Shown here in pieces: positions 1 to 64,000 of a DNA stretch of 64,000 nucleotides. The stretch covers positions 103,718 through 167,717 of the forward strand of contig CALEDJ010000029.1 of NCBI GenBank assembly GCA_937951485.1. The letters run 5' to 3'. Position 1 is the stretch's first letter; every line of letters begins with the position of its first letter. The notes beneath the pieces were generated by a model. That model was not told the origin of the DNA, did not search any database, and saw only the letters and a program-made list of their open reading frames with translations. The translations under genes and the position numbers were made by a program. Origin of the DNA: an uncultured bacterium (GTDB lineage: Bacteria > Hydrogenedentota > Hydrogenedentia > Hydrogenedentales > CAILVY01).

Positions 1-2377
1 CCACCGATACGGCGAGCAGGTAGAGCACAAAAAGATTTTTCGGCGACCACATGTAGAAACCGATAAAGGCGAGGACCACCAGCAACGTCACCATGCCTGT
101 GCGGAGGACGTCGTTCGTTCTGGCCGCGTCAGGTTCGCGGTGGTTCAGGAAGACGACAATGCGCTCGGCGGCCGCGAAGGTTCCCAGAAAGATGAGGAAA
201 TATGGAAGAAAGCCGTCCTGCTTAAAGAGTGGCGCGGCGGGATTGTACAATTCCCAGTAGAATTGGACAACGCCTGCGCCCATGGCGACCAGCCCGCTCG
301 TTTTCACGCCGAAATAGCCCGTCAGCAAACCAATCAGCAACAAGGCCGCCGCGAGGCCGCCGTGGATCGCCGGCGCATGCACCGCATCCACCCGCTGATA
401 AATCAGCGTAATCAACATCACGGTCGCCGCGAGATAGGGCGCCGCCGCCACTGCATGATGCTCCCATTCCTCGCCCTCCCGATGAAAGCGTTTCAGGTAC
501 CGCTCCCATGCGTGCGCGCCGCCGTAGGTGAAGGCCGCGAGCAGCAGGGTATAGACCACGAACCCCTCCTGTTGCGCGAATCCGCGAATCTCCGGCGGTG
601 GAATCCACAGGAACACGTGGTAGCACATGTGCGCCGCCGCGAGGAGCAGCACGCTCGCCACTTCGATTTGGGGGGTGAACAGCGCCATCCCCATCGCGGC
701 GAGAAGCAGTCCTTCGCCGGCCAGCAGGAACGGCAGCGCCGGGTCATCGGCGCGTTCGATTACCGTGATGGCCAGCAGCACCATCGCGCCCGCCGCCGCA
801 TGCAACACCGCCATGGACATGCCGTGCAGGTCCAGAAAAGTGTCCGCAAGAAATGACTGGCCGCCGGATGTCCGTTGCTCGCGTCGAACCGGCCTTATGA
901 ATTTCTCATAGAACCAGGCCACTATCTGGAAAACAAAAGCGACGCCCACTGCGGAAAACCAGTTTGAAGGCGCCGTCAGCGGCCCCATGGCGATGACGCT
1001 TTCCATGCGGATGGAGAAAAGGCATCCCAGGAAGACGATGATCATGAGGAGGAGACCCAAGACCTTGAACACCACGATACCGCTGCGCTTGTAGGAGAAG
1101 GCGAGAGCGAGACACTCGATGGCCATGGCCACCAGCAGTTTTTCCCCGGAATCCGAGAGATAGGCCTGGAGGGCCAGCGTCAGCATGATGACCACTTTGG
1201 CGATGTAAATCTGGAAGAGGTAATTCCGCCGGGGTCCTGTCATTTCCACCAGCACGGCGAAAATCAGGAACAGCCCTGCCGTGCCCAGCCGGAACATCCA
1301 TTGCTCCAGCGGATACTCGGCGCGGATGGCCAGCCAGGTCAGCACCAGGAAGAAACCGGAGTTCACGCCGGACATGGGAGCCACCGTCCGCCGGTATTCC
1401 CCGGTCTTCCACGCATCCGTGATGGAGGTCAACGAGAAGAGAATAAAGCAGACCGTGAGAAACCCATTGGAAATCCAGAAGTAAACGTTGGAGGGGATGT
1501 CCAGTCCGGCGGGCTGTTTGAAAAAAAAGAAGATGTAGGTCACATGCGTGGCGATCAGGGCCAGCCAGGTGAAGAGAATCCAACGGTGCGCCGCATGAAA
1601 TATCAGCGTCGCCACGGCCACGCCGGCGCAGGTGATCAGCGCATAGACCATGTTCTCCAGACCGGGCGTCTGTTGCGTGCAACTCACCACCACCGTGTAG
1701 TAGGCGAGGAAGAAGGCGATGCCCGCCACGGTCTGGCTGCGCCTCAGATGCGCCACCGCGGCCATGAACGCCAGGCAGCCCGCCAGTACGGGGATGGCCC
1801 GGAGGGACGGGGGAAACACCTGCATCTGCTCGATAAAGAACGCCGCATATGTCGTGAAATACAGGCCGGCAAGCCCGCCGCCGAGGATAATCTGCCCGAA
1901 CAGGTCCCGCCCCTTCCGCGAGAGACAGCCATAGCCGATGAAGGCCAGCGCCATGACGTAGCCGATCATGATCTTTTCGGGCGGACCGATATTTTCCGAC
2001 CAGAACGTCGTGCGCGCCGCCAGCGCCACCGCCGTCATGAACACCACAATCGCCAGACGGCTCAGCCAGACCGACCCGATATGCACCTCGATGGTTTCGT
2101 TCGGGTTCACGCGCAGCGCGCGGTCCAGCCGGTGCCGCACGGTGCGGACCAGCGGCTTTTCCCCCGGCGCGGTATCCGGATGTGCGGCGCGGGGAAGGGG
2201 CGGAGATTGCGCCGCCGGCGCGGCGTGTTCTTGGTGCGCCGCCGGCGGCGGCGCTGGCGGTTGCGCAGGCGGCGCTTCTACTGATGCCCTTTTCTCCATC
2301 AGCAGGCGCTCCACCAACGTCGTCAGGTGGCGCACCTGCGATTCCAAATCTCTGAGCCTTTGTTCCGGGTCCATCAT
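1..2377 (-). CDS. DUF2339-type polytopic membrane protein (3' end beyond window)
   Basis: This frame is open from ATG 2377 through the left edge of the window, giving 792 codons without a stop. The first 35 residues form a short heptad-like coiled coil (MMDPEQRLRDLESQVRHL), then a Pro/Ala-rich linker to about residue 65, a segment ending in HIGSVWLSRLAI, and then a long run of closely spaced hydrophobic helices. Coiled coil, proline linker and then many transmembrane segments is the plan of the DUF2339 family of large predicted inner-membrane proteins, whose function is not known. The C-terminus is missing because of the window edge. It is divergent from the C45 gene at 2551. A second ATG follows directly at 2374. 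A competing 511-residue frame on the same strand is a compositional shadow. Confidence 0.85.
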   Translation of the reverse strand, partial: MMDPEQRLRDLESQVRHLTTLVERLLMEKRASVEAPPAQPPAPPPAAHQEHAAPAAQSPPLPRAAHPDTAPGEKPLVRTVRHRLDRALRVNPNETIEVHIGSVWLSRLAIVVFMTAVALAARTTFWSENIGPPEKIMIGYVMALAFIGYGCLSRKGRDLFGQIILGGGLAGLYFTTYAAFFIEQMQVFPPSLRAIPVLAGCLAFMAAVAHLRRSQTVAGIAFFLAYYTVVVSCTQQTPGLENMVYALITCAGVAVATLIFHAAHRWILFTWLALIATHVTYIFFFFKQPAGLDIPSNVYFWISNGFLTVCFILFSLTSITDAWKTGEYRRTVAPMSGVNSGFFLVLTWLAIRAEYPLEQWMFRLGTAGLFLIFAVLVEMTGPRRNYLFQIYIAKVVIMLTLALQAYLSDSGEKLLVAMAIECLALAFSYKRSGIVVFKVLGLLLMIIVFLGCLFSIRMESVIAMGPLTAPSNWFSAVGVAFVFQIVAWFYEKFIRPVRREQRTSGGQSFLADTFLDLHGMSMAVLHAAAGAMVLLAITVIERADDPALPFLLAGEGLLLAAMGMALFTPQIEVASVLLLAAAHMCYHVFLWIPPPEIRGFAQQEGFVVYTLLLAAFTYGGAHAWERYLKRFHREGEEWEHHAVAAAPYLAATVMLITLIYQRVDAVHAPAIHGGLAAALLLIGLLTGYFGVKTSGLVAMGAGVVQFYWELYNPAAPLFKQDGFLPYFLIFLGTFAAAERIVVFLNHREPDAARTNDVLRTGMVTLLVVLAFIGFYMWSPKNLFVLYLLAVSV

Positions 2378-2443
2378 TGTCTTGTTCCCGCTGCGTTGGC
2401 GCGACAGCCGCCATTCTATTCCAAGCGCGCACGCTTTCCAAGA

Positions 2444-2472
2444 TTGACGCTCTGCGTCAACCTGAATATACT
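2444..2472 (+). promoter_or_regulatory. Sigma-70-type promoter with palindrome over the -35 box
   Basis: TTGACG at 2444-2449 and TATACT at 2467-2472 are separated by exactly 17 bp. The -35 box is one arm of a perfect inverted repeat, TTGACGC-TCT-GCGTCAA (2444-2460), placed where a repressor could block RNA polymerase. It would drive the C45 gene at 2551 with a leader of about 70 nt. Confidence 0.6.
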
Positions 2473-2550
2473 GCTTACACGGCGAACCAAGGGCGTGAAG
2501 CGCGTCCGTTCGGAAGGACGGATCGTGTTGCATACCTGAGAGGAAGGAGA

Positions 2551-4041
2551 ATGATGCCGCGTCATTTTAAGGCGGATTCCAGGGAAACCGTGCGGCGTTG
2601 CGGTGCTGGACGCCTGGATATCTATCGGTCTGCGCAAGGCGAATTGCCGGTAGTTCACATATCAGGTGATGCCCGGGAATTGGGCCGCCAATACGGCGCG
2701 CTGGTCGGCGACTGTATTCGCCGCATTGCCGACCGCCTGGTCGGACTGTTCACGGGGCTGGGACTGCCCGAAGCGGTGGCGCTGTTGTTCATTGACAGCG
2801 CGTGGAATCGTCTTGCGCCGCACGTGCCCGCGCAATACCTGGAGGAAATGGCGGGCATCGCTTCGGGCGCGCAGGAAGCAGGGTTTCCGGTGGCCATGAT
2901 TGACTTGCAGCGCATTCTCGCCGTGACCAATCTCGACATGTACAAACGCGAAGAGCGTTTTCTGGACGTTGTGGGCATGGAAGCGCTGGCGCAACTGGAT
3001 GAGGAAACCCGAAACGCGCTGGCCGCCATGCTGCCAGGGGAGGCGATGTCCTGCACCATGTTCGCGGTGTGGGGTTCGCGCACGGTGGACGGCAAATGCT
3101 TCGCGATTCGCAATCTGGACTGGATATCCCAGAGCGGCATGCACGAGGAACGGCTGTTGACGGTCTGCCGACCGGAGGGCCGCCATGCCTTTGTCAGCAT
3201 GGGCTACGCAGGGGTTATCGGGTGTCTCGCGGGCATGAACGAAAAGGGGATTTCACTGTCCGAAGTCGGGGCGTTCAGCGTGCGCGAGGAACTCGACGGC
3301 GTTCCCTGGGTATTGATGGCGAGACAGGTGCTGGAAGCATCGGACTGCCTGGAGGATGCGGTGGCGATTGTCACGTCGGCCAAACATACGCTCGGCTACA
3401 ACTATCTCGTGGCCGACGGCGACCCGGACCATTTCGGGACGCCGCAGTTCCGGCCGCGCGCCGCCGCCTTTGAAACCAATGCCGCCTGCTGCGAGGTGTT
3501 CTTTGAGGACGACCCCCAGGAACACGCCGCCGCCTGGACCAGTCCGGAAGGCGAAACCGTCCATTATGGCGTGCCGCTGCGCGAAGCCGTCATGCGCGCG
3601 GACATCGCCTTCGGCGCGACGGCGCGCGCCCTGCAGGCGACGGATGACGGCCCCGGCGATCCGGAAAACACCGGCAACCCGCGCGGGCGCGACAATGCGG
3701 GCAGCACCTACACCACCTGCCACCTGCCGATGCACGACATGATCCGCGCCTATGAAACCGGCGCGGAGTATGTGTTTCCTGTGCGCAATACGAAGGTTAT
3801 CGAGAAGGGCGCGCCGCGTAAAATCGGCCCGGAAGAAACCCTGACCATTGCCGCCACTGTGGCGCACAATACCGAAATGCTGCACGAGAACGACTGGAAT
3901 GTCATGAGCGTGGCCTACGCGCCCACCGACCTCGATTTCTGGGTCGCCTATGAATCCCGCGATGCCCGTGGCGACTGGCGCAACGCGCCGGACTCCGGAT
4001 ACTGGCAGTTTAACCTGAAAAAACTTTTGGAAAGCGCCTGA
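2551..4041 (+). CDS. Peptidase C45 family Ntn-hydrolase / acyltransferase-like protein
   Basis: A 496-residue protein of the C45 family, related to isopenicillin-N acyltransferase and more distantly to choloylglycine hydrolases. These enzymes cut themselves to expose an N-terminal cysteine that then hydrolyses or transfers amide-linked acyl groups. The predicted processing site is before Cys168 (MSCTMFAVWG), followed by GKCFAIRNLDW, where the Arg-Asn-Leu-Asp motif lines the active site, then GYAGVIGCLAGMNEKGIS and a C-terminal NTEMLHENDWNVMSV. The start was placed at 2551 because AGGAAGGAG lies directly upstream; ATG 2554 has better spacing and is equally possible. The frame stays open upstream to 2377 without a ribosome site. 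No clear signal peptide is seen. The substrate cannot be told from sequence. Confidence 0.85.
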   Translation: MMPRHFKADSRETVRRCGAGRLDIYRSAQGELPVVHISGDARELGRQYGALVGDCIRRIADRLVGLFTGLGLPEAVALLFIDSAWNRLAPHVPAQYLEEMAGIASGAQEAGFPVAMIDLQRILAVTNLDMYKREERFLDVVGMEALAQLDEETRNALAAMLPGEAMSCTMFAVWGSRTVDGKCFAIRNLDWISQSGMHEERLLTVCRPEGRHAFVSMGYAGVIGCLAGMNEKGISLSEVGAFSVREELDGVPWVLMARQVLEASDCLEDAVAIVTSAKHTLGYNYLVADGDPDHFGTPQFRPRAAAFETNAACCEVFFEDDPQEHAAAWTSPEGETVHYGVPLREAVMRADIAFGATARALQATDDGPGDPENTGNPRGRDNAGSTYTTCHLPMHDMIRAYETGAEYVFPVRNTKVIEKGAPRKIGPEETLTIAATVAHNTEMLHENDWNVMSVAYAPTDLDFWVAYESRDARGDWRNAPDSGYWQFNLKKLLESA

Positions 4042-4103
4042 TGGAAGCAAAAGGACTTTCTTCAAGTCAATCGAGGACAATCTGAAACGAGGGGAACGAA
4101 AGA

Positions 4104-4277
4104 ATGACTATCGTAGGTGTTATCCTCCTGATCGCGGGGGGCGTGATGAGCACGCTCCTGTTCACCGGCAATGCGCCCGCCGCCGTCAGCAATCTTCCCG
4201 TGCCGTTCTGGGCATGGGTCGTCATGGCCGCCATCGGGGTAATCCTCATCTACTTCAATCGCCGCCCCGCTGACTGA
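4104..4277 (+). CDS. Small two-helix membrane protein (57 aa)
   Basis: An ORF of 57 residues with an AGGGGA element 8-12 nt upstream of ATG 4104. It has two hydrophobic helices (about residues 2-20 and 34-51) separated by a short polar turn, and ends with a basic tail (NRRPAD). It follows the C45 gene by 62 nt on the same strand and may be cotranscribed. No family recognised. The hydrophobic pattern and the ribosome site support it as a real gene; the size makes this uncertain. Confidence 0.55.
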   Translation: MTIVGVILLIAGGVMSTLLFTGNAPAAVSNLPVPFWAWVVMAAIGVILIYFNRRPAD

Positions 4278-4438
4278 AATCACTGCGGGCGGTCGGACTG
4301 CGGTGTTTTTCCGGACCTGTAGATTGCTCCGGTGTTGCCCAAGCCGGATGCCGGAAGATTTTGGGAAAGTGGATGGGAGTGCCGGTGACATTCTGGCCTC
4401 TTTGATTGTATTTGCTGTGCGTTTCGCGCAGAAGTTCG

Positions 4439-5062
4439 ATGAAGGTTGTCGTCTCCGGATCGCGAATCAATCTCGACCGCGTCAAGAAACGGAACCAGAA
4501 CCGGTCCACCGTGACAGGCTGTCACGGCATGGTCTGCGCCAGCCAGCCGTTGGCCAGTCTCGCGGGACGGAATATCCTGCAGGCGGGCGGCAACGCCGTT
4601 GAGGCGGCCATCGCCGCGAACGCTATGATGGCCCTTGTCGAACCGATGCACTGCGGTCCCGGCGGCGATCTTTTCGCCATCCTGTGGATGGAAAGGAAGG
4701 GGCGGCCCTTCGGGCTGAACGCCAGCGCGGGCGCGCGCCAAAGGACCGAACGCTGCTGTATTTCATGAACTGCTCGCCCGCGACGCTTTCCGGGCCTTTT
4801 ACGAAGGTGACCCCGCGGTGCGTATCGTCAAATACTCCGAAGAGAACGGCGGGCGCTTCACCCTTGCCGATTTTCTCGGGAACATCAGCCGGAGTGGGTG
4901 GACCCCGTGTCCGCGCAATACCGGGGCTACGGCGTCTGGGAGATTCCCCCCAACAGCCAGGGTATCGGCGCGCTGCAGATGCTGAACATGCTCGAAACCT
5001 TGGATATTGGCGCCATGGCGCCGGAAAAGACGGCTGCGCAATGGGATACCGAGGAATCCTGA
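4439..5062 (+). pseudogene. Decayed gamma-glutamyltransferase
   Basis: Three successive reading frames together spell the N-terminal third of a gamma-glutamyltranspeptidase. The first frame has GMVCASQPLASLAGRNILQ, GGNAVEAAIAANAMMALVEP and CGPGGDLFAILW, the usual start of the large subunit. After a shift near 4740 the next frame gives FRAFYEGDPAVRIVKYSEEN. After another shift near 4890 a third frame gives WVDPVSAQYRGYGVWEIPP and SQGIGALQMLNMLETLDI, then stops at 5062. The rest of the family's length, including the autocatalytic threonine and the small subunit, is absent. The neighbouring gene on the other strand begins at 5091. The gene is therefore inactive by frameshift and deletion, unless sequencing errors explain the shifts. 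Confidence 0.8.
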
Positions 5063-5090
5063 CAAACACAAGAGGTGCATCAGCCGTCCG

Positions 5091-5837
5091 TCATTGCGAA
5101 CGCAACGGCGCTTTGCAGCGGCCGACCGCGAAGACGGACAATCCGAAGGGCATGGGAAAAAAGCGCGCCGCCCGGCGTTCCGCGCAGAGGATGGCGTGCA
5201 GGCGCCGGTTGAGGACGCCGCCGGATGCCAGGCGAAGATCGGAGGTGCTCCGTTTCAGCGCGCGTTTGACCAAGCGCACCAGAACCGCCAGGGGAAACAA
5301 CGCCGTGTTCCAGTAGTTCGCCTCCACGACCTCGAAACCCGCCGCGCTGATCAGTTCCCGGCATTGACGGCGGGTGTAGCGGCGGGCGGTTGAAACGGCG
5401 ACGTCATGCGGCGATCGGAGCCACGCATAGGCGGGCAGATTGACCAGCACCACCCCGCCGGGACGCAATACGCGCCGCACTTCACGAAGCGCCTCATGCG
5501 GGTCGGTCACGCCGCTGTCCGACAGCACATCCAGGAACAGCACGGCGTCAAAGGAGGCGTCGGCAAACGGGAGCGCCGTGGCGGAGCCGCGCGCGAGGCG
5601 CGTCAGATTGCGCATGCGGCAAAAGCGCAGGGCGTCCGCGGAAAACTCCATGCCGGCGGCGGGGCCGTGCGCCTGCAAGCGTTGCAACATCGCGCCCGTG
5701 CCGCAGCCGGCGTCCAGCACCGCGCCGCCCGGTGCGCCATGCCGGCGCAATCCGTCTTCGACCATCTCATGCAGCGTCCGGTACCACCAATGGGCGGTTT
5801 CCGCATGAAACATGATCTCGTATTCTTCGGGGCGCAT
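5091..5837 (-). CDS. Class I SAM-dependent methyltransferase
   Basis: A 248-residue protein with the Rossmann methyltransferase pattern. Motif I is VLDAGCGTGAMLQRL (residues 40-54), motif II ends in the ALPFADASFDAVLFLDVLSD stretch, and the post-motif region is REVRRVLRPGGVVLVNLPAY. The N-terminal HAETAHWWYRTLHEMV is typical of Methyltransf_11/25 proteins found in polysaccharide and natural-product clusters. It is the last gene of the minus-strand run that begins at 9669, 188 nt downstream of the DegT aminotransferase. The acceptor substrate is unknown; a sugar or lipid-linked glycan is a guess from context. Confidence 0.85.
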   Translation of the reverse strand: MRPEEYEIMFHAETAHWWYRTLHEMVEDGLRRHGAPGGAVLDAGCGTGAMLQRLQAHGPAAGMEFSADALRFCRMRNLTRLARGSATALPFADASFDAVLFLDVLSDSGVTDPHEALREVRRVLRPGGVVLVNLPAYAWLRSPHDVAVSTARRYTRRQCRELISAAGFEVVEANYWNTALFPLAVLVRLVKRALKRSTSDLRLASGGVLNRRLHAILCAERRAARFFPMPFGLSVFAVGRCKAPLRSQ

Positions 5838-5869
5838 GCGTCAATATGCTCCAGGCATCAAGGGTTGCC

Positions 5870-5951
5870 GTTGTGGCCGGTCTCCCATCCGCGCCACCCT
5901 CTTTGGCGTGCGCAAGCCACGCTTGCGCTTTTCCTGTTGTGGCCGGTCTCC
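5870..5951. repeat. 16-bp direct repeat with internal hairpin
   Basis: GTTGTGGCCGGTCTCC occurs at 5870-5885 and again at 5936-5951, each followed within a few bases by CGCGCCACC. Between them is a strong hairpin, GCGCAAG-CCACG-CTTGCGC, followed by TTTT on the plus strand. It fills the gap between the methyltransferase and aminotransferase genes. It looks like a dispersed repeat rather than a gene. Confidence 0.55.
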
Positions 5952-6025
5952 GGATCGCGCCACCGACGCGACCAAAGGTCTCCAATGTGTCGGGGGGGCA
6001 GTGCAGCGGAACCCACGGGGGTTGC

Positions 6026-7129
6026 CTAACGTTTATCGAAAAAAGCGATGACGGCATCGGCGATCTGGTCCACGGTTTCCGGCGGGAGTTCCGGGTAGAG
6101 CGGCAGCGACAGGGTTTCATTGCAGATTTTTTCGGCGACCGGAAACGCGCCGCGCGTCCATCCGAGAGAAGCGTAGGCAGGCTGCAGGTGAATGGGGATC
6201 GGGTAGTGCATCAACGTGCCGATGCCCCTTTCCTTGAGCCAGGCCGCCAACGCGTCGCGATCCGGCGTGCGCACGGGGTAGAGGTGGAAATTGCTGCGCG
6301 CCCACGGCGCCTCCTCGGGCAGGGCCAGCGGCGTTACGCGGAGTCGCTCGCGGTATTGCGCGGCGCGCGCGCGGCGCGCATCGTTCCACGCATCCAGGTG
6401 GCGCAGTTTCACGCGCAGAATGGCCGCCTGCATTTCGTCCAAGCGGCTGTTGACGCCGTGCGTGACGTGATAGTATCGGCGGTCTTCTCCGTAATTGCGC
6501 AGTTTTCGGACGCGGTCGGCAATTTCCGGATCATTCGTCGTCACCGCGCCGGCGTCGCCGAACGCGCCCAGGTTCTTGGTGGGATAGAAACTGAAGGCCG
6601 CCGCCGCGGACAGCACGCCGCAATGGCGACCCTTGTATTGCGCGCCATGCGCCTGCGCGCAGTCCTCCACTACGTACAGACCGTGACGTGCTGCGACGGC
6701 ATTGATTGCGTCCATGTCGCAGGGATGTCCATAGAGGTGCACGGGAAGCACGGCTTTGACGGGCGGTGTTATCGTGCGTTCCATTGCGGCGGGGTCAAGG
6801 GTCAGCGTGGCGGGGTCCACATCCGCGAGGACGGGGGTCGCGCCCGCCGCGACCACGGCCGCCGCCGTGGGCACGCACGTGTTTGCGGGGATGATGACGC
6901 CATCGCCCGGCCCCACGCCTGCGGCGCGCAGCGCCAGGTGAATCGCATCGGTGCCGGAGCCGACGCCGACGGCCTGCGATGCGCCGACATAGGCCGCGAA
7001 TTCTTTCTCGAACGCCTGGAGTTGTGCGCCCAGGATAAACCAGCCGCTTTCGAGCACCCCGTCCACGGCGGCGCGGATTTCCGCCTCGATGCTCCGGAAC
7101 TGCGACTTCAGTTCTGAGAAGGGAATCAT
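6026..7129 (-). CDS. DegT/DnrJ/EryC1/StrS family sugar aminotransferase
   Basis: A 367-residue fold-type I PLP enzyme. The family's features are all present: [20 protein letters not shown] (residues 58-77) for cofactor phosphate binding, [11 protein letters not shown] (153-163) with the Asp that pairs with the PLP ring nitrogen, and [15 protein letters not shown] with the Schiff-base Lys185. [18 protein letters not shown] is the dimer-interface signature. Such enzymes transfer an amino group to a nucleotide-linked keto-sugar. The start codon lies 1 nt beyond the stop of the upstream glycosyltransferase, so the two are almost certainly cotranscribed. The hexapeptide acyltransferase encoded upstream could N-acylate the amino sugar, which is inference. 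Confidence 0.93.
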
Positions 7130-7130
7130 C

Positions 7131-7844
7131 TCACGCAGGCCTCCGCAGGAGCACCAGCCGCACCCACAGGCCCGAGAGTTGCCAAGCGACCAGCGCGATC
7201 CGGCGGAAATTGAAGAACTGAGATTTGCCGTGCGCGCGCTGGTAATGGTGCACGGGCGTCTCGACGATCCGGCATCCGGCCCGTTGCATCTTCGTCATCA
7301 TCTCACAGCAGATGACGCCGCTGTCGCTGAGCAACGTGATGCTGTCGAAGAGGGAGCGCCGGATCAGGCGGAAATCGCAGTCCACGTCGCGGATTTTCAG
7401 CCCGAAGGCGACCTTGACCATCCAATGGTAGATGCGCCCGATGACGATGCGGTGCAGCGGATCATGGCGGGTGATTTTGTAGCCCTGCACCACATCCACC
7501 TCCGGGCCGGCATGCTGCACCAGTTGCTCCAGTTCGCGCACGTCGTATTGCGCGTCGCCGTCGGTGTAGAAAATCCACTCCCGCGTGGCTGCGGCGAAGC
7601 CGCTGCGCAATGCGCCGCCATAGCCCCGGTTTTTCTCGTGGCGCAGCACCTTTACCTGCGGGAAGCGCCGCTCGATTTCCTCCAGCAATTCAAGTGTATG
7701 GTCATTGCTGCCGTCGTCCACGATGGTGATGTCATAATCCAACCCCAGTCGTTCGGCGGTCCGTACGGTCAAGAGCACCATGCTGCCCATCGTTCCCCAA
7801 TCCTGGTGGCAGGGAAAGAAAATGGATATCGAACTGCACGCCAT
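7131..7844 (-). CDS. Family 2 glycosyltransferase (dolichyl-phosphate-mannose-synthase-like)
   Basis: A 237-residue GT-A protein with [10 protein letters not shown] at the N-terminal nucleotide-binding strand, [18 protein letters not shown], the [14 protein letters not shown] segment, and the DxD-like TDGDAQYD around residue 100. [12 protein letters not shown] and a basic C-terminus ([12 protein letters not shown]) are typical of DPM1/GtrB-like enzymes that transfer sugars to polyprenyl phosphate at the membrane. The frame is open upstream to 7976, but the conserved N-terminal strand starts at ATG 7844, so that start is used. It is directly followed by the aminotransferase gene (1-nt gap). 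Confidence 0.88.
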
Positions 7845-7998
7845 GGCGGTTTCATCCCCTTGATATGCTTCGGACTGCGCTGCGCGCAGTATAACAGCAT
7901 CCCCTGGAAGCCCACAAGAACAGCCGCCAGCCGAACCGGAAAAGCCGAACGCATCGGGGGAGATCAACTTCCCCAAGCCTCTGCCGGCGTATTTGCCG

Positions 7999-8607
7999 CT
8001 ATTGCTGATATCTCCCCTTCTTCAGGCCGTATTTTGCGATCAATTCCTGCGCTTCCTTCAATTTGTGCGGCGGCACGCCTTCCGTGCGGTGTGCGATCTT
8101 CCTGGCGGGCGCGCCCGCCCAGATTTCGAGCGGACCGACCTGCGTGTCCTCGGTCAACACGCTGCCGACGCCAATGATGGCGCCGTCGCCGATCCTCACG
8201 CCGGGGTGAATGTAGGTGCGGCTGCCGACGAATACATTGTTGCCGATGATGATGGGTTTGGTGATGTGCGGGGTATAGACCCAGTGATGGTCCGTTCCGT
8301 AAACCATGTGATTGGTGTCACGAATCACACAGAATTCCGTAATCGCGGTGTCGTTGCCGATTTGAATCAGTTCCTCCGCCTCCAATATGCAGTAATAACT
8401 GCACCCGGAATGATTTCCGAAGATGATTTTCCCCTTGCCGCTCGTTCGCATGATCACATGGTCGCGAAACCGGCAGTTGCTCCCCACCTCCACATGTCCC
8501 TCGATGACCAACTCCCTTCCTTGAAAACGGTTGTGCCTGCCCTTCTTGGCGAACTTCAATCCATGCCGCCACGACCGCAGCATGCGTACTACGTTTCTCA
8601 TCGTCAT
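7999..8607 (-). CDS. Left-handed beta-helix (hexapeptide) acyltransferase
   Basis: A 202-residue protein built largely of hexapeptide repeats: VEVGSNCRFRDHVIM, GKIIFGNHSGCSY, LIQIGNDTAITEF, and PIIIGNNVFVGSRTYI followed by VRIGDGAIIGVGSV. WAGAPARKI near the end is the usual C-terminal signature of this class. The His pair in TNHMVYGTDHHWVY may provide the catalytic histidine. These trimeric enzymes move acetyl or other acyl groups from CoA to sugars or amino sugars. It lies in the minus-strand glycan cluster, 24 nt downstream of the DUF2804 gene. The acceptor is not evident. Confidence 0.9.
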   Translation of the reverse strand: MTMRNVVRMLRSWRHGLKFAKKGRHNRFQGRELVIEGHVEVGSNCRFRDHVIMRTSGKGKIIFGNHSGCSYYCILEAEELIQIGNDTAITEFCVIRDTNHMVYGTDHHWVYTPHITKPIIIGNNVFVGSRTYIHPGVRIGDGAIIGVGSVLTEDTQVGPLEIWAGAPARKIAHRTEGVPPHKLKEAQELIAKYGLKKGRYQQ

Positions 8608-8631
8608 CTTTCCTTTGTTTCGACTTTTCTT

Positions 8632-9669
8632 TCAGAATCGCGCTTTCATTTCCTCCAGGGCGCCAAACTGCTCTTGGATGGCATACTCCGTTCCCTGCTC
8701 ATCCACAACCACGCCGTCGTATGGGCCGAAATGCTGCGCATAGTCCATCGCGATGATTCCGTAATGGCGTTTCTCCGCTTTGGCATCCCGACCCCGGAAG
8801 CGCAGGCGGACGCGGCCTTCCTTGTCCTCAATGCGAAACGTGCGCGCTTCTGATTCGCGTATGAACGCTACAGGCCCCATCAACATGATGCGGCCATCCA
8901 CCCACAGAGCGTCCTCATCGGGCGCTCCTTGCTCCGTCATCTGATTGACAAAATTGACCATCACCTCGCGCCCTTGGGCGGAGAAACCCGAAAAACACCC
9001 CCACAGCCACTGGGTGCGATAGGGATAGAAAGTTTTCTGTTCGTCGAGATTCCCGCGATCCCGGGCGGAATCGAAGCGATACTCTTCGCGGTCAATTCGG
9101 ATAACCCCTTCAATACGCAAAGGCGATTTATGCGTGTACGTGTGATGTTTGGGCGGAATGGGCAGGCTGACGACCAGGGGGTCCACATCGTTCAGATTCT
9201 GGTGGAAAACCAGGTCGGCATACATGGCCGGCGCGGTTCGGGTTTTCAACAAATCCGCTTTGACCCGGTGGCAGCCATCTTCCAGGTTGTGCTCGAAAAT
9301 GATCCATCCGCCCCTGGAAACACACCGGGCGCTCCCGCGCCAGAGGGTTTCCGGCAAATGGACACGGAAAGGATTTGCGATCATGGTCTGTTCGCACATA
9401 CGCGCACGTTCCTTGTCGTAAACATAAAACGTGCCGCTTGCGGCATACTTGGCATTCTGAATGAGCACTGAGCCATACATACGGGGATGATTGATGCCGA
9501 AGCCAATCCATTCCTTCAGCCGAAACCAGCGGAACGGTCTCCCCACAGGGCCTCCGGGATTTCGCGCGTCGAGCAGATTGGCGTATCGAAAGGGCGTCTT
9601 GAAAAAGCCGCAATGGATGTTTCCGTTCTCCACAAGCGCAGGCGGTGTTTCCACAATGGCGGCGGACAC
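8632..9669 (-). CDS. DUF2804 family protein
   Basis: A 345-residue protein matching the general plan of DUF2804: an N-terminal segment with NGNIHCGFFKTPFRYAN, the repeated aromatic beta-strand pattern of a lipocalin/AttH-like fold (EWIGFGINHPRMYGSVLIQN), the short motif WLWGCFSGFSAQGREVMVNF, and the C-terminal GPYDGVVVDEQGTEY. The biochemical role of this family is unknown; the fold suggests a hydrophobic ligand. No signal peptide is seen. It is the first gene of the minus-strand run to 5091, so any promoter of that run should lie between 9670 and 9855, where I found no convincing -35/-10 pair. Confidence 0.7.
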   Translation of the reverse strand: MSAAIVETPPALVENGNIHCGFFKTPFRYANLLDARNPGGPVGRPFRWFRLKEWIGFGINHPRMYGSVLIQNAKYAASGTFYVYDKERARMCEQTMIANPFRVHLPETLWRGSARCVSRGGWIIFEHNLEDGCHRVKADLLKTRTAPAMYADLVFHQNLNDVDPLVVSLPIPPKHHTYTHKSPLRIEGVIRIDREEYRFDSARDRGNLDEQKTFYPYRTQWLWGCFSGFSAQGREVMVNFVNQMTEQGAPDEDALWVDGRIMLMGPVAFIRESEARTFRIEDKEGRVRLRFRGRDAKAEKRHYGIIAMDYAQHFGPYDGVVVDEQGTEYAIQEQFGALEEMKARF

Positions 9670-9855
9670 AGGGATTTTCTCCTGACAAACATTCGCGTCT
9701 GCGGGATTTTACCTGAAATTTACGGGCGCGTGCACATGTTCCGGGGGGGCATGCCGTTTTTCCCAGTCAGGCCATCATGTATCGGTGGGGAATAGCGCAA
9801 TTGAAAAAGGTGTTTGCTTTGACACCGTCGGGCAACGGGTTCTACCGGAAAGAGC

Positions 9856-11178
9856 ATGACGCGATGGGGCAGGCAGAATATGTTGTTTCGCAGAGGTGCA
9901 ATCGGTTGTTTCTTTGACGCGATCAGGGATCGTCTCACCCATTTCTTCACCAACTCCAGGAATACGCCCCAGTCCCGGGATGCAAACGGGGTTGCGTATG
10001 AGTCCTCAGTCCCTGCCGTCGAAGCGCGGATGAGCCGCAAAACGGGTGTGGACAGTGAAAGCCTTACCACAGCGATCGAGTGCGCGGGGGAAGCGGTGCT
10101 TATCACGGATGGGAACGGCGTAATTCTGTATGCAAACCCGGCGTTCACTGCGCAAACCGGCTATGCCCGAAAAGAGGTATTGGGCAAGACGCCGAAAATA
10201 CTGAAAAGCGGACTTCAGGGCGCCGCGTTCTACGCCAATCTCTGGGACACCATTCGTTCGGGAAAAACGTGGCGCGGCGAACTGGTGAATCGGCGCAAGG
10301 ACGGCGCGCTCTACGAGGTGGAACAGACCATTGCGCCGGTGAAAGATGGTTCGGGCGCAATCACCGGATACGTTTCCATCAAGCGGGACGTGACGGAACG
10401 GCGGCGCGTGGAGCGCGAGGTGGCCGAGCACCAATCCCGCATGCAGGCTTCTGCGCGGATGGCTGCGTTGGGGCTTGTAGCGGGAAACATCGCACACGAA
10501 ATCAAGAACCCGCTCACGGTCATCAGCGGCGACGCCGAACTGCTTGCGAGCATGTACAGCGCCGGCAAGTGGAATGAAAAAATCTGCCTGGAAGCAGCGG
10601 AGCGGCTTGTGCGCAATGCCGAGCGGCTGGAACGCATTGTGCGGGGGTTGATAAACCTTTCGCGGGAAGGCTCACGCGATCCCTTCCGTTGCGTCCCGAT
10701 GCGAACGCTGATGGAAGAGGCCATTGAGTTGTGCCGTCCAAGATTTGCCTTGAAGGGCGTGCGACTGGAGTGCCCCACACCAGGCCCGGATATGCGTGTG
10801 GAATGCCGTCCCACCCAGATTTCCCAGGCATTGCTGAACCTGCTTACCAACGCGTTGGATGCCGTGTCGCGGCTTCAGGACCCTTGGGTCTGCATAGAAT
10901 GCGCCGACGACGAGGATGCCGTCATCCTTGCTGTCAGCGACAGCGGCTGCGGCATTCCCGCGCCGGTCCGCGCAAACATTTTCAATGAGTTCTATACCAC
11001 CAAGAACGACGGCGCATCCTGCGGTCTGGGATTGAGCATTTCCCGCGCCATCGTGGAACAGCATAACGGGGCGTTGTTCCTGGACGAAGACGCGCCGCAC
11101 ACCCGCTTCGTCATGCGCTTGCCGAAGACACAAGCCAGGCCACTGAAATCAAACTCCTCCGAGGCATGTGCGCCGTAA
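9856..11178 (+). CDS. Soluble PAS-domain sensor histidine kinase
   Basis: A 440-residue kinase. A PAS domain covers about residues 68-185 (AVLITDGNGVILYANPAFTA; GYVSIKRDVTERRRVE at its exit). The dimerisation/phosphoacceptor helix is NIAHEIKNPL with His214. The ATPase domain has the N box LLNLLTNALDAV (about 327), G1 VSDSGCGIP and G2 GLGLSISRAI. No transmembrane segment is clear, so it probably senses a cytoplasmic signal. GGAAAGAG overlaps the preferred distance to ATG 9856; ATG 10030 (MSRKTGVDSESL) would remove a poorly conserved 58-residue head and is a serious alternative. No response regulator is encoded nearby, so this looks like an orphan kinase. Its stop is 4 nt from the convergent prepilin gene. 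Confidence 0.9.
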   Translation: MTRWGRQNMLFRRGAIGCFFDAIRDRLTHFFTNSRNTPQSRDANGVAYESSVPAVEARMSRKTGVDSESLTTAIECAGEAVLITDGNGVILYANPAFTAQTGYARKEVLGKTPKILKSGLQGAAFYANLWDTIRSGKTWRGELVNRRKDGALYEVEQTIAPVKDGSGAITGYVSIKRDVTERRRVEREVAEHQSRMQASARMAALGLVAGNIAHEIKNPLTVISGDAELLASMYSAGKWNEKICLEAAERLVRNAERLERIVRGLINLSREGSRDPFRCVPMRTLMEEAIELCRPRFALKGVRLECPTPGPDMRVECRPTQISQALLNLLTNALDAVSRLQDPWVCIECADDEDAVILAVSDSGCGIPAPVRANIFNEFYTTKNDGASCGLGLSISRAIVEQHNGALFLDEDAPHTRFVMRLPKTQARPLKSNSSEACAP

Positions 11179-11182
11179 CGCT

Positions 11183-12133
11183 TCAGCGTTCAACGTCGAA
11201 CATGTGCATCAGTTCGGCCATGGCGCGGTTGATGGGGGCCGGTCCGGGATAGCGCACAAATTCCACATGACCGTCCATGAACAGCAGATTGCTGCCGCCC
11301 GGCACATGATTGAAATGGGACACGATACTGGCGACATTGTCCCACATGACGAAAATGCCGCTCTGGGCCTTGGCGCTCGCGGCGGGATTGTTGATATCGG
11401 TGATCAGGAAGCGCTCGATGCCTTCCCGCAGGCGATAGACCGTTGCGCTGGCGCCGCCGCCGTTGCCGTTGCCGGGTGAGACGCGCCGGTCGCTGTCCGT
11501 CACCGCCAGAAAGGCCGCGTAATCATTCGCGAGGAACGGGTCCCGATGCGATCGCATCATGTCTTCAATCATTTCCACGAACTGCGCGGGACCTTCGGTG
11601 TATTCCGGGGCAGGTTCGTTCAGCCCCAGGATTTGCGCCAGCAAACGCAATGCGCCGATGTCTTTCTTGGGAAACTCATCCTGCACCCGGTCAAAAACAT
11701 AGGACGCATAGGTATAACTGGCGTCAATCCCCTCCACGCCTTCCTGGCGGTTGCCGTCTATGCGCAGCGTCAGCGTGAGATTGCCGTCGGCGTCACGGAA
11801 ATCATTGATGCTGTCCATCGGGTCGGAGGGACAGAACACGATGGCGGGGTCGGTCAGGTATTCGGGGTATATTGCCGAGACCAGCGGCCCGAAGGCGATG
11901 CAGGGCCGTGGCCCGCAACCCAATTCCACCTGCGACGGCGGGAACCGTTCCCCAGGCGATTCCCCCGAATACATTTTGAAGATCAGCCCCCATTGTTTCA
12001 GGTTGTTCGCGCAGGAAGCGCGCCGCGCCGCTTCGCGCGCGCGCGCCAGCGCGGGCAGCAGAATCGCGGCCAGAATCGCGATGATGGCAATCACGACCAG
12101 CAGTTCAATCAACGTGAAACCCTGCTTCTTCAT
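11183..12133 (-). CDS. Prepilin-like secreted protein, copy 1 (H-x10-DG tail)
   Basis: A 316-residue protein opening with a class-III signal of the type IV pilin/type II secretion pseudopilin sort: [18 protein letters not shown], with cleavage expected after Gly5 and methylation of Phe6, followed by [18 protein letters not shown] and [11 protein letters not shown]. The C-terminal [17 protein letters not shown] resembles the H-x9-DG motif common in planctomycete and Lentisphaerae/Hydrogenedentes DUF1559-like proteins, here with one extra spacer residue. AGGAGGT lies 6 nt before ATG 12133, which fixes the start; the frame is open a further 20 codons upstream. It is a tandem paralogue of the gene at 12190-13161 and probably cotranscribed with it (56-nt gap). 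The role is unknown. Confidence 0.88.
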
Positions 12134-12189
12134 TTGATCTACCTCCTGTTGCGTTTTCGAACTATCAGTCCCGTCCGGTGTTTTCGTCG

Positions 12190-13161
12190 TCAATCTCCCG
12201 AAAAAACCCCGGTCATCTTGGCAAGTGTCCGTCCGGCGGGCGGCTTGCCCGGATAACGAAGAAACGCCACGTGGCCGTCCATGTACAGCACGTTGGCCCC
12301 GCCCGGCGCATGGTTGAAATCCCTGACGTTCGTCCGAATATGGTCCCAGACAATATAGATTTCGCTTTGGGCGCGCGCAGATGCGGCGGGATTGTTGATG
12401 TCGGTGATCAGGAACCGCTCGATGCCTTCGCGCAATCGGTACACGACTTCGCCGCCGGCGTTTCCGTTATATCCCTGCGGTCCGGTGTAGTTCGGATCTT
12501 CGTAGTACGGCAGGCGGCGATCATCGTCTGCCGCCCGCTTGAAGGCATCCGGACCTTGAAAAGCGGCGCTGGTCAATGCCCGGATCATTTCTTCCATCAC
12601 CTGCACATACTGCGCGGGACCCGGTTCTTCGGGATTCTCGATATGGTAACCCATGGCCGCAATGAGCAGCGCCAGGGCGCCGAGGTCCTTTTTGGGGAAC
12701 TCATCCCCGCAGCGGTCGAAGACGAACTGGGCATACACATAACTGGCGTCAATGGCCTGTACATAGTCGCGTCGTCCCGGGCGGTCCTTGATCCCGAAGC
12801 GAATCATTCCATCCACATCCGGAAACATGTCCAATCGGTCCCCGGCGTCTGATGGACAGAACAGAATTGCGGGATCGGTCAGATATTCCGGATACACCGC
12901 GTTAAACTCAGGCATGAAGGCGATGCAGATGTAATCCGATCCGCAGCCCATTTCCAACTGCATGGGGGGATACTTCCCGCCGCCCGACTCGCCGCTGTAC
13001 ATTTTCAGCAACAACCCCCATTGCTTCAGGTTGTTTGCGCATGAGGCGCGCCGGGCCGCCTCGCGCGCCCGCGACAGCGCCGGCAGGAGAATGGCTGCCA
13101 GGATCGCGATAATGGCAATCACGACCAGCAACTCGATCAGCGTGAATCCGCGTCTTGCCAT
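12190..13161 (-). CDS. Prepilin-like secreted protein, copy 2 (H-x10-DG tail)
   Basis: A 323-residue paralogue of the gene at 11183-12133. It begins [18 protein letters not shown], continues with [19 protein letters not shown], shares the [19 protein letters not shown] and [16 protein letters not shown] blocks, and ends with [17 protein letters not shown]. The two proteins align along their whole length, including [19 protein letters not shown], so they arose by tandem duplication. Prepilin peptidase would cut after Gly5. It is the promoter-proximal gene: a consensus promoter and two palindromic sites lie upstream (13197-13274). Confidence 0.88.
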
Positions 13162-13196
13162 GACCCGCTCTCCGTGACTATGCCCCGCCTTCGTTC

Positions 13197-13274
13197 ATTG
13201 GTACAACCAATATGATAACAGCAGATAATCATTTTGTCAATGTATCCTTAGCATAAGATATTGGTTGAATCAAT
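13197..13274 (-). promoter_or_regulatory. Paired palindromic operator-like sites around the prepilin promoter
   Basis: ATTGGTACAACCAAT (13197-13211) is a perfect 6-3-6 palindrome at the expected transcription start of the prepilin pair. ATTGGTTGAATCAAT (13260-13274) is the same palindrome with one mismatch and lies upstream of the -35 box. Their centres are 63 bp apart, six helical turns. The TGGT-N3-ACCA core is like sites bound by FadR-type GntR regulators. No such regulator gene is in this window. Confidence 0.5.
13212..13240 (-). promoter_or_regulatory. Promoter for the tandem prepilin genes
   Basis: On the minus strand TTGACA (13240-13235) and TATCAT (13217-13212) are separated by 17 bp. 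This is the best promoter match upstream of 13161 and would start transcription near 13205, inside one of the palindromes. Confidence 0.65.
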
Positions 13275-13397
13275 TTAGTTCTGTCGGGGTGATTGACAAA
13301 GATTCAGTGATTGTTTCAGTCGGCTGAAATGTTGCGAGATCTGTTACATTTACATTTAAGCCGAATGGCGTGCAGCGGGGAATGTTGTGTTTTTTTA

Positions 13398-13533
13398 CAT
13401 GCCCCGGCGCTCCGCGCCACCCCCTTCCAAGGGGGATTGGGAACACATGCCCCGGCGCTCCGCGCCACCCCCTTCCAAGGGGGATTGGGAACACATGCCC
13501 CGGCGCTCCGCGCCACCCCCTTCCAAGGGGGAT
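13398..13533. repeat. Three tandem copies of a 48-bp GC-rich palindromic repeat
   Basis: The unit starts at 13399, 13447 and 13495 and the copies are identical except where the third ends. Each unit contains two palindromes: GGCGCTCCGCGCC and CCCCCTTCCAAGGGGG. Open frames through the array are by-products of a period divisible by three. Related single copies occur near 50771-50812 and 62257-62292, so this is a dispersed REP-like family. Confidence 0.8.
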
Positions 13534-13730
13534 GTAAAAGGCCATATAGTGCACCCCGACAGTCCATGCCATTCCGCTGAAGTGTTACAGAGATTTCAAA
13601 TTTCAGATTTGAAATCACAGCCATCGCAAAGGCCTTGATTTTCCCTTGTATATTCTTTGTTTTCCTCGCCTGAATGATCGCTCAAGGACATCAGGTGTGC
13701 AGCGTTTTTTACAGCGCCTGTGCTGCCCGC

Positions 13731-13898
13731 AACCCAGTCCACGTCATTGCGAACCCAGTCCACGTCATTGCGAATCCAGTCCACGTCATTGCGAATCCAG
13801 TCCACGTCATTGCGAATCCAGTCCACGTTATTGCGAATCCAGTCCACGTCATTGCGAACCCAGTCCACGTCATTGCGAACCCAGTCCACGTCATTGCG
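13731..13898. repeat. Eight tandem copies of a 21-bp repeat
   Basis: Exactly 168 bp made of eight head-to-tail units. Each unit holds AACCCAGTCC or AATCCAGTCC followed by ACGTCATTGCG; copies differ only by C/T in the first part and one T in copy 6. There are no spacers, so it is not a CRISPR array. The period (seven codons) keeps several frames open, but no ribosome site or conserved protein is seen. Confidence 0.85.
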
Positions 13899-14137
13899 TG
13901 TCAAACGAAGCAATCTGAAACAAGGGCGGCCTCATGATGTCCGAGATTGCTTGTATGTTCCTCTTGCGGCGTATTTGCGTAGCGAAAGTCGTCACAGCAG
14001 CAGTTTTCTTCGCTTCGCCCGCAATGACGAGGATTTGCGGTCGGCTGGTAAATTCAGGATTGTTGTGTTGCCAAGCAAGTGCGTTTTCTTTCTTTTTTGA
14101 ATCGCCGCCGAAGGCGGTGGGGAACTCGCAATGACGA
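13891..14137. repeat. Inverted TCATTGCG / CGCAATGA repeat cluster
   Basis: CGTCATTGCG at the end of the 21-bp array is answered by CGCAATGACG at 14020-14029 and 14128-14137, and GAAGCAATCT (13908-13917) by AGATTGCTTG (13952-13961). The result is a nested set of hairpins of the kind seen as dispersed intergenic repeats in many environmental genomes. I see no gene between 13162 and 14334. Confidence 0.6.
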
Positions 14138-14334
14138 CAAGGACGTGTTATGTGTGCTGATTCCAAAGGTTACGCCAGTTGGCAGAATGTCAGGAAATTT
14201 CAGATTTGAAGACCGCGTGACTCGGGCAATGGTGATTGTCGTCGCCTGCATGTTATACTGCGGCGATCAAGCGCCGTTGTTCCCGGCGCGGTGTGCATCT
14301 TTTCCACGCAACCCAAACCATGAGGGCGATCACC

Positions 14335-16233
14335 ATGAGTTTTCCAATTGATGTCGGCCAGTACAAGCCGGTGGCGATTGATCCGTTCAAAGGGGTCATT
14401 ACGCCGGAACAGCGTCAACAGTTGCTCACGAACATCCAGGTGGTGCGGGACACGATCATTTTCTTTACGGCGGCGGCGGGGGTGAAGGGGCTGGGGGGCC
14501 ATACGGGCGGCGCGTACAGCATCGTTCCGGAGGTGTTGATCGCCGACAGTTTCATGAGGGGCGCCGACAGGGTCTATCCGGTCTATTTCGATGAAGCGGG
14601 CCACCGCGTGGCGATTCAATACGCCATGGCGGCGTTCAACGGCGAGATGCCGTTTGAGAAACTGCTGCAATACCGCGCGGCCGATGAGGGATTGTATGGC
14701 CATCCGGAACTGGACCCGGCGCTTGGCATCAAGTTCGCCTCCGGTCGCCTCGGCCACCTCTGGCCGTTCGTCAACGGGGTGGCCCTCGCCAATCGCGACA
14801 AGGTGGTTTTCCTGTTCGGCTCCGACGGTTCGCAGCAGGAAGGGGACGACGCCGAGGCGGCGCGGCTCGCGGTGGCGCAGCGGATTAATGTTAAACTCTG
14901 CATTGACGACAACAATGTGACGATCTCCGGCCACCCCTCGGAATATCTGCCGGGCTTCAACGTGGCGAAAACACTGGAGGGGCACGGCCTGCGCGTGGAT
15001 GTCGGCCAGGGCGAGGATTTCGACAGTCTCTTCGCGCGCATGGTGAAAGCGGTGCAGACGCCCGGGCCGGTCGCGTTGGTGAACCGGCGCCCCATGGCGC
15101 CGGGCGTGCCGGGCATTGAAGGCAGCCACGCGGGCCATGATGTCATCGCCAAACAGCCCGCGATTGACTACCTCACCCAACGCGGCCTGACGGAAGCGGT
15201 GGAATATATCAACAGCATCGGGAAACCGAAAGACGGCCGGGTTTACAAGGGTTCTTCCAAGGAAACCGCCAGCAACCGCACGGAATTCGGGGTGATTGTG
15301 AACGGCATTCTCGACGCCATGCCGGAATCCGAGCGCATGGCGCGCGTGCTGGTGGTGGACTCCGACCTCGAAGGGTCCACCGGCCTGAAGGGCATCCGTG
15401 TCGCGCATCCCGAAGTTTTCATCAACGGCGGCGTGCAGGAGCGCGGCAATTTTTCCGCCGCCGCCGGATTCGGTTTTGAGAAGGGCAGACAGGGCATCTT
15501 CAGCACCTTCTCCGCCTTCCTGGAGATGATCATCTCCGAAGCGACCATGGCGCGGCTCAACGGGGCCAATGTCATCTGCCATTTCTCGCATGCGGGGGTG
15601 GACGATATGGCCGACAACACCTGCCATTACGGCGTGAATATCTTTCTGGCGGACAGCGGCCTCCCGGAAGGCGACAGAACGCGGCTCTACTTTGCGGCCG
15701 ATGCCCTGCAACTCAAGCGCCTGGTGCATGCCATCTGGGATGATCCCGGCATGCGGTTCGTTTTTACGACGCGAAGCAAGGTGCCGTTCATTTTGAACGA
15801 GGACGGGTCCCAACGCTACGGCGGTGATTATCAGTTTATTCCGGGGAAGGACGAAGTCATCCGGGAAGGATCGGCGGGATATGTCATTTCCTATGGGGAT
15901 ATCCTCTATCGCGCGCTGGATGCCGTCGAGCGGGCCCGCGAAGAGGGACTGAACGTCGGCCTGATCAACAAGCCCACGCTCAATGTGGTGGATGAGGCCA
16001 TGATGGCGAAGATCGGAAAAACGCCGTTTGTGCTCGTGGTTGAAGCGCAGAATCGCCTCACCGGCCTTGGATCGCGCTTCGGGTCCTGGCTGCTGGAGCG
16101 CGGTCATGCCCCCCGATACGCCTGGCTCGCCGTCACCCGGCCCGGCCACGGCGGTCTTGGCGAACATGTATTCCATCAGGGCATTGACCCCGACAGTATT
16201 CTGAGCAAAATCAAGAGCATGGCGCGCGACTAG
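14335..16233 (+). CDS. tkt: Transketolase
   Basis: A 632-residue full-length transketolase, the TPP- and Mg-dependent enzyme that moves two-carbon ketol units in the pentose phosphate pathway. Visible features: GLGGHTGGAYSIVPEVLIAD at the N-terminal TPP site, YGHPELDPALGIKFASGRLG, and the TPP motif GSDGSQQEGD ending at IDDNNVTISGHP. The pyrimidine domain has VLVVDSDLEGSTG and GVQERGNFSAAAGFGFEKG with the catalytic Glu region, and NVICHFSHAGVDDM. The C-terminal domain has GYVISYGDILYRAL. ATG 14335 was chosen because the conserved start and a GAGGG element fit it; the frame opens earlier at 14236. It is monocistronic by spacing, with repeats upstream. Confidence 0.93.
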   Translation: MSFPIDVGQYKPVAIDPFKGVITPEQRQQLLTNIQVVRDTIIFFTAAAGVKGLGGHTGGAYSIVPEVLIADSFMRGADRVYPVYFDEAGHRVAIQYAMAAFNGEMPFEKLLQYRAADEGLYGHPELDPALGIKFASGRLGHLWPFVNGVALANRDKVVFLFGSDGSQQEGDDAEAARLAVAQRINVKLCIDDNNVTISGHPSEYLPGFNVAKTLEGHGLRVDVGQGEDFDSLFARMVKAVQTPGPVALVNRRPMAPGVPGIEGSHAGHDVIAKQPAIDYLTQRGLTEAVEYINSIGKPKDGRVYKGSSKETASNRTEFGVIVNGILDAMPESERMARVLVVDSDLEGSTGLKGIRVAHPEVFINGGVQERGNFSAAAGFGFEKGRQGIFSTFSAFLEMIISEATMARLNGANVICHFSHAGVDDMADNTCHYGVNIFLADSGLPEGDRTRLYFAADALQLKRLVHAIWDDPGMRFVFTTRSKVPFILNEDGSQRYGGDYQFIPGKDEVIREGSAGYVISYGDILYRALDAVERAREEGLNVGLINKPTLNVVDEAMMAKIGKTPFVLVVEAQNRLTGLGSRFGSWLLERGHAPRYAWLAVTRPGHGGLGEHVFHQGIDPDSILSKIKSMARD

Positions 16234-16346
16234 GGCCGTCAACATGCTATTGTGATGGCGCCGGCAAAGCGCGCATGTTCTGTAAGGTGTTTTGTATCGT
16301 GTCCGGACAGGTCCATTGTTGCGGCATATACGATGGGAGGTTTGCC

Positions 16347-17798
16347 ATGATGCGGTCAGGGTTTTCTGCATGGGCGCAGTCGGCATTCTGTTGCGCCGTG
16401 GTGCCTTTGGTGCTGGCTGCGGCGCCGGCCAAAGGGGATGCGCTTTCGCCCACGGACTGGTTTCGAGACGCAGGCTTCGGCGTGTTCGTGCATTACCTGG
16501 AATCCCTCCAGAACAATCCTGAGAAAGTGCACAGCCTGGGGAAATGCACTTCGTGGGATGAGTGCGTGCGGGATTTCGATACGGAACGTTTCGCCGATGC
16601 CATGGCCGAGGCAGGGGCGGGCTATGTGATTTTCACGGCCATGCAAATCACCCGCCATATGATTGCGCCGAATGCAACCTTTGACAGAATTTCCGGATAC
16701 GGGCCGGGAGAAGCCTGCGCCACGCGGGACCTTATTGAAGACCTCCATGCATCCCTCAGCAAACGAAAAATCCCCTTGATGATTTACTGGACCGGCGACG
16801 GGCCGCGCGGGGATGACCGGGCCGGAAAGGCGTTCGGGTGCGGCAGCCCTGTCAGTCGTGCGTTCGTGCAGAAATGGGCCGATGTTTTCCGGGAATACGG
16901 GGAACGGTACGGCGAGAAAATCGCCGGCGTCTGGACGGACGGCTGCTATGAGGGCATCGGATATGACGAAGAGAAACTCGCCATCCTTGCGGCGGGGCTT
17001 CGCGCAGGAAACCCCAAGCGTATCATAGCGATGAATTCCGGCGTCGGAGACGAGGTCCGCCCCCACTTCTCAGGGGAGGACTATACCTGTGGTGAACAGA
17101 ATCGTTTTTTTGAGGTTCCACCCCAGCGTTTCATCGAAGGCAAGCAGTGGCATATTCTGTCCTTCCTGAGCGGCACCGCATGGGCCGAACCGGGCACGGG
17201 TTACAGCAAGAACGAATTGGCGGATTATGTCTGGGCGGTGCATCAGCGCGGCGGGGTGGTTTCGATTGATGTGGCGCTGTTTCGGGACGGATCGCTGGAC
17301 AGGTCGCAGATGGAGATGCTCAAAGCGGTGCGCCGCGCGCTTCGCGAAGATGCCGTGCGCCCGCCGGTGCCCCCGGGCAACCTCGCCTATCGGCGGCAGG
17401 CCAGATTGTTGAGCCTGGATGGCGGCCGTCCGTTGGAAGTCAACAGCGGCATCCACCATGCCCGGCTGGGTGTGGACGGGAACCCCGACACGTTTGCCCA
17501 AGCCGGCGGCGAGTGGCCGTGGACGTATGAGGTGGATCTTGTGGATACGGTGCGGATACGCCGGGTGAAAATTGTGTTTGGTCCGGGCTATGCCACGCAT
17601 TTTGCGTTGCGTGTTTCCGCCGACGGGACGTCGTGGGAAACCGTCGTAGAAGAAACCGGCCATAACGGCGCACCGTGGGAAGCGATTCTTGATGGGGTGG
17701 TCGCGCGGCATGTGCGGGTGTGCGGCATAAAGCCGGATGGTCCGGGCCAGGTCGGCACCCAGATGTCCGTCGCCTCGCTGGAAGTCTATGCGGAGTAG
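16347..17798 (+). CDS. Secreted GH29 alpha-L-fucosidase-like protein with C-terminal beta domain
   Basis: A 483-residue exported protein. GGGAGG stands 6 nt before ATG 16347, and the following MMRSGFSAWAQSAFCCAVVP to AAPAKG is a signal peptide. Residues about 35-320 look like the TIM barrel of alpha-L-fucosidases (WFRDAGFGVFVHYLES; GYVIFTAMQITRHMIAPNAT; KIAGVWTDGCYEG, where the Asp aligns with the usual nucleophile position; RGGVVSIDVAL). Residues about 370-483 form an F5/8-type (discoidin-like) beta domain (GVDGNPDTFAQAGGEWPW, IVFGPGYATHFALRVSADGT). It probably acts on fucose-like residues of an extracellular polymer; activity is unproven because the barrel is divergent. Confidence 0.7.
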   Translation: MMRSGFSAWAQSAFCCAVVPLVLAAAPAKGDALSPTDWFRDAGFGVFVHYLESLQNNPEKVHSLGKCTSWDECVRDFDTERFADAMAEAGAGYVIFTAMQITRHMIAPNATFDRISGYGPGEACATRDLIEDLHASLSKRKIPLMIYWTGDGPRGDDRAGKAFGCGSPVSRAFVQKWADVFREYGERYGEKIAGVWTDGCYEGIGYDEEKLAILAAGLRAGNPKRIIAMNSGVGDEVRPHFSGEDYTCGEQNRFFEVPPQRFIEGKQWHILSFLSGTAWAEPGTGYSKNELADYVWAVHQRGGVVSIDVALFRDGSLDRSQMEMLKAVRRALREDAVRPPVPPGNLAYRRQARLLSLDGGRPLEVNSGIHHARLGVDGNPDTFAQAGGEWPWTYEVDLVDTVRIRRVKIVFGPGYATHFALRVSADGTSWETVVEETGHNGAPWEAILDGVVARHVRVCGIKPDGPGQVGTQMSVASLEVYAE

Positions 17799-17972
17799 CC
17801 GGTGAATTTCCGGCGTCATGGGTCAAAGGGACGGCGACATCGGTTGCGGTCCGGTTTGAAACGATTTTAGAATAGGGTAATGTTTTTTTCCCGGGCGGCA
17901 TGATTGAGGCCGGGCGCGGGCATAAACGCAGCGTTCCCGAGTGTTTATGAGGGCGCCGGTGAAGGGTGAGCG

Positions 17973-18863
17973 GTGAAACTGGCGGATTTGTACAAGGAAC
18001 AGGGGCTGGTCGTTTCCTTTGAATTGTTTCCCCCGAAGAAATGGCGGGGAATGGCAAACCTCTTTGAGCATTTCAATGAATTGGCCGCATGCCGTCCGTC
18101 TTTTGTCACGTGCACCTACGGGGCGGGCGGCAGCACCAGCACCCGTACGCTGGAAGTGCTGGAGTGGATACGCGGCGACTATCCGAAAATCCCGGTGGCC
18201 CTGCATCTCACTTGCGGCGGCGCCACGGTCGAGGAGTTGAAGGGGTTCGTGCGGCAGGCGGTGGACCGGGGGGCGTGCGGCATTGTCGCGCTGCGTGGCG
18301 ACGCTCCCGCTGGTGAAAACTTTGCACCGACCCCCGGCGGGCTGCGCCATGCCAACGAGTTGGTCGCACTGGTCCGCGCCACGTATCCGGATTTGACCAT
18401 TCTGGTGGCGGGATATCCGGAGGTGCATCCCGAAGCGCCCAGCCCCGAAGCGGACCTGGAGAACCTGAAGCGCAAGGTGGACGCGGGCGCGGATGTGGTC
18501 CTCACGCAGTTGTTCTATGACAATGCGCTGTATTTCCGATTCCGCGATCGCTGTGAGAAAGCGGGCATACGGGCGCCCATCGTGCCGGGCATTCTGCCGG
18601 TGACCAATCTTGCCCAGGTCAAGCGGATCACGGGCCTGTGCGGAGCGACGCTGCCGCAACGGCTCACCCAACGCCTGGAAACGTACAACAATGATGAAGA
18701 AGGGCAATTCGCGGTGGGGGTGTATTACGCCACGCGGCAGGTGGAGGAACTGGTGGAGCAGGGCGCGCCCGGCATCCATTTCTATGTGCTCAACAAATCG
18801 CGCGCCGCCGCGCTGATCTGCCGCGCGCTGACGCTTGACCGTTTCGCTCCGGTGCTGTCCTGA
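17973..18863 (+). CDS. metF: Methylenetetrahydrofolate reductase
   Basis: A 296-residue FAD enzyme that reduces 5,10-methylene-THF to 5-methyl-THF for methionine synthesis. It has the family's FELFPPKKWRG near the N-terminus (Glu is catalytic), FVTCTYGAGGST, VALHLTCGGAT, GIVALRGDAPAGE, ADVVLTQLFYDNALY and PGILPVTNLAQVKRITGLCG. Length and motif order match bacterial MetF. The start is GTG 17973, 4 nt downstream of a GGGTGAG element. It ends 9 nt before the convergent DUF962 gene. Confidence 0.95.
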   Translation: MKLADLYKEQGLVVSFELFPPKKWRGMANLFEHFNELAACRPSFVTCTYGAGGSTSTRTLEVLEWIRGDYPKIPVALHLTCGGATVEELKGFVRQAVDRGACGIVALRGDAPAGENFAPTPGGLRHANELVALVRATYPDLTILVAGYPEVHPEAPSPEADLENLKRKVDAGADVVLTQLFYDNALYFRFRDRCEKAGIRAPIVPGILPVTNLAQVKRITGLCGATLPQRLTQRLETYNNDEEGQFAVGVYYATRQVEELVEQGAPGIHFYVLNKSRAAALICRALTLDRFAPVLS

Positions 18864-18872
18864 TCGGCGCTT

Positions 18873-19412
18873 CTATTTGCCTGCCGGAACGCCCTCCGCG
18901 ACGCCGCGCGACGCCGCTTCCAGCCGCTTTACTTCTGCATGCAGTTCCTGCTTGAATCCCAGCAGGAAATAGACTTCGGCCACCATGAAAATGGGGCCGA
19001 TGAACATCTGGAACAGGTTGTCGGTAAGCGCCGGGCGGCGCTTTTCAAACATTCCGTGGCCGATCAACTGAAAAATCCAGCCCCCGACGAAAAAAATGAG
19101 GAACAGCGCCATGCCCGCGCCATAGGGCCACTGCGCCGCAAGATGTGCGGCATAGAGCACCGGGACAATGAACAAGGTCATGCCGATCGCCAGCGCCGCA
19201 TCCAGGGCGTAATAATACGCCAGCACTATCGCCACAAACACCATGGCGGCGGTGATGCCGTATCCGCCGATTTCCACGGAGATCCATCCCATCGGGATCA
19301 GTATCGAGAAAATGATGGACGGAATGCCGATAAAGTGGGTGGCTTTGTTCCACGGGTTCTTGTGATAGGCCTCATAGAACGACATCTGATCGGCGATGCT
19401 TTTCATGGTCAT
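18873..19412 (-). CDS. Mpo1/DUF962 family membrane protein
   Basis: A 179-residue integral membrane protein of the DUF962 family, whose yeast member Mpo1 is an iron-dependent 2-hydroxy fatty acid dioxygenase used in alpha-oxidation. The N-terminal SFYEAYHKNPWNKATHFIGI carries the conserved histidines, and GWIFQLIGHGMFEKRRPALT carries the second His cluster. Four hydrophobic segments lie between residues 25 and 115. GGAG precedes ATG 19412; ATG 19406 is an alternative. The bacterial substrate is not known. Confidence 0.85.
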   Translation of the reverse strand: MTMKSIADQMSFYEAYHKNPWNKATHFIGIPSIIFSILIPMGWISVEIGGYGITAAMVFVAIVLAYYYALDAALAIGMTLFIVPVLYAAHLAAQWPYGAGMALFLIFFVGGWIFQLIGHGMFEKRRPALTDNLFQMFIGPIFMVAEVYFLLGFKQELHAEVKRLEAASRGVAEGVPAGK

Positions 19413-19491
19413 GATCTCCGCAAGTGTTTCCGGGTTCCGCAGTTTTCTTTGCTTGAAAGAACACTGGGCGCAACCGGGAACATTCCCGCGA

Positions 19492-19851
19492 TCAGTCCGC
19501 AGACTTTAGTCCTTCGAAACGGTCTTCTTCATCGCGAAAGAGGATGTTGAATGTTGTGAGGCTGCCGTAGGCGCGGGTGATGAGGGTCTGCATTTCCGCG
19601 CGATCCACATCGGAAAGTTTGGGATGGCTATTGATTTTTTGTTCGAGAACGCGCAGTTTCTCCCGCACTGATGTGATTTTCCTGAAGAATGTCTCGATCG
19701 GCAGTTCTTTGCTTTTCAGGGTGGCGTCCCTCGGTTGGAGGATCAATTTGCCGCCTTCAAAACGGGGCGCCATGGCGTAGCGCCCCATCGCCATTTCCTC
19801 TTGAATCACTTCCCGCAATATGGCCTTCACAGTCTGCCACGAGAGTTCCAT
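19492..19851 (-). CDS. Uncharacterised small protein (119 aa)
   Basis: I do not recognise this protein. It is soluble and charged, with an N-terminal helix (WQTVKAILREVIQEEM), a short beta segment (FEGGKLILQPRD), and a long helical middle (TFFRKITSVREKLRVLEQKI) consistent with a coiled-coil dimer. GGAGACGGAAAG precedes ATG 19851 at good spacing. It could be a small regulatory or chaperone-like protein; nothing in the sequence decides. Confidence 0.7.
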   Translation of the reverse strand: MELSWQTVKAILREVIQEEMAMGRYAMAPRFEGGKLILQPRDATLKSKELPIETFFRKITSVREKLRVLEQKINSHPKLSDVDRAEMQTLITRAYGSLTTFNILFRDEEDRFEGLKSAD

Positions 19852-19953
19852 CTTTCCGTCTCCTGTCGGGTTGAAACGCAGGGGAACGATAGCATGGATT
19901 TGCAGGCGCGGGCGACTGGCGGCTTGGCGGATGGAGGCGTATCGGCGGCAATA

Positions 19954-20688
19954 TCAGATGCCTGCGCCGTGGATGTGGATGCCGCATTCCTTTTTGTCGC
20001 CCTTGTGGAACTGGTTGAACCAGCGCCATCGTCCGGCGCGTTTGTCCTCTCCGGGCAGGGTGGGCGTGGTGCAGATGACGCAGCCGATGCTGGTATAGCC
20101 TTGATCGTAGAGCGCGTTCTTCGGCAGGCCGTGTTCGCGGATGTAGGCATCCACCATTTCCTGGGTCCAATCCGCGAGCGGCGCGATTTTCAGCAGTTTT
20201 CGACCGCTCGGCTGCGCGATGCGGGACACTTTCGGGGTGGCCTTGCGGAATTCAGACTGGTCGCGCCGCAACCCGGTGAACCAGACGTCCAGCGTGGCCA
20301 GCGCGCGCTGGTTTGGGTCCACTTTCCGGACGGTGCAGCAGTATTCCTGTTTTTCCTTGGAATCAAAGAAGAGATATTCGCCATGTTGCTTGATCATGCG
20401 CTGGAGATGTTCCGGGTCAGGCTGAAAGCGCTCGATCTGGATGCCGTAGCGCTTTTCAATGGCGTCCATCAGCGCATAGGTTTCGGCGTGAAGGCGCAGC
20501 GTGTCCACCGTGATCACCCGCAGGCCCGGAGCGACCCGTTGCGCCATGTCTATCATGACGCAGCCGGTGTCCTGGAAACTGGTGATGATTCCCGTGCGTT
20601 CGCCATAGTTCTCGTGCGCCCAACGGAATAATGCCTCGGCGTCCAGCGCTTCCAGCGTCTCCGGTGATACCTGTTCCACAGTCTGCAT
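19954..20688 (-). CDS. cysH: APS reductase-type phosphosulfate reductase
   Basis: A 244-residue assimilatory reductase of the CysH family, which reduces adenylyl sulfate (or PAPS) to sulfite. TGIITSFQDTGCVMIDM is the nucleotide-binding loop; GLRVITVDTLRLHAETY follows. It carries both cysteine pairs that bind a [4Fe-4S] cluster, EYCCTVRK and GCVICTTP, so it should be the iron-sulfur APS reductase type. The catalytic cysteine is in KKECGIHIHG at the C-terminus. ATG 20688 was chosen because AGGGA sits 7 nt upstream and the conserved core begins soon after. It is divergent from hemC-cobA/hemD-hemB, which can make precorrin-2, the precursor of the siroheme used by sulfite reductase. Confidence 0.93.
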   Translation of the reverse strand: MQTVEQVSPETLEALDAEALFRWAHENYGERTGIITSFQDTGCVMIDMAQRVAPGLRVITVDTLRLHAETYALMDAIEKRYGIQIERFQPDPEHLQRMIKQHGEYLFFDSKEKQEYCCTVRKVDPNQRALATLDVWFTGLRRDQSEFRKATPKVSRIAQPSGRKLLKIAPLADWTQEMVDAYIREHGLPKNALYDQGYTSIGCVICTTPTLPGEDKRAGRWRWFNQFHKGDKKECGIHIHGAGI

Positions 20689-20712
20689 GACATGTTCCCT
20701 TTCGCCTTGGGT

Positions 20713-20756
20713 GCGCATCGTAGCGAAGGAACAGGGGATCAATCTCCCTGATGCGC
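20713..20756 (-). promoter_or_regulatory. Structured leader hairpin upstream of cysH
   Basis: GCGCATC at 20713-20719 pairs with GATGCGC at 20750-20756, and within it GGGGATC can pair partly with the facing AATCTCCC. In the cysH transcript this would form a stable stem-loop about 25 nt before the start codon. It matches no riboswitch I know. Confidence 0.4.
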
Positions 20757-20956
20757 CCGCCCTGCAGTCCGACATTTCTACAAGGAATCCCCCGTGATTT
20801 TCAACATGTGCGGATACAATCAGTATCATGTAAACGTAGAAAACGGGGATGATATTCCCGCATGCCAACGCATTGCGGGTTGCAGGTCAGGGTGTGCGCC
20901 CGATATGGTATGGGACGCTGTCGCCCGCGCATATATTACCCATCCAAAGGAGAACG

Positions 20957-21913
20957 ATGCCACTGAGGATTCGGATAGGCAGCCGGGGCAGTCGCCTGGC
21001 CCTGGCGCAGACGGCGCGGGTGAAGGCATTGCTGGTCTCTCGGCTGCCGGAGGCGGCGTTGGAAACTGTCGTCATAGACACCGAAGGCGACCGCATGGGC
21101 GCGGCGGCGCCGGCGGCGCCACGGCCGCCGGGCGCATTCACTTGCGCCGTGGACCGGGCGCTGCTGGAGGGACGCATTGACGCGGCGGTGCATAGCCTCA
21201 AAGACATGCCAATCCGCCTGGACCCGGCCCTGACCATTGCGGCGACGCCTGAACGTGAAGACCCCCGGGACGTATTTCTTTCCAGGAATAACGCAGGGCT
21301 TGCGGAATGTCCTTCAGGATGGGTGGTCGGCACGAGCAGCCCGCGTCGGCGGGCCTTCCTGCGGGCCACGCGCCCCGACCTGCGCGTCCGTCCCATCCGG
21401 GGAAACGTAGACACGCGCATACGCAAGATGCGCGAAGCAGGGGAGGTGGACGCCCTGATTCTCGCGGCCGCTGGTATGCGCCGCCTGCGTGCGGATGCGC
21501 CGCAAGCGGCATATCTTGACCCTGTTGTGTGGCCGCCCGCGCCTGGTCAGGGCGCGCTGGCCGTGGTCGTCCGGGTCGGCGATACATCGTTGCTTCCGTT
21601 GGTCCGGGGTATCGAGGATGAGGCGGTCCGGTGCGCAATTACGGCGGAGCGCGCCGTACTGATGGGGTTGGGCGGCGTATGCGGTGCGCCGCTGGGGGCT
21701 TATGCGGTCCTGGACGGCGGGCGCGTCGTGCTCCATGCCGCGCTGGCGGACCCGTGGGAAGGAACGATGGTGCGGGGCATGCGCGAAGGCGGGGCAGCCG
21801 AAGCGGAAGTGCTCGGCAAGACGCTGGCCGCCGAGTTGCTCCAGGGTGGCGGACAGGCCATTATGGACCATGTGCGGCAACATCATGGAAAACCGTGGGA
21901 TGAAGAAGGCTGA
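20957..21913 (+). CDS. hemC: Hydroxymethylbilane synthase (porphobilinogen deaminase)
   Basis: A 318-residue enzyme that polymerises four porphobilinogens into hydroxymethylbilane. RIGSRGSRLALAQTARVKAL is the N-terminal signature, AVHSLKDMPIRL the conserved loop, GTSSPRRRAFLRATRPDL the Arg-rich substrate site, and RGNVDTRIRKM follows. The dipyrromethane cofactor is held by the Cys in GGVCGAPLGAYA. AAAGGAG lies 5 nt upstream of ATG 20957, so the longer open frame from 20849 is not used. It overlaps the next gene by 14 nt and is the first gene of hemC-cobA/hemD-hemB. Confidence 0.95.
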   Translation: MPLRIRIGSRGSRLALAQTARVKALLVSRLPEAALETVVIDTEGDRMGAAAPAAPRPPGAFTCAVDRALLEGRIDAAVHSLKDMPIRLDPALTIAATPEREDPRDVFLSRNNAGLAECPSGWVVGTSSPRRRAFLRATRPDLRVRPIRGNVDTRIRKMREAGEVDALILAAAGMRRLRADAPQAAYLDPVVWPPAPGQGALAVVVRVGDTSLLPLVRGIEDEAVRCAITAERAVLMGLGGVCGAPLGAYAVLDGGRVVLHAALADPWEGTMVRGMREGGAAEAEVLGKTLAAELLQGGGQAIMDHVRQHHGKPWDEEG

Positions 21914-23480
21914 AGAAACAAACGCCCCGGCGTGTGCCGGCGGAATGGTGTGGCTTGTGGGGGCCGGTCCCGGCGATCCCGGGCTGTGCACCCTGCGCGC
22001 CGCGCAGTGCATTGGGGAAGCCGATGTGATTTTGTATGACGCCCTGGTGCATCCCAGGCTGCTGGACCACGCCGCCCCGGGCTGCGAATGCATTGCCACA
22101 GGCAAGCGCGCGGGCGGCGATGCCATAGATCAGGACGCCCTCAACGCCATGATGGCCGATTTTGCGCGGGCCGGGAAACGCGTCTGCCGCCTGAAAGGCG
22201 GCGACCCGTTTGTGCTGGGGCGCGGCGGGGAAGAGGCCGCGTATCTGCGCGCGCAGGGCATCCTTTTCGAGATTGTTCCGGGCGTTACGTCGGCACTGGC
22301 AGCCCCTGCCTGCGCGGGTATCCCGGTCACGCACCGGGGCGTTTCCGCCGCCGTGCGCATCGTGTCGGGCCATGAAGCGCCCGACAAGGACGCCGGCCAG
22401 GTGCGGTGGGATGCCGTGCGAGCGGACGGCGGGACGCTGGTCGTATTGATGGGACTGCGCCGTCTGGAGGCCATCACGGGGATGCTGATCGCGAACGGCT
22501 GGTCGCCGGAGACGCCCGCGGCGGTTGTCGCCCACGGGACATTGCCGTCACAGCGCACCGTGTGCGCGCCGTTGGCGCAGATCGCGCGCAGTGCGGCGGA
22601 CCACGGCCTTGATGCCCCGGCGGTGCTGGTGGTCGGGGAGGTGGTGGGGTTGCGTGAACAGTTGGCATGGCTGGAGCAACGCCCGCTTTTCGGTCGCTGC
22701 ATCATGGTGGTGCGGCCGCGCGCGCAGGCCGTGGAAACAGCCCGGGCGCTGGCCGACCTTGGCGCGGAGGCGCTGATTGCCCCCGTCATTCGCATTGAAT
22801 TCGTGGCCGACTCCCCGGCCATGGCCGCCGCCGTGGGGCAATTGCCGCAAACCGATTGGGTCGTGTTTACCAGTGTGCACGGCGTGGACGCCCTGATGGC
22901 GTGCATTGCCCGCGCAGGCGGCGATGCGCGCATGTTTGGCGGGGTCCGCATTGCGGCGGTCGGTCCGGCAACGGCGGCCCGGCTGGCAGCGCGCGGCCTG
23001 GCGGCGGACCTCGTGCCGGACCGCTACCTGACCGAAGCGCTTCCCGAAGCCCTGGCGGGGCGGGGCACGCTGGCGGGGCGGCGTATCATGCTTCCGCGTT
23101 CCGAAATCGCGGCATCCGCTCTCGCGGATGCCCTCCGCGCCTGCGGCGCGGCGGTGACGGAAGTCGCGGCGTACCGCGTGTTGCCGGGTGAACCGCTTGA
23201 CGAAGCACTGCTGGAACGTCTGGAGCAGGGCCGCGTGGACCTTGTGCTTTTTGCCAGCCCCTCGGAGGTGGATGGCTTCATCGCGGCGGTGCCGTCGGAG
23301 CGCCGGGAAGGCACGCTGCCGCGCATCACGGCGGCGGCCATCGGCCCGGTGACGGAGCGCGCGCTGCGCGCAGCCGGATTCGCCGTGGCGCTGTCCGCGT
23401 CGGAACACAGCATGCCGGGATTTATCCGGGCCGTCTGTGATTATTTCGCCCGGGGTCCCCGGGGAGAAGGACTTGTGTAA
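21900..23480 (+). CDS. cobA-hemD: Uroporphyrinogen-III methyltransferase fused to uroporphyrinogen-III synthase
   Basis: A 526-residue fusion. Residues about 15-255 are a SUMT/CobA methyltransferase: VWLVGAGPGDPGLCTLRA, GCECIATGKRAGG, RLKGGDPFVLGRGGEEA, and GVTSALAAPACAGIPVTHRG. It turns uroporphyrinogen III into precorrin-2. Residues about 260-520 are HemD, the cyclase that makes uroporphyrinogen III (TDWVVFTSVHGVDALM; GVRIAAVGPATAARLAARG; VDLVLFASPSEVDGFI; AAAIGPVTERALRAAGF). The start at 21900 overlaps hemC by 14 nt; ATG 21885 is in frame and possible. Its TAA stop shares the A of the next gene's ATG (TAATG), so translation with hemB is coupled. Such fusions are known in Firmicutes and Planctomycetes. 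Confidence 0.95.
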   Translation: MKKAEETNAPACAGGMVWLVGAGPGDPGLCTLRAAQCIGEADVILYDALVHPRLLDHAAPGCECIATGKRAGGDAIDQDALNAMMADFARAGKRVCRLKGGDPFVLGRGGEEAAYLRAQGILFEIVPGVTSALAAPACAGIPVTHRGVSAAVRIVSGHEAPDKDAGQVRWDAVRADGGTLVVLMGLRRLEAITGMLIANGWSPETPAAVVAHGTLPSQRTVCAPLAQIARSAADHGLDAPAVLVVGEVVGLREQLAWLEQRPLFGRCIMVVRPRAQAVETARALADLGAEALIAPVIRIEFVADSPAMAAAVGQLPQTDWVVFTSVHGVDALMACIARAGGDARMFGGVRIAAVGPATAARLAARGLAADLVPDRYLTEALPEALAGRGTLAGRRIMLPRSEIAASALADALRACGAAVTEVAAYRVLPGEPLDEALLERLEQGRVDLVLFASPSEVDGFIAAVPSERREGTLPRITAAAIGPVTERALRAAGFAVALSASEHSMPGFIRAVCDYFARGPRGEGLV

Positions 23481-24472
23481 TGCCATATCCGGATACCCGT
23501 TTGAGGCGCTTGCGGCAACATCCCGCCGCACGGCGCATGCTGCAGGAATACCGCATCGCGCCGGATAATTTTGTGCTCCCGCTGTTCGTGCATGGCGGAA
23601 GCGGCGACCGGCGGGAAATTGACGCCATGCCCGGCGTATTCCACCATTCTCCGGACATGGCGGCGGAAGCGGCGGCGGAAACCTTTGATGCCGGGGTGCC
23701 TGCGGTGCTTCTTTTTGGCGTGCCGGACCGTAAAGATGCGGCCGGGTCCGCCGCATGGGCGGAAGACGGCCCTGTGTGCCGAAGCATTGAGTCTATCAAG
23801 CGGCGCAGTCCGGACATCCATGTTTTCACCGATGTCTGCCTCTGCGCCTACACCGAGCACGGCCATTGCGGGGTGCTTGCGCCGGATGCGGGTGAATCCT
23901 GTCGCGTTGACAACGACGCCACCCTGCCGTTGTTGGCGCGGATGGCCTGCGCGCATGCCCGCGCCGGGGCCGACGCCGTCGCCCCCTCCGACATGATGGA
24001 TGGTCGCGTGCGCGCCATTCGTCGCGCCCTGGATGATGCGGGTTTCGCAGAGGTGGCCATCATGGCCTACAGCGCCAAGTACGCTTCGGCGTTTTATGGG
24101 CCGTTCCGCGAAGCGGCCGATTCCGCGCCGCGCGCGGGAGACCGATCGGGCTACCAGATGGACCCCGCCAATGTGCGCGAAGCCATGCGCGAGATCGCGC
24201 TGGACATCGAGGAAGGCGCGGACATCGTCATGGTGAAGCCCGCCCTGCCCTGTCTCGATATTATCCGGCGCGCCGCCGAGCGCTTTGATGCGCCCATTGC
24301 CGCCTATCAGGTCTCCGGCGAATATGCCATGATCAAGGCCGCCGCCGCGCGCGGCTGGATGGACGAAAAACGCGCCGTGCTCGAATCCCTCACCGCGATC
24401 CGGCGCGCCGGCGCGCAGATCATCATCACCTACTGGGCGGCGGATGCCGCGCGCTGGTGCGCGCGGCGGTAG
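23480..24472 (+). CDS. hemB: Delta-aminolevulinic acid dehydratase (porphobilinogen synthase)
   Basis: A 330-residue enzyme that condenses two 5-aminolevulinates to porphobilinogen. It has RLRRLRQHPAARRMLQE at the N-terminus, the metal-site cysteines in DVCLCAYTEHGHCG (the zinc type), the first active-site lysine in MAYSAKYASAFYGPF, and the Schiff-base lysine in DIVMVKPALPCLDII. AAYQVSGEYAMIKAAA is the C-terminal signature. It is coupled to the upstream gene by a TAATG overlap. No hemA or hemL is in the window. Confidence 0.96.
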   Translation: MPYPDTRLRRLRQHPAARRMLQEYRIAPDNFVLPLFVHGGSGDRREIDAMPGVFHHSPDMAAEAAAETFDAGVPAVLLFGVPDRKDAAGSAAWAEDGPVCRSIESIKRRSPDIHVFTDVCLCAYTEHGHCGVLAPDAGESCRVDNDATLPLLARMACAHARAGADAVAPSDMMDGRVRAIRRALDDAGFAEVAIMAYSAKYASAFYGPFREAADSAPRAGDRSGYQMDPANVREAMREIALDIEEGADIVMVKPALPCLDIIRRAAERFDAPIAAYQVSGEYAMIKAAAARGWMDEKRAVLESLTAIRRAGAQIIITYWAADAARWCARR

Positions 24473-24495
24473 ATAAAAGAAGTATTTCTCCGCCA

Positions 24496-24522
24496 TGCCC
24501 GCAAAATGCAATCATCCGGGCA
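24496..24522. terminator. Possible bidirectional terminator between convergent genes
   Basis: TGCCCG and CGGGCA form a 6-bp stem with a 15-nt loop in the 64-nt gap between hemB and the convergent gene ending at 24537. There is no long T-run on either side, so the call is weak. Confidence 0.3.
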
Positions 24523-24536
24523 AATATCGGGGGCGC

Positions 24537-27500
24537 TTATTTGCTCGTTTGGTTCATATAGACCAGACCCCAGTTCAGGGAATTCACCAGCCCCTTCGTG
24601 TCAATGTAAACAGGCGGGTCGTCCTCCCAGTGCGGGTCAATTGTTCCCGTGGCGTAGCACATGGCCGCTGCATCCAGGAAGCGCGTTTCACCCGAATACT
24701 TGTAGGCATAGGCGAGCGAATCGGCCATGGTCAGCGCCCAGTTGTTGATTTCAAGATACACGTCCCAGTCCGGCGCAAAGAACCAGAAAGCGTTGCGGGC
24801 GGCGGCGCGGCCCGGACGGTACTCGGTCATAAAGTGATTCCGGGTGAAATCGCCGTAGGCCACCAATGCATTGGCCACGCCCAAATCGTCGGTGAGGCCG
24901 TATTCGGCGCAGAAATCCAAATAACGACCCAGGGTCCACACGACCTGGGCATAGCCGAAATTGCTGAGCCATTCTTCATCCCGGCGATAGTTGAGCGGGT
25001 CGGCCATCCAGGTTTTGGTGGAGAGGTCGGCGGTTTTGCCCACGATGTTGCGCAGCGCCGTGAGCCAGCGGGAATCGCCGGTTTGACGGTAGCCTTCGAT
25101 GTATCCGAAGATGAGGTTGGCCCGCTCGCGGTGGAACACCGGGGTGTCGAAGTTGCTGAACTCCGACATGTTCAGCATGGATTCCAAGCCTTCCCTGGGC
25201 ACTTCCAGGAACCGCCGTTCGCCGGTGAGATAATAGGCCAGCAGTAAATCCGGCACGCCGAAGAACAGGTCCACCGAGGGGGAATTGAAGTTGCGGTTGG
25301 GATTGATGTTTCCGGGCTCGTCGTGTTCGCTGTGACCGAAACAGGCGCCGTGGCACCAGTGCTGGACGCCCTCGTCGGGGATGTGCAGATAGTCAATGTC
25401 GGCGAGGTGCCACGCGCTGGGCCTGGCAAGGTCCAGCCAGCGCGGATCGCCGGAACGGCAGAACTGGATCAGCATGCCGTACAGATACCAGTATTTGAGG
25501 TTCATCTGTCCCGCGTGAGAGGGACCGAACGCCTCATAATCGAGCGGTACGTCGCCGTAGTCCTGCCAGCCGTAGAAGTTAGAGGTCTCCAGAATTTCGC
25601 GCAGGGTGCGGTTGCCAAAAGAGGGATCATCCACTTCCGGATCAAAATCGGGGTTCGGCTCGAAGGCCACGCGCACATGGCGTTCATATAACGACCACGC
25701 GGTAAAGTCTTCTGCGGGAATTTCTTCAATCGCGCCCGTGCCGGTATACCATGCGGGTGGCGCAATTCCCATCAGCGGTTGGTTGAATGCGGCGGCCATT
25801 CGCGCCGATTCAGCCGCGCTGGGCGCACCAACCCCGAAGTGGTAGAGGATGCTGTGGGTTTTCTCCTCGCCGACGCGGAAGTTGTGGCGGAACTGCACAC
25901 CGTTCGGGAAAAGTTCGACACGCAAGGTTCCGTCTTCCGCCACGGCGAGGGCTTTCGGGAAGTTCTGCCAGAAATCGCGCACGGCGGCGGTTACATGCGC
26001 CCCCGGCGCTCCGGTGCGCGACGCGCACATCCAGCCAAGCGCCTGCGATCCGGACGCGCCGCCGGGCAGGTCATCGCCGGTGATTTCGTAGCCCGGCAGC
26101 GTGCAATAGGATTGCAGCCGAGGATGTGCGGATGCCTCCATGTCGGGCCAGCCGACCAGCCCCACGTAATTGTCCCATGCCGCCGTTCCGCTGGAATCCT
26201 GGTAGAGGCGAAGAGGCGCAGAAAGCGTGGCGATATCCACGGCGTTTTCCGTCAATGCCCGCATTGGACCTTCATCCGCAAGCCGAAGATTCAGGCTGAG
26301 GCTGCCGATATACACGCTGTTCGGGCCGCCCTGTTCGTGCACGTTGGTGGGTTGCCCCCAGTCGCCCTCGACCACCGGGTGGTTGTTTTCCACCGTGAAA
26401 TCAACTCGAACGCTGGAAGACCCGGCGTAGAAATGCAGCCGTGCGCGGAAATCCAGCAAGGCGCGGGCGCTTGCGTCCAGAATACTGCCTTCCACTTTGA
26501 TGAGAGCGCACAGGGGGCCGGCGCGTTCGACAGTCGTGCGGGTTGTTCGCGCTGTGAAATCCGGCGTGGCGCCGCCGACAATGCTGTCTGCGCCCGCGGG
26601 CGCATAGGCGATCGCCTGCGCAGCGGCGAGCGGATGCAGCAGCGAGTGGCCGCCGACAGTCACCTGGTCAAAGAGATTGAAACCCGCCGTGGTGTTAATC
26701 GCAAATAGGGCCGCGCCGCTGTCCACAGTGACCAAGCCCGGCGTTTCGTCGTCAATGGTGACAGGCGTCGCCGGCGCGGGGCCGGGTCCCAGTTGATCCA
26801 ATTCCAAAGTCTGGGAAGCGGCCGCTGCCAAGGTTGCCTGATAAGCAACAAGGACCCATTTCGCCGGTGCGCTCGTGTCGCCCACGTGGCTTCCCCACCG
26901 CGCCAGCGTCTCGAACTGGGCCGGAACCGCTGATCCGCCGTGGATGCGCAGTCGCAACGTCGAGAGGTCGGTGACGTTCCATGAACGCGGCAGGGGCACA
27001 CCGAAACTCACATATTCCCGGCTGCGGTTCACGCCAGCGCGCTCCTGTACGGTCAATAACACCGAATCACCCAGTTCGTTTTCCCCTTCCCCTTCTCCCT
27101 CGCCTTCCCCTTCCCCTTCTGCCTCACCGGGGATATTGGGACAAAACCCATCCTCCGTGCCTTCGCAAGCGTAGTAGCCGCCGGAATTGCAGAATTGTAT
27201 CGCGCGAAGCAGTTCACTGAGGCTGATACGCCAATTTTGCGGATTGTAATCCGAATCATGCGCGTCGCAGGCTTGCGCGCCGACATCCTCTCCTGGCGCA
27301 TAGCCGTCCTCGGTGCCCTCCTGACAATGCAGCCCGCCGCTGTCGTAGAACTGGATAAGGCGTAACAGTTCGCCGAGAGAAATCAAGCCGTTCCGGTTTG
27401 TGTCCGCGCCGTGATAGACCGCACCATGCGCATTGGCGGCCATGATGATCAGCGCCGCCGCAAGGCCGCCCAATGGTTGAATCCTGAAAGCGGCTCCCAT
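24537..27500 (-). CDS. Large secreted protein: dockerin-like pair, GE linker, RIFT-barrel/lyase-like catalytic region
   Basis: A 987-residue exported protein. GGAGGGT lies 6 nt before ATG 27500. A signal peptide (about residues 1-27) is followed by two dockerin-like modules, DTNRNGLISLGELLRLIQFY and WRISLSELLRAIQFCNSGG, each closing with EGTEDGxxP, then a GEGEGEGEGEGE linker at about residue 137. The rest starts with beta-rich segments (VSFGVPLPRSWNV; GGSAVPAQFETLARWGS) like the RIFT-barrel domain of PcRGLX/YetA exo-rhamnogalacturonan-lyase-like proteins, and ends with an alpha/alpha-barrel-like part (LKYWYLYGMLIQFCRSGDPR; DLLLAYYLTGERRFLEV). It probably acts on a plant or algal polysaccharide outside the cell; the enzyme class is inference. 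Confidence 0.75.
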   Translation of the reverse strand: MGAAFRIQPLGGLAAALIIMAANAHGAVYHGADTNRNGLISLGELLRLIQFYDSGGLHCQEGTEDGYAPGEDVGAQACDAHDSDYNPQNWRISLSELLRAIQFCNSGGYYACEGTEDGFCPNIPGEAEGEGEGEGEGEGENELGDSVLLTVQERAGVNRSREYVSFGVPLPRSWNVTDLSTLRLRIHGGSAVPAQFETLARWGSHVGDTSAPAKWVLVAYQATLAAAASQTLELDQLGPGPAPATPVTIDDETPGLVTVDSGAALFAINTTAGFNLFDQVTVGGHSLLHPLAAAQAIAYAPAGADSIVGGATPDFTARTTRTTVERAGPLCALIKVEGSILDASARALLDFRARLHFYAGSSSVRVDFTVENNHPVVEGDWGQPTNVHEQGGPNSVYIGSLSLNLRLADEGPMRALTENAVDIATLSAPLRLYQDSSGTAAWDNYVGLVGWPDMEASAHPRLQSYCTLPGYEITGDDLPGGASGSQALGWMCASRTGAPGAHVTAAVRDFWQNFPKALAVAEDGTLRVELFPNGVQFRHNFRVGEEKTHSILYHFGVGAPSAAESARMAAAFNQPLMGIAPPAWYTGTGAIEEIPAEDFTAWSLYERHVRVAFEPNPDFDPEVDDPSFGNRTLREILETSNFYGWQDYGDVPLDYEAFGPSHAGQMNLKYWYLYGMLIQFCRSGDPRWLDLARPSAWHLADIDYLHIPDEGVQHWCHGACFGHSEHDEPGNINPNRNFNSPSVDLFFGVPDLLLAYYLTGERRFLEVPREGLESMLNMSEFSNFDTPVFHRERANLIFGYIEGYRQTGDSRWLTALRNIVGKTADLSTKTWMADPLNYRRDEEWLSNFGYAQVVWTLGRYLDFCAEYGLTDDLGVANALVAYGDFTRNHFMTEYRPGRAAARNAFWFFAPDWDVYLEINNWALTMADSLAYAYKYSGETRFLDAAAMCYATGTIDPHWEDDPPVYIDTKGLVNSLNWGLVYMNQTSK

Positions 27501-27600
27501 GACGGTACCCTCCATCTCTTCTGTTCGTGAACAGCGTACGCATGGACATAAAACTTCATAAATAATAATATACCACTTTATAAAAAGAGTCAATGAGCAT

Positions 27601-28058
27601 CAGTGTTGTCCAAAATATTGTGAGTTCCGAGAAAAGCCTTTTTGGCATAGTAACCGTTGCCCTCACCCCACCCCTCTCCCGGCGGGAGAGGGCGCCAAGC
27701 CGGTCTTTTTCTATGGCGTCTGCCAGCCGCGCTCCTCTGCCGGAGGGAATTGTGAGTTCCGAGAAAAGCCTTTTTGGCATAGTAACCGTTGCCCTCACCC
27801 CACCCCTCTCCCGGCGGGAGAGGGCGTATATGACCAACCCTGAGGCATGCTGTCGCTCCCTCTCCCTCCGGGAGAGGGGTGGGGTGAGGGGAAACAACAC
27901 GGGACGCCCTGGTAAAGGGATCAATGATATCTCAGGAATCCCCAAGCAGAGGTTTACGCATAGGACAAGGCCGGCACATCATCTTGATTTTACAGGATTC
28001 TCAAAGGGTTCTGGCCATATTTTTTCATTCCCTTGACAACCTGTTTTGGACAACACTG
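27601..28058. repeat. Repeat block: 15-bp inverted ends, two identical 78-bp direct repeats, inverted GC-rich hairpin
   Basis: CAGTGTTGTCCAAAA (27601-27615) and its exact reverse complement (28044-28058) bound 458 bp. Inside, 27617-27694 and 27749-27826 are identical 78-bp direct repeats, each containing CCCTCTCCCGGCGGGAGAGG. A third, inverted copy of the CCCTCACCCC part lies at about 27858-27890. No gene is seen from 27501 to 28100. Confidence 0.8.
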
Positions 28059-28099
28059 ACTGGCCATAAAATATGATGATGCTCCTGTTTTGGCAAAGA

Positions 28100-29095
28100 A
28101 GCGTGACGCGGGGTTTTCGCCGTGGCTTTGGTTTTCTGCCGCGAAACCAGAGGGTGCTTTCCCATCCCGGAGGCATGTGCAACTGGAGGATCCAGACACG
28201 CTCCTGCCCTACGTTTTGATTCCAATTGGTGGCCCACACAATCTTTGAACCATCGTTGGATATGGTCGCTTGGGTTTCTTCCCAGTTAGAACCGGTTGTC
28301 CCATATATCTTGGCCAGATAAAAGACGCGGGGCGCTGCGGGGTCGAGGCGCACCAGTGTGATTTTACGATCCAGCCCGTTCTGTTCGGGGGCGCCGAGCG
28401 GGGTCTCGGTGGATACGACGGCGTAGCCGGGATGATTGCAGGAGATATGCACGCCGCTTTGAAATCGGATGGGAGAATGGTGATCGTAGTAGAGATATAT
28501 GAGCGGGACGCGGTTTGTACCGTCATAGCCCCCGCCGGGTTCAAGAATGGGCCGCGTCGTCCAGTCTATCGGGATAGGGTCAATGTAATCAGTGCGATTG
28601 TTCTGCATCACGATCACCTCGTTGCCATGCGCGTCCAATCCGACGTGCGCGTGGGCGGTCGTGTAGTCCAACCGATGAAACTGTGTCAGTTCCCGGTTCG
28701 CCATGGTCAGTCCGGTGAGGTTTCCGCCGTTGTCCCAATCGCCTCCGATGAGCACGTAATTTCCAAGTGGCGACATGCCCACCCAGTCAATAAGTGATTC
28801 GCTGCGGGATACCGTATGGAGGCCGAGAATCCGGTCGGCGTTCCGGTCCCAGCAAAAAATGCAGCGGAGCCTGTGGTCATCGCTGACCCTCCTGAATTGC
28901 GAAGGCCCAGTACCGCTTGTCCCACGAAGACTCGCCCTCGTCGCGCATGGTGATCCGGTAGAGATCGGGATGCGCGCTGAGGATGGGGCCGATCGTGGGG
29001 TCCAGGGAAAAGTCTTTCACGGTCGTCTCGATGCCTGAGGCGACATTGACCGCCATGACGCGGAACCCGGTAATGCCCCTTATGCCAGATTGTTC
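28100..29095 (-). pseudogene. Remnant of a beta-propeller-like secreted protein
   Basis: A decayed coding stretch in at least two frames. The upstream part reads ITGFRVMAVNVASGIETTVK, SLDPTIGPILSAHPDLYRIT and SSWDKRYWAFAIQEG, then stops. The sense continues one frame over from about 28890 with DDHRLRCIFCWDRN, DWVGMSPLGNYVLIGGDWDN, NGLDRKITLVRLDPAAPRVF and ATISNDGSKIVWATNWNQN. Repeated GLDxxG/SNDGSKIVWA phrases look like TolB/WD-type propeller blades. It has no start codon or signal peptide, one frameshift, and a 3' end that runs into the repeat block at 28058. The MITE at 29104 sits just beyond its preserved 5' part. Confidence 0.7.
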
Positions 29096-29103
29096 GAGAA
29101 GTC

Positions 29104-29259
29104 GTAACCGTTCCCGGGGTCAAGAATGCGAAAACACCCGGAAAACCGCACTTTTTCGGCGCACAAGTCGTGGCATTTTGCCGCATTTTCGCGCCGTTCT
29201 CCCGCTGCAATTGCGAAAAACCCCATGTTTTTGGGGGGTTCAACCCCGTGAACGGTTAC
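29104..29259. mobile_element. MITE-like element, 156 bp, with 8-bp target duplication
   Basis: The ends are 17-bp terminal inverted repeats with one mismatch: GTAACCGTTCCCGGGGT at 29104-29120 and, reversed, GTAACCGTTCACGGGGT at 29243-29259. They are flanked on both sides by the identical octamer GAGAAGTC (29096-29103 and 29260-29267), as expected for a target-site duplication. The inside has no coding capacity. It is therefore a non-autonomous element moved by a transposase encoded elsewhere; the family cannot be named from here. Confidence 0.8.
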
Positions 29260-29441
29260 GAGAAGTCAATATGTTTTTGGAACTTTTGGAAGCCCTTTCA
29301 GGGAGGTGGAAGCACGAGATAGTGCTTATCTCCCTTCAACGTCTATTTTGTTTCGGTCTGGTCGGGCTTGTCTTACGGAGATACTTGCGAATGCTTTTTT
29401 GGAAGCATTAGAGTACGGGCATCACTGTGGGAGTTTTTTTC

Positions 29442-30395
29442 ATGATGATTCGCAAGGGGTGGAAGGCGTGTTTTGCGGCTGCGCTGCTTGCGGCGGCGCT
29501 GCTTATGACGGGGTGCGGCGGGGGTGGCAATGGGGATGCGGCGGACCGGCCGAAGGTGGTGGGTGCTTCGTTGTTGACGCAAACGCATGTGTTCTACCAG
29601 GACATGGTGGCCGCGATGCGGGAGGAGGCGCCGAAGCACAACATTTCATTGCGGCTGCAATTCGCGGAGTTTGACAGCCGCCGGCAGAATGACCAGATCG
29701 AAACGTTCATCGCGCAGCGGGTGGACGCGATTCTCATCGCGCCGACGGATTCGAGCGGGGTCGCGCCGGTAATCGCCGAGGCGCGGGCCAAAGGCATCCC
29801 GGTCTTCACCACAGACATCGCCGCGCACGGCGCGGACGTGGTGTCGCATATCGCCTCGGACAACGAGCGGGGCGGCGAATTGCTGGCGGCGTACCTCGCG
29901 GAATTGCTGGGCGGCGAGGGCAAGGTGGTGATCATTGATCACCCCTTTGTCGCCTCGGTGCAGGACCGCACACGCGGTTTTGAGCGGGAGTTGGCGAAGC
30001 ATCCGGGCATGCGCATCGTGCAGCGGGTCCCCGGCGAAGGCCAACGCGATAAGGCGCTGCGCGCCGCGCAGGACATTCTGCAGGCGCACCCCGATCTGGA
30101 CGCCATCTTCGGCATCAACGATGACTCGGCGCTGGGCGCGCTGGCCGCGGTCGAGGCGGCGGGATTGCAGGACCGCATTGTGATCGTGGGCTTCGACGGC
30201 ACCCCGGAAGCGGCGGACGCTATTGCGGCGGGCAAGGCGCTCAAGGCCGACGCCGTGCAGTATCCCGGGGAAATCGGACGCAAGAATATCGAGGTTATCG
30301 CGGCGTATCTGCGGGGAGAACCGGTGCCACCGGTGGCGCCTGTGGAGGTGGGGTTGATTGACCTGAAAACACTGGAAGCGGAGCGGAATCCATGA
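29442..30395 (+). CDS. Sugar ABC transporter substrate-binding lipoprotein (ribose type)
   Basis: A 317-residue periplasmic-binding protein of the RbsB/Peripla_BP_4 family. The lipoprotein signal ends in LLMTGC, so it is anchored to the membrane by lipid. The two-lobe fold shows as VVGASLLTQTHVFYQDM, DAILIAPTDSSGVAPVI, KGIPVFTTDIA, SHIASDNERGGELLAAYLAE, DLDAIFGINDDSALGA and VIVGFDGTPEA, all standard sugar-contacting or hinge segments. GGGAG lies 8 nt before ATG 29442. It overlaps the ATPase gene by 4 nt (ATGA). It is the first gene of a three-gene import operon; the sugar is unknown. Confidence 0.93.
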   Translation: MMIRKGWKACFAAALLAAALLMTGCGGGGNGDAADRPKVVGASLLTQTHVFYQDMVAAMREEAPKHNISLRLQFAEFDSRRQNDQIETFIAQRVDAILIAPTDSSGVAPVIAEARAKGIPVFTTDIAAHGADVVSHIASDNERGGELLAAYLAELLGGEGKVVIIDHPFVASVQDRTRGFERELAKHPGMRIVQRVPGEGQRDKALRAAQDILQAHPDLDAIFGINDDSALGALAAVEAAGLQDRIVIVGFDGTPEAADAIAAGKALKADAVQYPGEIGRKNIEVIAAYLRGEPVPPVAPVEVGLIDLKTLEAERNP

Positions 30396-31900
30396 GCGAA
30401 TATGTGCTTGAAATGCGCGACATCACCAAACGTTTTCCCGGGGTGCTGGCGTTGGACCAGGCGCACCTGGAACTGCGCTCGGGCGAGGTGCACTGTCTGG
30501 TGGGCGAGAACGGCGCAGGCAAGTCCACGATGATGAAAATCCTTGCGGGCGCGCAGCCCGCCGACAGCGGGGAAATCCTTTTGGACGGCGCGCCCACTGC
30601 AATCCATTCGCCCTATCATGCGCAACAATTGGGCATCAGCATGATCTATCAGGAGTTCAATCTCAGCCCTTACCTGAGCGTCGCGGAGAACATATTCCTG
30701 GGGCGCGAACCGCGCATCGGCAGGAGCCCGTTTATTGACTGGCAACGGATGTACCGCGATGCGCGCGAGGTGCTCGCGCGGGTCAAGGTCGAACTCGATG
30801 TGCGGCGGCCCGTCAACGAGTTGAGCGTCGCGCAGCAGCAGATGGTCGAAATCGCCAAGGCGCTGTCGGTGCAGGCGCGCATCATCGTCATGGACGAGCC
30901 TTCCGCCACACTGACTGATCATGAACTGGCGGCGCTGTTCGCGTTGATCAAGACGCTGCGCCGTCAGGGCATCGGCCTGATCTACATCTCGCACCGGCTC
31001 GAGGAAATTTTCGAGATCGGCGACCGCGTCACCGTCATGCGCGACGGCCGTCATGTCGCCACGAACGCCGTGTGCGACGTCACCCGCGAAGACATCATCC
31101 GCATGATGGTCGGGCGGACATTGACCGAGGAGTACCCGAAGGAATTTTTCCAGCGCGGGGCGGAACGGTTGCGCGTGGAGCGGCTTTCGCGCGACGGTGT
31201 GTTTGAAGACGTCTCTTTTTCCCTGCACACCGGCGAGATCGTCGGGTTGACAGGGTTGGTGGGGGCGGGACGCACCGAAGTGGCGCGCGCCATTTTCGGC
31301 GCGGACCGCAAGACCTCCGGGCAGATTTATCTCGACGGCGCGCCGATAGAAGTCCGGTCGCCGAGGGACGCCATCCGCCACGGCATCGGCCTGCTCACGG
31401 AAGACCGCAAGAACCAGGGCCTTGTGCTCGGTATGACGGTTCGTGAAAACACCACCCTCGCCAATCTTGTCGCCGTGTTGGTGGGGCCGTTCATTGACCG
31501 CCGCAAGGAACGCGCCGTCACCGATCAGTACGTGCGCGAACTGCAAATCAAGACACCCTCCATGGAACAGATTGTGCAGAATCTCAGCGGCGGCACCCAG
31601 CAGAAGGTCGTGCTGGCTAAATGGCTCTTCACCAATTCCAAGGTGCTCATATTCGACGAGCCGACGCGCGGCATTGATGTGGGCGCGAAAACCGAAATCT
31701 TCAAATTGATCAACGCGCTTGTGCGGCGCGGCGTGGCGGTGCTCGTCATCTCCAGCGAATTGCCCGAAGTGCTGGGCATCTGCGACCGCATCCTCGTCAT
31801 GCACGAAGGCCGCCTTGCCGGGGAACTCTCCCGGCAGGACGCCGACCAGGAGGCGATCATGCGCCTCGCCACCGGCATCCGCGCGGCGGCCGCCGTTTAG
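30392..31900 (+). CDS. Sugar ABC transporter ATP-binding protein, two fused ATPase domains (RbsA/MglA type)
   Basis: A 502-residue double ABC ATPase. Domain 1 has Walker A GENGAGKSTMMK, a Q-loop in ISMIYQEFNL, signature ELSVAQQQMVEIAKAL and Walker B IIVMDEPSATL. Domain 2 keeps GLVGAGRTEVARAIFG as a degenerate Walker A, LSGGTQQKVVLAKWL as the signature and VLIFDEPTRGIDVG as Walker B. Degeneracy of the second Walker A is normal for this family. It starts within the stop of the binding-protein gene (ATGA overlap). The permease gene follows after a 261-nt gap that holds a long hairpin. Confidence 0.95.
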   Translation: MSEYVLEMRDITKRFPGVLALDQAHLELRSGEVHCLVGENGAGKSTMMKILAGAQPADSGEILLDGAPTAIHSPYHAQQLGISMIYQEFNLSPYLSVAENIFLGREPRIGRSPFIDWQRMYRDAREVLARVKVELDVRRPVNELSVAQQQMVEIAKALSVQARIIVMDEPSATLTDHELAALFALIKTLRRQGIGLIYISHRLEEIFEIGDRVTVMRDGRHVATNAVCDVTREDIIRMMVGRTLTEEYPKEFFQRGAERLRVERLSRDGVFEDVSFSLHTGEIVGLTGLVGAGRTEVARAIFGADRKTSGQIYLDGAPIEVRSPRDAIRHGIGLLTEDRKNQGLVLGMTVRENTTLANLVAVLVGPFIDRRKERAVTDQYVRELQIKTPSMEQIVQNLSGGTQQKVVLAKWLFTNSKVLIFDEPTRGIDVGAKTEIFKLINALVRRGVAVLVISSELPEVLGICDRILVMHEGRLAGELSRQDADQEAIMRLATGIRAAAAV

Positions 31901-31939
31901 CGATGGCCCGACGGCGCGCCGGCGGCGCGACCGCTTTCC

Positions 31940-32026
31940 ATATGTTGTTCACGCTTCAGCGTGCAAGGGAGCATTGACGCATTGTGAATGCACACCTCCC
32001 TGGCATGCTGAAGCATGAACAACATA
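31940..32026. repeat. 87-bp near-perfect inverted repeat between transporter genes
   Basis: ATGTTGTTCACGCTTCAGCG (from 31942) is mirrored by the run ending CTGAAGCATGAACAACAT at 32025, with few mismatches over about 31 bp per arm. GCATT and AATGC continue the pairing inward. As RNA this is a long hairpin between the ATPase and permease genes; as DNA it looks like a miniature repeat. Confidence 0.75.
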
Positions 32027-32161
32027 CTCTAACGACAGCCGCGTAAGCGGGAGTCCAGAACACTTCGCGTAGCCATTGCGTTGGTTGCAGCCGCTGAGCA
32101 TGGACGCTTGGAGAACTACCTTAAGCGAACGGAAGGCGCTTATGGCACGAGAGGGCTTATT

Positions 32162-33130
32162 GTGCGCAGGGATTCGTGGAAACGGGCGGCGCTCACCTAC
32201 GGGCCGCTGATTCTCGCGTTGATCGTCGAGGTGGCGGTTTTCGAATACATCGGCTGGCGGCAGGGGAAGCCGGGCTTCGCCTCGATGAACACGATGATGC
32301 TGGTGCTGAACCAGTCGGCGGTTTTCGGGATCATGGCGGTGGGCATGACGCTGGTGATCATCACCGGTGGGATCGATCTTTCCGTCGGGTCGCTCATGGC
32401 GTGCGCGGGGGTGGCGTGCGCGATGGTGGTGCAGTGGGGCGGGGAGCCGCTCTGGCTGTGGATGGCGGCGGGCTATGCCGTGGCGCTATTGCTGGGGGCG
32501 TGCGCCGGGGCCTTTTCCGGCGCGCTGGTCACCTGGTTCCGGATCCCGCCGTTCATCGCGACGCTCGCCCTGATGAGTTCCCTGCGCGGCGTCGGCAACC
32601 TCATCACCGAGGGGAAACCCATCTCGCCGATGCCTGATGTCTATGGTCGGCTGGGGCGTTTTCAGATCGGCGGATGGCTGCCCGTCAGCGTGCTGGTATT
32701 TGCCGTGGTCATCGCGGGCGGCGCGATACTGCTCAGCCAGACGCAATTCGGGCGCCATGTGCGGGCGCTGGGCGGCAACGAGGAATCGGCCCGGCTCAGC
32801 GGGATCAATGTGGGCCGGGTCAAGCGTCGCGTCTATCTCCTGTGCGGGACGCTGACCGCGCTGTCCGGCCTCATTCTCTCTTCGCGGCTGGGCGCCGGAA
32901 GCCCCAAGGTCGGCGTGGGCGACGAACTCGCCGTCATCGCGGCCGTGGTGGTCGGCGGCACGAGCCTGAGCGGCGGGCGCGGCGGCATCGGCGGCACGTT
33001 TGTGGGCCTGCTTGTGGTCGCATTCCTCAACAGCGGCCTCACGTGGATCGGCGTGGAAACCTTCGGCCAGCAGGTCACCCTGGGGATTGTCATTCTGGCG
33101 GCAGTGCTTTTGGACCGCATCAAGCCCTGA
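32162..33130 (+). CDS. Sugar ABC transporter permease (RbsC type)
   Basis: A 322-residue permease of the ribose/xylose/galactose branch, with about nine hydrophobic segments. The hallmark segments are GITGGIDLSVGS-like VIITGGIDLSVGSLMA (residues about 65-80), WFRIPPFIATLALMSSLRGV, HVRALGGNEESARLSGINV and the GGTSLSGGRGGIGGTFVG loop near the end. The start GTG 32162, with GAGAGGG 7 nt upstream, gives the length of E. coli RbsC. The frame is open to a TTG at 32081, but that has no ribosome site. It completes the import operon beginning at 29442. Confidence 0.92.
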   Translation: MRRDSWKRAALTYGPLILALIVEVAVFEYIGWRQGKPGFASMNTMMLVLNQSAVFGIMAVGMTLVIITGGIDLSVGSLMACAGVACAMVVQWGGEPLWLWMAAGYAVALLLGACAGAFSGALVTWFRIPPFIATLALMSSLRGVGNLITEGKPISPMPDVYGRLGRFQIGGWLPVSVLVFAVVIAGGAILLSQTQFGRHVRALGGNEESARLSGINVGRVKRRVYLLCGTLTALSGLILSSRLGAGSPKVGVGDELAVIAAVVVGGTSLSGGRGGIGGTFVGLLVVAFLNSGLTWIGVETFGQQVTLGIVILAAVLLDRIKP

Positions 33131-33216
33131 TGTCTTCTCTGGCTTTGGGCGCCGTGAGGGGGTCCGTATTGCGGGGCGACTGTGGGGGTTTTTTCGTGTT
33201 TTGCCTGATTTATGTG

Positions 33217-33222
33217 TATAAT
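33217..33222 (+). promoter_or_regulatory. Candidate -10 element
   Basis: A perfect TATAAT lies in an AT-rich patch about 95 nt before the gene at 33317. No good -35 box is found at 16-18 bp, so this is tentative. Confidence 0.3.
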
Positions 33223-33316
33223 ATGAGAGATGGCGGTGCGCGGGGCAGGAACTTGAACGACGTTCGATCAGGGCAGGCTTTCACCGAGATGTAAAGACAA
33301 AGGGATACTGGTGTTC

Positions 33317-35968
33317 ATGATGATGCGCAGGTCGGAAGTGTGTTTGGCGGTGTTCTTGCTGATGGGGCTGTTGTGCGGCGGCGCGGCGCAAGCGCAGTAC
33401 CATTCGGCGGATACGGACAACGATTGGCAGATCAACCTCAGCGAACTGCTCCGGGTTATTCAGTTCTACAATACCGGCGCCTATCATTGCGAGGTCGGTA
33501 CGGAAGACGGGTATGGGCCCGGAACGGGCGACCAGGGCTGCGATCCGCATGACAGCGATTACGTGGGCGGCCCCGACTGGAAGATCGGCCTGTCGGAATT
33601 GCTGCGCCTCATCCAATTTTACAATTCTTGCGGTTACGAGGTGAATCCGGACGCCGAAGACGGCTTTTCCCCGGTCCCCTGCAACGGAAGTGAAGGGGAA
33701 GGGGAGGGCGAGGGCGAAGGGGAAGGATCGGGGTTTTCCTACACGGAATTGCGGGTGCAGTCGCTGACTGCGGCGCCCGGCGACACCGTCTTGCAGCATA
33801 TCCAACTGAATGCGGTCAACACCCAGCCGGGCCGCATTCAGTTTGATTTGTTCTTCAATGCCAATCGGCTCATCTATCAGACAGCCATCGGCGGCCCGAT
33901 AGTGGCCCTGGCAAACAAACAACTCACCATCACGAGAATCTCCAACGGCAATTACCGCTTCCTGATCGAAGACATCTCAAAAACGAGCCTGCCCCTGCAA
34001 TCGGGCACCCTCGTGTCCATCGCCTATGCCTTGTCGTCAGATGCGGCCTATGGTGAGAGCGTCCCCGTCTATGGCGCATCCGCCACAGCGCAGTCCATCC
34101 ACGGCGCTCCGCTCCCCCTTTCCGTCGTTAACGGCACCGTAACCGTCGGATGCCGCGCACCGGTGTTGCCGGTGGCGGATTTCATTGCGGACAAAGTCAC
34201 CGGACTGGAAGGCACGGCGGTGCAATTCACGGACATGTCGCGAGCGGGATGCGACCCGACAGACCCCGATGCGGGGCCGGTGACGGCGTGGTATTGGGAG
34301 TTCGGCGACGGTTTCGTCAGCGAAGAGCGGCATCCCCTGCATGTTTATGAGAATGTCGGCCTCTACACCGTTTCGTTGACGGTGTGGAACGGCGTGGGAG
34401 CGGACTCCATCACCCGGACTGATCTCATCGAAATTGTCCAGGGGGTGCGCGTGTACGTCAACAAGGCGACTCCTGCGCCGGAAGAGGGGCAAACAGGAGA
34501 GAGTTGGGAAACAGCCTTTGACACGATTCAGGCAGGCATTGACGCCGCAGCCGCCCGGGGCGGCGGCCAGGTGTGGGTTGCGGGGGGGCACTATGATGAA
34601 GTGCGCGCAAATCCGACCGGTTCCCTGATTATGCGCGAAGTGGTGCGCCTCTACGGCGGCTTTGTCGGCGTTGAAACCGAACGCGATCAACGCGATTTCG
34701 TCGGCAACGAAACCATCATAGACGGCAGCGCCGCGGCCGCGGGAGAACCGGCCGCCCATGTCATCATCGGCGCGAACAACGCCGTCCTGGATGGTTTCAT
34801 CATCACGGGCGGCCGCGCCCGCGCCATCACCGGCGTGCCCGGCAGTCAACAGGAAGGCGGGGGCATGTTGAATGCCGGCACTGCTCCCATCATCGCCAAC
34901 TGCCTGTTCATTGACAACACGGCGGAAACGATGGGCGGCGCCATATCCAACCGGAATACTTCCGTGCCGGTGCAAATCACCAATACCCTTTTCGTCGAGA
35001 ATAAGGTGATCAATACGGGCAATCCCGCCAGTTACGCCTTCGGCGGGGCCATTGCCAATTCCGAAGCGTCGGCGATCATTGTCGGTTGTGAGTTCATCGG
35101 CAATCAGGTGCAAACCTCGGCATACTGGCTTACCTACCCGTATGACGTACCCTCGCGGGCCTTGGGCGGCGCCATCTATAATTATGGTGCCGAGGCGACT
35201 TTCATCATCTGTAAATTCAACAACAATGCGGCGTATGCACAGGGCTACGGTTCCGGACAGATTAACAGTACCGTCTATGCAGCCAAGCCCGACGCCCTCG
35301 GCGGGGCAATGTACAACTCCTTCAGCAATGTTGTCATCGAACAGTCTTTCTTCCGCGCCAACCTGGCCCATACCAACAACAACGCGCCCTTCACCCGCGC
35401 GGGGGGGGCCGCCGTATTCAATGAACGCGGCAAGATGCTGATGACCAACAGTGCCGTGTTTGCCAATACCAGCAGGGATTTCAGCACCTCGCCGCGCGGC
35501 GCGGGCATTTTCAACGACACCTGCAACCAGCCCCGGGCTGTCGTCGTCACCAACTGCTCCATCGTCAGCAACATGGCCGATACCGCCAACACCGACCACG
35601 GCGGCGGCATGCACAGCAGGAACAGCACAGCCGCCATCGTCACCAATTCGGTCTTCTGGAACAATTCCGGCCTCGATCTTGCCGCAGAAGGCACCGCCCC
35701 GGTCGTCACGTATTGCAACATCGAAAAGCGGATTTTCAGCGGCGCCGGCAACTTCAGCGCCTCCCCCGGTTTCATTGCGATGAACACCGGCGACCTGCGC
35801 CTGCGCAGCACCTCCCCCTGCATTGATTCCGGAAGAGACGCCAGCGGCGCGGATTTCGGTTCGGTCGTCGTGGATATCCTGGGCGTGCCGCGCGGTTATG
35901 ACGGCCATCCCGGATTCGACGTGGACGGTTCGAATTACGATATCGGCGCGTACGAATATATCCCGTAA
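33317..35968 (+). CDS. Large secreted protein: dockerin-like pair, GE linker, cohesin-like and PKD domains, beta-helix
   Basis: An 883-residue exported protein. After a signal peptide (about residues 1-27) come two dockerin-like modules, DTDNDWQINLSELLRVIQFY and WKIGLSELLRLIQFYNSCGY, each followed by an EDGxxP tail, then a GEGEGEGEGEGEG linker near residue 130. A beta domain follows (LRVQSLTAAPGDTVLQHIQL to NGTVTVGC), with the spacing of a cohesin-like fold. A PKD domain follows (VTAWYWEFGDGFVSEERHP; GLYTVSLTVWNG). From about residue 375 a right-handed beta-helix runs to the end (DTIQAGIDAAAARGGGQVWV; AVLDGFIITGG; APIIANCLFIDNTAETMGGA). The last residues DIGAYEY are typical of polymorphic/choice-of-anchor beta-helix proteins. 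GTG 33311 is an alternative start. Confidence 0.85.
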   Translation: MMMRRSEVCLAVFLLMGLLCGGAAQAQYHSADTDNDWQINLSELLRVIQFYNTGAYHCEVGTEDGYGPGTGDQGCDPHDSDYVGGPDWKIGLSELLRLIQFYNSCGYEVNPDAEDGFSPVPCNGSEGEGEGEGEGEGSGFSYTELRVQSLTAAPGDTVLQHIQLNAVNTQPGRIQFDLFFNANRLIYQTAIGGPIVALANKQLTITRISNGNYRFLIEDISKTSLPLQSGTLVSIAYALSSDAAYGESVPVYGASATAQSIHGAPLPLSVVNGTVTVGCRAPVLPVADFIADKVTGLEGTAVQFTDMSRAGCDPTDPDAGPVTAWYWEFGDGFVSEERHPLHVYENVGLYTVSLTVWNGVGADSITRTDLIEIVQGVRVYVNKATPAPEEGQTGESWETAFDTIQAGIDAAAARGGGQVWVAGGHYDEVRANPTGSLIMREVVRLYGGFVGVETERDQRDFVGNETIIDGSAAAAGEPAAHVIIGANNAVLDGFIITGGRARAITGVPGSQQEGGGMLNAGTAPIIANCLFIDNTAETMGGAISNRNTSVPVQITNTLFVENKVINTGNPASYAFGGAIANSEASAIIVGCEFIGNQVQTSAYWLTYPYDVPSRALGGAIYNYGAEATFIICKFNNNAAYAQGYGSGQINSTVYAAKPDALGGAMYNSFSNVVIEQSFFRANLAHTNNNAPFTRAGGAAVFNERGKMLMTNSAVFANTSRDFSTSPRGAGIFNDTCNQPRAVVVTNCSIVSNMADTANTDHGGGMHSRNSTAAIVTNSVFWNNSGLDLAAEGTAPVVTYCNIEKRIFSGAGNFSASPGFIAMNTGDLRLRSTSPCIDSGRDASGADFGSVVVDILGVPRGYDGHPGFDVDGSNYDIGAYEYIP

Positions 35969-36011
35969 GAACCTTTTCCGGCCATGAATCGGCTGGCGCA
36001 GCGGGGGCGCG

Positions 36012-36680
36012 TCAGCCTTGTTTCTTTTTCTGTGCGCCGCTGTGCCACTGCGTCGCACAGCCCAAGGCCGTAATCATCCCCCAAACGCCCACCACGCCCA
36101 CATGCACCCATTGAGAGAACACCGGATCAGCGAGCCGCTCCTGCCAGTATGGCTGCACCAGCAGAAAAAACACGGCGCACACGCACAGCCATGCGCCGAT
36201 GGCCGCCGTCGCCGCCTTCATCAAAGGACGTTCCACGGCCAGCGCCAACAGCCCGCTTGCAAACCCGGCCCCCAACGTCGCCCAGGCAACCCACCAGTCC
36301 TGCCGTCCCTGCAGCACAGTCCATGCCGTCATCGCGCCTGCCAGCAACCCCACGCAGAAAACCCCGAGCCGGTACAGAAAAAACAACGCCATTGCGCCAC
36401 ATATGCCGCCCACCGCCAGCGCGATGCCGGTCACAACCAAATTGCCCTGGCTCAGCCAGCCCGCCATCGCCGCCGCCGCCGCGCCGGCCAGTATGAATCC
36501 TGTTGACGCAAGCACCAACCGGAAAAGGCGATATCCAAAGAAACAGTAGACCATCCCCGCCAGCAGCAGCACAATCCACACCCCATGGCCCTCATCCAGC
36601 GGCAACGATTCCAGATTCCAGGAGTGATTCTCGGGCATGTCCGGCCGTCCTTCCAGCACTTCGTGCGCATCCAGCGACAA
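36012..36680 (-). CDS. DUF4203/TMEM198-like membrane protein
   Basis: A 222-residue polytopic membrane protein with about seven hydrophobic segments, beginning after a polar head of 30 residues. VYCFFGYRLFRLVLASTGFI followed by glycine/alanine-rich helices matches the DUF4203 pattern, in which GxRLF closes the first membrane hairpin. Function of the family in bacteria is unknown. It converges on the beta-helix gene (43-nt gap) and is bounded upstream by a 300-nt region before the tRNA that holds no other gene I can support. Confidence 0.6.
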   Translation of the reverse strand: MSLDAHEVLEGRPDMPENHSWNLESLPLDEGHGVWIVLLLAGMVYCFFGYRLFRLVLASTGFILAGAAAAAMAGWLSQGNLVVTGIALAVGGICGAMALFFLYRLGVFCVGLLAGAMTAWTVLQGRQDWWVAWATLGAGFASGLLALAVERPLMKAATAAIGAWLCVCAVFFLLVQPYWQERLADPVFSQWVHVGVVGVWGMITALGCATQWHSGAQKKKQG

Positions 36681-36928
36681 TGGCGCATATCATACATCGC
36701 ACTCCCCGCCGTTGCGAACATCGCTCCGTTCGAGTCCCACGCCCCTTTCGTCGGCGATTCGCAGAGGAGAAGGGCCGCACTATCTCAACAGGCATTTTGC
36801 GATACGGACCTTCTTGATGCGTTCATGACCGGTTCAAACGGCAGGCAACTGGGCCATTCACTCGGATGGAGGTCGAGCATGTCCGTTTCGCATATCCGTG
36901 TCTTCGCCATTATTGTCTTCGCCATTAT

Positions 36929-36958
36929 TTGCATCATTTCGCCACCTTATGCTACACT
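36929..36958 (+). promoter_or_regulatory. Promoter of tRNA-Arg
   Basis: TTGCAT (36929-36934) and TACACT (36953-36958) are separated by 18 bp and would start transcription about 15 nt before the tRNA. Just upstream, TCTTCGCCATTATT is repeated in tandem. Confidence 0.45.
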
Positions 36959-36979
36959 TTTCATTATTCCTCCGATTGC

Positions 36980-37056
36980 GTACCTGTAGCTCAATTGGAT
37001 AGAGCGCTTGGCTACGGACCAAGAGGTTGGGGGTTCGAGTCCCTCCAGGTACGCCA
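36980..37056 (+). tRNA. tRNA-Arg(ACG)
   Basis: A complete 77-nt cloverleaf. The acceptor stem GTACCTG pairs with CAGGTAC, the D arm starts GCTC and closes with GAGC, the anticodon stem CTTGG/CCAAG holds loop CTACGGA with anticodon ACG, and the T arm has loop TTCGAGT between GGGGG and CCCTC. The discriminator is G and the CCA end is encoded. ACG is normally deaminated to ICG to read CGU, CGC and CGA. Confidence 0.96.
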
Positions 37057-37063
37057 GTAAAAT

Positions 37064-37094
37064 ACCCCTGTTTTCAAGGGGGTGGGCGTTTTTT
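37064..37094 (+). terminator. Probable terminator after tRNA-Arg
   Basis: ACCCCTG and CAAGGGGGT form a stem with a T-rich loop, and TTTTTT follows a few bases later. The spacing to the T-run is longer than ideal. Confidence 0.4.
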
Positions 37095-37412
37095 CGTCTG
37101 TCGCCCATCTGTATTCACCCACCGCATTTTGCCTGATGAGGCCCATTCGTGCGCGGAAAACGTTGCAACATTTTCGTGGCCCATTGCCAATGTCCCTGCG
37201 GCTGTGCTTCGGCGCCTTCGGGGTCCGGTCAGTTCGACGGATGCAAACGAAGCGCTCAGAAAAAATGTATTGCTCCGAATGGCGTCCTGTCGTTGCGGTC
37301 GGCCTTCTGACCGCGCTATGTATGCGACTGCATCGGCATGATGTCGCGGTGCGAAGATTAGCCACAACAGGTATTCAAGTCTTCCTTGCGTATGGATTGG
37401 GGCTTGCATTTC

Positions 37413-37441
37413 TTGACAATAACGAGCATAAATGCGATAAT
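37413..37441 (+). promoter_or_regulatory. Promoter upstream of the 165-aa unknown gene
   Basis: TTGACA (37413-37418) and GATAAT (37436-37441) are separated by exactly 17 bp. The predicted leader to ATG 37496 is about 48 nt. From 37057 to 37412 I see no gene; open frames there lack ribosome sites and conserved motifs. Confidence 0.6.
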
Positions 37442-37495
37442 TCATGAGAAGATACAGGTTTTTGTCACTGCCCGAAGGGGGATGAGGCGCAAAGT

Positions 37496-37993
37496 ATGGG
37501 CGTGCGCATGGGAGACGTTGTTTCGGATCTGACGGCGGGCCGCCTGCGGACCGGCGATCGTGCCCGTAATTGGGGGGATATTGCGCCGGACGAAATCCCG
37601 GGCATGCCCAAGAAACGCGATCCCGCCGGCGAAATCCGCGCCGGCTTCGGCAAGAACACCATGTCGCCGAGTATGGCGGCGTTGCGCACCATCAGCGTCA
37701 ATATGGAGCGGGCGCGGCGGATAGTGCCCAACATGGAACAGTTGCGGGAGGCATTCCAACAGCGCCGCGCTGAGGTGGAAGAAGCGGAACGCCGGGATGC
37801 CCGGAACCGGGCGGAATTCGTTCGGCCCGCTGAGGCGTCCGTCCGCCCGGAGCCTGCGCCGCGCGCGGTGAATGCGTTTCAGCAGGAGGAGGAGGCCGTG
37901 CGTGGCGCCCGGCAGGAACAGGTTCCCGCCCCCGTTTCTGCCCCGGTTCCCGAAGATGCGATGCCGCCGCGCCGGCTGGATGTGCGTATCTGA
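37496..37993 (+). CDS. Uncharacterised low-complexity protein (165 aa)
   Basis: Not recognised. The protein has a conserved-looking N-terminal half (DVVSDLTAGRLRTGDRARNW; AALRTISVNMERARRIVPNM), a charged helical middle (REAFQQRRAEVEEAERRDAR) and a Pro/Glu-rich tail (VPAPVSAPVPEDAMPPRRLD) that is probably disordered. There is no signal peptide or membrane segment. GATGAGG precedes ATG 37496; ATG 37508 is an alternative. A consensus promoter at 37413 supports expression. Confidence 0.55.
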   Translation: MGVRMGDVVSDLTAGRLRTGDRARNWGDIAPDEIPGMPKKRDPAGEIRAGFGKNTMSPSMAALRTISVNMERARRIVPNMEQLREAFQQRRAEVEEAERRDARNRAEFVRPAEASVRPEPAPRAVNAFQQEEEAVRGARQEQVPAPVSAPVPEDAMPPRRLDVRI

Positions 37994-38011
37994 CAATCCC
38001 TCAGGAGGAAT

Positions 38012-38118
38012 CCCGCCTTATCCGCCGGAGGCGGATGCACTTGGGACTGGCAGGTACCGCCGGGTGCGGCAGCCAAGGTCAACCCGCCTTATCCGCCGGA
38101 GGCGAACGCACTTGGGAC
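38012..38118. repeat. 36-bp direct repeat
   Basis: CCCGCCTTATCCGCCGGAGG followed by a similar run ending GCACTTGGGAC occurs at 38012-38047 and 38083-38118 (period 71), with two differences. TCCGCCGGAGGCGGA is also palindromic. The second copy supplies the TTGGGA -35 box of the next promoter. Confidence 0.75.
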
Positions 38119-38140
38119 CGACCTTGTATGATGCTATAAT
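38112..38140 (+). promoter_or_regulatory. Strong promoter of the S45-like gene
   Basis: TTGGGA (38112-38117), 17 bp, perfect TATAAT (38135-38140). Transcription should begin near 38147, only about 2 nt before the GTG at 38149, which implies a nearly leaderless mRNA or a later start codon. Confidence 0.65.
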
Positions 38141-38148
38141 CCCGGCTT

Positions 38149-40800
38149 GTGCATGGCATTGGCGACAGAAAAGCGTTTGTTTTGGAAGCAATTCGCGTCG
38201 TGGCGCTGCTTCTTCTGGCAGCGGCGGGACATGGCGAGGTTGTCGCTCCGCCCGTGGCGGCGGACCCGTGGGCCGAGGGGACGCTGTACCGCGATGAATG
38301 GGGCGTGCCGCATGTGTATGCGGACACGGCGCGGGGGCTGGGCTTTGTTTTTGGCTGGGCGCAGGCGGAGGATCATCTCGATGACATGCTGATGGCCTAT
38401 CGCATGGCCAACGGGCGGGTGGCGGAGGTATTGGGGGAGGGCTGGGCGGACTCGGACGCCTTCTCGCTGAAGATGGGCCATGCGCGGCTGGCCCGCGAGG
38501 CCTTTGCCGCCATGGACCCGTTCACCCGCGACCTCTGCACCGGTTTTTCGCAGGGCGTCAATGCGTGGATGCTGCAATATCCTGCGCTGGTTCCGGACTG
38601 GGCCGATGGGGTGCAGCCGTGGGACGTGCTCGCCCTCTGGCATGCCTTCCTGATGAGCATGGCGCCCTTCGATCTGCCCGACGGCTACCGGCGTCCGCGC
38701 GCCTCGGACACGGGCAACGCCTGGGCGCTGGCGCCGCACCGTACGGAAGAAGGCCGGACCGTTCTGGTGATTAATCCGCACCAGTACCATGACGGGCCGT
38801 TCCGGTGGTATGAGGCGCACCTGGTGTTGGGTGACATGGATGTCGCCGGGGCCGCGCTGATGGGGATACCTCTCGTGATTCAGGGGCACAATGGCTTTCT
38901 CGGGTGGGCGTTCACGCCCAATGAGGCGGATTTTGCGGATGTGTTTGAAGAGCAGTTTGCCACTTCGGAAGACACGCGCGCCGCCGCCGATCCGCGCAAC
39001 CCCGCGGCGGCCGCGGCGCAGGCCGCCGCATTCACCCAGGAACAGTGGCTTATGCTGAAGTATTTCGCGGAGTCCGTGCCGTTCTATGTGCGCACGCCGC
39101 AGGGCATGCAGGAACGGCGGGTGCCCGCGGTGATCACCGCGCGGGGCCCGCTCTTCGAGCGCGGCACACGGCGGATTTTCTCGTGGCGCATCGGGGGCTA
39201 CCGTGATTTGGGGGGCCTGTTCCAACTCTACGAAATGGCGCGGGCGCGCAATCTCCAGACTTTCCAGAATGCCCTGCTCATGCACCAAATCCCCTGTTTC
39301 CATGTGGTGTACGCGGATCGTGACGGGAACCTGTTTTATTGCTACAACGCCAAAGCGGGGGATCGGAATATGCCGGAACCCGCGTTGCGAGAACGCCTGG
39401 AAAGGGGGGCGGACTATCTGGACTGGAAACGCCCGGCCCCCGCCCATGTGGAGGCGATGACTTGGGCAAACCTGATTCCCCCCGCAATGCTTCCGCACCT
39501 GGTCAACCCGCCGTCGGGTTTCATCCAGGCCTGCGGCAATCCCCCCCAAGGGGCCACCGACGACCCCGTCTTTACCGTGCCGGACTGGCCCGCCTGGTTT
39601 ACCGGGGACCACGATTCCTACCGCGCGCAGCGCGCGCGGCAACTGCTGCGCGCCGGGAAGCGGTCTTTCCGCGATAGCCATGCCATGCTCTTCGACGTGG
39701 TGGCGCCCGCCGCGCTGGACATGGTTCCCATCCTGTTGCGCATGGCCGAGGTGCGCCCGGATTTCGTGCAGGCGTCGCACCCCGACCTTGTCACCGGCCT
39801 CGATATTCTTCGTTCCTGGAACGGCGTGGCTGACGTCAACGCCGTCGGCATGACGTATTACCACCTCTGGTGGACGATGCTTGCCGCGCGCAGCGGCTTC
39901 GTGCGCCCGCGCGATCCGCAACTTTATACCCTCATGCAGAGTAACACGCCCATGGCCCAGGAAATGGCGCTTGATGCCGCCGCCGACGCGGCCCGTTTCA
40001 TGCGCAACGAGTTTCAGTCCCTCTCCGTGCCCTGGGGGGATCTGCACCGTATCCGACGGGGCGACCGCGAGGAGGCCATGTCCGGCGCGCGCGCCGGCGA
40101 ACCCATTTTCTTGTCCGGCGTTCAGCCCCGCGAACCGGGACGCGTGCGGGCTTCCTACGGCTATGGTTTCGCCATGGCCGTGCAGTTCGGCGATCCGCCG
40201 GAAGCCGTGAGTCTCGCGCCTTTCGGCGCGTCCAATCGCCCCGAATCGCCGCATTTCGCCGACCAACTCCCGCTGATGCTGGAGAAACGGCTTAAGCGCA
40301 CGCGCTATACGCCGGATGCGGTGTGGCGCTATGCGCGCCGCGCGCGCGGCCGTCGTTTCGTGCTCTATCCCCTCGGTGTGGAAGGCGCGATTACCGCCAC
40401 GGCCCCGCAGGTTTTCGAGGCGCGTTTGAACACCGCGCCGGACCCGCCGTCCCCCGCCCCGCCGGACATGGCTCCGTTCACGCTTTATGTCGGTCCTGAA
40501 TATGTTCCCCTCAGCGCGCCGGTGCGATTTCTTATTGAACTGCGCGTGCCCGAGGAACTCTGTTCGGCTGAGAATCTGTCGCAACTCGCGATCTATGCCT
40601 ACCAACGGGGGCGCGGATGGTTCGCACTGCCGGACCAGCGCGCCGATGCAGGTCGGCGGCTCTTTGTCGCCGAAACGGAAGATGTCGAGGTCTTCGCCGT
40701 GCTGGGACCCGCGGCATTGCTCCGAAAAGCGCCGCCCAGAGGAACCGTTCCCCGCCCCGCATCCCGGGAAACACCGGTCATATCAGCATCGGAATCGTGA
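38149..40800 (+). CDS. Peptidase S45 (penicillin acylase-like) protein with altered nucleophile site
   Basis: An 883-residue member of the S45 Ntn-hydrolase superfamily. Family features include DEWGVPHVYADTARGLGFVF near the N-terminus, WAQAEDHLDDM, GFSQGVNAWM, GIPLVIQGHNGFLGWAFTPN, VVYADRDGNLFYCYNAK, and QACGNPPQGATDDP. A signal-like segment covers residues 12-30 (LEAIRVVALLLLAAAG), as expected for a periplasmic enzyme. The autoprocessing site normally reads GSNxW, with the Ser as nucleophile. Here it is DTGNAWALAP (Gly189-Asn190), so the serine appears to be missing. The GTG start at 38149 follows a promoter by only a few bases; a TTG at 38182 is possible. About 110 extra C-terminal residues form a beta-rich tail. 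Confidence 0.8.
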   Translation: MHGIGDRKAFVLEAIRVVALLLLAAAGHGEVVAPPVAADPWAEGTLYRDEWGVPHVYADTARGLGFVFGWAQAEDHLDDMLMAYRMANGRVAEVLGEGWADSDAFSLKMGHARLAREAFAAMDPFTRDLCTGFSQGVNAWMLQYPALVPDWADGVQPWDVLALWHAFLMSMAPFDLPDGYRRPRASDTGNAWALAPHRTEEGRTVLVINPHQYHDGPFRWYEAHLVLGDMDVAGAALMGIPLVIQGHNGFLGWAFTPNEADFADVFEEQFATSEDTRAAADPRNPAAAAAQAAAFTQEQWLMLKYFAESVPFYVRTPQGMQERRVPAVITARGPLFERGTRRIFSWRIGGYRDLGGLFQLYEMARARNLQTFQNALLMHQIPCFHVVYADRDGNLFYCYNAKAGDRNMPEPALRERLERGADYLDWKRPAPAHVEAMTWANLIPPAMLPHLVNPPSGFIQACGNPPQGATDDPVFTVPDWPAWFTGDHDSYRAQRARQLLRAGKRSFRDSHAMLFDVVAPAALDMVPILLRMAEVRPDFVQASHPDLVTGLDILRSWNGVADVNAVGMTYYHLWWTMLAARSGFVRPRDPQLYTLMQSNTPMAQEMALDAAADAARFMRNEFQSLSVPWGDLHRIRRGDREEAMSGARAGEPIFLSGVQPREPGRVRASYGYGFAMAVQFGDPPEAVSLAPFGASNRPESPHFADQLPLMLEKRLKRTRYTPDAVWRYARRARGRRFVLYPLGVEGAITATAPQVFEARLNTAPDPPSPAPPDMAPFTLYVGPEYVPLSAPVRFLIELRVPEELCSAENLSQLAIYAYQRGRGWFALPDQRADAGRRLFVAETEDVEVFAVLGPAALLRKAPPRGTVPRPASRETPVISASES

Positions 40801-40869
40801 CTGTGAGAATATACAATGTGTTGTTGGGAAACATTTACTCCCAAGTGGAAATCGGCAGGATGAAATTCC

Positions 40870-42405
40870 ATGCGTCTTTGCATATTGACATATCCAAGTC
40901 CGTGCACGTGGGTGCAGCACTATATTGCCGCTTTTCGCGCCGTGTGCGATACGATCGTAGTGGGGCCACAGCCCGATGCGGCGACGCTGGAAGCCTGGGG
41001 CCGTGATGACGCCGCGACCCTGACGCCGCAGAGTGACATCACCTGCGATTTCCGACAGGGTGGACTGGACCTGCTGACCTTGCTGCCCTCGGGCTGGACG
41101 CCGGACCTTGTCGTGGGTATTTCCGGCCTCGGCGGCGACCCGTTGTATGCGGATGTGGCGCGACTGCCCTGGCCCACGGCATTCATCACGGTGGACACAT
41201 GGCAGTGCCTGAACGACTACCGCCAGGCCATTCAGTATGATTTCGTCTTCGCAGCGCAGCGCGAATTTGTGCCTTTGCTGCAGGCGGCGGGATCGCGTCA
41301 TGTTTTCTGGTTGCCGCTGGCGTGTGATCCGGACATGCATCGTCCGGCGGATGTCGCGCCCACGCACGACATCGCTTTTGCGGGGTCCGCGACGTTGCCG
41401 GTGCATGCGGAGCGGCGGCGATTGCTTCGTGCGCTGGCCGGGCGCTTCTCTGTACTGGCCCGTGACGGGGTCTATGGTCCGCAGATGTGCCGCACCATGG
41501 CGCGGGGCCGCATCGTCTTCAACCATTCCGCGGTGCAGGAAGTGAACATGCGGATTTTTGAGGCGCTGGCGATGGGACGTCCGTTGTTGACCAACCGCGC
41601 CGCCGAGGCCAATGGGCTGTTTGATCTTTTCCGCGACGGCACGCACCTGGTCGCCTATGATTCGGAAACGGACCTCATGGAGAAGGCGGCGACGCTGCTG
41701 GCGGATGCGACGGGGCGCGGCGCCATCGCGGCGGCCGGTCGTGCGGAGGTCCTTGCGCGGCACACCTACGCACATCGCGTGCAGACCCTGCTGGAGACGG
41801 TGAGAAGCCACCTCCCCGCCACGCCGCCTTCGCGCCGACCCGCCTTTGAGGGGCTGGCGCTGGAGAATTATCTGCCCAACGCGCCCGGCGTGGTGGTGGA
41901 CCTGGGCTTGTGGCTGGGTGTCTCGCGCGTGGGTCTGCGGCGGCGCGGCGTCAGCCGCTTGATCGGCATACCCGCCGACATGGCGGAGGCCACGCGCCGC
42001 CGGGGTTCTTACGACGAGATGCTCCCGCTGATCGCCGCCCCGGTGGAACAGGCCGACACCGTTGTGGCCGCCGTGTCGGACAAAATGCGAATTCCCCTTG
42101 AAGACCTGATCTGGCGCGCGCGCCAACTGCTGCGCCCTGGCGGCGTTCTGGTGCTGGGATTCAGGCCGGAGGACCTGCACCGGTGGGGGCTGAAACCCGA
42201 CGCGGCAACGATGGGTCCATGGTTTGAGGCGCGCGAGTTCCACCTGCGGCTTATCGGACCGCCCCTGAGCACCGGCGGCCGCGTCATCCTCGCCCGCAAG
42301 CGCACCCGCCGCCTCGCCGCCATCGTGTCGGAACTTTACCACCGCCTGGATGTTCCGGGATTGGACATCGGCGATGTGCTGCGCCGCATCCCGCCGGGCT
42401 GGTAA
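40870..42405 (+). CDS. CgeB-like glycosyltransferase fused to a methyltransferase-like domain
   Basis: A 511-residue two-part protein. Residues 1-320 resemble CgeB/DUF3880 proteins and GT-B glycosyltransferases: PCTWVQHYIAAFRAVCDTIV, AFITVDTWQCLNDYRQAI, FWLPLACDPDMHRP, DIAFAGSATLPVHAERRRLL and the donor-site RIFEALAMGRPLLTNRAAE. Residues 340-510 look like a degenerate Rossmann methyltransferase: GVVVDLGLWLGVSRVGLRRR at the motif I position lacks the usual GxGxG, while LIWRARQLLRPGGVLVLGF keeps the post-motif pattern. AGGATGA lies about 9 nt before ATG 40870. The fusion suggests a combined glycan-modifying role, or a methyltransferase part that only binds. Confidence 0.75.
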   Translation: MRLCILTYPSPCTWVQHYIAAFRAVCDTIVVGPQPDAATLEAWGRDDAATLTPQSDITCDFRQGGLDLLTLLPSGWTPDLVVGISGLGGDPLYADVARLPWPTAFITVDTWQCLNDYRQAIQYDFVFAAQREFVPLLQAAGSRHVFWLPLACDPDMHRPADVAPTHDIAFAGSATLPVHAERRRLLRALAGRFSVLARDGVYGPQMCRTMARGRIVFNHSAVQEVNMRIFEALAMGRPLLTNRAAEANGLFDLFRDGTHLVAYDSETDLMEKAATLLADATGRGAIAAAGRAEVLARHTYAHRVQTLLETVRSHLPATPPSRRPAFEGLALENYLPNAPGVVVDLGLWLGVSRVGLRRRGVSRLIGIPADMAEATRRRGSYDEMLPLIAAPVEQADTVVAAVSDKMRIPLEDLIWRARQLLRPGGVLVLGFRPEDLHRWGLKPDAATMGPWFEAREFHLRLIGPPLSTGGRVILARKRTRRLAAIVSELYHRLDVPGLDIGDVLRRIPPGW

Positions 42406-42432
42406 GATAAACGGGAAACAGGGAAGAATCGG

Positions 42433-43359
42433 ATGCAGCGGAAGCACTTTGACACATGGCTCTTTGCGGCGGCGGTATTGCTTGTGGGATCGGCATGGGC
42501 GCAGCCGGAGAAGCCTTATGACGTGAAGCAGGACATCGCGTATGGGCAGGCGAAGGGGCACGATCTGCTGATAGACGTGTTTGTGCCGACCGGCAAGGCA
42601 AGACATGACTATTTCAAGCCGAATGACAATGGTTTCGGGCGCGGGGTGATTGACGTAATCAGCGGGGGCTGGAACTCAAGCCGGGCGCGCCAGGAAGAGC
42701 ATGAGCGCGCGGCGGTCTTCAGCATCCTGTGCGCGCGCGGCTACACGGTCTTCGCCATCCGCGTCGGGTCGCTGCCCGATTTCACCGCATTGGAGATGGT
42801 GGCCAACCTGCAACGCGGGGTGCGCTGGGTGAAGGCGCATGCCGCGGAATTCGGGGTGGACCCGGACCGCCTGGGCATGATGGGCGCGTCGGCGGGTGGG
42901 CATCTCTCGTTGTTGTTCATGCTTGATCCCCAGGCCGGCGATCCGGATGCCGCTGATCCGCTGATCAAGTACAGCACGGCGGTGAAGGCGGTGGGCGCGT
43001 TTTTCCCGCCCACGGATTTCCTGGATTGGGACGGCCGTGTCGCGCCCATCGAGCGCCACGAACACCTGCTGTTTTCCGATGGCATGGCAGGGAAGTCGGA
43101 GGAGCAGGTCCGCGCCGCCCTGGAACGCATCTCGCCGGCGCGGCTGGTGAAGGGCAGGACGCCGCCCCTCCTGCTGATTCACGGCGACGTGGACCCGATC
43201 GTGCCGTTGCAGCAATCCGAAGTGATGATCAAGGCGATGCGCGACGTCGGAAACGCGGCGGAACTGATCGTCAAGGAAGGCGGCGGCCACTTCTGGATCA
43301 CGATCCCCGAGGAGGTCATCAGACTGGCGGACTGGTTCGATCAGCGCCTGGGCGAATAG
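42433..43359 (+). CDS. Secreted alpha/beta-hydrolase (acetyl-esterase-like)
   Basis: A 308-residue exported hydrolase. The signal peptide (about 1-23) ends LVGSAWAQ. The catalytic triad is visible: Ser in GASAGGHLSL (about residue 155), Asp in HGDVDPIVPLQQSE, and His in GGGHFWI. The oxyanion region is VIDVISGGWNSSRA, a variant of the usual HGG. Such BD-FAE/feruloyl- or acetyl-esterase-like enzymes deacylate polysaccharides. It follows the CgeB-like gene by 27 nt and probably shares its transcript. A hairpin-T terminator lies 46 nt after its stop. Confidence 0.85.
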   Translation: MQRKHFDTWLFAAAVLLVGSAWAQPEKPYDVKQDIAYGQAKGHDLLIDVFVPTGKARHDYFKPNDNGFGRGVIDVISGGWNSSRARQEEHERAAVFSILCARGYTVFAIRVGSLPDFTALEMVANLQRGVRWVKAHAAEFGVDPDRLGMMGASAGGHLSLLFMLDPQAGDPDAADPLIKYSTAVKAVGAFFPPTDFLDWDGRVAPIERHEHLLFSDGMAGKSEEQVRAALERISPARLVKGRTPPLLLIHGDVDPIVPLQQSEVMIKAMRDVGNAAELIVKEGGGHFWITIPEEVIRLADWFDQRLGE

Positions 43360-43404
43360 CCGCCGAACGGTTTGATGGTCGATCGGATTCAGTCCGTTGT
43401 GTCG

Positions 43405-43426
43405 GTACGCTCCTGCGTACGTTTTC
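43405..43426 (+). terminator. Rho-independent-like terminator
   Basis: GTACGC-TCCT-GCGTAC forms a perfect 6-bp stem with a 4-nt loop, followed by GTTTTC. It follows the esterase gene. Confidence 0.55.
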
Positions 43427-43455
43427 TTGACAGGTCCCCCGGGGGGTGTTAGCAT
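43427..43455 (+). promoter_or_regulatory. Promoter of the GT4 gene
   Basis: TTGACA (43427-43432), 17 bp, TAGCAT (43450-43455). The spacer is almost wholly a GC palindrome (GTCCCCCGGGGGG), which could bind a regulator. Confidence 0.55.
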
Positions 43456-43500
43456 TCGGCGGAATTGTCCCGGGTGTATTCTTGACGGGGATCGGATGGA

Positions 43501-44661
43501 TTGGAAAAGGGACGTACCATACTTGTCGGCGTGGATGGCCGCGCCGCCAATACCAGAAATCGGGTCGGGGTGAATGTCTATTGCCATGAAATCATCCGCG
43601 CCCTGGCGCACGCGGCGCCGGATGTGCGGCTGCGGGTCTATCTGGACAGGGCGCCGATCGATGATTTCCCGGTAACAGCGGCGGAGGCGGAGATTCGCGT
43701 GTTGCCGCTGGCGCGGCGCTGGACGCTGCGCCGACTGATCCGCGAATTGCGCCGCGACCCGCCCGACGTGTTTCTGGTGCCGACGCTGCAATACCCGTTC
43801 TTCACGCCGTGTCCTAAGGTGGCCGTGGCGCACGAGACGGCGTTCATGTATCTTCCGGAATGTTGGGGGCGATGGCAACGCTTTCAAACCAAAACCCTGC
43901 TACGGCTGGCCTGTCGTCGCGCACACCACATGATGGCGATCACCCAGGTGGTGAAAGATGATCTTGTGCGGTGGTTTCACATGCCGCCGGACCGCGTCAC
44001 CGTGGCGCATTACGGCGTGTCGCCGGAACTGCGGCCATGCGCCGACCAGGATGCGATCCGCCGCGTGCGTGGGAAGTTTTCGCTGCCCGCGCGCTATGTG
44101 CTTTTCATAGGGCGGCTCTCGCCGAGGAAGAATGTGGGTCGCCAGATACGGGCTTTTGAAATGCTGCTCCGGCGGCATCCCGAACTGCCGCACCATTTTG
44201 TGATTGCCGGCGACAAGGGGTGGATGTACGACGACATTTTCGCGCAGGCGGAGCAGTCGTCGGTAAAAGACCGGCTGCATTTTCTGGGGCTGGTCCGCCG
44301 CGAAGACATCCCGCCGCTGCTGGCGCAGGCCGACGTGCTGATGCAGCCCGCCTTGTGGGAGGCTTTCGGCATCCCCGTCCTCGAAGGCATGGCGAGCGGC
44401 GTGGCGGTGTTGACCTCCGACCGCTCCGGACTCGCCGAAGTCGCCGGCGATGCAGCGGTTCTCGTGGACCCCTCTGATGTGGAGGCCATCGCCGATGGCC
44501 TGGAACGCCTGATCATGGATCATGATTTTCGCGCGGCGATCGTTGCGAAGGGGCTGGAACGCGCCAAAGATTTCACTTGGGAAAAGGCCGCCCAGATTAC
44601 GCTGGCGGCGCTCCGCCGCGCCGCTGAAACAGGGGGAAGAGAAGGACGACAAGGAGAGTAA
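43501..44661 (+). CDS. GT-B (family 4) glycosyltransferase
   Basis: A 386-residue glycosyltransferase. GVDGRAANTRNRVGVNVYCH is the N-terminal glycine-rich loop, VTVAHYGVSPELRP the hinge, RYVLFIGRLSPRKNVGRQI starts the donor domain, and ALWEAFGIPVLEGMASGVAV carries the Ex7E nucleotide-sugar motif. ITQVVKDDLVRWFHMP is typical of mannosyltransferase B/WbdA-like proteins. The conserved frame begins at TTG 43501; ATG 43496 is in another frame. There is a repeat-like tail (RRAAETGGREGRQGE) that runs into the low-complexity region at 44641, so the true C-terminus may have drifted. Confidence 0.87.
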   Translation: MEKGRTILVGVDGRAANTRNRVGVNVYCHEIIRALAHAAPDVRLRVYLDRAPIDDFPVTAAEAEIRVLPLARRWTLRRLIRELRRDPPDVFLVPTLQYPFFTPCPKVAVAHETAFMYLPECWGRWQRFQTKTLLRLACRRAHHMMAITQVVKDDLVRWFHMPPDRVTVAHYGVSPELRPCADQDAIRRVRGKFSLPARYVLFIGRLSPRKNVGRQIRAFEMLLRRHPELPHHFVIAGDKGWMYDDIFAQAEQSSVKDRLHFLGLVRREDIPPLLAQADVLMQPALWEAFGIPVLEGMASGVAVLTSDRSGLAEVAGDAAVLVDPSDVEAIADGLERLIMDHDFRAAIVAKGLERAKDFTWEKAAQITLAALRRAAETGGREGRQGE

Positions 44662-44862
44662 GGACAACAGGGACAGCAAGGGCATGAAGAATGAACAAAA
44701 CAGCGGGGGTAGCCGAAAATGTGACGGAACGGTTCCAAGGTTTTTCCCGCTTTTGCTTGTTTTGCTTTGTCTTTCTATGCAGTCAATCTTCTTTTCCCTG
44801 ATATTCCCCTCGTCTTTGCCGTCTTTGCCGTCCCTGTTGTCCCTGTTGTCCCTGTTGTCCTT
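44641..44862. repeat. 9-bp short-period repeats in inverted orientation
   Basis: Between two carbohydrate genes, 44812-44856 holds five tandem nonamers (GTCTTTGCC twice, GTCCCTGTT three times). An imperfect inverted counterpart with GGACAACAGGGACAGCAA lies at 44662-44679. The open frame across it (MKNEQN from 44684) is likely accidental. Confidence 0.65.
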
Positions 44863-44911
44863 CTTTTGGCCGGTGTCATTTGGCTTCTTTCGTCGCTCGT
44901 GCGTGGTTCTT

Positions 44912-47485
44912 GTGAAATTCGCGTGGCTGCCCTTGTCCATCGCGGCATTCGCTGCGAATGCCCCCGCAGCAGAACTGACTGATGCACAGCGGACGGCGGT
45001 GGAGGGGCTGCGGCAGGGGCATTATTTCGCCTGGCCCACGCTCGACGCCGCGCAGTGGCAGGCGATTCATGAGAAGGCGCAGGCTTACTTCGACCGTTAT
45101 CATGCGGCGCATCTGCCGCAGGGCTTGAACGCGGACGTGCTCTGGACCGACCGCATGCGCACCGTGCCGCACAAGTACGACGGCATCGGCGACAGCGTGA
45201 CGTGGACCGGGCATTACCTGGCGGCGCTCGCCCTGAAACACCGTGTCACGGGGGACCCAGAGACGCGGCAGCGCATGGCCGCCGTGTTGGATACGTTCGA
45301 CATGCTGCTGGAGGTGTCCGGGCGGCCGGGCTATCTGCCGAGGTATGCGGGCGACGCATCGGACCCGGCCTACCGCGAATACTACAGCGTATACGGCAAG
45401 GGGCCGTCGCGGCGGCGGCCGGGCTTGGGCCGCCGCGCTTATCCTGGCGTGGAACCTTATGCGCAGTATGTGTGGCTGGGCAAGAGTTCGCGCGATACTT
45501 ACGACGGCGCGGCGTTGGGGTTGGCGAGCGTCATCGCTTTCGTGGAGGATGTGGCGTTGCAGACGCAGGCGCGGGGCATTGCCACGCGCCTCGGCGAACG
45601 CCTGGTGGCGGACCAGTGGTTCATTCGGGACGGACGCGGCTCGCTGACACACCCCTCTCCGCGCTGGCGCCTGGCCATGATGCGCCTGCTGATCAGCGCG
45701 AACCCGGAGCGTTTCGGGGGGCTTGCGCCGCGCTACGCCCGCTACGCGGAGCAGATGCCCCGGCGCGGGCCGCGTCTGCCGGGCAAAACCCACCGCAAAT
45801 ACTATCCTGCCAACCTGAATTTCGCGCGGCTATTCGTCCTGAACATCCTGGAGACGGACCCCGCCCGGCGCGAGCGCTTTCAGGCGGCACTGCGCAACAC
45901 CTATCTATGCCAATGCCACGATCATCTGAACGCCTATTTTGCCGCGATTTACATGCTTGCGACGGGCGACACGGAAGAGCCGCGCGCCCGTGCGACGTTT
46001 GAAAGCATGATGATTGATTTTCCGCCGCCGCCCAAGTGGGCGCGCTATGTGGACCACCGGGGAAAGGGCCTTCCCATGGCGGGAAAACATTTCACGCGCG
46101 ATGCGCAATATGTCAGCGAACGCATCCCGCGCGACTTCCTCTGGCAGCGTCCGCCCTGCCTGGCGCATGGCGGACAGGACATTCCGCGCGAGTATCCGGG
46201 AATTGATTTCTTTTTGCCGTATTGGCTGGGCCGCGCATGCGGGGTCGTGCCGGAGGATGTGGCGGCTGAACATTCCGTGCCGCCGAGGCGCGACGCTGTC
46301 GCGCCGTTGCCGCGCATCGCGGTGCGCAAAGACGCGGAACAACGCCCCATCTTCGTGCAGCAGGACACCGGCGAACGCTTCACGCCGCGCGGGTTCAACC
46401 ACACCGTGCTGGACGAACGCGCGGGCGGCTGGCATGCCACGTTCAACGTCGGCATGTACGACCCCGACGCGATGGAGGCGACGCTCGACGCGATGCGGCG
46501 CGTCGGCGCGAATGTCATCCGAGTGTGGGCATGGGGCTTTCAGAACGAGACGGGATTCACCGGGGAGCCGTCTGCGTCCGGGCTGAACGCCGCGTATATG
46601 GAGAATTTCGTGGACTTTTTGCGGCGCGCCGCGCACCACGGCATTTATGTCATGCCCATCCTGGATGAAACACCGCACAACGCCTGTTACGATGCAATCG
46701 CCGCCGAGGCGGAGGAAGAGGACGACGCGGAAGGCCATCGCGCGGGCGGTTACAATCGCCAATACCTCATGCCCGGGCCGCTCGCGGCCAAGTGCGCGGC
46801 TGCCCGCGATTTCATCCGCCACATCCGCGACGCCGACCCCGGCCTGTTGCAGGGCGTCTTCGGCTGGGCGCTGGCAAATGAGGTATGCGTCAGGGCGACG
46901 GAAGCGCCGTTCCGGCACACAGAGGGCATGGCGCGCATCGGCGGCAAGTCCTACGATATGGCCGACCCCGCGCAGCGGCAGGCGTGCTACGACGAGGCCA
47001 TTCTGCGCTGGGTCAATACGCTTGCGGACGCCATCAAGGAAGTGGACCCGCAGGCGCTGGTGACGGTGGGCATGTGGACCGCCGACGCGCATGGGCGTCC
47101 CGCGTTCAACGGCCTGCCCCTCGACGGACGCGACCCGCGGATCCCGCCGCGCCCCGCCGTGCTCGGCGGCCCGGAAAGCCGTCTCGACTTCCTCGACATC
47201 CACATTTACCCCTGGGACGGCACCTCGGCCGTGCGGCCCGACGCCCACGAGCACGGCCATGTCCTCATCCCGGTCGTCGTCGGCGAGTACGGCGTGTTCA
47301 AGAACAAAAGCATTGAGGAAGCGCGCGTCATGCTCCACGAAATGCTCGATCAGGCGTGGCGCCTCGGCTATCAGGGCGACCTCCACTGGATTTGGGACCT
47401 GACCGGCACCCCCGGCCAGACCTGGAGCGCTGTCGAGCACAACCTCGCGGATCACGTCATGCGCTGGCGCCCGCCGGTTTATTGA
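44912..47485 (+). CDS. Secreted two-domain glycoside hydrolase-like protein (toroid plus GH5-like barrel)
   Basis: An 857-residue exported protein. GTG 44912 gives a clean signal peptide (KFAWLPLSIAAFAANAPA). An earlier ATG 44684 would add a repeat-derived head and is less likely. Residues about 25-430 look like an alpha/alpha toroid (DSVTWTGHYLAALALKHRVT; RLLISANPERFGGLAPRYAR; HDHLNAYFAAIYMLATGD). Residues about 470-850 look like a clan GH-A TIM barrel: FTPRGFNHTVLD, ANVIRVWAWGFQNETGF, and GVFGWALANEV with the likely acid/base Glu. DIHIYPWDG and VVVGEYGVFKN follow, the latter with the likely nucleophile Glu. The substrate is unknown, possibly a mannan or glucan. It overlaps the convergent radical SAM gene by 7 bp. 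Confidence 0.8.
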   Translation: MKFAWLPLSIAAFAANAPAAELTDAQRTAVEGLRQGHYFAWPTLDAAQWQAIHEKAQAYFDRYHAAHLPQGLNADVLWTDRMRTVPHKYDGIGDSVTWTGHYLAALALKHRVTGDPETRQRMAAVLDTFDMLLEVSGRPGYLPRYAGDASDPAYREYYSVYGKGPSRRRPGLGRRAYPGVEPYAQYVWLGKSSRDTYDGAALGLASVIAFVEDVALQTQARGIATRLGERLVADQWFIRDGRGSLTHPSPRWRLAMMRLLISANPERFGGLAPRYARYAEQMPRRGPRLPGKTHRKYYPANLNFARLFVLNILETDPARRERFQAALRNTYLCQCHDHLNAYFAAIYMLATGDTEEPRARATFESMMIDFPPPPKWARYVDHRGKGLPMAGKHFTRDAQYVSERIPRDFLWQRPPCLAHGGQDIPREYPGIDFFLPYWLGRACGVVPEDVAAEHSVPPRRDAVAPLPRIAVRKDAEQRPIFVQQDTGERFTPRGFNHTVLDERAGGWHATFNVGMYDPDAMEATLDAMRRVGANVIRVWAWGFQNETGFTGEPSASGLNAAYMENFVDFLRRAAHHGIYVMPILDETPHNACYDAIAAEAEEEDDAEGHRAGGYNRQYLMPGPLAAKCAAARDFIRHIRDADPGLLQGVFGWALANEVCVRATEAPFRHTEGMARIGGKSYDMADPAQRQACYDEAILRWVNTLADAIKEVDPQALVTVGMWTADAHGRPAFNGLPLDGRDPRIPPRPAVLGGPESRLDFLDIHIYPWDGTSAVRPDAHEHGHVLIPVVVGEYGVFKNKSIEEARVMLHEMLDQAWRLGYQGDLHWIWDLTGTPGQTWSAVEHNLADHVMRWRPPVY

Positions 47486-49575
47486 CTCTTCAGCAGGTGC
47501 AGCATGAATCGGCTTGCGAAAAAAATCTCCCAGGCGACAGCAAAAGGCAGGCGTCCGATGTCCATGGTCAGGATGCGCCCGGATCGGATGCGTTCCCACA
47601 ATTCGCGGCGGTAGGCGTTGAATTGGCGGCGCCGGGCGACGTAGCGGATGGCGGCTTCTTCGTATCCCGCAAGGATGCGCTCGCTGATGTAGCGCCGCGC
47701 GTCCGCCACACGCACCCAGCCCTGCTGGACATCGAACCCATGGAGATAGCGTTCAACCTCCTGCGCCAGGGCGGCGATTCTGCGGCGGGCCGAGGCGCTG
47801 AAAGCGCCTCCGCCCGCGCTGACCTGGCGCATGCGTTCGGCGGCGGCGGCGATCATGGCGCGCGTCTCCTGCGCGGCTTCGTCATAGCGGCCGCGCAGGT
47901 TGCATTCCGCAATCCGCTCCTGCACCGCTTCCCAGCGTTCGCGCAGGTCCGCGAGCACGGCCCAGCGCGGGTCGCGCGGATTGCGCGTCAGCATCCAGAT
48001 TTCCTGGAATTCAAAAAACAATCCGGCATATTGCCGCGCGCCCCGCGCGACATCCTTGATACGCCGCCAGGCAAAGCGCAACAGGCCTTCGCGGGGAAAG
48101 ACGTTGCGGCGTGACAGCCGTTCCTTCAGCCGGAACAATCCCGTCGCCATGGGATGCACGCCCTCCAGCGCGGCGTAGCGGTACCAGGCCGCCAGCAGGA
48201 AGCGGTGCGTGTAGTGCGTCGGGGTGCGCAGCAGCCGTGTGACGATGTTTTCCTTGCTGTAGAGATACGCCATGGATGCGTGATAGCAGGCGCGCCACTC
48301 GCCGGGGCGCATGCGGGGATGCCGGAAGGTTTCGTGAAGTCCGTCGAAATTGTTGGGATCGGCATCCATCGGCACGTTCTGCCGCACCATGTCGTAATGG
48401 TCGCGGGATCCGGGCAGGGGCACCAGCATGAACAGCGACGCCAGGTCCACCTGGATCTTGTTGTGCAGGGTTTCCATGTCCTGTTGGACGGATTCCGGGG
48501 TATCGTGGGGCAGGCCGACGATATAGCCGACATGCACGAGCACGTCCTGGCGGTGCCAGGCGCGCACCATCTCGACGTAGTCCTCGACGCGGTTCTGGCG
48601 CTTGCCCACCGCTTCGAGGTTTTTCGGGTTGACGCTTTCCATGCCGATGAACGCGAGATAGCAGCCCGCCCGCGCGGCTTTCTCCACGAAGCGGGGGATG
48701 CGGTGGGCCTGCGTGTCGGTCTGCATCATGAAATCAACATCCAGGCCGCGCGCGCGCAGCGCGATCATGCCGTCGAGAATCTCCTCCCATGCGGGATTGC
48801 GCGCGAAGTTGTCGTCCGTGAAGAAATGCGTGCGGATGCCATTCGCGTAGTTTTCCTCGATCGCCTGCAGCACGCACGCCGCGGCCCGGTGTCGCATTTT
48901 ACGGCCTTGCACATTGATAATCGTGCAGAACGAGCAGTTGAACGGGCATCCCCGGCTGGTGTCAATCGTGGCCATTGTCCTGGTGAAGTACCGCCGCTGC
49001 ATCCGGAGGTCGCATCGCGGTACGGGGGCGTTCAGCAGGTCAGGGAAATCGCGAATGTCATAGACCGGCTGCATCTCGCCCGCGGCGGCGTCGCGCAGAA
49101 TGCCCTCCAGCGCGCCCGGCGCTTCCGCCTCGCCTTTGACCAGCGAGACCCCGGCGTCCAGCAGCGGCTGCAACTCCGGCGTCGGCCTGTCGAAGAGTGC
49201 CAGCATGCCGCTGACATGAAAGCCGCCGATCATCACCTGAACGCCGACCTCGCGCAATTGCAGCGCGATGTCCGCCGCGCGCGCGAACTGGTTGGTCTGC
49301 ACGCCGGTCAGGCCGACCACCACCCGCACGCCCGGCTTCCGGTTCATGCGCGCAATCCGCCTTATGGGAATCCGCTGGACGGTATCGTCCAGGGTTTCAA
49401 CCGTTACTGCAAAGTCTCCTGTGAACACGCTCGAATCCGCCAGAGAGCGGGTCAGTTGTTCCAGGCAGCACAGCGTATTCGATGGCAAGACCCCGCGCCA
49501 ATGACGGATGACATAGCCGTCGTCGTCGTAGCGCGAAGGGCGGATATAGACAACATGCAAGCGGTTAATGTCCAT
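47479..49575 (-). CDS. B12-binding-domain radical SAM protein
   Basis: A 698-residue enzyme. Residues 1-170 are a cobalamin-binding-like Rossmann domain (VVVGLTGVQTNQFARAADIA; EVGVQVMIGGFHVSG) without the full DxHxxG motif, as in many members. The radical SAM core follows with its cluster cysteines in TSRGCPFNCSFCTI (about 210-222), HFFTDDNFARNPAWEEIL and GYLAFIGMESVNPKNL-like segments. The last 250 residues are helical and basic, with a segment FAVAWEIFFASRFMLHLL at the end that could sit on a membrane. GAGGAA precedes ATG 49575. Products of this group range from hopanoid methylases to unknown lipid or tetrapyrrole modifiers; I cannot choose. Confidence 0.88.
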   Translation of the reverse strand: MDINRLHVVYIRPSRYDDDGYVIRHWRGVLPSNTLCCLEQLTRSLADSSVFTGDFAVTVETLDDTVQRIPIRRIARMNRKPGVRVVVGLTGVQTNQFARAADIALQLREVGVQVMIGGFHVSGMLALFDRPTPELQPLLDAGVSLVKGEAEAPGALEGILRDAAAGEMQPVYDIRDFPDLLNAPVPRCDLRMQRRYFTRTMATIDTSRGCPFNCSFCTIINVQGRKMRHRAAACVLQAIEENYANGIRTHFFTDDNFARNPAWEEILDGMIALRARGLDVDFMMQTDTQAHRIPRFVEKAARAGCYLAFIGMESVNPKNLEAVGKRQNRVEDYVEMVRAWHRQDVLVHVGYIVGLPHDTPESVQQDMETLHNKIQVDLASLFMLVPLPGSRDHYDMVRQNVPMDADPNNFDGLHETFRHPRMRPGEWRACYHASMAYLYSKENIVTRLLRTPTHYTHRFLLAAWYRYAALEGVHPMATGLFRLKERLSRRNVFPREGLLRFAWRRIKDVARGARQYAGLFFEFQEIWMLTRNPRDPRWAVLADLRERWEAVQERIAECNLRGRYDEAAQETRAMIAAAAERMRQVSAGGGAFSASARRRIAALAQEVERYLHGFDVQQGWVRVADARRYISERILAGYEEAAIRYVARRRQFNAYRRELWERIRSGRILTMDIGRLPFAVAWEIFFASRFMLHLLKSQ

Positions 49576-49888
49576 GAAAACGGTTCCTCAATGTGGACGG
49601 GCGCGCCCGATACCCTTGGGCACGCCCAATACTGTTGCCGCGCGGCGCGCCTTGGCGCCCCACCGACGCCACTCAGTATCCGCTTTGCGGTCGGTATTTG
49701 TCAATGGGTCGGCTTTGTCCCGGGGAATCCGTGGCGTCAGGCGGGTCATTGCCGCAGGTGTTTGACCCATGAACGGCGCATATTCGGCGCATTCCTCAGC
49801 CCCGGGGCTTCTTGCTCATGCCCGTGTTATGGGGGTAAAGTATGGGGGATGCCCGGAGTTGACGGGGAAACCAGAAGGACGGCAAGCC
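49576..49888. other. Divergent intergenic region
   Basis: This 313-bp gap separates the radical SAM gene from pdxJ, which are divergent. It holds their ribosome sites (GAGGAA and AAGGA). I see no convincing promoter pair, repeat or small gene. Confidence 0.6.
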
Positions 49889-50611
49889 ATGATTGAACTG
49901 GGTGTGAATATTGATCATGTGGCGACGCTTCGCGAAGCGCGCAAGGGGCGCGTTCCCGATGTGATCGCGGCGGCGAAGATTTGCGAGATGGCCGGGGCGC
50001 ATCAGATCACGGTGCATCTGCGGCAGGACCGTCGGCACATCCAGGACCATGACGTGGAGGCGCTGAAGCAGGTGCTGTTGGTGCGGTTGAACCTCGAGAT
50101 GGGGGCGACGGACGAAATCATCGCCGTGGCGCACCGCATCCGGCCGCACTCGGTCTGCCTGGTGCCGGAACACCGCCAGGAAATCACCACCGAAGGCGGG
50201 CTGGACGTAGCCGCCCAAATCCCGCGCCTGAGGGAAGTCGTCAAAGGCATGCATGACCGCGGCATCCATGTCAGCATGTTTATTGACCCGGAAGAGAAAC
50301 AGGTGGATGCCAGCGCCGAGACAGGCGCGGATTACGTGGAACTGCATACGGGGGCCTATGCCAACGCAGAGGGCGGCAAGCGGGATTCCGAACTTGAGCG
50401 ACTGGAAACCTGCGCGGAACATGTAAGGTTGACGTCGTTGAAACTTCATGCCGGACACGGCCTCACCGTGCGCAACCTCGAACCCGTCGCCATGATCCCC
50501 GGCCTGTGCGAGGTCAATATCGGCCATGACATCGTCGCCCGCGCCCTTTTTATCGGTTTGGAGAACGCTGTTGCCGAGATTCTCGACATACTCCATGAGT
50601 GTTCTTTGTAA
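49889..50611 (+). CDS. pdxJ: Pyridoxine 5'-phosphate synthase
   Basis: A 240-residue TIM-barrel enzyme that joins 1-deoxyxylulose 5-phosphate and 3-amino-2-oxopropyl phosphate to form pyridoxine 5'-phosphate, the last ring-forming step of DXP-dependent vitamin B6 synthesis. All family segments are visible: LGVNIDHVATLREARKG, GAHQITVHLRQDRRHIQDHD, VCLVPEHRQEITTEGGLDV, VSMFIDPEEKQVDA, VELHTGAYANAEG, HAGHGLTVRNLEPV and EVNIGHDIVARALFIGL. ATG 49889 is favoured by AAGGA upstream and by alignment; the frame is open to 49769. It appears monocistronic. Confidence 0.96.
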   Translation: MIELGVNIDHVATLREARKGRVPDVIAAAKICEMAGAHQITVHLRQDRRHIQDHDVEALKQVLLVRLNLEMGATDEIIAVAHRIRPHSVCLVPEHRQEITTEGGLDVAAQIPRLREVVKGMHDRGIHVSMFIDPEEKQVDASAETGADYVELHTGAYANAEGGKRDSELERLETCAEHVRLTSLKLHAGHGLTVRNLEPVAMIPGLCEVNIGHDIVARALFIGLENAVAEILDILHECSL

Positions 50612-51010
50612 CCGCGCGTGTTCTTTGTAACCGCTCCACGATACGGCCCCCCCGACCGGAACCCGCCGGTCACCCTTTTCTCAAAGGGGAAGCAGTTGCC
50701 CTGTCGCGAGGCTATTCCCAGACCCTTGGGACCGGACCACAGCCGACATGCCGCACGGTGCAGAAATATCAGAAGAACCCCCCCTTGGGCGGGGGGGCGC
50801 GCAGCGCCGGGGGATGTCAAAGCAAACGGGCAGAATGTTGTTCAGAAGGCATGTGCGAAATGGGCGTTCAAGACCTCAATCCCATCAGAAATCCCGGATA
50901 TTTCGCGCTCTCAAGCGCGGAAACAGCCCATTTCGCGAATGCCTGTTCAGGAATCTTCGCGTGATTTGATTTGTTTTCCAGGCGATACAGGGGGATGAAC
51001 CCGAAGGAGA
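50612..51010. repeat. Repeat-bearing intergenic region
   Basis: GTGTTCTTTGTAACCGC is repeated in tandem at about 50598-50635. CCCCCTTGGGCGGGGGGGCG with GCGCAGCGCC (50770-50812) is a relative of the 48-bp palindromic repeat at 13398. TGCGAAATGGGC (50854-50865) is mirrored by GCCCATTTCGCGA (50927-50939), the core of a longer imperfect inverted repeat spanning about 50845-50950. No gene is supported here. Confidence 0.6.
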
Positions 51011-51016
51011 ACAACG

Positions 51017-51598
51017 ATGAAAACACGCTATGGAGTATGTGGTCTTGTGGTCATTGTCGTCGCCGCGGGCGCGGCGGCCGATTCCTATGAAATTGATCCC
51101 GTGCACGCAAGCCTGATTTTCCGCATCAAGCATCTGGGTGTTGCCAATTTCTACGGGATGTTTACCGAGATGGCCGGAACCTACCGCTATGATCCCGAAA
51201 ACGCCGAGGAAAACCATGTTGATGTGACAGTCAAGACCGCAAGTGTCGCCACGGCGAACAAGGCGCGCGACGAACACTTGCGCAGCGCCGACTTTTTTGA
51301 CGTGGAGAAACACCCGGAAATGCGGTTTGTGAGTCGGGAATGGAAAACGACCGGGGAACATACCTACGATGTGATCGGCGATCTTACGCTGCTCGGCGTG
51401 ACAAAGCCTGTGACGGCCCGGGTGGAATTTACCGGCGAAGGCGAGGGCATGCAGGGAGATTACCGCACCGGTTTCGAGGCGATTTTCGAAATCCGCCGCA
51501 GCGAATTCGGCATGACCAAGTATCTCCCGGTTCTGCTGGGTGATGAAGTGCGCATCATCCTCAGCGTGGAAGGCCTCCGGCGGGACGGCGAATCCTGA
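51017..51598 (+). CDS. YceI-like secreted lipid-binding protein
   Basis: A 193-residue lipocalin-like beta-barrel of the YceI family, which binds polyisoprenoids or other long lipids in the periplasm. A signal peptide ends near AAGAAADS. Then come SYEIDPVHASLIFRIKHLGV, FYGMFTEMAGTYRYD, VDVTVKTASVATANKARDEH, LRSADFFDVEKHPEMRF and the closing FEIRRSEFGMTKYLP, in the family order. GAAGGAG precedes ATG 51017. Its last 38 nt overlap the 3' end of the convergent small ORF at 51561-51788. Confidence 0.93.
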   Translation: MKTRYGVCGLVVIVVAAGAAADSYEIDPVHASLIFRIKHLGVANFYGMFTEMAGTYRYDPENAEENHVDVTVKTASVATANKARDEHLRSADFFDVEKHPEMRFVSREWKTTGEHTYDVIGDLTLLGVTKPVTARVEFTGEGEGMQGDYRTGFEAIFEIRRSEFGMTKYLPVLLGDEVRIILSVEGLRRDGES

Positions 51599-51788
51599 TC
51601 TTGTCGCGGAATGTAATGACCGGGACCGGCCGCGCGCCCGCAAGCGGCGTACCCTCCGTGTCCACGAGCACGCCGTGAATATTCGCCGTCTCCGGCGGTT
51701 CCGCCCATGCGGCCGCAGCGATCAGGAACAAGACTGCGAAAACTACCGGTTTCCCCACAATGCCAACATCGTGAAATTCACTATCCAT
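51561..51788 (-). pseudogene. Truncated secreted protein start (carboxypeptidase-regulatory-like)
   Basis: A 75-residue ORF with GGGAGGG 8 nt before ATG 51788, a signal peptide (PVVFAVLFLIAAAAWA) and the first strands of a carboxypeptidase regulatory-like (Ig-type) domain, ANIHGVLVDTEGTPLAGARP. Such domains continue for at least 40 more residues and usually belong to far larger proteins. Here the frame turns into the antisense of the YceI gene and stops. It is most simply a gene start left after a deletion; a functional short secreted peptide is the alternative. Confidence 0.5.
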
Positions 51789-51989
51789 GCGTTTGCCCTC
51801 CCGTGGCAGCACAGGTTTTCCCCGGTACTTGCCCACCTGTACTGCCTCACTGCGACGAAGTGCCCCACTTTTGCAAAAAAGGCCAACACAAGCCACCCTC
51901 TACGCTGCGTCGTCCATTACCTACCCTTTTCCGTATATCAGTCAACACTTTTCTTAGGGGCTGTTCTGTAATGGCGGCTTGCCGGGCGA

Positions 51990-52019
51990 TGGACTGTGGG
52001 CTTAGCCGGATGGTATACT
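51990..52019 (+). promoter_or_regulatory. Candidate promoter of mcsA-mcsB-clpC-bamA
   Basis: TGGACT (51990-51995), 18 bp, TATACT (52014-52019). The leader to ATG 52042 would be only about 16 nt, enough for the AAAGGAAAGGAAA ribosome site. No CtsR-type heptad repeats are seen. Confidence 0.45.
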
Positions 52020-52041
52020 GAAAGGAAAGGAAATCCATTCC

Positions 52042-52563
52042 ATGCTTTGCCAGAAATGCCATAAGAACCTTGCCACGGTGCGGTATGCGGAGGTTGTGGA
52101 CGGGAAGGTGACGGAGCAGCACCTGTGCGGCGAGTGCCTGAAGCAGCACCAGCAGAACGCCGCCAAGGGTTTTGAACTGGCCGGCCCGGCCCCGATGTTG
52201 CGGCGTCCCCGTCAGGAGCGCGCCGCGCGCGACGTGGTGCGCACAGAGAAGGCGTGCCCGTCGTGCGGGGCATTGTTGAGCCGGGTGACGGATTCGGGCA
52301 AGGCGGGCTGCAGCGCGTGCTATGAACATTTCGGCAGCCAGATTGAGTCGCTGCTGGAGGGCATGCACCGGGCGTTGCGGCACAACGGCAAGGTATTCCG
52401 GCTGGACGATACCCGCGCCCGGTTGCGCGGGGATTTGCAGACGAAGCGCGCGCTGTTGCGCAGCGCGCTGCGCACCGAGAACTACGAGGAGGCGGCGCGG
52501 CTCCGCGACGAAATCCGCTGCCTCGAACAAGGACTGCACATTTCGGAATCCGGAGCGGAATAG
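52042..52563 (+). CDS. mcsA: McsA-like zinc-finger/UVR-motif protein
   Basis: A 173-residue protein of the McsA family, which activates the McsB kinase in Gram-positive bacteria. Zinc-finger cysteine pairs are visible at MLCQKCHK, LCGECLK, CPSCG and CSACY. The C-terminal helix (about residues 135-165) is a UVR motif (LRTENYEEAARLRDEIRCLE), which binds ClpC or UvrB-like partners. It starts the mcsA-mcsB-clpC-bamA run; the stop is 3 nt from mcsB. ctsR, the usual first gene in Firmicutes, is absent upstream. Confidence 0.88.
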   Translation: MLCQKCHKNLATVRYAEVVDGKVTEQHLCGECLKQHQQNAAKGFELAGPAPMLRRPRQERAARDVVRTEKACPSCGALLSRVTDSGKAGCSACYEHFGSQIESLLEGMHRALRHNGKVFRLDDTRARLRGDLQTKRALLRSALRTENYEEAARLRDEIRCLEQGLHISESGAE

Positions 52564-52566
52564 GCC

Positions 52567-53745
52567 ATGGTCGTGGACACATTGCTGGACAAAATTCCCG
52601 CCTGGCTTGCGGAAGAAAGCGGCGCGGATACCTCGGTGGTGCTGGCCACGCAGTGCACCCTTGTGCGTAATCTGGCCGATTTTCCATTTCCGCACCGTTG
52701 CAGCGATGAAGACCGGCACGCTGTGGAAACGCGCGTGGTGGCCACGATGGACTCCCTTAACCTGCTCTCTTCGGGGCGCTACTATTCCCTGCAGGAATTA
52801 TCCGGCAAAGAGCAGCGTTTCCTGGCGGAACGCCGCCTGATCACCCAGGACATGATCGGCGCCAAGGGCGCGCATGGGGTGTATGTGGGGGAAGACCAGG
52901 GCCTGTCCCTCATGGTGAACAGCGAAGACCACCTGTGCATCAGGGCGATTCGCGCGGGCGCACAGCCACAGGAGGCGTGGGCGCAGGTGAACCTGCTGGA
53001 CGACACGCTGGCGGGTACGCTCGATTTCGCCTATGATGAGCGCCTGGGATTTCTCAGCGCCGCCCTGGCGCATGTGGGCACCGGATTGAAGATATCGGCA
53101 ATCCTTCACCTGCCGGCCCTGTCCATCGGCAATCGCCTGGGCGAGGCCGCCCGCATGGTGTCCGCCCAGCACATGGTTCTGGCGGGCATGAAGACAAGCG
53201 GGCCGATACGCCGGTTGTCGGCGGCGGAATCGGGCGGCGGGCGCGCGCGGGCCTTCTCCGAATATGAGGACACCTCCGCGCAGTCCTTGTTGACAGACGT
53301 TGACGGCGCGATCGCGGCGCCGCTGAACGAATCGGCGGGCGACCTGTTCTTTATCGTAAACCAAAGCACGCTGGGCTTTTCCGAAGAGGAAATCGCTTTT
53401 CAGGCGCGGCAGGCGTGCGCGGATGTCGCGGAATTGGAGAAGAACGCCCGGGAAGAACTGCTGCGGGATATTCCGCGCGGCATTGAAGACCAGGCGGGCC
53501 GCGCGCGCGGCATCGCCGGCGGCGCGCGACTGTTGAGTTTTCCGGAAGCCCTCTCGTTGTTGAGCGGCATCCGTTTCGGCTGTAATATGGGCATCATACG
53601 GGATGTCAGCATCCTGACTTTGAACGAACTTATGCTCTCCGCGCAAGGCGCGCACCTGGAACTGGCGCGCGGCCACGACGGGGACGCGTTAACCTTGAGC
53701 ATGGAACGGGCGGACTTGTTCCGCCGCGCATTTTCGGGTGCATGA
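52567..53745 (+). CDS. mcsB: McsB-like ATP:guanido phosphotransferase homologue, probable pseudokinase
   Basis: A 392-residue protein that aligns along its length with McsB, the protein-arginine kinase. Shared features: the N-terminal VVLATQCTLVRNLADFPFP, ERRLITQDMIG, LSLMVNSEDHLCIRAI, TLDFAYDERLGFLSAALAHV, GTGLKISAILHLPAL and the C-terminal IRFGCNMGIIRDVSILTLNE. Against the B. subtilis pattern the arginines that hold ATP phosphates are replaced: SSRIR reads ATQCT (Gln29, Thr31), EDHIR reads EDHLC (Cys124), GTGLR reads GTGLK (Lys175), and the VRG loop before GEGSEA is lost. NEED reads NSED (Glu120 kept). It therefore probably cannot phosphorylate, and may serve as a scaffold or adaptor between McsA and ClpC. 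That last step is inference. Confidence 0.87.
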   Translation: MVVDTLLDKIPAWLAEESGADTSVVLATQCTLVRNLADFPFPHRCSDEDRHAVETRVVATMDSLNLLSSGRYYSLQELSGKEQRFLAERRLITQDMIGAKGAHGVYVGEDQGLSLMVNSEDHLCIRAIRAGAQPQEAWAQVNLLDDTLAGTLDFAYDERLGFLSAALAHVGTGLKISAILHLPALSIGNRLGEAARMVSAQHMVLAGMKTSGPIRRLSAAESGGGRARAFSEYEDTSAQSLLTDVDGAIAAPLNESAGDLFFIVNQSTLGFSEEEIAFQARQACADVAELEKNAREELLRDIPRGIEDQAGRARGIAGGARLLSFPEALSLLSGIRFGCNMGIIRDVSILTLNELMLSAQGAHLELARGHDGDALTLSMERADLFRRAFSGA

Positions 53746-53793
53746 GGCGCGGCTTTGTAAGGCGCTTCGCACCCGCAGGAAAGTGATGGACAA

Positions 53794-56262
53794 ATGTGGG
53801 AACGGTTTACAGAACGCGCAAAGCACGTGGTGCACACGGCGCGCGAGGAAGCGACGCGCCTGGGCAGCGAATATGTGCGGACCGAACATATCCTCCTGGG
53901 GCTGTGTCGCGAGACGGAAGGCATCGCCGCGCGCGCGCTCAGCAATCTCGGCATTGACACCGAGACCCTGGCAAATGAAATAGAACAGCAGATGCAGATG
54001 CAGACAGGCGCCGCCCCGGTTTCGGGCGACGACATCGCGTTCACGCCCCGCGCCAAGAAGGTGCTTGAACTGGCGGTTGAAGAGGCGCGCCGATTCAACC
54101 ACAGTTACATCGGCACGGAGCACATTCTGCTCGGTCTGCTCAAAGAAGGCGAGGGTATCGCCGCCAAGGTGCTCCAGGACATGAAAATTGACCTTGGGCG
54201 CATCCAGGCGGAGATCATCCGCCTGCTCGGCGACCAGGGCCGCAGCGGTCCCGGGGGCGAAGCGCAGGCGGGCAGAAAATCACAAACGCCCGCCCTCGAC
54301 GCCTTCGGTCGCGACCTCACCCAACTTGCCAGGGAAGGCAAACTCGACCCGGTCATCGGCCGCGAGGCCGAAATTGAACGGGTTATCCAGATTCTGAGCC
54401 GCCGCACCAAGAACAACCCCGTCCTGATTGGCGAGGCGGGTGTCGGCAAGACCGCCATCGTCGAAGGTCTGGCGCAGGCCATCGTCAAGGGCGACGTGCC
54501 CGACCTGCTGCTGCGCCGCCGCGTGCTGACGCTGGACCTCGCCGGCATCGTCGCGGGCACCAAATATCGCGGCCAGTTTGAAGAGCGCCTGAAATCCGTC
54601 ATGAAGGAAATCCGCCGCGCCGACAACATCATCCTGTTCATTGACGAATTGCACACCATTGTGGGCGCGGGCGCCGCCGAAGGGGCCGTGGATGCGGCCA
54701 ACATGCTCAAGCCCTCCCTCGCCCGGGGCGAACTCCAGTGCATTGGCGCCACCACCATGGACGAATACCGCAAGTACATCGAAAAGGATGCGGCGCTTGC
54801 GCGTCGTTTCCAAACCATTCTCGTGGATGCGCCCAGCGTTGATCAGACCATCGAAATCATCCAGGGGCTGCGCGACAAATACGAGGCCCACCACCGCGTC
54901 AAATTTTCCGACGCCGCCGTCATCGCCGCCGCCCGACTCTCCAACCAGTACATTACCGACCGTTTTCTGCCGGACAAGGCGGTGGATGTCATTGATGAGG
55001 CCGGCAGCCGCGCCCGCCTGAAGATCACCACGCGCCCCCCCGAACTGAAGGAAATCGAGCAGCAAATCGCACAGATCACCCAGGAAAAAGAAGCGGCCAT
55101 CCGCCGCCAGGAGTACGAGAAAGCCGCGAGCCTGCGCGATAAGGAACGGACGCAGATAGCCCGGCTCGAAGAGAAAAAACGGGAATGGGAAAGACAACGC
55201 GATTCTTCCGAGACCGTCGTTACCGAGGAGGATATCGCCTATATTGTGTCCAAGTGGACCGGCATCCCGCTCACCAAACTGGAGGAGCAGGAATCGCAGC
55301 GGCTGCTGCGCATGCGCGAGGAACTGCACCGCACCGTCATCGGCCAGGAAGAGGCCATTGACGCGATTACGCGCGCCATTCAGCGTTCGCGTTCCGGTTT
55401 GCGCAGCCCCAACCGGCCCGTCGGTTCCTTCCTGCTGCTGGGGCCGACCGGCGTCGGCAAGACCCTGCTCGCCAAGGCGCTCGCCTCATTCCTCTTCGGC
55501 AACGAAGAGGCGCTCATCACCATTGACATGTCCGAGTATATGGAGAAGTTTTCTGTTTCCCGTCTGATGGGCGCCCCGCCGGGATACGTCGGCTACAACG
55601 AAGGCGGCCAACTCACCGAACAGGTGCGCCGCCGGCCGTACTCCGTGGTCCTTTTCGATGAAATCGAAAAGGCGCATCCCGATGTCTTCAACGCCCTGCT
55701 CCAAGTGCTCGAAGAAGGCCAGATGACCGACGCCACCGGACGCCGCGTGGACTTCCGCAACACGGTGGTCGTCATGACCAGCAATGTCGGGGCGCGGCGC
55801 ATCGGGCGCAACACCTCGCTCGGTTTTCAGCGCGACGACGCGGGCGAACAATACGCCCGGATGAAGGACCGTGTCATGGAGGAGGCGAAAAAGACCTTCA
55901 ACCCTGAATTCCTGAACCGGGTGGACGAAGTGCTGGTTTTCCACCGGCTCACCGAGGAGCAATTGCTGCAAATTGTTGACATTCAAGTGAAGGAAGTGAT
56001 AGATCGAGTGACCGAAAAGAGTTTTCAGCTGGAACTCACCCAGGATGCCAAGCAATTTCTCCTGCGCACAGGGAGCAGCGAGGAATATGGGGCACGGCCG
56101 CTGCGGCGAGCGGTCCAGCAATACATCGAGGACCCTCTTGCGGAATTACTTTTGAGGGGCGACCTCGAATCGGGCGCAAGGATCGAGGTATGTCCTTCAG
56201 AATCCGGGGAAAGACTCGAATTCAAAGTGACCGCGAGAACTGCGGAAGGGGTCGCCATTTGA
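53794..56262 (+). CDS. clpC: ClpC-type AAA+ unfoldase
   Basis: An 822-residue Hsp100 unfoldase that feeds substrates to ClpP. The double Clp-N domain (1-145) has [20 protein letters not shown] and [20 protein letters not shown]. The first AAA+ domain has Walker [14 protein letters not shown] (about 213) and Walker [14 protein letters not shown]. The UVR-bearing middle domain (about 425-465) reads [19 protein letters not shown]. The second AAA+ domain has [14 protein letters not shown] (about 550) and [20 protein letters not shown]. The UVR motif marks it as ClpC rather than ClpB. It follows mcsB by 48 nt, and its stop overlaps the bamA start. Confidence 0.97.
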
Positions 56263-58559
56263 GACATATCATTATCGGGTTCGCCGTCGTGGCGGGGGTG
56301 TGTGCGTTTCCCGCGCATGCGCAGACCGCCGTCAATGACGCGGTGCATGCCGTGGATATCCGCGGCCTGGAACGAATCAGCGAGCAGGCCGTCCGGGCCA
56401 AACTGGAAGTGCAGCCCGGCCAGGCCTTCAATCCCCGCGCGGTGGCCCGCGATATCCGGCGCATCCACGAAATGGGTTTCTTCGACAACATCCGGGCCGA
56501 GGCCGCCCAGGAACCGCAGGGGATTCGCCTGATATACAGCGTCGAAGAAAAGCAGGTTATTGATTCCATTCGTATCATGGGCAACAAGTGGGTCCGCGCC
56601 CGGCGCATCCGGGGCGTGCTTACCATGCGCGAGGGGCAATCCTTCGCGCCGGATGCCTACAACGAGGAACTTGACGCCATCCTGGATCTCTACGAAAGCC
56701 GCGGATTCGCGAATGCCACCGTGGACCTGGCGGTGGAAAAAGTCGGGCCTTCCCGTGTGCGACTGGTTTACATGATTCAGGAAAACCGGAGGGCCCGCAT
56801 CAGCAGGATCGAGTTTGAGGGCAATGAGAAAGTCAAAGACCGGGTGCTGCGCAGGGTCATGAAAACCCGGCGCGCTTTCTGGCTGCTGGGCGGCAAATTC
56901 CAGCAAGACCGCTTCGAAACCGATCTCGACAACATATTGGATGAATATGGAAACCGCGGTCACCTGGAAGCCCGGATTCCGCATACCGAGATCAGTTACG
57001 GGAAAAAGGGCAAGCGCATGTACATCACTGTGCACCTTGCCGAAGGCCCCGTGTATCACGTCGAATCGCTGGGCGTCGCCAACAATGAAGTCTATGACAC
57101 CGACGAAATCCTGAATATCGTCCGGGTTCACGAAGGCGATGTCCACAACAAGGGTCAGGTGGCGCGCGATGCCGAACTGGCGACGAAAGGCTACCAGGAC
57201 AGCGGCTATGTCAATGCCGTCGTGACGCCGCAGGTCACCCTGGACCGCGACAAGAAGACCACCCATATCGTGCACAATGTCAGCGAGGGGGAATTGAAGT
57301 ATGTGCGCGAAATCAAAATTACGGGCAATGAAATAACAAAAGACGAAATCATCCGCCGCGAGATGCTGCTGCGCCCGGGCGACCGCTACGACGGCGCGCT
57401 GGTGCAGGCCAGCCAGCGCCGACTTGAAAACACCCAGTTTTTCCGGCAGGTCCGGCTCACCCTCGCCGATATCGAAGACTACGACCTTTTTACTGATCTC
57501 ATGGTGGACGTTGAGGAGGGCAAGACGGGCGCCTTCAACTTCGGCGCGGGTTACAGCACCGATGAGGGTGTCGGTGGGTTCGCCGAACTGCGCCTGAATA
57601 ATTTCGATATCGCGAATCCGCCACGCTTTCACGGCGCGGGGCAGGAATTGCGTATGAAACTGAACATCGGCGATATCCGCAGCAACTACGCGATCAGTTT
57701 CACCGAGCCTGAATTTCTCGGTTATCCCTTTGCCATGGGATTCGACCTGTTCAACGATTCCTACCGGGTGCGCGGCGGCGCCAACTACACCGAAGAGCAA
57801 CTTGGCGGACAACTTCGCTTCGGCAAGCAATTGTCGCCCCTGATGACCCTGCGCGGAAGACTGCGCATCGCCGAGGAGACCAACCGGGGGCTTCCGGAAT
57901 TCGGTCATCCCGCGTTGCGCAGCCAGAGCGGTTCGTTCCTCAACGTCAGCACCGGCTGGGAAATCGAACGCAATACCCTCGATAACCGGCGCGACCCCAC
58001 CCGGGGCGCCGTGCACATCCTGAGCACGGAACTCGCCGGATTCGGCGGGGATTACGAATATGTGAAGTTTGAACATGACTCCACATGGTATCGCGCCTTT
58101 GGCGGGAAGGAGCGGTGGGTTTTCTCCGCTCGTATTCGCGAGGGGCTGGTCACCGCCTATGGCAGCAATGATTCCGTGCCGCTCCAGGCGCGGCTCTACG
58201 CCGGCGGGGCAGCCACGGTGCGCGGCTACAAAATCCGCGACATCGGCCCCAAGGCCCGCGAATACATTCTCTTCGGCGACAAATTCGCCCTTGGCGGCAA
58301 CATTAATGCCATCACCAACCTTGAAATGAAGTACAAAATCACCAAGATGCTGCGGCTCTATGGCTTCTTCGATGCCGGCGGCGTGTGGGAATACTTCAAG
58401 GATATCGATCCCGGCGATGTCCGATGCAGCGTCGGCCTCGGATTTGGCGTGGACGTGCCGCGGCTCGGCCCCATCCGCGTGGATTACGGTTTCCCGCTCA
58501 ATCCCGACAAAGACCAAGGATCCGGACGGCTCCACCTCATGACCGGATTCCGGTTCTAA
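56259..58559 (+). CDS. bamA: Outer membrane protein assembly factor BamA
   Basis: A 766-residue Omp85 protein that inserts beta-barrels into the outer membrane. A signal peptide (HIIIGFAVVAGVCAFPAHAQ) is followed by five POTRA domains (AVDIRGLERISEQAVRAKLE; DSIRIMGNKWVRARRIRGVL; RISRIEFEGNEKVKDRVLRR; HVESLGVANNEVYDTDEILN; YVREIKITGNEITKDEIIRR) and the barrel from about residue 430. Loop 6 has the conserved VRGYKIRDIGP, and the last strands end in LHLMTGFRF with a terminal Phe. The TTG at 56259 overlaps the clpC stop (TTGA) and has GGAAGGGG at good spacing; ATG 56190 inside clpC is the alternative. Its presence shows a diderm envelope. Confidence 0.95.
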   Translation: MRHIIIGFAVVAGVCAFPAHAQTAVNDAVHAVDIRGLERISEQAVRAKLEVQPGQAFNPRAVARDIRRIHEMGFFDNIRAEAAQEPQGIRLIYSVEEKQVIDSIRIMGNKWVRARRIRGVLTMREGQSFAPDAYNEELDAILDLYESRGFANATVDLAVEKVGPSRVRLVYMIQENRRARISRIEFEGNEKVKDRVLRRVMKTRRAFWLLGGKFQQDRFETDLDNILDEYGNRGHLEARIPHTEISYGKKGKRMYITVHLAEGPVYHVESLGVANNEVYDTDEILNIVRVHEGDVHNKGQVARDAELATKGYQDSGYVNAVVTPQVTLDRDKKTTHIVHNVSEGELKYVREIKITGNEITKDEIIRREMLLRPGDRYDGALVQASQRRLENTQFFRQVRLTLADIEDYDLFTDLMVDVEEGKTGAFNFGAGYSTDEGVGGFAELRLNNFDIANPPRFHGAGQELRMKLNIGDIRSNYAISFTEPEFLGYPFAMGFDLFNDSYRVRGGANYTEEQLGGQLRFGKQLSPLMTLRGRLRIAEETNRGLPEFGHPALRSQSGSFLNVSTGWEIERNTLDNRRDPTRGAVHILSTELAGFGGDYEYVKFEHDSTWYRAFGGKERWVFSARIREGLVTAYGSNDSVPLQARLYAGGAATVRGYKIRDIGPKAREYILFGDKFALGGNINAITNLEMKYKITKMLRLYGFFDAGGVWEYFKDIDPGDVRCSVGLGFGVDVPRLGPIRVDYGFPLNPDKDQGSGRLHLMTGFRF

Positions 58560-58870
58560 GTCGTGCCGCACATCAGCCCTGTCAAGGGTTCTTGAAAATC
58601 TGAAAATATATTTGTATTATTATATAATTGCTGCAATTGGCTGAGTTCCTGTGCGTCCGCCTTATGCTGCGTTCTTTGCGTAGCGCGCTTGTTGCGTATG
58701 AGATCGTCGCGCCCGATAAAAGCCCCCCCTACGCCCCCGCAGGTCCCACGAACCACATTCTTCCTTGCTTCTGCATACTGGACGCCGTCAATTTTCATAC
58801 CGAAAGTCTGACCCGTTGCGGCGGGTTGTGCAACGTATTCGGCGGGGGGTATTGATTGGCAAGCGAGACG
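58560..58870. other. AT-rich intergenic region between convergent genes
   Basis: The first part (58595-58635) is an AT-rich run unlike the flanking DNA (ATATATTTGTATTATTATAT). The rest has no repeat, terminator or gene I can support. Confidence 0.6.
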
Positions 58871-60064
58871 TCATCGGGGGACGCGCCCCAGGCGTTTCCC
58901 CAATTCGTAGAAAGCCGCGCAGTGGTCCAGCCGGGCGCGTGGCGCGAGGTTGTTGCCCTCCCTGAGGATGAAGCGTCCACCTTCGATCACGCCGGACGCC
59001 AGGATGCGCTCGGTTTCCCGAAGCAGCGGTTCGGGGCTTTCCTGGACAAAGAGGGGGACGGGGGGACCGCCGAGAATAAGTGTATCGGGGCCGAGTTCGC
59101 GGCGGGCCAGGGCGAAGTCAAAGGGGAAGCCGGTATCGAAGGCAACCACGCCGAGTTCTTCGTGGATGATTTTGAAATGACGCTGCGCGTTGCCGCAAAG
59201 ATGCATGGATCGTCCTTTTCCCGTGCCAAAAGCATCAAAAAGGCGGCGATGATGGGGGAGGACGAATTCGCGGTACTGGTCCGTGGAAAGCATCTGGATG
59301 GAGTCGTCGGCGGAACCGAAATCGTCCTGTTTGGCGGGGCGGCCAAAGCGTTCGCGCCATGCGGTCATGCGGCGGATAATCCCTTCGCTGAGGAAATCCA
59401 GCAGTTCACGGGCGTAGTCGGAATCCATCAGCAGGTCGGTGCAAAGTCCCGCAGGCCCGCGCAGGCATGCGGCGGTGGTAAAAACGCCATCGGTCCCCAT
59501 GAATGGCATTTGGTCCATGAGAACCACCGGACGCCCCAGAAAGGTCCATCCGGCGTTGGTTTTTTCCTGGAAGTATTCCAGAAATGCGAGCGCGCGCTCG
59601 GGCCATTCTCCTGAAAAAGGCTCCGGAAGCCCGCGATCAAGAATCATCCGTTTATTGTCGTCGTTCAGAATCGGTACGGCGTCCGGAACCTGGTCCTGTC
59701 GGAACTCGACTGCGCCGCCGAAATACGCTGCATCATAGAAGTTCTGGAAATCCACCCACATCATCCATTGATCGGGCAGGCCTTTCTCATGGTCTCCGGG
59801 CAGAAGGTAGCGCACCCAATACTGAAACTCCAGGATGGTTTCGCCCATCACTTCGGGGTCATGCATGAACGCTTCATAGGTGATGCCCTTTGTATTGTAT
59901 GCAGGGTCCAACAGAAGCATGCGCGCATTGACAATGAGTCGCACGGGAACCCGATCATGCGTGTTGTTGCGGAACGCCTCCTCAAGCGCGCGGACTTCCT
60001 CGTTGTGTTGTGTAAAGTCGCAACTCAGAAGGTCGGGTATATCGAAAAGAAAGCCATCCGGCAT
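58871..60064 (-). CDS. Uroporphyrinogen decarboxylase (URO-D) family protein
   Basis: A 397-residue URO-D-fold protein. GGAGGA lies 8 nt before ATG 60064. The barrel is recognisable from GRPVVLMDQMPFMGTDGVFT, KQDDFGSADDSIQMLSTDQY, FVLPHHRRLFDAFGTGKGRS, MHLCGNAQRHFKIIHEELGV and DTLILGGPPVPLF. The N-terminal arginine motif of true HemE enzymes is absent. MHLCGN with FDTGFPFDFALARRELG is more like MtaA/CmuA-type methyltransferases and the many uncharacterised URO-D paralogues of Planctomycetes and related groups, which handle methyl transfer or corrinoids. A zinc site may use the His and Cys of MHLCGN. It stands alone. Confidence 0.82.
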   Translation of the reverse strand: MPDGFLFDIPDLLSCDFTQHNEEVRALEEAFRNNTHDRVPVRLIVNARMLLLDPAYNTKGITYEAFMHDPEVMGETILEFQYWVRYLLPGDHEKGLPDQWMMWVDFQNFYDAAYFGGAVEFRQDQVPDAVPILNDDNKRMILDRGLPEPFSGEWPERALAFLEYFQEKTNAGWTFLGRPVVLMDQMPFMGTDGVFTTAACLRGPAGLCTDLLMDSDYARELLDFLSEGIIRRMTAWRERFGRPAKQDDFGSADDSIQMLSTDQYREFVLPHHRRLFDAFGTGKGRSMHLCGNAQRHFKIIHEELGVVAFDTGFPFDFALARRELGPDTLILGGPPVPLFVQESPEPLLRETERILASGVIEGGRFILREGNNLAPRARLDHCAAFYELGKRLGRVPR

Positions 60065-60278
60065 CTGTAGCGTCCTCCAAGGGCGAGTTTACCTTTCTTG
60101 TCGCAGCAAGACAAATCGAGTTGCTGGTGACACAATGGAATGGAACGTTTCGCACATCCCTGATCTGCGCCCACTGTTTTCCGGCGCCGTTCGTTGTGTT
60201 TTTTGCCATGGCGCGGGTACAATGCCCCGGACGACATACTGGCGGTGAATTTGGGTGGGGGACCCGTGGAGCGCACCC

Positions 60279-60638
60279 ATGAAACTCGGCGAATTGGCCC
60301 TGAAAATCGGGGCGCGGATGCTTGTCGGCGGTCCGGCGGTGCGGAAGGAAATTACGCGCGTGTGCGCGGGCGACCGGATGAGCGACCTGCTGGGCGAGGC
60401 GGGCGACGGCACGTTGCTGGTGACGCATGTCACGAACGTTGGATTGATGCGCCTGCTGGAACTGATGGATGTGCCGGGGATTTGCCTCGTCAAAGGGGCG
60501 GAACCGGATGACGCGGTGTTGGAAACGGCAAAGTCATGCGGGGCGGCGCTGATGGTGTCGCGGGAAGGGATGTTCGAAACCTGCGGCCGCATTTACCTGG
60601 CAATGTACGCCGATGCTCGAGGGCAGGGTCGCGAATGA
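60279..60638 (+). CDS. DRTGG-domain protein
   Basis: A 119-residue single-domain protein. The start at ATG 60279 gives KLGELALKIGARMLVGGPAV, then ITRVCAGDRMSDLLGEAGDG, TLLVTHVTNVGLMRLLELMD and PGICLVKGAEPDDAVLETAK. This is the DRTGG fold, found in regulators next to iron-only hydrogenase genes of clostridia and Thermotogae; its ligand is not known. Its stop overlaps the start of the next gene by 4 nt (ATGA), so the two products are probably made together. Confidence 0.8.
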   Translation: MKLGELALKIGARMLVGGPAVRKEITRVCAGDRMSDLLGEAGDGTLLVTHVTNVGLMRLLELMDVPGICLVKGAEPDDAVLETAKSCGAALMVSREGMFETCGRIYLAMYADARGQGRE

Positions 60639-62182
60639 ACAGCGCCGTTTATGAGATAGAAGGGGGGAATTACGAGAAAGGGGGCGAAGCCTCGAAAAAA
60701 CTGAAGGAAATGCTCAAGCGCCTTGGCGCGGACCCGAAGGCCGTGCGCCGGGCCATGATCGCAGCGTTTGAAGCGGAGATGAACGTCGTGATACACGCCG
60801 GGGGCGGCGTGATGAAAGTGGCCGTAACCCCCGAGCAGGTGGATGTTGCGGTGATTGACGAGGGGCCTGGCATCGCTGATATCCCCCTCGCGCTGACAGA
60901 GGGGTATTCGACCGCCCCCCCCGAAGCGCGCGAATTGGGTTTCGGCGCGGGCATGGGACTGCCCAACATCCGCAAGAATACAGACCGCTTCAGCATTCAG
61001 TCGGAGCCGGGGAGGGGCGCGCACCTGCGATTTTCGATCCGGCTGCATGCGCAGGAGGCCGCCCCCGCCGACACGATTTTCCTCACGGTCCGGGAGGAAT
61101 GCTGCCGCCAATCGCTGCGCTGTGTGCATGCCTGTCCGACGGGGGCCATTCGCGTGCGCAATGACCGGCCGCGCATCCTGAACCATCTGTGCGTGGATTG
61201 CACGGCATGTGCGGCGGCCTGTCCGGCCCAGGTCTTTGGCATGGCATGCCCGGATGAGATGCCGCGCATGACAGAGGGGCTTGTCCTGCTGTTGCCCGCC
61301 GCGTTTGTGGTGCAGTTTGAGCCGGCGATTGCGCCGGCGACCATATTGCAGGCGCTGAACGGTCTGGGCTTCACCCAGGTGCGCCTCGTTTCGGAATGGG
61401 AAGCGGCGCTGCGCGCGGCGGTCGTCCAATACGCCGCGCAGCACCCGGTGATCCGCCCCATTCTTTCGCCGGTCTGCCCCGCCGTGGTCAACCTGGTCCG
61501 CCTGCGGTTCCCGTCGTTGCTGGGCCATCTGGCGCCGTTTCTCTCGCCGCTCGAAGCGGCGCGGGAAAACCTGACAGCCCCCCATGTGGTTTTTGTTCCT
61601 GCGTGCCCGGCGCATGCGGGCCTTCTGCGGGACCCCAGCGTCATGTCGCGGATTGACCTGATTTCCCCCACGGCGCTCACAGAAGCCATCCGGCCCGCGT
61701 TGCGTCGGGATCGCGGGGAATCGGCAACGTCGCGTGCGCCGTCTCCGGATGATGTGCTGGAGGTGTGGGGCATCCGACGGGTTGCTGAATTTCTCGACCG
61801 TACAGAGAATGGCCTGATGCAGGACTGCGACGTGGTGGAATTGTATGCATGCGAACAGGGCTGCTTCGGCGCGCCGGTCTGGCGCGCGGACCCCTTCGCC
61901 GCGCGCCGCCGATTCGAGCGCATGCCGTCGGAAATCTTTGCTGCTTCACAGAGGCCGCGCGCCGCCGCTGTCCGGCGCATCGCCGACATACTTCCCCGTG
62001 GCGGCATCCGCCTTGACCCCGACATGCGCCAGGCGATGCAGAAACTGGCGGAAATTGACGCAGTCGGCAAGACCCTGCCCGGTCGCGATTGCGGCGTCTG
62101 CGGCGCGCCCTCCTGCGCCGCCCTTGCCGAGGATATCGTCATGGGAAACGCCGCCCTTGCCGATTGCCCGTTCCGCCGGTAA
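60635..62182 (+). CDS. Fused anti-sigma-type ATPase, ferredoxin and [FeFe]-hydrogenase H-cluster-like protein
   Basis: A 515-residue fusion. Residues 20-138 are an RsbW-like HATPase: N box AAFEAEMNVVIH (Asn50), G1 VIDEGPGI (Asp75) and G2 GFGAGMGLPNI. Residues 150-205 hold two iron-sulfur motifs: a modified C157-x5-C163-x3-C167 and a standard C186-x2-C189-x2-C192-x3-C196. Residues 215-425 resemble the hydrogenase large subunit. Cys281 lies in SPVCPAVVNLV, Cys324 in VPACPAHAG, and Cys406 and Cys410 in LYACEQGCFGAP, matching the L1, L2 and L3 cysteines that hold the H-cluster. The end (C486-x2-C489-x4-C494 to C511) is another [4Fe-4S] motif. Known loci encode the ATPase and the hydrogenase-like protein separately. 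A redox or hydrogen sensor is likely rather than a catalytic hydrogenase. Confidence 0.83.
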   Translation: MNSAVYEIEGGNYEKGGEASKKLKEMLKRLGADPKAVRRAMIAAFEAEMNVVIHAGGGVMKVAVTPEQVDVAVIDEGPGIADIPLALTEGYSTAPPEARELGFGAGMGLPNIRKNTDRFSIQSEPGRGAHLRFSIRLHAQEAAPADTIFLTVREECCRQSLRCVHACPTGAIRVRNDRPRILNHLCVDCTACAAACPAQVFGMACPDEMPRMTEGLVLLLPAAFVVQFEPAIAPATILQALNGLGFTQVRLVSEWEAALRAAVVQYAAQHPVIRPILSPVCPAVVNLVRLRFPSLLGHLAPFLSPLEAARENLTAPHVVFVPACPAHAGLLRDPSVMSRIDLISPTALTEAIRPALRRDRGESATSRAPSPDDVLEVWGIRRVAEFLDRTENGLMQDCDVVELYACEQGCFGAPVWRADPFAARRRFERMPSEIFAASQRPRAAAVRRIADILPRGGIRLDPDMRQAMQKLAEIDAVGKTLPGRDCGVCGAPSCAALAEDIVMGNAALADCPFRR

Positions 62183-62256
62183 CCGACGGACAAATGCGCA
62201 ACACGTCAGTCGAATGACAGGCATTGTCAGGGGATGGTGCGCGGTCTCTTGCGTCC

Positions 62257-62292
62257 CCCGACGCTTTGCGTCATTCCTTTCCAAGGGGGATT
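62257..62292. repeat. Degenerate copy of the dispersed palindromic repeat
   Basis: CCCCCGACGCTTTGCGTCAT followed by TCCTTTCCAAGGGGGATT keeps the order of the 48-bp unit at 13398 with compensating changes in its palindrome (GACGCTTTGCGTC). The rest of 62183-62410 shows no gene. Confidence 0.6.
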
Positions 62293-62411
62293 CTCCAGCA
62301 TGGTTCCGAATGCCGAAACATCTCCGCAAAGTGCTCATTTCCAAGGACATGGACGCTTCCATTGTGGCATTCAATGATTGTTTCAAGAAACTAGAATACT
62401 AAAAATTTCTC

Positions 62412-62440
62412 TTGACAAAAAAGCATAAAAGGAATATCGT
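62412..62440 (+). promoter_or_regulatory. Promoter with long structured leader
   Basis: TTGACA (62412-62417), 17 bp, TATCGT (62435-62440), in an AT-rich patch. The nearest gene starts at 62699, so the leader would be about 250 nt. It can form several hairpins, e.g. TCGCCG-TCA-GCGGCGA (about 62617-62632). It matches no riboswitch I know. Confidence 0.5.
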
Positions 62441-62698
62441 AATTTATTGGGACTGTATGATAACGAGGTTGAAAAAGGACAGGAGAATAAAATCCCTCAC
62501 GGCGTCTTGTGTGCCGTGTATTGGCTGTGCACAAGGAAGGCCGTCTCCAAAAGTATGAGGTAGGATGGTACAAAGCGGGGGACGCTCCGCCAAGAGGCGG
62601 GCACCGGCGCGACAAATCGCCGTCAGCGGCGAAGGATACGCATGCGCCTGGGGGATCAATCGAGTGGTTGAATCCACTCCGGGTGGGAGGATGTTGTC

Positions 62699-64000
62699 AT
62701 GAGGAACGCGATGTGTTCTTTCCAGGGGCGAGTATGGATTGCCGTTTTTGTTGGGCTTGCCGTTGCGACGGCGGCAACAGGGCAGGGTGTTGATTTCAGC
62801 GTGAAACTGGGGGCGCAGGGCCTGCCGGGCACCGGCGTTGCGGCGCAGGCCGCAACGGAATCCCCCTCGAACGATGTGTTTATCGGCGGCGGCTGCATCA
62901 ATTATGTTCGACTGCTGCACACTCTGTTGGGATTGCTGCCGGGGGATGACATTGACGCCCTGTGTTATCAGTTCGCCCCGTTTATTGTGGATATCCCCGG
63001 CACAGAGGGGGACCCGGGTTGGGTCACCGTTGAGGGCATGCCCATCTTCTGGCATTTCTCGGTGGACCCCATGGCGAGCGGCCGGGCGCTCTCCGCCGTG
63101 AATAATGAAGTGACGACAGGGACAATGACCTGCGGCATTCCCGCGAATCCCAACGAAGCCCATGGCGACTATTTCTATTCATCAATCGCGATGATGGGAA
63201 CAAACATGCCGGGCGCGGATGAAGCCCTCCTGGGATTGCAGATTCAGGGCTTGGTGTTTCCACATCCGCATGACGACCTCAATGCCTTGGACCTGAACGC
63301 CGCACTGATAGACCGTCTGTCAGAAGACCCTCCGAAATTCCTGCAACCCGGTGACCTGTATTTTTCGTTGGCGGCCGGGTCGCCGTCGTTGATGCTGGTT
63401 GCCGGGGCGACGGAGGACGATATATTGACGCCCAACGGCGCGGGAGGTTTCCAGGTGTTCATACCGGGCGCTGCCCTGGGCATTCTACCGGGGTCCGACC
63501 TGGATGCGCTGTTCTTCGACGGGGCCGGCACGCCTTTCTTTTCCGTCAAGATTCCGATGGTTACAGCGATGCCTTTCCCAGACGCCAATCCCGGTGATAT
63601 CCTGGTCCCCGATGGTCTGTGCTTTCCCGTGGATGGCGTTGCGGACGAATTGATTCCGGCGCGGGACCTGGGATTGCTCGACATGGATCCCAAAACCCGT
63701 TACGGATTACCGCGTATTCCTGACGGGCATGATGACAATCTTGACGCCTTGGACGCGGAACTTTTGCCCATTATTGATCCTCAGGAACCCGAACCGGTGA
63801 GAGATCGGGCGTTGCCTGAAGACGGCGGAGAGGGCGAAGGTGAAGGCGAAGGTGAAGGCGAAGGCGAAGGAGAGGGCGAAATCGTTTGCTCTCCGATGCC
63901 CCTTACCCCGATTCCGCCCGGTCCGGGCGACTTTGACTTCTGTGCCGCGATGAACACCGTTTACTGTTCGCTGGAACCGCTGATGTGGCTTTTGCCGGAA
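62699..64000 (+). CDS. Secreted protein with GE linker (3' end beyond window)
   Basis: 434 codons are visible before the window edge. GGGAGG lies 8 nt before ATG 62699. A signal peptide (VWIAVFVGLAVATAATG) is followed by an acidic, glycine-rich region with repeated phrases: DDIDALCYQFAPFIVDIPG, HPHDDLNALDLNA, GSDLDALFFDGAG and DGHDDNLDALDAE. These recurring DDLDAL units suggest repeat modules. At about residue 376 the GEGEGEGEGEGEGEGEGE linker begins, after which a Pro-rich segment (SPMPLTPIPPGPG) leads off the edge. The same linker marks the secreted proteins at 24537 and 33317, but here it follows the first domain rather than the dockerin-like pair. Function unknown. Confidence 0.8.
   Translation, partial: MRNAMCSFQGRVWIAVFVGLAVATAATGQGVDFSVKLGAQGLPGTGVAAQAATESPSNDVFIGGGCINYVRLLHTLLGLLPGDDIDALCYQFAPFIVDIPGTEGDPGWVTVEGMPIFWHFSVDPMASGRALSAVNNEVTTGTMTCGIPANPNEAHGDYFYSSIAMMGTNMPGADEALLGLQIQGLVFPHPHDDLNALDLNAALIDRLSEDPPKFLQPGDLYFSLAAGSPSLMLVAGATEDDILTPNGAGGFQVFIPGAALGILPGSDLDALFFDGAGTPFFSVKIPMVTAMPFPDANPGDILVPDGLCFPVDGVADELIPARDLGLLDMDPKTRYGLPRIPDGHDDNLDALDAELLPIIDPQEPEPVRDRALPEDGGEGEGEGEGEGEGEGEGEIVCSPMPLTPIPPGPGDFDFCAAMNTVYCSLEPLMWLLPE

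Follow-up and report, generated by a model that had tools for sequence, protein, structure and literature searches.

Among the closest described systems is TamHydS of Thermoanaerobacter mathranii, a sensory [FeFe]-hydrogenase of group D, or M2e (PMC8163306, PMC13104023). TamHydS is a separate protein, active on H2, with two N-terminal [4Fe-4S] motifs, an H-domain with four cysteines and no PAS domain; it ends in the C-terminal Cx2Cx4Cx16C motif that is typical of groups C and D (PMC8163306). A histidine-kinase-like ATPase is encoded beside it, as noted by Land et al. (PMC8163306). H2 does not reduce its C-terminal cluster, which was considered an unlikely signal (PMC13104023), and the signalling route of the group-D sensory hydrogenases is an open question (PMC8163306, PMC13104023). 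The PAS-linked group-C proteins TmHydS and, in Hydrogenedentota, BfuT likewise combine a putative sensory H-domain with a C-terminal [4Fe-4S] motif, and their output is a PAS domain or a histidine kinase.

Group D is probably the ‘group C1’ of HydDB. Zheng and Huang (2024) collected 53 ‘group C1’ [FeFe]-hydrogenases from 179 Hydrogenedentota genomes and detected a HATPase_C domain in such proteins; 21 of the 53 adjoin group A3, their P1-P3 motifs were hard to find, and the main text leaves their function open (PMC11406978). Two further families resemble parts of the protein described here. The anti-sigma kinases SpoIIAB and RsbW (1til, 1l0o) share its ATPase fold and the N, G1 and G2 boxes, but it has in addition an Fe-S domain, and no conserved sigma or STAS partner is seen at its loci. 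Nar1/CIAO3 is a eukaryotic cluster carrier that has no ATPase domain; its hydrogenase-derived scaffold keeps the cluster cysteines without a catalytic H-cluster, and for Nar1 two [4Fe-4S] and one [2Fe-2S] have been reported (PMC12991071).

We analysed a stretch of 64,000 nucleotides from an uncultured member of the Hydrogenedentota, called the window in what follows, which encodes a SpoIIAB-type ATPase and a group-D HydS-like protein in one chain (Table 1). Residues 148-515 share the two N-terminal [4Fe-4S] motifs, the four-cysteine H-domain and the C-terminal motif of TamHydS, and its want of a PAS domain. The same domain combination was already reported as Hydrogenedentota group C1, at a frequency that our 17 of 68 genomes fits, so the architecture is not new. 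The main text of that report (PMC11406978) is silent on retained and lost residues, on an origin from a split ATPase-HydS pair, on the DRTGG/PHP gene cluster and on a clade that extends to other phyla. To this we add which residues are kept and which are lost, a single origin of the fusion and its presence in other phyla, its relation to the split pair and to the DRTGG/PHP cluster, and a revised view in which hydrogen sensing is unlikely.

Table 1. Features of the fusion gene and its conserved partner genes (window positions, except for the last line)
Feature	Position	Strand	Basis or remark
DRTGG1 partner gene, 119 aa	60279..60638	+	AF2 model, fold match, position upstream of fusion
Fusion gene, SpoIIAB-type ATPase + group-D HydS-like protein	60635..62182	+	ATG start, 515 aa
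GHKL/SpoIIAB-type ATPase domain, aa 1-140	60635..61054	+	Pfam, conserved boxes, structure match
Two [4Fe-4S] ferredoxin motifs, aa 148-205	61076..61249	+	Second Cys of motif 1 is Ser160
Degenerate H-domain, about aa 213-456	61271..62002	+	Pfam, alignment, structure match
L1 Cys281, preceded by Val280 at CpI Cys299 position	61475..61477	+	Alignment
L2 motif Cys324-Pro-Ala-His327	61604..61615	+	His327 in place of Lys (CpI K358 / DdH Lys237)
Missing-plug site (CpI 405-423, F417), short linker aa 357-374	61703..61756	+	Alignment, low pLDDT
L3 Cys406 and Cys410	61850..61864	+	Alignment
C-terminal [4Fe-4S] motif Cx2Cx4Cx16C (C486, C489, C494, C511)	62075..62173	+	PF04060, 1.8e-11
DRTGG2, PHP and second HATPase genes	L142:7502-9133 (own contig C46)		Rest of cluster, outside window

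An original prediction, made from the letters of the window, described a single 515-residue frame joining an ATPase, ferredoxin motifs, a hydrogenase-like domain and a C-terminal iron-sulfur motif. The open reading frame at 60635-62182 and its Pfam matches bear this out: HATPase_c_2 (18-133), Fer4_10 (154-197), Fe_hyd_lg_C above its cut-off (best stretch 223-309) and FeS PF04060 (481-513), with no match to PAS. Among the NCBIfam matches to the ATPase part is one to the anti-sigma F factor model, which scores far under the cut-off. As was claimed, the first ferredoxin motif is altered, with Ser160 in place of Cys and an extra Cys156; the change is common to just one other of the 21 fused proteins compared, and all eight ferredoxin cysteines are kept in 19 of the 21. 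The four cysteines of the C-terminal motif are invariant in the fused set.

An AlphaFold2 model built on a 58-row alignment (pLDDT 93.9, pTM 0.91) gave, at the level of folds, the structural comparison that the original prediction had proposed, and matched the CpI and DdH hydrogenases and SpoIIAB confidently. Residues 1-139 superpose on SpoIIAB 1til (VIA Z 19.6, rmsd 1.7, 133 residues) and residues about 146-456 on the hydrogenase CpI 4xdc (VIA Z 23.5, rmsd 3.7, 300 residues); the hydrogenase DdH is also matched. The sole stretch of low pLDDT, 363-368, lies at the missing-plug site. In the ATPase domain, the N box (E46/N50), G1 box (D75-G77-G79) and G2 box (G104-G106-G108) are invariant or nearly so among 96 fused and split proteins, E46/N50 included, so nucleotide binding by this domain is expected from its sequence.

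Full-length fused orthologues occur in 17 of the 68 genomes of the phylum, the window's included; the other sixteen proteins are 37-56% identical to the window's. One genome per bacterial or archaeal species was also scanned, and the best 80 loci, ordered by their likeness to the fused query so that more divergent fusions could escape, comprise 5 fused loci outside the phylum (two Phycisphaerae, three actinobacterial MAGs) and 75 split loci, where ATPase and HydS are encoded by two neighbouring genes. These searches recovered the predicted domain order in other genomes, and the split loci agree with the statement that clostridia encode the parts separately, as neighbouring genes. They also dispose of the sequencing error that might have split the gene: with 16 more full-length orthologues within the phylum and five beyond it, a frameshift or assembly artefact can be excluded.

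In a tree from a quick search, with uneven letter composition and some weak inner branches, the fused proteins make up a single clade (SH-aLRT 100) whose stem is long, at 1.43 changes per column. This clade is nested among the 75 split group-D-type HydS listed, whose assignment to group D is by architecture and gene order in a tree without TamHydS, and its sister is a set of split Synergistaceae copies. Two of the Synergistaceae HydS (L086:6469-7797 and L132:6190-7503) resemble the fused clade in having no L1-L2 insert, yet retain the L2 Lys and the Trp of the plug; they may represent an intermediate. At another locus (L025; genome G009, contig C215), a 202-aa frame joins the ATPase start through the N box to L3 and the C-terminal Fe-S motif, by in-frame internal deletion or assembly collapse.

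The four H-domain cysteines at 281, 324, 406 and 410 stand where the original prediction placed them and show no variation in the 21 fused proteins, among which mean H-domain identity is 34%. The L2 lysine, three residues after the cysteine, is found in none of the 21 (Q14 E4 H1 L1 M1, the window's protein having His327), against 74 K and one R among the 75 split relatives listed; it is also present in 6 of 6 other hydrogenases (group A/C) of the window's own genome, where three group-C copies keep the plug Phe as well. We take this lysine, Lys237 of DdH, to be equivalent to K358 of CpI. The plug segment with Phe/Trp-Gly between L2 and L3 is likewise absent from 21 of 21 fused proteins, although the lysine and plug counts are not independent events and could reflect a single inherited loss on the tree; L2-L3 spacing is 81-98 in fused versus 99-106 in split proteins. 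Split relatives keep both features that the fused proteins have lost. Lys237 of DdH salt-bridges a cyanide of the diiron site, according to one paper (PMC13321311), and F417, in the plug of CpI, touches the diiron cluster directly (PMC5954619). Residues that hydrogen-bond the [2Fe] cofactor are conserved in the sensory TmHydS (PMC10055695).

When proteins were compared at a matched ATPase identity of 0.5-0.6, H-domain identity was 0.31 in fused versus 0.41 in split proteins, while the C-terminal FeS domain showed no fall (0.55 versus 0.51). Judged from the cysteine invariance, the loss of lysine and plug, and this H-domain divergence, constraint acts on the cubane site of the fused clade but not on its diiron pocket. 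The strength of the loss pattern lies in its persistence across three phyla together with the invariant cysteines. Loss of the lysine and plug makes an intact H-cluster, and with it direct H2 sensing, unlikely in the fused clade. An apparent loss of the CN-binding Ala-Pro-Ser motif was given no weight, since P lies one column off in the fused set and the result is sensitive to alignment.

Val280 occupies the position of the proton-transfer Cys (CpI Cys299), which the original prediction took to argue for sensing over catalysis. That preference is supported, but not by the valine, since groups C and D generally lack this cysteine (PMC8163306). At L1 of the genome's own group-A hydrogenases (L001, L002 and L003) the sequence is TSCSPGW, with Ser at the usual ligand position, a state noted as common (PMC11406978).

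Position 60279 is the start of the DRTGG gene and 60635 that of the fusion gene; the two overlap by 4 nt (ATGA), as the original prediction had it. The DRTGG Pfam score of the partner is 19.1, under the cut-off of 25.2, and the literal DRTGG motif is absent (AGDRMSDLL instead). Its AF2 model (pLDDT 91.7) matches 2ioj (TM 0.80/0.79) and the DRTGG domain of 3l2b, and a DRTGG fold is predicted. This gene lies directly upstream of the fusion in 17 of 17 loci of the phylum and in all five fused loci listed outside it. The order DRTGG1-ATPase1-HydS-DRTGG2-PHP-ATPase2 is kept across Bacillota, Bacteroidota and the fused phyla, and hydrogenase-type genes are close by in many split loci. The window's genome carries this cluster in two pieces, with DRTGG2, PHP and ATPase2 on contig C46. 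A split locus of a Thermosediminibacteraceae MAG has DRTGG1 and ATPase1 as a single 269-aa frame (L072:5593-6402). Two different fusions of neighbours from one cluster suggest that DRTGG1, ATPase1 and HydS touch, and together with the kept gene order they point to a direct HydS-ATPase-DRTGG complex.

Other genes were recorded in passing. One protein with long Gly-Glu repeats (GEGEGE) is encoded near each half of the cluster, at window 62699-64000 (+) and at L142:9303-9920. A URO-D/MtaA-type methyltransferase-like gene (58871-60064, -) is divergent from the DRTGG gene. At 52042-56262 (+), mcsA-like, mcsB-like (protein arginine kinase) and clpC-like genes stand in a row, outside Bacillota; all three matches are below NCBIfam cut-offs, and that to McsB is in two stretches. 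BamA (TIGR03303, 3e-153) follows clpC at 56190-58559 (+). An 848-aa antisense ORF opposite bamA (56025-58571) is probably a GC-rich mirror frame and was given no gene call.

The original prediction of an H-cluster-like hydrogen sensor fares poorly. For the protein to be a genuine H2 sensor, the altered pocket would still have to bind [2Fe] through the L3 Cys bridge, with Gln, His or Glu replacing Lys, and H2 oxidation at the H-cluster would drive the ATPase switch. We regard this as unlikely, given that lysine and plug are lost from all 21 proteins, that the H-domain of the fused clade is relaxed and that the P1-P3 motifs were hardly findable for Zheng and Huang (PMC11406978). Pocket-residue loss is nevertheless no proof that diiron is not bound, since sensory enzymes tolerate substitutions at M353 and M497, and TamHydS and TmHydS tolerate changes in the pocket (PMC8163306, PMC10055695); TamHydS, also of group D, is catalytically active, and the invariance of the four H-domain cysteines suits a sensor as well. 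Within the phylum, 17 of the 42 genomes that hold a hydrogenase domain have the fusion, versus 0 of the 26 that lack one (Fisher p = 8e-5, kinship ignored), and although the fusion can itself match the profile, each of the 17 genomes also has a much stronger match; this co-occurrence ties the fusion to hydrogenase physiology. HydG is above cut-off in most fused genomes, and the proposed maturase check found HydG and HydF in the window's. Since the fused genomes of the phylum also carry ordinary group-A hydrogenases, maturase presence is uninformative on the fused protein, but a diiron precursor would be available wherever such hydrogenases and HydG occur together, which counts against a diiron-free reading. 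G039 and G040, two fused genomes of the phylum that are 96% complete, gave no HydG or HydF over cut-off, which speaks against a sensor, but both hold group-A HydA nonetheless and binning loss may be the reason.

Retained cysteines without an H-cluster would also suit a Nar1-like use (PMC12991071), in which the H-domain carries or hands over an Fe-S cluster, or is a sink for one, and the ATPase drives loading or release with no signalling. This we find improbable: the conserved neighbours are regulatory in type (DRTGG, PHP, HATPase) rather than Isc/Suf or hyd maturases, and the ATPase belongs with the GHKL regulatory kinases and not with the P-loop scaffold ATPases. More doubtful still is an anti-sigma kinase whose ATPase sequesters a sigma factor, its release being gated by the Fe-S part, as in SpoIIAB-SigF. 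The SpoIIAB fold and boxes, with E46 and N50, fit such a role, and the original prediction had the protein gate a sigma factor; yet among 85 proteins scanned at the loci, nearly all neighbours from fused loci, just one has sigma-70 regions and no STAS is among the 25 families listed, out of 37, whereas two kinds of DRTGG protein, a PHP protein and a second HATPase recur as partners. With no recurring sigma factor or STAS gene the anti-sigma idea is weakened, and an ATPase or kinase dependent on Fe-S state, with DRTGG, is favoured. The faster H-domain divergence and the ferredoxin cysteine lost in the window's species might suggest a decaying pseudogene, or an annotation or assembly artefact. 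We reject this as having next to no chance, because the frame is open in 22 genomes of three phyla and the four H-domain cysteines, the four C-terminal cysteines and all ATPase boxes are invariant; such conservation refutes decay.

We therefore lean, by a little, towards a group-D HydS that has lost the residues holding [2Fe] and is joined to a SpoIIAB-like ATPase, with Fe-S cluster state switching the ATPase and DRTGG as the likely partner. Computation shows the architecture, the clade, the gene order, the kept and lost residues and the fold; from these we infer that the diiron site is absent, which clusters are carried, that the ATPase is a kinase, that DRTGG is its partner and that redox or cluster status is what it reads. 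A group-D (M2e) sensory [FeFe]-hydrogenase would have been joined to the ATPase that is its operon neighbour elsewhere, and the residues holding the [2Fe] subsite would have gone from the H-domain of the fused lineage. The protein would then carry iron-sulfur clusters only: two of ferredoxin type, the first perhaps altered in the window's species, one in the four-cysteine pocket of the H-domain and one C-terminal. Oxidation or occupancy of a cluster may change a conformation that is passed to the N-terminal nucleotide-binding domain and so switch its kinase or partner-binding activity. As the C-terminal cluster of TamHydS is an unlikely signal, the ferredoxin and H-domain clusters remain the candidates. 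The likeliest direct partner would be the DRTGG protein encoded immediately upstream, and DRTGG2, PHP and ATPase2 would make up the remaining pathway.

More probably than as a direct H2 sensor, the protein would act, in analogy to eukaryotic Nar1, as a switch on a GHKL kinase that responds to redox or cluster status through [4Fe-4S] clusters only. We give an even chance to the fuller account, that a hydrogen-sensing [FeFe]-hydrogenase became a [4Fe-4S] redox switch without a diiron site, attached to a GHKL kinase; its H-domain would then have been repurposed much as in Nar1, but independently of eukaryotes. The likeness to Nar1 is one of analogy only, the fused proteins branching within bacterial group D in a tree without Nar1, and it would extend to the catalytic H-cluster only if that is indeed absent here.

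The fusion offers a single chain that lends itself to joint measurement of cluster state and of ATPase or kinase activity. If the repurposing is true, the output of a widespread group-D hydrogenase/ATPase/DRTGG system would be visible in one polypeptide. If the diiron site is truly gone, a bacterial lineage would have put an H-domain to a use that involves no hydrogen chemistry, and automatic annotation of such proteins as [FeFe]-hydrogenases would exaggerate the extent of hydrogen sensing.
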